Shown piece after piece: positions 1 through 20,868 of a stretch of DNA of 20,868 nucleotides. Source of the DNA: a virus. The stretch spans positions 1 through 20,868 of IMG/VR virus record IMGVR_UViG_3300042340_000211. One strand, 5' to 3'. The notes beneath the pieces were generated by a model, which was given only the letters and a program-made list of their open reading frames with translations, did not search any database and was not told the DNA's origin. A program made the translations under genes and the position numbers. The number at the start of each line of letters is the position of its first letter. Within the stretch, counting starts at the first letter, position 1.

Positions 1-1
1 A

Positions 2-133
2 GTCGCTTTGCGTTTAACAGCAGACCAAATGGAAACAATCAAACAACTATGCAAGAAACGTGGTGTCAGCAGAAGCCTTCTGTTACGCCAACTATTAGCA
101 GAGGAGTCGGCTCGTGTCCAAGGAACGTGCTAA
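2..133 (+). CDS. Ribbon-helix-helix-like protein, C-terminal part (5' partial)
   Basis: The frame is open from the window edge and ends at TAA 131-133, giving 43 visible residues. The stretch RLTADQMETIKQLCKKRG followed by VSRSLLLRQLLAEE has the pattern of a CopG/Arc-type ribbon-helix-helix DNA-binding domain: a short basic strand, then two amphipathic helices separated by a G-V-S turn. Such proteins bind DNA as dimers and often act as small phage repressors or accessory factors. The end overlaps the start of the next gene by 20 bases. The true start is outside the window, so total length and any extra domain are unknown. Confidence 0.55.
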   Translation, partial: VALRLTADQMETIKQLCKKRGVSRSLLLRQLLAEESARVQGTC

Positions 134-449
134 AGGAACCAGTTTCGAAACGTTCGTAGTGAACTATCTTGCACAGTTCTACCCTCATGTGGAACGGCGA
201 ACGTTACACGGGATGAACGACAAAGGTGATATCGCTGGCACAGACCCGCGACTTGTTTGGGAATGCAAAAACCAGAAGGTTCTCAACTTCTCAACATGGT
301 TACATGAAGCACAAGTTGAACGTGACAACGCTAAAGCAGAACTTGGAATAGTTGTGGCTAAGCGTCGCAGTTACGGCAACCCAGCAGACCAGTATGCGGT
401 CTTAAGACTTGAAGACTTGATAACCATTTTAAAGAAAGCAGGTTACTGA
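114..449 (+). CDS. Holliday junction resolvase-like PD-(D/E)XK nuclease
   Basis: A 111-aa protein of the small resolvase-like nuclease type common in actinophages. The core is readable: RAKGTSFE near residues 5-12, then G-D (Asp39) followed by E-C-K (Glu50, Lys52), which is the metal-binding D...ExK signature, and a helix WLHEAQVERDNA (62-73). This family is expected to cut branched or recombining DNA, needing Mg2+. It starts at GTG 114 inside the end of the ribbon-helix-helix gene; no ATG lies nearby in frame that would keep the conserved N-terminus. Its TGA overlaps the next ATG by one base (TGATG), suggesting translational coupling. The nuclease fold is quite secure; the exact substrate is inferred from family resemblance. 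Confidence 0.75.
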   Translation: MSKERAKGTSFETFVVNYLAQFYPHVERRTLHGMNDKGDIAGTDPRLVWECKNQKVLNFSTWLHEAQVERDNAKAELGIVVAKRRSYGNPADQYAVLRLEDLITILKKAGY

Positions 450-604
450 TGGAAGACATAGCACGAGAACTGTACGAATGTTTAATGGAACGAATCTATA
501 ACGCAGATAAGTTTGTGCAGAAACTTGGTGTGTCACCACGTGAACGTTCCGCTTTGGATGCGTTCTTGAATCGTGGCTACGAGTCAGTTAAAATTAATGA
601 CTGA
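449..604 (+). CDS. Small hypothetical protein (51 aa)
   Basis: A 51-aa mostly helical, acidic-to-neutral protein beginning MEDIARELYECLMERIYNA. The ATG shares its first base with the TGA of the resolvase-like gene, and the end overlaps the next start by 8 bases, so it lies in a translationally coupled run. The segment KLGVSPRERSALDAFLNRGY could form a small helix-turn-helix-like unit, but I do not recognise a family. No function is proposed. Confidence 0.6.
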   Translation: MEDIARELYECLMERIYNADKFVQKLGVSPRERSALDAFLNRGYESVKIND

Positions 605-1037
605 TATTAAACGCACCGAAGGTTATGTTCCTTCGCATGACATTAACCCGCATGATTTCACAAAAGATTTAGCGTTCGGTCATCAAGGCGAAGAAATAGT
701 TAAACAGTTTCTCGCAGATTTAAGCGAAGGTTCATTCGAAGTGAAGTACGACAGGTTCCGCAACGGAAGAATTTTTGTGGAGTTCGAACAGAACCCACGA
801 AACACAGGCTGGAAGCCATCTGGTATAGCGGTAACAACAGCGAAATGGTGGGTGTACATGTTTGCACCCAACGCTTTCTGTATAATAGAACTCGGCAGAT
901 TAAAAAGATATTTGAGAGCAAACAAAAACAAACTCCAAATTAAAATCGCCGCACCCAACTCCGACAATCCAGCGAAAGGATTTCTCATATACCCAACAGA
1001 GGTAAACGAGTTGATGACCGTATCCACCTACGATTAG
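597..1037 (+). CDS. PD-(D/E)XK-type nuclease-like protein
   Basis: A 146-aa protein resembling a phage restriction-endonuclease-like family. The N-terminal helix carries FGHQGEEIVKQFL (residues 28-39). FEVKYD (Asp52) follows, then a strand with V-E-F-E (Glu62, Glu64) and SGIAVTTAKWWVYMF (75-89), the S-G-I-A...WW block I associate with this family. The usual Lys of the ExK motif is not obvious, so activity is uncertain. I chose ATG 597 rather than an in-frame GTG at 573 because 597 gives the 8-base ATGACTGA overlap typical of this operon. Together with the resolvase-like gene it suggests a recombination or DNA-processing function. A stand-alone accessory nuclease is the alternative. Confidence 0.6.
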   Translation: MTDIKRTEGYVPSHDINPHDFTKDLAFGHQGEEIVKQFLADLSEGSFEVKYDRFRNGRIFVEFEQNPRNTGWKPSGIAVTTAKWWVYMFAPNAFCIIELGRLKRYLRANKNKLQIKIAAPNSDNPAKGFLIYPTEVNELMTVSTYD

Positions 1038-1044
1038 AGGATTA

Positions 1045-1521
1045 ATGTTTAAACATATACTTGCCACCGTGACAGGGTTACTGTTCTTTGGGGGGTCTGT
1101 CTCAACAGCGAAAGCCCCACCACCTAAACCGATACAAGCAATGCAAGCAGTTGAATACCAGTTAAGGGAGACAATACCGCAACCGCCGATACCAGCAGAC
1201 GCCCGACATCCAGAATGGTGGGCTTTGGCACGAGAAATCGGATGGGCGGAAAACCAGATGATGACCCTCGACTATGTGATACATCGTGAGTCACGAGGAC
1301 AAACCAAAGCGTTCAACCCGACTGACCCTAACGGTGGTAGCCGTTGTCTCATCCAAATCAACGGGTCATGGACACGATGGCTTCGCGACAAAGGTGTCCT
1401 AACCCACGTCGATGACCTCTACAACCCTCGTGTCTGTCTTACAGCAGGGCTGGTCATCTACCAGTACGGTGTAGATAAACACGGCTACGGCTGGGGACCG
1501 TGGGCTATTAAACGCCCCTGA
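1045..1521 (+). CDS. Exported lytic transglycosylase-like (SLT) protein
   Basis: A 158-aa protein with an N-terminal signal peptide: basic MFKH, a hydrophobic stretch at about 5-18, and a likely A-K-A cleavage site near residues 22-24. A proline-rich linker follows. The catalytic domain has H-R-E-S (Glu82 is the expected acid catalyst), SRCLIQINGSW (99-109), which matches the G-x-x-Q-I block of SLT domains, and a terminal YGWGPWAI. Such enzymes cleave the glycan strands of peptidoglycan outside the membrane. It sits among DNA-metabolism genes rather than next to a holin or tail genes, so it could be a lysis enzyme or a cell-wall remodelling factor. AGAGG four bases before the ATG serves as ribosome-binding site. 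The fold is secure; the biological role is inferred. Confidence 0.75.
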   Translation: MFKHILATVTGLLFFGGSVSTAKAPPPKPIQAMQAVEYQLRETIPQPPIPADARHPEWWALAREIGWAENQMMTLDYVIHRESRGQTKAFNPTDPNGGSRCLIQINGSWTRWLRDKGVLTHVDDLYNPRVCLTAGLVIYQYGVDKHGYGWGPWAIKRP

Positions 1522-1533
1522 TATAGTGGCTGT

Positions 1534-1692
1534 ATGAAGGGAAGTAAACAAACCCGATGGTTCTGTGACCGTTGCGATATGACCTTAACCACCTATGTTC
1601 GCTTGTCTGAACCCCCGTTGCATTTGTGCGACAACAAAGTCTCTAACAAAAGAGAACCAATAATCCAACCAATGAAAGAGGTATCCAAATGA
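1534..1692 (+). CDS. Small zinc-ribbon-like protein (52 aa)
   Basis: A 52-aa basic protein. It has C-D-R-C at residues 11-14 and H-L-C at 30-32 (His30, Cys32), spacing suited to one zinc-binding knuckle. The stop overlaps the SSB start by four bases (ATGA), so it is co-translated with ssb. It may be a nucleic-acid-binding accessory protein, but that is inferred only from the motif and the neighbour. Five such Cys-rich small proteins occur in this window. Confidence 0.65.
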   Translation: MKGSKQTRWFCDRCDMTLTTYVRLSEPPLHLCDNKVSNKREPIIQPMKEVSK

Positions 1693-2087
1693 ATAACATA
1701 ACAATCGTAGGGAACGCAGGTAAACCTGTCGAACTGAAATTCTCGCAAAGCGGGATGGCTGTGGGCACATTCACAGTTGCTACAACAAGCGGTAAAGACG
1801 ACAAGAAAGTTACCGTCTGGCACAATGTTACTGTCTTCGGACAGATGGCAGAGTACGCTGCGGCATCCATAGAAAAAGGTAGCCGAGTGATAGTCGCAGG
1901 CAAACTAGACATCTCCACCTATGAGAAAGATGGGCAGAAGAAAACATCCAGCAAAATTCTTGCCGACGAAATCGGATTAACTTGCCGATTCAACCCAGTC
2001 ATGGCAGACAAAACGGTGCAGGTTGTAACGAAAGCACAAAACGATTTCGGTAAGATTGGATTCTTGCAAGAAGAAGAAGCGTTCTAG
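1689..2087 (+). CDS. ssb: Single-stranded DNA-binding protein
   Basis: A 132-aa SSB. The OB-fold begins at once (MNNITIVGNAGKPVELKFS), followed by GTFTVATTS (26-34), VTVWHNVTVFGQMAEYAA (41-58) and GSRVIVAGKLDISTYEKDGQ (64-83), all characteristic strands of bacterial SSB. The C-terminus ends E-E-E-A-F, a short acidic tail with terminal Phe of the kind that recruits replication and repair proteins. It coats single-stranded phage DNA in replication and recombination. The intervening tail is shorter than in host SSBs, as is usual for phage versions. The ATG overlaps the preceding stop (ATGA) and the TAG overlaps the next GTG. Confidence 0.93.
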   Translation: MNNITIVGNAGKPVELKFSQSGMAVGTFTVATTSGKDDKKVTVWHNVTVFGQMAEYAAASIEKGSRVIVAGKLDISTYEKDGQKKTSSKILADEIGLTCRFNPVMADKTVQVVTKAQNDFGKIGFLQEEEAF

Positions 2088-2329
2088 TGGACATAATGGA
2101 ATTAGATTTTGAACAATGGTTAGAAATCGGTATGCGTAGCGGATGGGTGTCACCACCTGTCTGCTACACACACGATGGGCTACCAACTTCTATAACAGAA
2201 GACGCAGAATTCGAAGACGGCTCAGACCCGTGCCTTCATATCATGCGCTGTTACGAAAGCGAAGCACACAAAGACGCCATAGAACTGAACTACTCGCCAG
2301 CAGTATGGAGAAACCCTAACCATGATTGA
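2087..2329 (+). CDS. Conserved actinophage hypothetical protein
   Basis: An 80-aa acidic protein with WLEIGMRSGWVSPPVCYTHDG, then ITEDAEFEDGSDPC and a C-terminal SPAVWRNPN. I recognise this arrangement from uncharacterised actinophage proteins but know no function. I placed the start at GTG 2087, which overlaps the SSB stop (TAGTG) like other junctions here; ATG 2096, three codons in, is equally possible. The end overlaps the next gene by 8 bases. Confidence 0.7.
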   Translation: MDIMELDFEQWLEIGMRSGWVSPPVCYTHDGLPTSITEDAEFEDGSDPCLHIMRCYESEAHKDAIELNYSPAVWRNPNHD

Positions 2330-2621
2330 AGATTGCAACGGCTCAGAAATACTGTTAGAAGCACACTCGCTAATCACAGGCGCAAGACAAGCACAGTACG
2401 CCCACCCATTAGAAGACTACACACAGGCACGCGACATCTTTGAAGGCATGACAGGCGTGTCGCTCACAGTAGAACAAGCAGTCATGTTCATGGTCGCAGT
2501 TAAACTGTCGCGTCTTAGGACAGCAATCGCTGACGGCGGATGGCATCACGACAGTATCGTGGACACAGCAGGCTACATCGGTTGCCTGTCAATGGTTCAC
2601 CATGCTAAGGAGAGACAATGA
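2322..2621 (+). CDS. DUF6378-type phage protein
   Basis: A 99-aa helical protein matching the DUF6378 pattern: an N-terminal helix EILLEAHSLI, then RQAQYAHPLEDY (22-33), a central helix MVAVKLSRLRTA (57-68), and HHDSIVDTAGYIGC (75-88). The acidic and His residues in the last block suggest a MazG-like all-alpha fold, so a nucleotide-pyrophosphatase-like role is possible; this is inference, as the family has no established reaction that I know. The ATG lies 8 bases inside the preceding gene. The TGA overlaps the next ATG (ATGA). Confidence 0.8.
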   Translation: MIEDCNGSEILLEAHSLITGARQAQYAHPLEDYTQARDIFEGMTGVSLTVEQAVMFMVAVKLSRLRTAIADGGWHHDSIVDTAGYIGCLSMVHHAKERQ

Positions 2622-2710
2622 AAGCAAGACTGTGTTCATGTTTGCCTAAACAATTGTTGCCAGTTAAGCCCGTATGTGGAGATAAGTTAGATGACTCAGA
2701 AGAAGAGTGA
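2618..2710 (+). CDS. Very small Cys-containing protein (30 aa)
   Basis: A 30-aa ORF: basic N-terminal half with C-S-C (Cys6, Cys8) and Cys20, then an acidic end DDSEEE. The ATG overlaps the DUF6378 gene stop (ATGA), and AAGGAGAG stands just before it as a good ribosome-binding site. The end overlaps the next gene by 20 bases. Coupling and the RBS support translation. The three cysteines could hold a metal, but nothing else points to a function. Confidence 0.5.
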   Translation: MKARLCSCLPKQLLPVKPVCGDKLDDSEEE

Positions 2711-2819
2711 AGAAATAGTGAACGGTCTGCTAGACGAGATAGCACGATTGAATGCGTTGATAGAGCAACTGAAGTCTGAAATACATACAGCGAACTTGGA
2801 AAGATTTAAACATGATTGA
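2691..2819 (+). CDS. Short coiled-coil protein (42 aa)
   Basis: A 42-aa helical protein, EEIVNGLLDEIARLNALIEQ and onward, with leucine/isoleucine heptads typical of a coiled coil from about residue 7 to 37. It overlaps genes on both sides, with ATG 2691 inside the upstream ORF and an 8-base overlap into the WhiB-like gene. It could be a dimerising partner or regulator of a neighbour; no family is recognised. Confidence 0.5.
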   Translation: MTQKKSEEIVNGLLDEIARLNALIEQLKSEIHTANLERFKHD

Positions 2820-3111
2820 CCTTAAACATTTAGATTGGTTTGATAATGCGCTGTGTCGCGGAATGAAAACAAGTATTTTCTTTCCTGAGACTGCTGTCGG
2901 TGTGTCTACTGCTGGTATCTATGATGAAGCGGTGAAGGTTTGTGAGCGTTGCCCTGTCGCTGAGAAGTGTTTGGCTTACGCTATGGAATGCGAAACGAAT
3001 GACATAAGAAGGTACGGTGTGTGGGGTGGTAAGACCCCGAGAGAGCGAGAGTACCGTCGTCATGGTGGTACGGGCGGTAAGTTAAATGGACTTGCCCCGC
3101 TACGACGCTAG
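2812..3111 (+). CDS. WhiB-family iron-sulfur transcriptional regulator
   Basis: A 99-aa WhiB-like protein. The four iron-sulfur cysteines are Cys15, Cys44, Cys47 and Cys53 (C...C-x2-C-x5-C), followed by the G-V-W-G-G turn at 69-73 and a basic tail suited to DNA contact. WhiB proteins carry a [4Fe-4S] cluster and usually bind the primary sigma factor to change promoter choice. Phage versions are known, and mycobacteriophage TM4 WhiB is reported to interfere with host WhiB2. The gene closes the rightward cluster. Its codons are richer in T and G than those of its neighbours (TGT, GGT, GCT), which suggests a later acquisition. The family is almost certain; the targets are unknown. Confidence 0.92.
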   Translation: MIDLKHLDWFDNALCRGMKTSIFFPETAVGVSTAGIYDEAVKVCERCPVAEKCLAYAMECETNDIRRYGVWGGKTPREREYRRHGGTGGKLNGLAPLRR

Positions 3112-3139
3112 GGAAGGGGATACCTGCGGAGCAGGGCAA
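3092..3139. terminator. Hairpin at convergent gene ends
   Basis: The ends of the rightward cluster (3111) and the leftward cluster (3162) face each other here. A GC-rich hairpin CCTGC-GGA-GCAGG occupies 3123-3135. A longer alternative pairs TTGCCCCGCT (3092-3101) with AGCAGGGCAA (3130-3139), nine of ten bases matching. Neither is followed by a clear T tract on either strand, so calling it a bidirectional terminator rests on position and structure only. Confidence 0.35.
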
Positions 3140-3161
3140 ATCCAAACTTTATGTTAGCAGA

Positions 3162-3473
3162 TTATTTAACCAACTGTATCTGGTAGTTGTATTGATAGGA
3201 CAGGTCGCATTGCTCGGTGTCTCGGCGTGCTTGGTATTCGGTTGCGTATTGGTGCGCTAAGTCTTTTCGTTTAGTCCATCGCCCATTCGTGGCGTGTCCT
3301 GACCCTTTCCAGTAGGCGACAGGCTGGTTGCCTGCCATCTTCGCAACGATGTAGTGGTGTGATGGGTAGATGAAGTTCGGTTCGGTGTTGCGTGGTAGTA
3401 GTCGCTGTTTAATTTCTAACAGGATTTCTATTGATGGGCGTGTTGCTAGGAAATTGATTAGTTTGTGGGTCAT
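3162..3473 (-). CDS. Hypothetical basic protein
   Basis: A 103-aa protein, last gene of the longest leftward unit. The N-terminus MTHKLINFLATRPSIEILLE is helical. The middle is rich in aromatic and basic residues (YPSHHYIVAKMAGNQPVAYW), and a helix with KRKDLAHQYATEYQARR follows. The high positive charge may suit nucleic-acid binding, but I recognise no family. It is separated from the upstream gene by a 48-base gap with a hairpin, unlike the overlapping genes before it, so it could be translated or processed separately. Confidence 0.65.
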   Translation of the reverse strand: MTHKLINFLATRPSIEILLEIKQRLLPRNTEPNFIYPSHHYIVAKMAGNQPVAYWKGSGHATNGRWTKRKDLAHQYATEYQARRDTEQCDLSYQYNYQIQLVK

Positions 3474-3505
3474 TAGGGTCTTTCGTGAAAATAACGCGCA
3501 TTAGG

Positions 3506-3521
3506 AACGCATTAGAGCGTT
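3506..3521 (-). other. Intergenic hairpin
   Basis: AACGC (3506-3510) pairs perfectly with GCGTT (3517-3521) around a 6-base loop, directly after the stop of the gene ending at 3522. It fills part of one of the few gaps in this unit and may be an mRNA 3'-end or stability element. There is no T tract. Confidence 0.35.
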
Positions 3522-3851
3522 TCAAAATGGTGGGTATGGTATGTGGGTGCGGTCAGTTTCGTCGTCTAGTTCGGCAGTTTTGTAGTCTTCAAAGTCTTCT
3601 ACCGTGAATGGTACTTCACGATTGTTTTGATTAAGTTGTCGGACTGCTCGGACTATCTGCTCGTTTAGTTCTGATTCGTTCGGTGCGTACTCGCCGTCAC
3701 CGAGGTAACCCCAGTAGGTTTCGCCTGTGTCTAGGTTCATCGTTGCACCATCAGGGAACTTCTCTCGTTCGGTTTCAACATCGTGATACCACAGTTGGTT
3801 ATCTGCGTCGTAGGTCAGGATGTAGTGGTGGACTGTCGGCTGTTGTTTCAT
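3522..3851 (-). CDS. Hypothetical acidic phage protein
   Basis: A 109-aa acidic protein. HHYILTYDADNQLWYHDVETE (8-28) reads like a beta-hairpin followed by FPDGATMNLDTGETYWGY (32-49). A helix then carries ESELNEQIVRAVRQLNQ. The pattern resembles uncharacterised actinophage proteins with an F-P-D-G-T turn. The ATG overlaps the preceding stop by four bases. No catalytic motif is visible and no function is proposed. Confidence 0.7.
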   Translation of the reverse strand: MKQQPTVHHYILTYDADNQLWYHDVETEREKFPDGATMNLDTGETYWGYLGDGEYAPNESELNEQIVRAVRQLNQNNREVPFTVEDFEDYKTAELDDETDRTHIPYPPF

Positions 3852-4084
3852 TGTGCTATATCCTCTTCTAAAGGTAATACCTCGTTGGCTAAGTCAATTA
3901 AATAATCACCAATATTTGTGCATTTAAGTTGGTGATTACCCGATTGAATAATTTCTTCCCATTGCTCATCGTTAATATCGCGGTCAAGTACGTCCGCGAA
4001 CCATTCTCTAGTCCAGTAAGCGATGATGATTTCTTCATCGGGTTTATGTTCTTTGAGATTGTCTATAAGTTCTTGAACTTTCAT
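3848..4084 (-). CDS. Hypothetical phage protein with MKVxELI N-terminus
   Basis: A 78-aa acidic protein. Its start, MKVQELIDNLKEHKPDEEIII, is a common opening of small phage proteins in which a helix leads into a P-D-x-E-I strand. AYWTREWF and DRDINDEQWEEII follow. It has four-base overlaps with the genes on both sides (4081-4084 and 3848-3851), so translation is probably coupled. The function is unknown. Confidence 0.75.
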   Translation of the reverse strand: MKVQELIDNLKEHKPDEEIIIAYWTREWFADVLDRDINDEQWEEIIQSGNHQLKCTNIGDYLIDLANEVLPLEEDIAQ

Positions 4085-4311
4085 TGTGCTGTCTCCTTCA
4101 TTTGTATAGTAAACAATAAATGTTTTGAGTCATAGTTCCATTCATCTGCCTTATGTATTCCAAGACTGATGTTGTCCCCAGTTTTGGTTACCTCAATTTC
4201 GTAGTCCATTAACGAAACCCATTGTTCGGTGTCGTGACTATTCATAAAGAGTTCGTGCCCAATTTTTATTTTGTTTTCGCCTTCAAGAAAACTTATTTGC
4301 TTCTTGTTCAT
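4081..4311 (-). CDS. Hypothetical protein
   Basis: A 76-aa protein with alternating hydrophobic strands (DYEIEVTKTGDNISLGIHKA and KHLLFTIQMKE), so probably a small beta-rich fold. It overlaps both neighbours by four bases. AAAGGTGA lies just before the ATG. No family or function is recognised; the coupled position in the unit is the main evidence that it is real. Confidence 0.7.
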   Translation of the reverse strand: MNKKQISFLEGENKIKIGHELFMNSHDTEQWVSLMDYEIEVTKTGDNISLGIHKADEWNYDSKHLLFTIQMKETAQ

Positions 4312-4616
4312 TGTGTCACCTTTCGTTTGGCTGTCCCGTTCATGTCATACTGACCTACCTCAACCCAATGAGATGTATCGGTGGACAAATATCCGTCCTT
4401 GTCTAGCGTCTGCGGATACGCAACTGCGTATATCGTTCTCGGCTTCTGCCCAACTGAATGAATGTTGATGTCCCACTTGTCATTGAAACAGTAGAACTCA
4501 TCCATCCCTTCGTACGCTTTGTCGTGGGCGACGAGCGCATTTATGTAGCCTTGTGTGAATGCTTGCAGTAGCGATAGTTCGCTGTCTGCTATTGCCATTA
4601 TTGCTGTGTCTTGCAT
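4308..4616 (-). CDS. Hypothetical protein
   Basis: A 102-aa protein. I start it at ATG 4616 because AAGAGGAG sits three bases upstream; an upstream extension to 4694 would run through the preceding gene in another frame. The N-terminal part (MAIADSELSLLQAFTQGYI) is helical. The rest has strands with aromatic residues (FYCFNDKWDINIHSV, TIYAVAYPQTL) and DTSHWVEVGQYDMNG, where a sharp turn is likely. It overlaps the upstream gene by 19 bases and the downstream one by 4. I do not recognise the family. Confidence 0.7.
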   Translation of the reverse strand: MQDTAIMAIADSELSLLQAFTQGYINALVAHDKAYEGMDEFYCFNDKWDINIHSVGQKPRTIYAVAYPQTLDKDGYLSTDTSHWVEVGQYDMNGTAKRKVTQ

Positions 4617-4729
4617 TGCTCCTCTTTCCAGTTTAGGTATGTGATGTAGTTTGTGTCTAGGTCTGCTGGGTCTAGGTCGTTGAACCTGCACCAAGTTTCG
4701 TAAGACATTGTGCGTTGCTTCAGTTTCAT
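4598..4729 (-). CDS. Small hypothetical protein (43 aa)
   Basis: A 43-aa protein, MKLKQRTMSYETWCRFNDLD then a tail NYITYLNWKEEQCKTQQ. It starts four bases after the previous stop, with AAGGCGAG upstream as a weak ribosome-binding site; an internal ATG at 4708 is a possible shorter start. The YETWCRFNDLDP stretch looks like a small helical motif. The function is unknown. Confidence 0.55.
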   Translation of the reverse strand: MKLKQRTMSYETWCRFNDLDPADLDTNYITYLNWKEEQCKTQQ

Positions 4730-4733
4730 TTTG

Positions 4734-4907
4734 TTACTCGCCTTCTTTTGGTGTGACTTGCAGTTCACGCTCTGAACAGCCGAGCACCTGTGCTTCGTCT
4801 TGCACCACGATGTAGTCCATGCCACAGAACATTTGTTGTGTGCCGTAGGTTTCTATGGATAGTACGAGTGTGACCTCTATTAGTTTGACTGTCTCTAATG
4901 CTTTCAT
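4734..4907 (-). CDS. Small hypothetical protein (57 aa)
   Basis: A 57-aa protein, MKALETVKLIEVTLVLSIET, then a middle part with Cys (MFCGMDYIVVQDEAQVLGC) and an acidic end. Start 4907 is preceded by GAAGGG. A longer frame to 4991 would translate through the T-arm-like RNA element, so I reject it. The protein begins with a beta-strand-like hydrophobic segment and may be a compact beta-alpha fold. No family is recognised. Confidence 0.6.
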   Translation of the reverse strand: MKALETVKLIEVTLVLSIETYGTQQMFCGMDYIVVQDEAQVLGCSERELQVTPKEGE

Positions 4908-4937
4908 TTGTTTCCCTTCGTTGTTGTGTTGTGTGTC

Positions 4938-4949
4938 GGTCTTAAGACC
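4938..4949. repeat. 12-bp perfect palindrome in mRNA leader
   Basis: GGTCTTAAGACC is a perfect palindrome lying just downstream, in the leftward transcript, of the T-arm-like minihelix and 31 bases before the next start codon. It may fold as GGTC-TTAA-GACC in RNA, or be a dimeric protein site in DNA. Confidence 0.4.
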
Positions 4950-4953
4950 TTGT

Positions 4954-4993
4954 GGGTGTCGGGGACTTGAACCCCGATGTCTGCCAGTCACCC
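4954..4993 (-). ncRNA. tRNA acceptor/T-arm-like minihelix (no full tRNA)
   Basis: On the minus strand a canonical T arm, CGGGG-TTCAAGT-CCCCG (4976-4960), is present with the standard seven-base loop. It is flanked by GGGTG (4993-4989) and CACCC (4958-4954), which pair to form a five-base-pair acceptor-like stem stacked on the T stem. Only 12 bases replace the D and anticodon arms. No matching seven-base 5' acceptor strand exists upstream, so this is not an intact tRNA. It could be a tRNA remnant, an attachment-site core copied from a tRNA gene, or an RNA mimic recognised by tRNA-processing enzymes. It lies between the genes ending at 5001 and starting at 4907. Confidence 0.5.
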
Positions 4994-5000
4994 TGCCTAC

Positions 5001-5165
5001 TTACTTCATTATCCGTGACTCGTCTACAATTGCTAACCCTTCGTAGACGCTCGTGTTATCTCGTTTAATCATGTAACGCAGATGAGAGTCGTAACCCTCA
5101 ACAACGCCACTAATTAAGTTGCCTTCACTATCGGCATAGGTAACTCGTGTGCCTTCAGTTTTCAT
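5001..5165 (-). CDS. Small hypothetical protein, first gene of leftward unit
   Basis: A 54-aa protein, MKTEGTRVTYADSEGNLISG then a strand-rich end (LRYMIKRDNTSVYEGLAIVD). The pattern of short strands separated by D-S-E-G and N-T turns suggests an SH3- or KOW-like small beta barrel, but that is only an impression. The ATG lies about 30 bases downstream of the predicted start of transcription from the promoter at 5202-5230, with AAAGGGG and GGGGGTGA upstream. It is the first gene controlled by the complex control region at 5231-5331. Confidence 0.65.
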   Translation of the reverse strand: MKTEGTRVTYADSEGNLISGVVEGYDSHLRYMIKRDNTSVYEGLAIVDESRIMK

Positions 5166-5201
5166 ATTCACCCCCGTTCCCCTTTCGTAACTTGTATCTA
5201 T

Positions 5202-5230
5202 ACTGTATCACACTTAGTTACCCTTGTCAA
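5202..5230 (-). promoter_or_regulatory. Leftward sigma-70-type promoter P1
   Basis: On the minus strand, TTGACA (5230-5225), a 17-base spacer and TACAGT (5207-5202). Spacer and -10 contain TAACTAAGTGTGATACAGTA, identical to promoter P2 at 7185-7213. The predicted start is near 5195. It drives the genes 5165-3162. Confidence 0.8.
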
Positions 5231-5240
5231 GTACAATCTT

Positions 5241-5256
5241 TGTGAAATATGTCACA
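5241..5256. promoter_or_regulatory. CRP/GlxR-type operator A
   Basis: TGTGAAATATGTCACA matches TGTGA-N6-TCACA at all ten fixed positions and also has the central TA of the corynebacterial GlxR consensus. Its centre is 53.5 bp upstream of the predicted P1 start, the same distance as the site at P2. It could activate or repress. Confidence 0.65.
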
Positions 5257-5281
5257 CCCTCAAACCCAACACCTGTACGCT

Positions 5282-5297
5282 TGTGAACAAATTCACA
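5282..5297. promoter_or_regulatory. CRP/GlxR-type operator B
   Basis: TGTGAACAAATTCACA is a second ten-of-ten match to TGTGA-N6-TCACA. It is centred 41 bp (about four helical turns) from operator A, so both could be bound on the same DNA face. It overlaps the iron-box-like sequence by two bases. Confidence 0.6.
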
Positions 5298-5314
5298 ATG
5301 TAAGGCTAACCTAA
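5296..5314 (-). promoter_or_regulatory. DtxR/IdeR iron-box-like site
   Basis: The minus strand reads TTAGGTTAGCCTTACATTG. Against the degenerate iron-box consensus TWAGGTWAGSCTWACCTWA, recalled from memory, 17 of 19 positions fit. DtxR/IdeR proteins bind such boxes when iron is plentiful. The first half is perfect and the last third is weak. Confidence 0.5.
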
Positions 5315-5316
5315 CA

Positions 5317-5330
5317 CGAACACCTGTTCG
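5317..5330. promoter_or_regulatory. LexA-type (SOS) box
   Basis: CGAACACCTGTTCG is a perfect CGAAC-N4-GTTCG palindrome, the core of actinobacterial and Gram-positive SOS boxes. It lies directly after the stop of the gene ending at 5332 and about 87 bp upstream of the P1 -35 box. Confidence 0.6.
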
Positions 5331-5331
5331 C

Positions 5332-5469
5332 CTACCCTCTTCGTGCTGTCGGATGATTCGCCCTGCTTCGCTCCCTCTGCGCTTCTCTCCAACTATTGAC
5401 CGCAAACGGGGCAACCCAAAGCAAACAAACAGCAACGAAAATAAACGCTCTCGCTGTCTCACTCTCCAT
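5332..5469 (-). CDS. Small single-pass membrane protein (45 aa)
   Basis: A 45-aa protein: MESETAR, then a hydrophobic helix AFIFVAVCLLWVAPFAV (about 8-24), then a strongly basic tail (SWREAQRERSRA and on). By the positive-inside rule the tail would be cytoplasmic and the N-terminus outside. The ATG follows the best ribosome-binding site in the window, GGAGGTGA. It overlaps the end of the upstream zinc-ribbon gene by 11 bases. It is the last gene of the ArdA unit. A lysis-related or superinfection-exclusion role would be possible for such a peptide, but nothing in the sequence decides it. Confidence 0.65.
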   Translation of the reverse strand: MESETARAFIFVAVCLLWVAPFAVNSWREAQRERSRANHPTARRG

Positions 5470-5611
5470 AACTCACCTCCCCCTCTTTTACTCTTTCGTC
5501 ATGGCATTGCTGGCAAAAGTATGCGCCGTCTATCGGGTCACAATAAACCTCGTAACGATATTGGGCACAGTCGTAACACCTGCGTAAGACATCCATCGCT
5601 GATTGTCTCAT
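5459..5611 (-). CDS. Small zinc-ribbon protein (50 aa)
   Basis: A 50-aa protein with two knuckles: C-Y-D-C at residues 12-15 and C-Q-Q-C at 33-36, separated by a strand-rich loop, the classic four-cysteine zinc ribbon. An acidic tail follows. The ATG overlaps the previous stop by four bases (ATGA). Zinc ribbons of this size commonly contact nucleic acid or another protein; the partner is unknown. Confidence 0.7.
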   Translation of the reverse strand: MRQSAMDVLRRCYDCAQYRYEVYCDPIDGAYFCQQCHDERVKEGEVSYGE

Positions 5612-6006
5612 CCCGAAATCCTTATCTCAAATTCATCTTTATTTATATAGTGAAAAGTATTTGACGCATTACACATTGCTTGCTCTTCGTCTTCGGCTTC
5701 AACGAGAACCGTACAAATTGTCATAACCGAATGCTCCTCTTCCGCTTCGTCAGAATCGTTGGCTTCTACCGTGTTCTCGTAAGGGTTTATTTGTTTCGGA
5801 TATGGTGCACCATTTTTACACAAGTTCCAAGCCACCAAACGCTCATCGTTTACTTCGCCTTCTGCTAGTTCCGCATCGTCATATTCAAAGTCGCGTCCAC
5901 GATATGCGCCGTCGTAGAATTCTTGTCTGATTATTTTGACTGCTTCCTCTTCTGACTTTGCATATATCTTTTCTAAATTCCATACCGATACGCTGTAGAT
6001 ACTCAT
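5608..6006 (-). CDS. Hypothetical protein with two similar halves
   Basis: A 132-aa acidic protein made of two beta-alpha modules. The first is YSVSVWNLEKIYAKSEEEA then VKIIRQEF (about 4-30). The second is HSVMTICTVLVEAEDEEQA then MCNASNTF (about 92-118). Both share S-V, a strand, A-x-x-E-E-x-A and a helix ending in F, so an internal duplication is likely. The acidic linker between them (EANDSDEAEEEH) is probably flexible. The arrangement resembles small ferredoxin-like alpha/beta phage proteins, without an assigned function. Overlaps of four bases on both sides show coupling. Confidence 0.7.
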   Translation of the reverse strand: MSIYSVSVWNLEKIYAKSEEEAVKIIRQEFYDGAYRGRDFEYDDAELAEGEVNDERLVAWNLCKNGAPYPKQINPYENTVEANDSDEAEEEHSVMTICTVLVEAEDEEQAMCNASNTFHYINKDEFEIRISG

Positions 6007-6182
6007 TGTGCTGTCTCCCGTTCTGCTAGTTGTTTGTATTGTCTAACCTTGCAAGCGTGCTCAATCCAGTATTGCCCGAGCGCGTCGCTCCTGTACGCTT
6101 TCGCGTTGCGTTCTGCTCGTTTCGCTTCTGCTTCGTATGCTTTTAGTATCGCTTTCATGTTCAGTTGTTTTGTGCGTGGCAT
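6003..6182 (-). CDS. Small helical basic protein (59 aa)
   Basis: A 59-aa basic, almost wholly helical protein, MPRTKQLNMKAILKAYEAEA then KRAERNAKAYRSDAL and a second helix. The distribution of Lys and Arg would fit nucleic-acid binding or a coiled-coil dimer. It starts on the TAA of the gene upstream (TAATG) and its TGA overlaps the next ATG. No family is recognised. Confidence 0.65.
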   Translation of the reverse strand: MPRTKQLNMKAILKAYEAEAKRAERNAKAYRSDALGQYWIEHACKVRQYKQLAERETAQ

Positions 6183-6373
6183 TATCTCACCAACTCCCCG
6201 TCAATAATCAACCCGCGAACACCACGCTTTTCTAATTCGCTAAGCGTAATGCACCTATGTTCTAATGTCTTTGCGATAGATTGCCTATTGAGTTTGGCGT
6301 AGTGTTGCCATAGTTCGTTGTCTGTCATCGCTGACAGTTTGCTTAGTGTCTTTGTGTATTGTTTGCGAGTCAT
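6182..6373 (-). CDS. Small hypothetical protein (63 aa)
   Basis: A 63-aa basic protein, MTRKQYTKTLSKLSAMTDNE then LWQHYAKLNRQSIAKTLEHR and a C-terminal LEKRGVRGLIIDGELVR. The last part, E-L-E-K-R-G-V-x-G-L-I-I-D-G, looks like a helix followed by a short beta-hairpin, as seen in several phage small proteins. It follows the ArdA-like gene with a one-base overlap, so the two are translated together. The function is unknown. Confidence 0.7.
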   Translation of the reverse strand: MTRKQYTKTLSKLSAMTDNELWQHYAKLNRQSIAKTLEHRCITLSELEKRGVRGLIIDGELVR

Positions 6374-6735
6374 TAGTAACTCCTGAATATGTAGTCGTTA
6401 CCCATACCATCCGAGACTGTCCAAAAGTCTCCGCCGAGTTCCCAGTCGCGGGCAACTGCGTCATAATCTATATAACTTTCAAGATGTTTCGGGACTTCGT
6501 TCGTTTCTAAAAAAGTTTCTTCAACATAATCTCTAAACGGCATACACCCGACATACGAGTCTTCAAAACTAGAGAACCTATCTCCCCAGTCGTCCTCGTT
6601 TAGTTTGCTTTGCTCTTCGTGTTGGTTGTATAGGTAATGGCGGAACGCTTCCATTGGGTCGCCTTCGCCGAAATAATGTTCTAGTAGATATTCTTCGTAT
6701 GTGTATAACTTCTCTGTCTCTTCTGTAATTTCCAT
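6373..6735 (-). CDS. ardA: ArdA-like antirestriction protein
   Basis: A 120-aa, very acidic protein that matches the C-terminal two-thirds of ArdA antirestriction proteins: FEDSYVG (57-63), FRDYVEETFLET (67-78), YIDYDAVARDW (88-98) and the closing YIFRSY. ArdA mimics bent B-form DNA and blocks type I restriction-modification enzymes, protecting incoming DNA. Typical ArdA proteins are about 165-180 aa; this one is shorter and lacks most of the first domain, so binding may be altered. It is the first gene after promoter P3, in keeping with early expression. GGGGAAAG precedes the ATG. The call is good; activity is inferred. Confidence 0.8.
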   Translation of the reverse strand: MEITEETEKLYTYEEYLLEHYFGEGDPMEAFRHYLYNQHEEQSKLNEDDWGDRFSSFEDSYVGCMPFRDYVEETFLETNEVPKHLESYIDYDAVARDWELGGDFWTVSDGMGNDYIFRSY

Positions 6736-6771
6736 TGCTTTCCCCTTTGTTTGTTATTGTTATGTTATGTT

Positions 6772-6800
6772 ATTGTATTACACTTGTGTATCGTTGTCAA
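6772..6800 (-). promoter_or_regulatory. Leftward promoter P3 (ArdA unit)
   Basis: On the minus strand, TTGACA (6800-6795), a 17-base spacer and TACAAT (6777-6772). The spacer ends AAGTGTAA, close to P1 and P2. The promoter lies over the last codons of the gene ending at 6778. The predicted start is near 6765, 30 bases before the ArdA ATG. No CRP-type site lies at the equivalent position. Confidence 0.75.
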
Positions 6801-6987
6801 GCACCGTGACATTGCAGTCTGCGTGCCATGTCTCACCTTCACCCGATATCGGCGTCACCTTGTAATCAAGATGACCATACCTAGAGCGAGCGTCTAGTAT
6901 CGTTACCGCAAACTTTAATGGCGAACCCGATACTGTTAGCATTGCGGTCTTGCCTATGTTTTCTTTTAGTTCTTCTGCGCTAGTCAT
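6778..6987 (-). CDS. Conserved small phage protein (69 aa)
   Basis: A 69-aa beta-rich protein: MTSAEELKENIGKTAMLTVS, then FAVTILDARSRYGHLDYKVTP and GETWHADCNVTVLD. The A-R-x-R-Y-G-x-x-D-Y-x-V-T-P-x-x-G-x-G core is familiar from uncharacterised actinophage proteins. The ATG shares a base with the stop of the zinc-ribbon gene. Its last codons overlap promoter P3, so transcription through this gene could interfere with P3. Confidence 0.75.
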   Translation of the reverse strand: MTSAEELKENIGKTAMLTVSGSPLKFAVTILDARSRYGHLDYKVTPISGEGETWHADCNVTVLDNDTQV

Positions 6988-7151
6988 TATCTGCCACCGA
7001 ATGCGCTAGTGATAACTGCGAACATCTGTTCGGGTGTATCATTCTCATGTTCTTTCGCATAGCATGGTAGGCAGACATTCCCCGAAAATAAATCCAACGG
7101 GTGAACCTCGCTTTTGCATTGCGAGCATTGTATGTTTGGTCTGTCTTTCAT
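6987..7151 (-). CDS. Small zinc-ribbon protein (54 aa)
   Basis: A 54-aa protein with C-S-Q-C (9-12) and C-L-P-C (27-30), a compact zinc ribbon, and a tail HENDTPEQMFAVITSAFGGR. It is the first gene after promoter P2, 27 bases from the predicted start. The coding sequence contains a perfect LexA-type palindrome at 7019-7032. Some actinobacterial phage and host regulators share this architecture, but no specific family is evident. Confidence 0.7.
   Translation of the reverse strand: MKDRPNIQCSQCKSEVHPLDLFSGNVCLPCYAKEHENDTPEQMFAVITSAFGGR
7019..7032. promoter_or_regulatory. LexA-type box inside a coding region
   Basis: CGAACATCTGTTCG is a perfect CGAAC-N4-GTTCG palindrome. It falls within the zinc-ribbon gene, about 150 bp downstream of the P2 start, where bound repressor could block elongation. 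Its coding position makes coincidence more likely than for the box at 5317. Confidence 0.4.
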
Positions 7152-7184
7152 TGTTTTTACCCTTTCGTTATGTTGATATGTCTT

Positions 7185-7213
7185 ACTGTATCACACTTAG
7201 TTAGTGTTGTCAA
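7185..7213 (-). promoter_or_regulatory. Leftward promoter P2
   Basis: On the minus strand, TTGACA (7213-7208), a 17-base spacer and TACAGT (7190-7185). It shares TAACTAAGTGTGATACAGTA with P1. The predicted start is near 7178. It drives the genes 7151-6778. Confidence 0.8.
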
Positions 7214-7223
7214 GACTAAAGAG

Positions 7224-7239
7224 TGTGACATTCGTCACT
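7224..7239. promoter_or_regulatory. CRP/GlxR-type operator at P2
   Basis: TGTGACATTCGTCACT fits nine of ten fixed positions of TGTGA-N6-TCACA. The centre is 53.5 bp from the predicted P2 start, as at P1. It overlaps the stop codon of the membrane-peptide gene ending at 7235. Confidence 0.6.
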
Positions 7240-7339
7240 TCTTTGTTTGCCCTACATACTCGCCTACCTTGTAAGCAAGATAGATAACGCCGATTAACGC
7301 GAACATCGCGAGCGCTACGAAATTGTCATCTACTATCAT
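7235..7339 (-). CDS. Single-pass membrane peptide (34 aa)
   Basis: A 34-aa peptide, MIVDDNFVALAMFALIGVIY followed by LAYKVGEYVGQTKK. Residues 7-23 form one hydrophobic helix; the acidic N-terminus and basic C-terminus predict N-out, C-in. Its ATG overlaps the upstream stop (ATGA), which together with its membrane character supports it being real. It is the last gene of the unit from P4. The function is unknown. Confidence 0.6.
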   Translation of the reverse strand: MIVDDNFVALAMFALIGVIYLAYKVGEYVGQTKK

Positions 7340-7668
7340 GAGCCACTCTCTTCTTCGGTCATATATTTGCAATGATTGAGCAACGAATCCCAAAACGCTA
7401 TTTGAAATCCGCTTTCGTAGTCTGCTAACTCTTCATCATCTGGCATATCGTCGCCAATATTTAAACCAAACAATTCGCTTATGCTTTCACTCGCCCATTC
7501 CCCGCTAAGCGGATTAGGGCACAAATCCATGACAGGCACAAATTCGTATTCGTATCCATCAAGTATTGCGAGATACTCTGCTCTCGTTGTGTTGCCATTC
7601 CAAACAGAGCCACTAGCACGCTTACCGTGCTCGTAGCCTAGTTTGTAGGCTTTAGTATCTTCTAGCAT
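7336..7668 (-). CDS. Conserved actinophage protein with PNPLSGEWA motif
   Basis: A 110-aa acidic protein. AYKLGYEHGKRASG (7-20), C-P-N-P-L-S-G-E-W-A (50-59), then a D/E-rich region and YESGFQIAFWDSLL are in the order I recall from a widespread uncharacterised actinophage family. The repeated G-Y/G-F helix elements (Y-x-x-G-Y-x-x-G and Y-E-S-G-F) suggest two related helices. The ATG follows TAGGGGAAAC. The untranslated stretch before it contains RNA element copy A. No function is known for the family. Confidence 0.8.
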   Translation of the reverse strand: MLEDTKAYKLGYEHGKRASGSVWNGNTTRAEYLAILDGYEYEFVPVMDLCPNPLSGEWASESISELFGLNIGDDMPDDEELADYESGFQIAFWDSLLNHCKYMTEEESGS

Positions 7669-7702
7669 TGTTTCCCCTATCTATTGGTTGATGTTGATAT
7701 TC

Positions 7703-7758
7703 TGCTTTCGCATTGTCCCTAGTGCACTTGCGACGGTGCTACCTCTAAAAGGCTAGGG
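7703..7758 (-). ncRNA. Three-way-junction RNA element, copy A
   Basis: Read on the minus strand. P1 is CCCTAG (7758-7753) paired with CTAGGG (7722-7717). Inside are P2, CCTT-TTA-GAGG (7752-7742), and P3, GCAC (7739-7736) with GTGC (7727-7724), separated by UA and followed by A. After P1 come ACAA and P4, TGC-GAAA-GCA (7712-7703), with a GNRA loop. The element begins 10 bases after the stop of the gene ending at 7769 and is followed by a leader shared with copy B. Stems vary against copy B while pairing is kept. I do not know a named class with this layout. Confidence 0.75.
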
Positions 7759-7768
7759 GAATTCTTGC

Positions 7769-7906
7769 CTAATTTTCTTCGCAATCGTGCCCATAATAGT
7801 ATTCGTTTGCGTCTTCTTCGTTTGTCATATCAAACACTCTCTCGCAGTCTGGACAAGTAGGCTTGGTGGGTACTTTCCACGGCTTGATATTTGGCTTGGT
7901 TTTCAT
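7769..7906 (-). CDS. Small zinc-knuckle-like protein (45 aa)
   Basis: A 45-aa protein: a basic, proline-containing start (MKTKPNIKPWKVPTKPT), C-P-D-C at 18-21, an acidic helix, and H-D-C (His40, Cys42). This C-C-H-C set could bind one zinc ion. GATAGGGGAAAG precedes the ATG. It lies between RNA element copies B (upstream) and A (downstream), so its message may be a defined processed unit. No family is recognised. Confidence 0.65.
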   Translation of the reverse strand: MKTKPNIKPWKVPTKPTCPDCERVFDMTNEEDANEYYYGHDCEEN

Positions 7907-7937
7907 TCTTTCCCCTATCTGTTGGTTGATGTTCTTC

Positions 7938-7995
7938 AGTCTTGCGACTTTGTGCCTAGTGTCGCTATGACGCGACTACCTCCAAGAGGCTAGGC
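7938..7995 (-). ncRNA. Three-way-junction RNA element, copy B
   Basis: Read on the minus strand. P1 is GCCTAG (7995-7990) paired with CTAGGC (7959-7954). P2 is CCTC-TTG-GAGG (7989-7979), and P3 is GTCGC (7976-7972) with GCGAC (7965-7961). P2 and P3 are joined by UA, with a single A after P3. Then ACAA and P4, AGTC-GCAA-GACT (7949-7938), with a GNRA loop. It starts 7 bases after the stop of the gene ending at 8003. The arrangement and all linker bases match copy A; the stem sequences differ in a compensating way. Confidence 0.75.
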
Positions 7996-8002
7996 GATAT
8001 CT

Positions 8003-8197
8003 CTAGAATCCGCAAGCCTCGCGGAATCTCTCAGAATCAAAACGCGAATTATCCTCTCGCATATAATCCTCAAAACCGCCATTATCTAGAAAACATTTAA
8101 ACGCCCATTTGAACATCTCTCTATCCTTGCTATCTGACGGAATTTCAAGCGCGGACTTTATAGCCTGCGCTAGTTCGTTGTAATCTTTCCGTGTCAT
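8003..8197 (-). CDS. Conserved small phage protein (64 aa)
   Basis: A 64-aa protein, MTRKDYNELAQAIKSALEIP and ending NSRFDSERFREACGF. The opening M-T-(R/K)-K-D-Y and the closing N-x-R-F-D-x-x-R-F-x-x-A-C-G are the two ends of a very common uncharacterised phage protein. I use ATG 8197, preceded by GGGGAAAG; extending to 8287 would mean translating the hammerhead ribozyme. The middle part (DREMFKWAFKCFLDNGGFED) is longer than I recall as typical. The family call is secure, the function unknown. Confidence 0.85.
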   Translation of the reverse strand: MTRKDYNELAQAIKSALEIPSDSKDREMFKWAFKCFLDNGGFEDYMREDNSRFDSERFREACGF

Positions 8198-8221
8198 TCT
8201 TTCCCCTATCTGTAAGTTATC

Positions 8222-8280
8222 TGACGGACTCGTCAGCGAGAGCGATACCCTCGGACGCCTAACGGCGTTTCGTCCTATCA
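8222..8280 (-). ncRNA. Type II hammerhead ribozyme
   Basis: Read on the minus strand from 8280. Stem II 5' side is GGAC (8275-8272), then GAAA (8271-8268). Stem III is ACGCC-GTTA-GGCGT (8268-8255); the cleavage triplet GTC ends at 8254. Stem I is CGAGGG (8253-8248) with CTCTCG (8242-8237), then core CTGACGA (8236-8230) and stem II 3' side GTCC (8229-8226). This is the complete hammerhead core (CUGANGA, GAAA, A15.1-U16.1, C17) with open stem II, hence type II. Cleavage is expected between 8254 and 8253. Three further pairs (8280-8278 with 8224-8222) may extend stem II and include the stop codon of the gene ending at 8278. Confidence 0.92.
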
Positions 8281-8634
8281 TCCCCAAACTACCTCGCCGA
8301 GTACCGCGAATTGTAGGATTGCGTCACCAGAGCAAGCGTCCATATCAGACACTTGATACCCTTTCACCGATAGAGCGCTGTAAGCATTGAGAATATCGGC
8401 AACAGATAATTTTTTGGTCACTGTTGGCGCTTTTCCAAAATCTTCTTCGGGCAATTCTGATTCTATTTTCAACTCTAGAAAAGGCTGATAGATATCTTCA
8501 GGATATTTATTCCAATTAGTACCCTCGTCATACTTTTCTTTACGCCACCAATCCCAACTCTCATAACAAGAGCCCAAAATCCCACCGAGAATTTCCTCAA
8601 TTTGAGATTTTGAAAGTTCAATTTCAACTTTCAT
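8278..8634 (-). CDS. Hypothetical phage protein, first gene of leftmost-reading unit
   Basis: A 118-aa acidic protein: MKVEIELSKSQIEEILGGIL then SCYESWDWWRKEKYDEG, a strand FLELKIESELPEEDFGKAPT, and KLSVADILNAYSALSVKGYQ followed by DACSGDAILQFAVLGEVVWG. The C-terminal D-A-x-x-G-D-A-I-L-Q-F-A-V-L-G-E-V-V-W-G block is familiar from uncharacterised phage proteins. It is the first gene after promoter P4; GAGAGGGAAAAG precedes the ATG. Its TGA lies inside the stem II region of the hammerhead, so self-cleavage would leave this message with a ribozyme-derived 3' end. Confidence 0.75.
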   Translation of the reverse strand: MKVEIELSKSQIEEILGGILGSCYESWDWWRKEKYDEGTNWNKYPEDIYQPFLELKIESELPEEDFGKAPTVTKKLSVADILNAYSALSVKGYQVSDMDACSGDAILQFAVLGEVVWG

Positions 8635-8675
8635 TCTTTTCCCTCTCTTTTGGTTGATATAACCTTACATCTACA

Positions 8676-8704
8676 ACTATAGCGACAAGCAAGCACGATG
8701 TCAA
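8676..8704 (-). promoter_or_regulatory. Leftward promoter P4
   Basis: On the minus strand, TTGACA (8704-8699), a 17-base spacer and TATAGT (8681-8676), the strongest -10 of the four. The predicted start is near 8669, 35 bases upstream of ATG 8634. Unlike P1-P3 the spacer lacks AAGTGTGA. Confidence 0.78.
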
Positions 8705-8724
8705 GTCAAAACACAATATTTTTT

Positions 8725-8740
8725 TGTGACACTTGACACA
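8725..8740. promoter_or_regulatory. CRP-like site at P4
   Basis: TGTGACACTTGACACA fits nine of ten fixed positions of TGTGA-N6-TCACA. Its centre is about 63.5 bp from the predicted P4 start, one helical turn further than at P1 and P2 and near the classic class I position. Confidence 0.45.
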
Positions 8741-8780
8741 CCGTCAGGGCAACCTAACAAACCCCAACACAGCAAACCAT

Positions 8781-8796
8781 GTTAGGCGAGCCTAAC
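8781..8796. repeat. Inverted repeat GTTAGGC-GA-GCCTAAC
   Basis: Two perfect seven-base arms with a two-base centre. A further CCTAAC half-site lies at 8753-8758. The half-sites resemble those of the iron box at 5296-5314, but the spacing differs, so a true DtxR/IdeR site is not established. Confidence 0.5.
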
Positions 8797-8875
8797 AAAT
8801 AATTACTACTATGGCGGTAGTGTTTATTTTTTTGTGGCGAGATGGCTACTGTGGGTGAGGAGAACACTTGTTTGG

Positions 8876-8889
8876 CGAACATATGTTCA
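8876..8889. promoter_or_regulatory. LexA-type box in divergent region
   Basis: CGAACATATGTTCA contains the perfect palindrome GAACATATGTTC and agrees with the Bacillus-type SOS box CGAACATATGTTCG at 13 of 14 positions. It lies 170 bp upstream of P4, in the same relative order as the box upstream of P1. Confidence 0.55.
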
Positions 8890-9028
8890 AGAAAACACAA
8901 GTACACAAGCACAAACACACAAACACAAGCGCACGAACTAGGGCATGTGCCGCGAGACCCCACCCATATACATAGATATACTGTTTTTGTATGGTCACAC
9001 TCTAGAAAAAAAGGGCAAAAAAAGAGGC

Positions 9029-9096
9029 GTTGGTGGGTTGTGTTTTGGTGGCGGGGGGTGTGGGTTTTTTGTGGGTTGGTTTGTGTTTTGTTGTGG
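9029..9096 (+). other. 68-nt G/T tract
   Basis: The plus strand has no A and a single C (9052) over 68 bases, with G runs at 9035-9037, 9053-9058, 9062-9064 and 9073-9075. The minus strand is therefore almost pure C/A. It might form a weak G-quadruplex or be a strand-opening or replication-related element. Confidence 0.6.
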
Positions 9097-9100
9097 GCAA

Positions 9101-9127
9101 GCCGCTTGCGGCGCGGCAGTGTTTTTT
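9101..9127 (+). terminator. Possible intrinsic terminator
   Basis: GCCGC (9101-9105) pairs with GCGGC (9113-9117) around seven bases, followed by AGTG and six T (9122-9127). No upstream plus-strand gene is evident, so it might end a short untranslated transcript or shield the late genes. Confidence 0.4.
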
Positions 9128-9170
9128 GGTTGGGTCGCTGAGATGGGTGTTTGCTTTCCCCCCACGTTTC

Positions 9171-9356
9171 ACCCTTGAGGGTTGGTAGCCGTAAGCCAAG
9201 ATTTTTAGCCGACACCATGTTTGAACTTGTACGTTGTTCACGCTGCTCCTTCACATGACATGAAGGTCTACCCCAGTTCCCTGGTGTTAATGCCCCGCAC
9301 CTTGCAAAGGGTGTACAGCCGTGAAGATTACTGTTTGTTTGCCGTCTTCCCGACGG
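9171..9356 (+). other. Run of hairpins upstream of the terminase gene
   Basis: Hairpins in order: ACCC-TTGA-GGGT (9171-9182), TTGG...CCAA (9182-9199), CCTTCA/TGAAGG (9248-9266), CCAG-TTCC-CTGG (9273-9284), CACCTT-GCAA-AGGGTG with a GNRA loop (9298-9313), and CCGTC/GACGG (9342-9356). Together they suggest a folded leader RNA for the late operon. No plus-strand promoter was identified. Confidence 0.4.
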
Positions 9357-9422
9357 GTGTGATGTCGAGTGTAGTCCGCATTTTTTTTGTTTGCAACTAT
9401 TTGTGATAACATTTTTTTTCTG

Positions 9423-11399
9423 ATGGGTACTCGCCGTAACGTTTCGTCCGCAGATAAAGCACGTTTCTTTCAGGCGATAGCGGCAGGTTCCAGTATTTTG
9501 GATGCTTCACGTATTTCTGGTATTCATGTAAATACTGGGTCTCGGTGGTTGAAGAATTCGAAGGTGGTGCAGGCTCGCCGTGAGGACGCGGAGTTTCATG
9601 CACGGAAACATTTACGTGACCAGGGTGGGATGCAAAGGTATGCTGATAATGATTTGGCTGAAGCAGCGGATTTGCCGCCCGCCGTACCGTTAGACAGATT
9701 GTGTGATGCGGCTAAACACGGATTAGAAGACTTCGATTTTTTCAGAAAATACTATTTGGGTAGGGTTCCGTCGCCGTGGCAAGTAGAAGCAGCAGTCACC
9801 CTTGTCGAGTTGCTGGAGGCTGAAGAAAAAGAATTCGTTGTGTTGAATGTGCCGCCAGGTGCAGGCAAATCAACCCTATTCCATGATGTGGCTGTGTGGG
9901 CAATAGTTCGCAACAGGGCTATCCGAGTAATGATTGGCTCAATTTCACAAGCGATGGCTAAACAATACTCGCGACGAATCAGAGAAACCTTAGAAAGACC
10001 AGCACCTATACAACCCGACCCTGAACTGGTTAAGAAAGGGTTAGCGGTTAACGCCGAAGGATGCCTCTCTATCGACTACGGCAGGTTCAAACCATCAGAC
10101 AAAGGTGCTTTGTGGCGTGCAGATGAGTTCATTGTCGAACAATACGACGGCAACGGGTTAGATAACAAAGAACCAACAGTCCGCGCATACGGTATTGACG
10201 CCGAATTCATCGGACACCGAGCAGACCTATGCCTATTTGATGACGTTGCATCCACCGAAAACTGTCGGGAGTCTGTTGCCCGCGACAAACTTTTAGAAAG
10301 ATGGGATTCGATGGCTGAAGCACGATGCGACCCAGGTGGTCTACTAGCAGTAATCGGACAACGACTCGGCTCAGGCGACCTATACGCCCACTGTCTAGCA
10401 AAAGTAACGTACGACGTCGACGAAGAAGACTACGATGGGTCAGATGTTACCTTGCCTGAACACATCGCAAATAAAGAACCCACCAAGTCATCGAAATATA
10501 AACACATTATTTATCAGGCATACTACCCAGATTTGGATACTGGTCCTGCGTCAAGAAAAGTCACCGCCCCCGCATACCCTAACGGACCTTTACTCGACCC
10601 TAAACGACTTTCATGGAAAGATTTATCTTATCTCCGATACAACTCCCCAGAAAAATTTAGAATAATCTACCAACAAGAAGACCTCGCCGACGAAACATAT
10701 CTGATAGACCGCACATGGATAACAGGCGGAATCGGCGCAGACGGCGTACTCTACCAAGGATGCATAGATAACGAACGCCAACACGGAATCATCCCCCCAG
10801 GATTAGCCCCACCCGTAATCTCAATAGTCGCAGTAGACCCATCCCCAACCCAATTCTGGGCTCTTATCTGGATACTTTACCAGCCGACAACAAACCTCTA
10901 TTACGTCATAGACATCGAACGGGTCAAACTCACAGCCGAAGAACTCCTCGGATACAACACCACAACCAGCGAATACTCAGGGATAATGGAAGACTGGCAA
11001 AACAGGTCAATGCAACTCGGCTACCCGATATCACACTGGGTGGTAGAAATCAACGCAGCACAAAGATTCCTTTTAGCACACGACTTCGTACGAAAATGGC
11101 AGGCATTACACGGAGTGAACGTACTCCCACACACCACCACCCGCAACAAACTCGACGAAAACATGGGCGTAGAAGCACTACTCCCACCACTATTCCGTTC
11201 AGGTGCTGTACGTCTACCAACAATGCGTGCGAACTGGAAAACGTTAGCGGCAACAGACGAACTCGCGAAATGGACCCGCGACAAAAAAAATGGGACAGAC
11301 ATCGTAATGGCATTATGGATGGCGGTACTCAACATCCCGAACCTCACCAACATGAAAATGCCACCACGACAATGGCGCCCCAGTTGGCTACTGAAATAG
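9423..11399 (+). CDS. terL: Terminase large subunit with N-terminal helix-turn-helix
   Basis: A 658-aa packaging motor. Residues about 8-45 (ADKARFFQAIAAGSSILDAS then RISGIHVNTGSRWLK) form a helix-turn-helix like that of small terminase subunits. The ATPase has Walker A PPGAGKS (144-150) and Walker B LCLFDD (269-274). The RNase H-like nuclease shows Asp472 (AVDPS), Glu542 (VVEIN) and Asp626 (GTDIVMALWMA). The enzyme cuts concatemeric DNA and pumps it into the procapsid using ATP. I prefer ATG 9423 to TTG 9387 because the helix-turn-helix begins right after it; there is no good ribosome-binding site for either. The first ~450 bases use more T- and G-ending codons than the rest. No separate small subunit gene lies in front. 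Confidence 0.93.
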   Translation: MGTRRNVSSADKARFFQAIAAGSSILDASRISGIHVNTGSRWLKNSKVVQARREDAEFHARKHLRDQGGMQRYADNDLAEAADLPPAVPLDRLCDAAKHGLEDFDFFRKYYLGRVPSPWQVEAAVTLVELLEAEEKEFVVLNVPPGAGKSTLFHDVAVWAIVRNRAIRVMIGSISQAMAKQYSRRIRETLERPAPIQPDPELVKKGLAVNAEGCLSIDYGRFKPSDKGALWRADEFIVEQYDGNGLDNKEPTVRAYGIDAEFIGHRADLCLFDDVASTENCRESVARDKLLERWDSMAEARCDPGGLLAVIGQRLGSGDLYAHCLAKVTYDVDEEDYDGSDVTLPEHIANKEPTKSSKYKHIIYQAYYPDLDTGPASRKVTAPAYPNGPLLDPKRLSWKDLSYLRYNSPEKFRIIYQQEDLADETYLIDRTWITGGIGADGVLYQGCIDNERQHGIIPPGLAPPVISIVAVDPSPTQFWALIWILYQPTTNLYYVIDIERVKLTAEELLGYNTTTSEYSGIMEDWQNRSMQLGYPISHWVVEINAAQRFLLAHDFVRKWQALHGVNVLPHTTTRNKLDENMGVEALLPPLFRSGAVRLPTMRANWKTLAATDELAKWTRDKKNGTDIVMALWMAVLNIPNLTNMKMPPRQWRPSWLLK

Positions 11400-11440
11400 T
11401 GTATATTAGACGTAGTTGCAACTAAAAGAAAGCGTGCTGG

Positions 11441-13261
11441 ATGAAAACCGCAGAAGAAATAGTATCGCTATACAAATCACGCCAAGAAACACAAGGACCT
11501 ATCCTCGCGCAAATGCGCCGAGTCCGCGACCTCGCGAACGGTGACGTAATCGTACCACTCTCAGAACTAGACCGCAACGCCCGCACAAACGTAGCGAACC
11601 TACTAGTACAAGGATTAGACCAAACATCGATGCGAGTCGCATCAACAATGCCAATGCCATACTTCCCGCCACTCAAAGAAGGCAACGAACGCAGCAAAGA
11701 CTACTCGCGCACAAGACGCAAAGCAATGCTATCCATCTGGGATACAAACAAAATGGATATCAAAATGCGACGCCGCGCACGCCACCTACTCGCCTACTCA
11801 TCGGCACCAGTAATCATCAAACCAGATTTCAAAACACTCGTACCAAAATGGTCGGTACGAAACCCGTTAGACACCTACCCTGCAGTATCAGACGACCCAG
11901 ATAACCTCATCCCAGACGACTGCATCTTCACCTACCTCAAACCATACAACTGGCTGGTAGCAAACTACGGCGACAAAGTAGTCGGCAAACTTCGCATGGG
12001 CAGAGTACGTTACGACACACAATTCACAATCCTCGAATATGTCGACGAAGAAGAAATAGTTATCTGCGTGATGGGCGCAGAAAACAGCGCCGAATACACA
12101 ATGGTTGAACGCCAAGGAATCGAAGTAATCGAATTAGAACGCATCCCAAACCGCACACAAATGCCTTTAGTAATCATCCCGAAAAGAATCTCGTTAGACA
12201 TGCCACGCGGACAATTCGACGGCGTAATGGGAATGTACTACACACGTGCTCGTTTACAAGCCCTCACAGAAATCGCTATCGAACGCGGCATCTTCCCAGA
12301 CGAATATTTGGTTGCACGCCCAGGTGAAAACCCAGAAATAATCCAAATGGCAGAAGGCAAAACAGGACAGTTAGGTGTAGTCAAAGGCGGCGACATCCAA
12401 CAGTTGCAAACAAACCCAGGCTACAAAACCGATGTCGCATTAGACAGACTTGAAAGACAAGAACGACTAGAAGGCGCAATCCCAGCAGAGTTCGGCGGAG
12501 AATCAGGAACAAACATCCGCACAGGTCGCCGCGGAGAATCAATTCTTTCAGCAACAGTCGACTTCCGTGTACAAGAAGCCCAAGCAATCTTCGCACAGTC
12601 ATTGATGGAAGAAGACAAAATTGCTATCGCAATTGAAAAAAACTATTGGGGTACAAAAGAAAAATCGTTCTTCATCGCAGGAAGAAACGGAATCGGCAAA
12701 GTAGATTATGTTCCAAACAAAGTTTGGGAAACAGACTTCCATTACGTTAACTATCCGTCATCAGGCGCAGACGTCAACGGACTCATCGTAGGACTCGGAC
12801 AACGCCTCGGCACAGGTCTCATGTCAAAAGAATCAGCACGAGAAGCCGACCCGCTAATCACAGACCCAGAACTAGAAAAAGACCGCATCACAGCAGAATC
12901 AATGGAAGCCGCACTACTGTCCAGCATCCAAGCACAAGCCGCAGACCCTAACGGACCATACCAGCCAGAAGATTTAGCGTACCTAACAAAACTTACAGTA
13001 GAAGAAAACGTTCCACTCTACGAAGCAGTACGCCGAACAAACGAACGCGCACAACAACGCCAAGCAACACCAGTACCAGCAGGTTCACCAGAAGCAATGC
13101 CAGGGTTAGCAGCACCAGGCATGGGTGCAGAAGCACCAGCCACAGGCGCACCAGCAGGCATCGAAGGACTACTAGCATCACTCGGCGGACCACAAGCAGG
13201 AGCGTCCGCACAACCAGGGACACCAGGTGGTGTACTTAGCCTCGCAGGGAGATTAGGTTAA
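11441..13261 (+). CDS. Portal protein
   Basis: A 606-aa protein directly after the terminase, the normal portal position. The N-terminus is helical and charged; the wing/stem region includes NPLDTYPAVSDDPDNLIPDD, and VIIPKRISLDMPRGQFDGVM precedes a helical stem segment with RARLQALTEIAIERGIFPDE. NIRTGRRGESILSATVDFRV is a typical portal crown/clip element. The last ~80 residues are Ala/Pro/Gly/Gln-rich and probably disordered. Twelve copies form the ring through which DNA enters and leaves the head. Its TAA overlaps the next ATG (TAATG). The fold resembles SPP1-gp6-like portals; the call rests on sequence character and synteny. Confidence 0.88.
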   Translation: MKTAEEIVSLYKSRQETQGPILAQMRRVRDLANGDVIVPLSELDRNARTNVANLLVQGLDQTSMRVASTMPMPYFPPLKEGNERSKDYSRTRRKAMLSIWDTNKMDIKMRRRARHLLAYSSAPVIIKPDFKTLVPKWSVRNPLDTYPAVSDDPDNLIPDDCIFTYLKPYNWLVANYGDKVVGKLRMGRVRYDTQFTILEYVDEEEIVICVMGAENSAEYTMVERQGIEVIELERIPNRTQMPLVIIPKRISLDMPRGQFDGVMGMYYTRARLQALTEIAIERGIFPDEYLVARPGENPEIIQMAEGKTGQLGVVKGGDIQQLQTNPGYKTDVALDRLERQERLEGAIPAEFGGESGTNIRTGRRGESILSATVDFRVQEAQAIFAQSLMEEDKIAIAIEKNYWGTKEKSFFIAGRNGIGKVDYVPNKVWETDFHYVNYPSSGADVNGLIVGLGQRLGTGLMSKESAREADPLITDPELEKDRITAESMEAALLSSIQAQAADPNGPYQPEDLAYLTKLTVEENVPLYEAVRRTNERAQQRQATPVPAGSPEAMPGLAAPGMGAEAPATGAPAGIEGLLASLGGPQAGASAQPGTPGGVLSLAGRLG

Positions 13262-13665
13262 TGGCAAAACAATACCCGAACCGTTCCGATTTAAGGAACC
13301 CAACAAAAAAGTTGGCGGCAAAAGCAGCCCCAGGACAAACCTACGGTGAAGCAGGAAAACAAATCGCGGCACAACAACAAGTACCAATGGCAGCATCACC
13401 ACAACCAGTAGCCGCCCCACCACAAGCAGCAGTTGAACGACCACGCCCAGGACAATTCGGACCATTAGACAGACCAACAGAACGCCCAGACGAACCACTC
13501 ACAGCAGGCGCACCATTCGGACCAGGAAGAATGACACAAGTTAGCGGCTATGCGGGTGTACGCAACAGCGACCCGATACTCGACGAACTCAGAGCACTAT
13601 ACGCAGCCTACCCAAGCGAAGAACTCGCAGATATGTTGGACTCATATTTACGTGAAGGATACTAA
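13261..13665 (+). CDS. Conserved 134-aa protein after portal
   Basis: A 134-aa protein familiar from actinophages with this head module: MAKQYPNRSDLRNPTKKLAA then APGQTYGEAGKQ, a central Pro/Ala/Gln-rich disordered part, RPTERPDEPLTAGAPFGPG, and a C-terminal helix DPILDELRALYAAYPSEELA leading to DMLDSYLREGY. The disordered middle with conserved ends suggests a small scaffold, chaperone or head-completion factor; none is shown. It overlaps both neighbours by one base (TAATG on each side), so expression is coupled to the portal. Confidence 0.8.
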   Translation: MAKQYPNRSDLRNPTKKLAAKAAPGQTYGEAGKQIAAQQQVPMAASPQPVAAPPQAAVERPRPGQFGPLDRPTERPDEPLTAGAPFGPGRMTQVSGYAGVRNSDPILDELRALYAAYPSEELADMLDSYLREGY

Positions 13666-16600
13666 TGGTAGGTGGACTCAGCGCATTCGACCCTGTTGAC
13701 GAAGAAAATAACGACAAAGACGCACAAGCAAACATTGCTGCACAAAAAAAAATACAAGCAACAGTAACACCACAACAAGCAGCAAAAGTATCCGAACTCT
13801 ATAAACAAAACGGATGGGTGTCGCCACGTGTCCTATTAGACATGGCGAAACAATCAGGGCTATCAAAACAAGCAGTTGACGCCGTAGCAAAAATAGAAGC
13901 AACAAAACTCGCCACACAAAACGACCCAAACAAAGCAGACCCAAAAGGCTGGTTTGATAGAAACATTTACAGCAAAGTAAAATCGGCAACACGTTGGGGT
14001 TTCGCCGCACTACAACTCACCCCAGACCTAACACAAAACGTTGCGTCACAAATCTTTTCACAAAACGACCCAACAGGCACAGCAGGTGTGTTCGCTTCAA
14101 CACAACTTGGCACAATGCTCTCAGGCGAAGACTCAGGAGAAGGATTCTTCTTCGGTGGGAAAGCCGCAGAAACACAAGCACAAAGAGCAAGAGAGTTCCG
14201 TGGAACAATCAACAACCATGCGTGGACAATTGGACGTGGCGCAGCGAACGCCGTGTTCACCCCAGGAACAAAAGAATACTCTCTACTATCAGGATTCTTC
14301 GACGCATCAGTAAACATCTTTGCCGACCCAACAATCGTCGCAGGTCAAGCATTCAAAGCAGCAAAAACAGGTCAACAAGTAAAAGGTTTAATTGGCACAC
14401 GGGCAGTCAGCCAAAAAGTTGCAGACCAACTCGTCGCCCGAGGCATAGTGGAAACAGACAAAATTCCGTCGCTTACACTCGAAGGCGCAAATGCAGCAGC
14501 ACGAATCTCCCGCGGAGAAATCGGTTTAGATTCCGCCGAAGCAATCTCATTCAGAGAATCAGATTACTTTGCATGGTTTGAACGCAACAGCAAAGCAGTA
14601 CGACTATCTGAACGTTTAGCAGACCACGCCGCCACAGCAACCAAAAACATTGCAGACCGTGGACTAGACACCGAAAAAGCAGCCATCGAAAGAGGCAAAG
14701 CCGCATACAAAATCATGTCAGATTTCCGTGGCAAAATCGACCCAGAAACAGCAAAACGTTTAGCCGAAGCAGACTCCCCACTAAAAATCAAAGCCATCAT
14801 TGGCGAAGCCGCAGCACGACTATCAGCCAACCCAGAAGACGTATTAATCCCAAAACAAATCGGCGCAATCAAAGGCACGCGTGCAACATTCGCCGCACGA
14901 GAACTAGCACGCGAACGAATCCCTGTATATCGCACACTACGCAACAGCCGATGGTTCACAGAAATCCCAACAGAAAGAGCAATCATTGACGGCTCAGGTT
15001 TAGACAGAGCAAAATCTGTAGAAACCTACGCCAACTTCCTACGAGGATTAAGAATCCACACAGCGCTCCCAGAAACTTTTGACAACTTCATGGGTCAAGC
15101 AATGGACGTATTCAGCCAAGAAAACCCTGCTGCACGCAAAGCAGCAGGCGACCAACTCTACGCAAAATTTCTTGAAATTACTACCGAACACGCAGGCGGA
15201 GACAAACGCATCGTCAACGAACTTATGCGTATCCACAAAGAAGAACTTGCCCGCGTAAGGGCATTCGGTGTAGACGAACTAGGAAACCTTGACGACGGCG
15301 GAATGCTACAAGCATTACGTAGTCTTGGCGTAGACGATGAACAACTTTCACGATTCAGCCCAGACGAACTTGAAAGATTACGCATACAAGGACCAACAGC
15401 ACTAGTTGAACTTGTAGACAGCATTCACGTTTTGCCTGACTATCGAAAACTTCGAGCGTTAACAAGCAACCCATTCTTTAAGAAAGCATTAAAAACAGAC
15501 AAAATTTTACGCAACAAAGCAGGTGAACAAAGATTTTTGTTAGCCGCCGCAGAAGAACTTCAAACAGAAGTATGGAAACCAATGATTCTTGCCACAGGCG
15601 GATACATCGTACGAAACATGATTGACTCCCACATCCGAATGGCAGCAAAAGGCTACCAAAACTTTTTTACACACCCATTCCAATTCATCCAAACAGTTAT
15701 GGGCAGCCGCTTCGTTGGACCACTAACAGGCGGTGACGGAACAGCAAAAACATTCGAAGACGCATTCGACGACATTAGCGGCACATTAAATAAAGTAATG
15801 CAGGACTACCAAAAAAATGCTGGCAGAACAATCTACCAACATCTACAAGACCCGCTTGCCGCTAACGAACGAATGATGAGAGGCGAAAACTTTTCAATCA
15901 TTAACCGTGGCAGCGACGCCGCCGCACACACAACAGGCTACGTAGATAACTTGGCACAAATTCGTCAAGACCCAATTCTTAAAAAAATGGTGGAACTATC
16001 CACACTCCCAACACAAGAACGTCAAACAGCAATGAGCGCATGGCTGCAAACAACTGACGAAGGCAGAGAAGCCGCAAAAACAGTTGTTGAATATTTCCGC
16101 AACGGAATACGCATCGCAGACCCAACAACAGGTCGCAGCCAATTCATCAAAATAACAAACATCAATGACACCGACCTCATCACCACATGGCTAGACAGAG
16201 CATCGCAAGCCAAAATAAACACAATAGTCCGCAACGATGAAGAACTACGTTTCGTAGTTCAACATGGTCGCGTACCAAAAATCGAATCATTGCTTGACGA
16301 ACAAGGACTACCAACATCACGCCTCACAGAAGATGCTGATGGTTTACCAACAGCCGATGTTCAATTTGTGCCACGCGAAGAAATTCCAGTAGACAACCTT
16401 GTAATGGCAGAACGAGGACAAAACAGGGTTGTAGGTGCTCTAGTCAAACTAGATAACGGTGACGATGCAATCATCACACGTATAACACCAAGCCGAGTAG
16501 AAGACCCATTTAATCCAGGCACACTCATATCACGCGACATAGCAGAAGTACAAGCAGTAGCCCCAGGACAAGCATTCACCACAAGAGAACAAGACCCAGG

Positions 16601-18521
16601 ACTATTCGGCGGCGAAGCACTTCGAGAACTCATCGACCTCAAAGGCAACCAAAGAAAACTAGCCGCAAACGTCAAAGTTGCTAACCGTATCGAAAAAGGC
16701 AAATCAGCAAAACTTGACAAAATTACCAGCGCAATGGACACAGGCGTCAAATGGTTCTTCAACGGACTAGTAGGTAAAGCCACACAAAAACTTGAACGCT
16801 CACCGCTTTATCGTCAAGCGTTCTATCGAACAGTCGCCGACAACGCCAACTTGCTATCACCCGCAGAACAACAAACACTGCAAGCAAACATCGCCAGATA
16901 CGTCGACTCTCTAAACGCCGACCTTGCCGCTGAAGGCAAACGAGCAAACATGACAGTAGAAAAATATGTTGGCAACAAAGAAATCTACAATCAGATATTC
17001 GGAAAAACAGCCACAGGTGACGGCACAGTCGCCCAACTAGAACAATTCGCTGGAGCAATGGCAGTACAAGAACTTAAACAAACCCTGTACAACGCCCAAC
17101 AAAAAGGCAACCTAGAAGATATGCTCCGAGTAGTAGCACCATTCGCCACAGCATTCAGAGAAACACTCGGACAATACACCTCATACCTCATCGAAGACCC
17201 ATCACGAATCCGCAAAACACAACTCGCATTCAACGCAGCAAACTACGACTCAGACAACCCAGACAACGCCCTATCAGGCTGGTTCGCTAAAGACCCTATA
17301 AACGGCACAAACGTATTCAACTTCCCTGTCGGCGGATGGGCAGGAGCAATGCTTCAATTCCCAATCAAAGGCGCATTCCAAGTATTAAACCTTCCAGGCG
17401 CAGGTCCAGTTCTACAAATCGCCGCATCAAACGTACTCCCAGACACCCCTGAACTAGAATTCGTACGCAAAATGATTCTCCCATACGGAGAAAAAGGTTT
17501 ATCATCACTCGCACCACAATGGGCGACACGTGGCATAGAAGCCATCAGAGGTGACACCGCCAACCTTGGCACAATCTACGCAAACACCTACGCAGAAGTA
17601 GTCCGCCACAAAATCCAAAGCGGAAGTTACAACACCAAAGACGTCAACGACATGGCAAAACTATACGCCGACGCACGCCGCAAAGCACAAGTCCTCGCAG
17701 GACTACGCGCCCTATTCCAATTCACAGGACCAACCTCACCACAAATCGACTTCCGTTTAGAAACAGACGGCGGTGACATCATCGCATCATCACTCTCACA
17801 AGAGTTCTACAAACTTAAAACAGAAAACCCAGACACAGCAGTAAGCAGATTCATCGACCGTTTCGGCGAAGACGCATTCATATACATGGGTCACAAAACT
17901 GAGCCAACAACCAGCGGCATCGAACCAACCAAAGTGTTCTCCGATTGGGCTAAAGACAACGACGATTTGATGGCACAATACAAAGGCATCGCAGGATACT
18001 TCGCTCCTGGCGGCGACTCGTTCAGTTTTGAAGCATTTAACCGCCAAATCCAAAAAGGTGAACGACGCCGATTAACAGCAGAAGAAACGGTTGCAGCAGC
18101 CCAATACAAAATTGCTTCATCCATCTACCGTGAAAAACGCAACCAAATGGGCGACACCCTAAACCAAGAACAACGAGACTGGCTTGCTCAATGGCGCACA
18201 TTCCTCAACAAAGAATACCCAGGGTTCCCAATCAAAGCCGACTTCAACCCAGGCGAATTCCCTAACTTCATCAACGATTTGCGTACAGCCGTAACCGACA
18301 ACCGTTTAGCAGACAATGATGTGGCGAATGCAGTCAAACAATATTTGGATGCCCGCGACCAAGCATTAGAAAATGCTGCAGCAGCAGGGTTCTCAAGTTT
18401 CCAATCACCAAAAACACAACCTTTAAAGGATTGGTTGGCTAGTATTGCAGCAGCACTTGTACAGCAAACCCCAGAATTTGCAAGAATTTATGAAGATAAA
18501 CTTGCAGCAGAGGTAGATTAA
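13665..18521 (+). CDS. Very large (1618 aa) putative virion/internal protein
   Basis: A 1618-aa, Ala- and Gln-rich, mainly helical protein between the portal-associated gene and further structural genes. Residues about 30-70 are a helical region with GWVSPRVLLDMAKQSGLS. Amphipathic or membrane-like stretches appear further on, such as MILATGGYIVRNMIDSHIRM (about 640-660), where a virion protein could touch membrane, and PVGGWAGAMLQFPIKGAFQV (about 1225). The C-terminal part has repeated helical units ending near FPNFINDLRTAVTD. I see no convincing protease, MuF, lysozyme or NTPase motif. Large proteins at this place in podovirus-like phages are often internal or ejection proteins; that role is inferred. 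Codons are strongly A/C-biased like its neighbours. Confidence 0.75.
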   Translation: MVGGLSAFDPVDEENNDKDAQANIAAQKKIQATVTPQQAAKVSELYKQNGWVSPRVLLDMAKQSGLSKQAVDAVAKIEATKLATQNDPNKADPKGWFDRNIYSKVKSATRWGFAALQLTPDLTQNVASQIFSQNDPTGTAGVFASTQLGTMLSGEDSGEGFFFGGKAAETQAQRAREFRGTINNHAWTIGRGAANAVFTPGTKEYSLLSGFFDASVNIFADPTIVAGQAFKAAKTGQQVKGLIGTRAVSQKVADQLVARGIVETDKIPSLTLEGANAAARISRGEIGLDSAEAISFRESDYFAWFERNSKAVRLSERLADHAATATKNIADRGLDTEKAAIERGKAAYKIMSDFRGKIDPETAKRLAEADSPLKIKAIIGEAAARLSANPEDVLIPKQIGAIKGTRATFAARELARERIPVYRTLRNSRWFTEIPTERAIIDGSGLDRAKSVETYANFLRGLRIHTALPETFDNFMGQAMDVFSQENPAARKAAGDQLYAKFLEITTEHAGGDKRIVNELMRIHKEELARVRAFGVDELGNLDDGGMLQALRSLGVDDEQLSRFSPDELERLRIQGPTALVELVDSIHVLPDYRKLRALTSNPFFKKALKTDKILRNKAGEQRFLLAAAEELQTEVWKPMILATGGYIVRNMIDSHIRMAAKGYQNFFTHPFQFIQTVMGSRFVGPLTGGDGTAKTFEDAFDDISGTLNKVMQDYQKNAGRTIYQHLQDPLAANERMMRGENFSIINRGSDAAAHTTGYVDNLAQIRQDPILKKMVELSTLPTQERQTAMSAWLQTTDEGREAAKTVVEYFRNGIRIADPTTGRSQFIKITNINDTDLITTWLDRASQAKINTIVRNDEELRFVVQHGRVPKIESLLDEQGLPTSRLTEDADGLPTADVQFVPREEIPVDNLVMAERGQNRVVGALVKLDNGDDAIITRITPSRVEDPFNPGTLISRDIAEVQAVAPGQAFTTREQDPGLFGGEALRELIDLKGNQRKLAANVKVANRIEKGKSAKLDKITSAMDTGVKWFFNGLVGKATQKLERSPLYRQAFYRTVADNANLLSPAEQQTLQANIARYVDSLNADLAAEGKRANMTVEKYVGNKEIYNQIFGKTATGDGTVAQLEQFAGAMAVQELKQTLYNAQQKGNLEDMLRVVAPFATAFRETLGQYTSYLIEDPSRIRKTQLAFNAANYDSDNPDNALSGWFAKDPINGTNVFNFPVGGWAGAMLQFPIKGAFQVLNLPGAGPVLQIAASNVLPDTPELEFVRKMILPYGEKGLSSLAPQWATRGIEAIRGDTANLGTIYANTYAEVVRHKIQSGSYNTKDVNDMAKLYADARRKAQVLAGLRALFQFTGPTSPQIDFRLETDGGDIIASSLSQEFYKLKTENPDTAVSRFIDRFGEDAFIYMGHKTEPTTSGIEPTKVFSDWAKDNDDLMAQYKGIAGYFAPGGDSFSFEAFNRQIQKGERRRLTAEETVAAAQYKIASSIYREKRNQMGDTLNQEQRDWLAQWRTFLNKEYPGFPIKADFNPGEFPNFINDLRTAVTDNRLADNDVANAVKQYLDARDQALENAAAAGFSSFQSPKTQPLKDWLASIAAALVQQTPEFARIYEDKLAAEVD

Positions 18522-19337
18522 ATGGCAACAGAACCAACAGACCCGAACGCGACGACAACCCCACCATCCTCGACCGCACCAACTATCGCCCCAAAAGTCG
18601 ATGGCGGATTAGCACCTGACGTAAAACTACAACCACGGACCATAACCGTAACACCACAAAAATTTCAAACAATTCCAGAAACAGAATTAACGGGCGCAAG
18701 ATTAACGGGACCTGGCACCGCTGCACCACCAGCATTACGCAACATCCAAGCAGGCTATGTTGGGCAACAACTCGTAGGCAAAAACGGTGCTATTGAACGC
18801 GGTCAATATGACCCTGACAAAGAAGCAGTAAGCGAACTGTCCAGAATGACCACAGCGCAACGCATAGATTTTCAAAACAGACTATCTGCACGAGGACTAT
18901 ACGGCAAAAATGGTAGACCGCAAGGCGGAACAGGATTTGATTCTACAGATATATCTGTGATGAGAGAGTTCCTAAATTACGCCAACTCGCAAGGTCGAAC
19001 GATAGAAGCCGTTCTGCCACAATTCCTAACAGAAATCCAACCATCTGTGGGCATGGGCAGAACAATTCGCACCACCGCCAAACAGGACATTCGTTCAGTA
19101 TTTCAAGACACAACACAAAAAATATTAGGGCGCAACGTATCCGCTGATGAAATTGAAAAGTTTGTTAGAGCGTATGAGCGTATGGAAATATCAGAAGCAA
19201 CTGGCGGTGTTCGCGCACCTAACATTGGTGTTGCAGCCGAACAACAAGTACAGCAACAGTTCGGTCCAGAAGCCGAAGCAGTAGGCGCTTTAGGACTATT
19301 CGACATTCTTGATAAAAAGATTAAAGGACTTGCATAA
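18522..19337 (+). CDS. Putative structural protein (271 aa)
   Basis: A 271-aa protein beginning immediately after the previous stop. Residues 1-45 are Thr/Pro-rich and likely disordered. A helical domain follows from about 100: ELSRMTTAQRIDFQNRLSAR, then DSTDISVMREFLNYANSQGR, then KQDIRSVFQDTTQKILGRNV and SADEIEKFVRAYERMEISEA. The I-L-G-R-N-V-S-A-D-E-I-E-K-F motif recurs in altered form near the end of the next gene, so the two may share a module. It is probably a virion or assembly protein by position; no family is recognised. The TAA overlaps the next ATG by one base. Confidence 0.7.
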   Translation: MATEPTDPNATTTPPSSTAPTIAPKVDGGLAPDVKLQPRTITVTPQKFQTIPETELTGARLTGPGTAAPPALRNIQAGYVGQQLVGKNGAIERGQYDPDKEAVSELSRMTTAQRIDFQNRLSARGLYGKNGRPQGGTGFDSTDISVMREFLNYANSQGRTIEAVLPQFLTEIQPSVGMGRTIRTTAKQDIRSVFQDTTQKILGRNVSADEIEKFVRAYERMEISEATGGVRAPNIGVAAEQQVQQQFGPEAEAVGALGLFDILDKKIKGLA

Positions 19338-20868
19338 TGGCTGACGACAAAAAACCAATGCCGCAATGGATTAAGAACTCACTTCTTCCTGAAAGCACAA
19401 AACAATATCTTTACGAACAATGGCTTAATGGCACACTTGACACAAAAGCACCGCCACAAGACTGGGGTTTAATCACAGACGTCGCCGAAGCAATCAGAAA
19501 ACTTACTTTTAAAAAACCTAAAACACGTACCGACGTATTCCCTAAACAATCATTAGAACAACTACAACAAGCAAGTTCAGAAATTGCTCAGAACCGCAAC
19601 GACTTAAGACTTGCGATTTCGGAAACAGACGGCATTGACGTAATTTTTAGAGGCGAAACATTAACTCTTGACGAAGCGATTAAACAAGAACGCAACCTGT
19701 CAATAGTCAATGACCAATACAAAAACTCTATCCAACGCAAACAACCAAAAGTAAAAGACGCTGACCCAAATCTTCAAGTTTCTTTAGAAACAGCACAAAT
19801 GAATAGTGACGAAGCATATCAAACAATGCTTCAAGAAATTACGGCATTTCCTGAAACATCTCAACCTTTCCGCGACAGATATTTTGCGACCCTGAAAACA
19901 TTGGACCAAGTTGAAACCAAAGCATTAAACGCTGGATTAAAAATACCTAAATCAGTTACAGTCAACATGGGATTACCAACACGCGATGTTACGGCTGCAC
20001 CAACAACTGCTGAAGCACTTAGAGCACCTGTCGTAACTAGACCGCCATCTGGTATTGCTGCACAACAAGGGATGGGTGCAACTGCCGCAACCCCAGTAGA
20101 AGACCGCGCTGAACAAGCCCGTTTCGCTCGAATCAAAACAGGCGAACTTAAACCTGGCACAAAAACAACACCAACTCCAACACCTGTTGAACCACCTACA
20201 CCTACTGAAACAGTTGTGCCTGCCACCCCAGTAGTTAACGCAAAAGAAAGAACAACATTCGTCAACACACAACTCGCTGCACGTGGCTTAGAAAACACCC
20301 CAGCGAACCGAGAAATGTTACGCAAAGAATACAAAACAACAGCCGCCACAGCGACAACAGAACAACCAGCGGCAGTTAGCACAGCATGGGAAACAACATT
20401 CCGAGAAACATTCCCAGCAAAAGCATGGCTACTAGACCTCGACCGCAGCAAATACCCACAACTATTTAAACTATTAAACACAGCCATATCGCAACAATGG
20501 TATAAATCGACAGAGGGACTATCACGCTTTACCGCATCACTAGATGCCACAGATTTCTACAAAGAACTATCAACATCAAAACAACTAAAAACCATTCAAT
20601 CCCTAGTCGGCACACTAGGTTTCGAAGGCAGCGATTTCACCAAATTCGTATCAGATTCAATCAACATGGGATACGAAGGAGACATCCTTAAACAAAAAGT
20701 TTACAGCGAAGTATTCAAAAAAGACGAATCAGGCAACTACATCAACCCGACAGCCCTGGCTCGCACCCAAAAATCTGCAGAATACATCAGCACACAAAAC
20801 ATCGCCAAAGCATTCTTCAACCGAAACCCAGCAGACTCCGACATCGAAAAAGTTTTAACAGGTCAAAT
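19337..20868 (+). CDS. Putative structural protein, 3' end beyond window
   Basis: The frame is open from ATG 19337 to the edge, at least 510 residues. It opens MADDKKPMPQWIKNSLLPES followed by a helical charged region. A Thr/Pro-rich linker (PTPTPVEPPTPTETVVPATP, about 277-296) separates it from a second helical domain with FVNTQLAARGLENTPANREM. Near the visible end, NIAKAFFNRNPADSDIEKVL echoes the K-I-L-G-R-N-V-S-A-D-E-I-E-K-F motif of the previous gene. The linker may tether two virion domains. The TAATG junction couples it to the preceding gene. Function and length are unknown; a structural role is inferred from position and composition. Confidence 0.75.
   Translation, partial: MADDKKPMPQWIKNSLLPESTKQYLYEQWLNGTLDTKAPPQDWGLITDVAEAIRKLTFKKPKTRTDVFPKQSLEQLQQASSEIAQNRNDLRLAISETDGIDVIFRGETLTLDEAIKQERNLSIVNDQYKNSIQRKQPKVKDADPNLQVSLETAQMNSDEAYQTMLQEITAFPETSQPFRDRYFATLKTLDQVETKALNAGLKIPKSVTVNMGLPTRDVTAAPTTAEALRAPVVTRPPSGIAAQQGMGATAATPVEDRAEQARFARIKTGELKPGTKTTPTPTPVEPPTPTETVVPATPVVNAKERTTFVNTQLAARGLENTPANREMLRKEYKTTAATATTEQPAAVSTAWETTFRETFPAKAWLLDLDRSKYPQLFKLLNTAISQQWYKSTEGLSRFTASLDATDFYKELSTSKQLKTIQSLVGTLGFEGSDFTKFVSDSINMGYEGDILKQKVYSEVFKKDESGNYINPTALARTQKSAEYISTQNIAKAFFNRNPADSDIEKVLTGQ

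Follow-up and report, generated by a model that had tools for sequence, protein, structure and literature searches.

We analysed an IMG/VR virus record of 20,868 bases, IMGVR_UViG_3300042340_000211 (positions 1 to 20,868, here called the window), which comes from a tailed phage. The terminase encoded in the window matched 37 records of a phage collection, including 29 from Streptomyces and 5 from Mycobacterium; identity was below 60% in all 37 and 24-26% in the 25 of them that were listed, and no DNA match to the window as a whole was found in the collection. A gene for a WhiB-family transcription factor lies at 2812-3108 on the plus strand (Pfam E 8.8e-17). The terminase relatives in Streptomyces and Mycobacterium, together with the WhiB gene, make an actinobacterial host likely. 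The features considered here all lie on the minus strand and are given in the direction of transcription.

8704-8676, minus strand: sigma-70-like promoter of the operon, TTGACA-17 nt-TATAGT (consensus match only)
8634-8278, minus strand: upstream gene of 118 aa, family g17, without a Pfam match
8275-8226, minus strand: type II hammerhead ribozyme (core and stems I-III) with a predicted cut at 8254/8253, from descriptor, covariance model and fold
8236-8221, minus strand: competing anti-core hairpin CUGACG-AGUC-CGUCAG, from the predicted fold
8197-8003, minus strand: downstream gene g1 of 64 aa, with its ATG at 8197 behind AGATAGGGGAAAGA
7995-7954, minus strand: class A tRNA-like element with P1 GCCUAG/CUAGGC and two hairpins, followed by ACAA and a hairpin at 7949-7938 (model E 0.0045)
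7906-7769, minus strand: 45-aa gene flanked by the two class A elements
7758-7717, minus strand: class A tRNA-like element, followed by ACAA and a hairpin at 7712-7703 (model E 0.0003)
7668-7336, minus strand: 110-aa gene following the second class A element
4993-4954, minus strand: class C tRNA-like element, followed by ACAA and a hairpin at 4949-4938; also present in many relatives

The start of g1 was placed at ATG 8197, in preference to TTG 8287, on the basis of its leader and of the relatives. The leader (C/T)AGATAGGGGAAA precedes three successive starts on the minus strand (8212-8200, 7921-7909 and 7683-7671), and three such matches were reached in 0 of 100 shuffles. We mapped the first operon left of the terminase in 18 loci, where it mostly runs promoter, gene, element, gene, element, with some gaps free of elements. 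In six of them (the window, L009, L010, L059, L068 and L071) an additional first gene is set apart from g1 by a hammerhead; in eight (L003, L008, L011, L012, L020, L021, L060 and L069) g1 directly follows the promoter without a hammerhead. L014 and L064 carry hammerheads ahead of other genes; L005 and L013 have neither of these arrangements around g1. Genes also swap between slots: the relative of the 118-aa gene in L068, which is 43% identical, is followed by a tRNA-like element and not by a hammerhead. Beyond that relative, a search of IMG/VR for close relatives of the 118-aa protein gave four stretches that fit a pattern, none of which was confirmed.

The letters between the 118-aa gene and g1 read, on the minus strand, GGAC GAA ACGCC GUUA GGCGU C / CGAGGG UAUCG CUCUCG CUGACGA GUCC. 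The two halves of stem II are GGAC (8275-8272) and GUCC (8229-8226), stem III is formed by ACGCC/GGCGU, and stem I by CGAGGG(U)/(G)CUCUCG. The first-pass annotation had proposed that every hammerhead core position is present on this strand, and the letters bear it out: GAAA lies at 8271-8268, CUGACGA at 8236-8230 and C17 at 8254, so that C3UGANGA9, G12AA14, A15.1-U16.1 and H17 are all found within 8271-8230. Since all core positions are present and stem II is open, the hammerhead was assigned to type II. A strict descriptor demanding at least 4, 3 and 4 pairs in stems I, II and III matched once in the window and not at all in 200 dinucleotide shuffles, both strands being searched; type I and type III descriptors had no match in the window. 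Folded alone, 8280-8222 adopts the hammerhead structure at -21.7 kcal/mol; 21 of 200 shuffles folded equally well or better (z -1.4), and folding energy by itself is therefore not evidence for the hammerhead. The ribozyme had also been described as beginning on the upstream stop codon, which holds for part of the structure only: the TGA occupies 8280-8278 and the minimal ribozyme begins 3 nt later, the stop codon being paired solely in the extended stem II of the predicted fold.

Relatives were collected from 79 loci fetched by the terminase, using the descriptor after lowering its stem I minimum to 3 pairs; this gave 12 matches in 11 loci. A plus-strand match in L048, which the covariance model R1 did not find, was treated as false. 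Stem II varies among the relatives, being GGAC/GUCC, GACC/GGUC or GUCC/GGAC; L078 and L079 have GGCC/GGCC. Scanning for an exact pattern with GGAC/GUCC as stem II gave at least 120 stretches, with 163 structural matches (at least 3 pairs in each stem) against 167 pattern starts. At least 5 pairs were found in stem III in 157 of these 163 and in stem I in all of them, neither being demanded by the pattern. The corresponding scan with GACC/GGUC, likewise a lower bound confined to the stretches listed, gave 132 structural matches against 136 pattern starts. For covariation we aligned 53 hammerheads, taking one sequence of at most 56 nt from each of the first 45 among 65 pattern loci, adding 8 from relatives and leaving the window out; the rows had been filtered beforehand by the descriptor, yet few pattern places had failed it. 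In this alignment 98.2% of cells were paired and 264 cells carried a double-sided change. The covariation score was reached by 0 of 500 shuffles and all three stems covary; pairs showing at least one double-sided change numbered 12, which is not above the shuffles (11.1). A covariance model built without the window scored the window hammerhead at 61.9 bits (E 8.8e-18, a rough value given the short calibration). Taken with the core, these sequence comparisons strongly support the identification of 8275-8226 as a type II hammerhead, as the first-pass annotation had claimed.

An Rfam covariance search had been named there as one means of checking the ribozyme, and the lack of a significant match as grounds for refuting it. 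It assigned no family in the window at the gathering score, and at E<=10 over 8000-8400 the only hammerhead reported was type I, at 14.1 bits (E 2.6). At the gathering score Rfam was equally silent for 12 loci containing 33 comparable type II places (28 pattern matches and 5 descriptor hits), and its silence in the window thus speaks about the library and not about this RNA; the relatives' own model, as described above, matches strongly. A loop I-tail pseudoknot is common in published type II hammerheads, and we considered whether it is part of the architecture here. Such pairing is possible in the window (4 bp, UAUC with GAUA), and in the large set it was present in 6 of 148 against a permuted mean of 6.8; it was not supported as a general feature. 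That the RNA is a degenerate, inactive relic kept by chance would agree with the lack of an Rfam match and with the competing fold described below. However, all core positions are kept, in the window and in relatives whose stems differ, and we regard this explanation as very improbable indeed.

The genomic position of hammerheads was assessed with 148 unique sequences from the GGAC/GUCC scan (stretches listed), 128 of which had enough flanking sequence. Intercistronic placement, defined as a stop codon no more than 100 nt ahead of the cut and a start no more than 120 nt past it, was found for 118 of the 128; of 1280 random places on the same strands, 342 had it. The stop lay 20-39 nt ahead of the cut in 92 of 128 and the start 40-59 nt past it in 100 of 128; the distances in the window, 23 nt from stop to cut and 57 nt from cut to start, are typical. 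Hammerheads fell inside a mechanically listed same-strand open reading frame in 35 of 128 cases, compared with 917 of 1280 random places. Intercistronic placement is thus the usual context in the phage contigs examined, and, with the locus maps, it lends good support to the earlier assignment of the ribozyme to a site between two genes of a leftward operon. From this placement, cutting between the two genes by the window hammerhead is probable.

What the first-pass annotation had singled out, the use of a hammerhead between cistrons, stands out less than it supposed. Type II hammerheads, and hammerheads flanking prophage genes, were already described in 2011, when the processing of phage transcripts into single-gene mRNAs was proposed and cutting was shown for other loci (Perreault et al., PMC3088659); that report calls the function of hammerheads among phage genes unclear. 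Because the intercistronic context is usual and message cutting was proposed then, the window hammerhead by itself adds no new kind. It has in common with the type II hammerheads described there the permuted architecture with open stem II, the core and the intergenic site in phages; it differs from that account in that the pseudoknot is unsupported in the large set, an anti-core hairpin is predicted in the clade, and the operon is shared with tRNA-like elements (PMC3088659).

The chief doubt over hammerhead activity concerns the anti-core hairpin. When 45 nt of tail were included in the fold, the minimum free energy (MFE) structure of all nine clade hammerheads paired core CUGAN with NUCAG in or next to the tail in place of stem II. 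In an energy model that has no tertiary contacts, the tailed MFE lay 0.7 to 5.0 kcal/mol below the hammerhead fold and the predicted hammerhead share was 6.5e-5 to 0.08. The hairpin is predicted to become possible when the tail has been transcribed or following cleavage, and the predicted downstream cut product of the window consists of the stem I hairpin and the anti-core hairpin. The complement in the tail follows core position 7 in 32 of 151 hammerheads of the GGAC set (permuted mean 20.3, maximum 30 of 2000 permutations) and in 68 of 113 of the second, GACC/GGUC set (permuted mean 57.7, maximum 65 of 2000), figures that place it in only part of the hammerheads. On these predictions the competing fold could mean slow or regulated cutting, and the hairpin may either release the cut product or keep the ribozyme off.

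The second of these options would make the RNA a regulated switch, in which the anti-core hairpin usually wins and cutting occurs only briefly during transcription or when ribosomes or a ligand block the hairpin. The nine of nine MFE structures fit this proposal, as does the tracking of core position 7 beyond the permuted tails in both sets; moreover, as the upstream stop codon abuts the ribozyme, a terminating ribosome would cover its 5' strand. However, a complement in just 32 of 151 of the GGAC set argues that such control is not general, stem II is complete before the tail is transcribed, and we saw no ligand domain. We therefore consider a switch rather unlikely, and read the hairpin preferably as an aid to the parting of the two products after the cut.

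The first-pass annotation only touched on the structured RNAs in the next two gaps of the operon. They are real, a further one lies at 4993-4954, and they do stand out: the tRNA-like neighbours are the more novel part of the operon. Class A is a small three-way junction with a 6-bp P1, a 3-bp hairpin whose loop usually ends in RG, and a second hairpin with the loop NUCRNN, which in the second copy has 8 nt unless a C.A mismatch is allowed. On the 3' side come one A, the closing strand of P1, ACAA, a further hairpin and the ribosome-binding site. The strict element descriptor missed the copy at 7758-7717, whose MFE structure as a single sequence has other pairs. Relatives carry a second form, class B, with the loop UUCRAU. 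A class B model was built from 20 sequences without the window (a joint alignment of A and B, in which P3 was misaligned, was not used for counts); 94.9% of cells were paired in its alignment, and the covariation score was reached by 0 of 500 shuffles. Both class A copies of the window were among its 50 matches in 83 sources, the class A matches being marginal (E 0.0003 to 0.066).

A class B pattern in which P2, the loops, the TG joint and AC.A were fixed, with P1 and P3 left free, was found at 75 places in 63 IMG/VR contigs. P3 was paired in 4 of 4 positions at all 75 places, and P1 in 6 of 6 at 73 and in 5 of 6 at the other two. In 84,980 cellular genomes the same pattern had two matches only, both without the pairing; these, in Alteromonas genomes, were set aside as chance (P1 1/6, P3 2/4 paired). 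Class A and B elements are intercistronic (stop at most 60 nt before, start at most 100 nt after) in 126 of 128 unique cases, against 343 of 1280 random places, with a median distance of 7 nt from the stop codon to P1. Of the 120 loci that the GGAC pattern had yielded, 100 were searched with the class B model without a match, so hammerheads look more widely spread than class B.

Class C has the acceptor GGGUG/CACCC, the linker ACUGGCAGACA and the T arm UCGGGG-UUCAAGU-CCCCGA, with a canonical T loop of 7 nt. Pairing was tested on 38 unique sequences chosen for their linker and T loop, irrespective of pairing: all 190 acceptor cells and 226 of 228 T-stem cells were paired, compared with maxima of 167 and 189 in 500 permutations. 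Class C also occurs in mycobacteriophage Konstantine (L402/L409) and Streptomyces phage Lika (L414), where the fold lies in several intergenic gaps, not in all, and is often followed by a second hairpin. A blastn search with the 68-nt class C region of Konstantine reached 345 places, some partial, in 135 phage records (107 Streptomyces, 26 Mycobacterium and 2 Microbacterium); 59 of 60 rows listed lay outside annotated features, and the one in LittleE lay under a gene on the opposite strand. Hammerhead model R1 matched none of six phage records reached through this search, and had no match in a 24.9-kb part of OX376640, a 22.5-kb part of RosePharie, or L402; model R2 gave one weak match in OX376640 (E 0.0026). 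A separate Konstantine gap (L409, 7372-7520) holds a T arm without the usual layout of acceptor and linker, perhaps a further reduced tRNA-like form.

These elements are not tRNAs, as they have no anticodon arm and no CCA end and were not detected as tRNAs: ARAGORN found no tRNA in the window and 22 loci, and Rfam had no tRNA match in the window or 5 loci and returned nothing for the neighbour RNAs at the gathering score or at relaxed E. The silence of both programs is expected for RNAs without an anticodon arm. P1 is followed by AC.A in 84 of the 102 unique class A and B cores; the C75 position of CCA is C in none of these 102, a figure inflated by relatedness, and base 75 is likewise C in 0 of 38 class C sequences. 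Classes A and B have loops of 6 nt in place of 7, and joint lengths unlike those of tRNA. What the elements do have, by the class B and class C counts, is an acceptor-like stem together with a T-arm-like hairpin. In a tRNA the acceptor and T stems have 7 + 5 bp; the class C pairing gives an acceptor/T helix of 5 + 6 bp closed by a T loop, the kind of helix found in substrates of RNase P. Bacterial RNase P cleaves hairpins made of an acceptor stem, T stem and T loop, and prefers CCA in a phage T4 precursor (PMC11143913). Class C shares with the model substrates and phage tRNA precursors of that source the acceptor stem and T arm, the UUCRA loop and a 3' 'AC'; the tRNA-like elements differ from its RNase P substrates in lacking C75 and an anticodon arm and in lying between protein genes (PMC11143913). 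The missing C75 should weaken recognition and so counts against RNase P cutting. On balance, the elements are probable sites of RNase P or RNase Z.

Alternatively, the tRNA-like neighbours could be a new class of self-cleaving ribozyme in hammerhead-type slots, given that their intercistronic placement is the same as that of the hammerhead and that the loop letters of class B are conserved. However, the conservation follows a D-loop/T-loop-like pattern with an acceptor-like end and does not centre on the junction, and the T loop of class C is an ordinary one of 7 nt; we judge this reading improbable. More improbable still is that the elements are DNA-level boundary sequences for recombination of accessory genes, RNA structure being secondary. 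In the 18 locus maps gene families do change slots, and element types mostly keep to theirs, as expected of such boundaries; the stems, in contrast, change on both sides and keep their pairing, for which DNA homology would not select.

We favour instead, at a probability of roughly 0.8 and from sequence comparison, the reading that the hammerhead cleaves the leftward message at 8254/8253, splitting the 118-aa gene from the 64-aa gene, that the tRNA-like gaps are cut by RNase P, and that the elements act as insulators. Hammerhead cleavage leaves a 2',3'-cyclic phosphate and a 5'-OH as standard. In the proposed sequence of events, the type II hammerhead at 8275-8226 would cut the transcript at this site, leaving an upstream product that ends in the stem III hairpin and carries the cyclic phosphate, and a downstream product that starts with the stem I hairpin and the 5'-OH. 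Because the hammerhead is of type II, both product ends would be closed by hairpins and hence presumably protected. The spent core CUGACG would then pair with CGUCAG, displacing stem II, and the two messages would part. In the other gaps, the anticodon-less tRNA-like RNAs would be cut by host RNase P at the acceptor's 5' end; RNase Z, for which the lack of CCA would be suitable, may act on them as well. As a net effect, genes reshuffled in the accessory operon would gain their own mRNAs with standard 5' leaders. That cutting between genes is a function shared by both kinds of element can be argued from the presence of a covarying tRNA-like element in the same type of slot and, in a relative, behind the same gene family.

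More tentatively, with the chances a little short of even, we suggest that actinophages possess two interchangeable cutters, a hammerhead with a release hairpin and undescribed anticodon-less and CCA-less mimics that use RNase P or Z, each placed between a stop and the next ribosome-binding site and creating shufflable cassettes. If so, cassettes could be reshuffled without disturbing each other's expression, and the class C mimics of Konstantine and the Streptomyces phages would belong to this arrangement. A literature search over titles and abstracts, with few subscription papers in scope, returned nothing on tRNA-like elements between phage genes.

The start-associated and extended start-associated (SAS) repeats of cluster K mycobacteriophages, partly inverted, lie upstream of the starts of non-structural genes (PMC3203893). 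The window elements resemble them in being repeated, upstream of starts and carried by an actinophage, and the 17-bp inverted repeats of cluster K are not described as tRNA-like in the accessible part of that source (PMC3203893). The 13-bp SAS GGGATAGGAGCCC had four matches in the window, each with 3 mismatches (2.0 expected) and none of them in an element gap, so that its presence does not exceed chance. In RiboJ-type synthetic insulators, a hammerhead and a following hairpin stand ahead of a ribosome-binding site and yield a standard leader. The order of hammerhead, hairpin and leader is the same in the window, where the hammerhead is natural, of type II and placed between the genes of an operon. 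In mitochondrial transcripts, tRNA folds between genes serve as cutting signals (tRNA punctuation), whereas the window has reduced mimics in place of true tRNAs, alternating with a ribozyme. Hammerhead and tRNA-like elements together are a candidate natural insulator system, and the RNA ends are directly mappable in the class C phages that grow on M. smegmatis and Streptomyces.

In 8 of 9 gaps the reading frame of the gene that follows the hammerhead continues upstream without a stop through the ribozyme (8287-8198, minus strand, in the window). This counts against the favoured reading; it is perhaps a by-product of the fixed letters. Four loci (L240, L230, L228 and L253) each carry an array of six or seven class B elements on a single strand, at spacings of mostly 300-700 nt; L240 and L230 appear to be the same phage.
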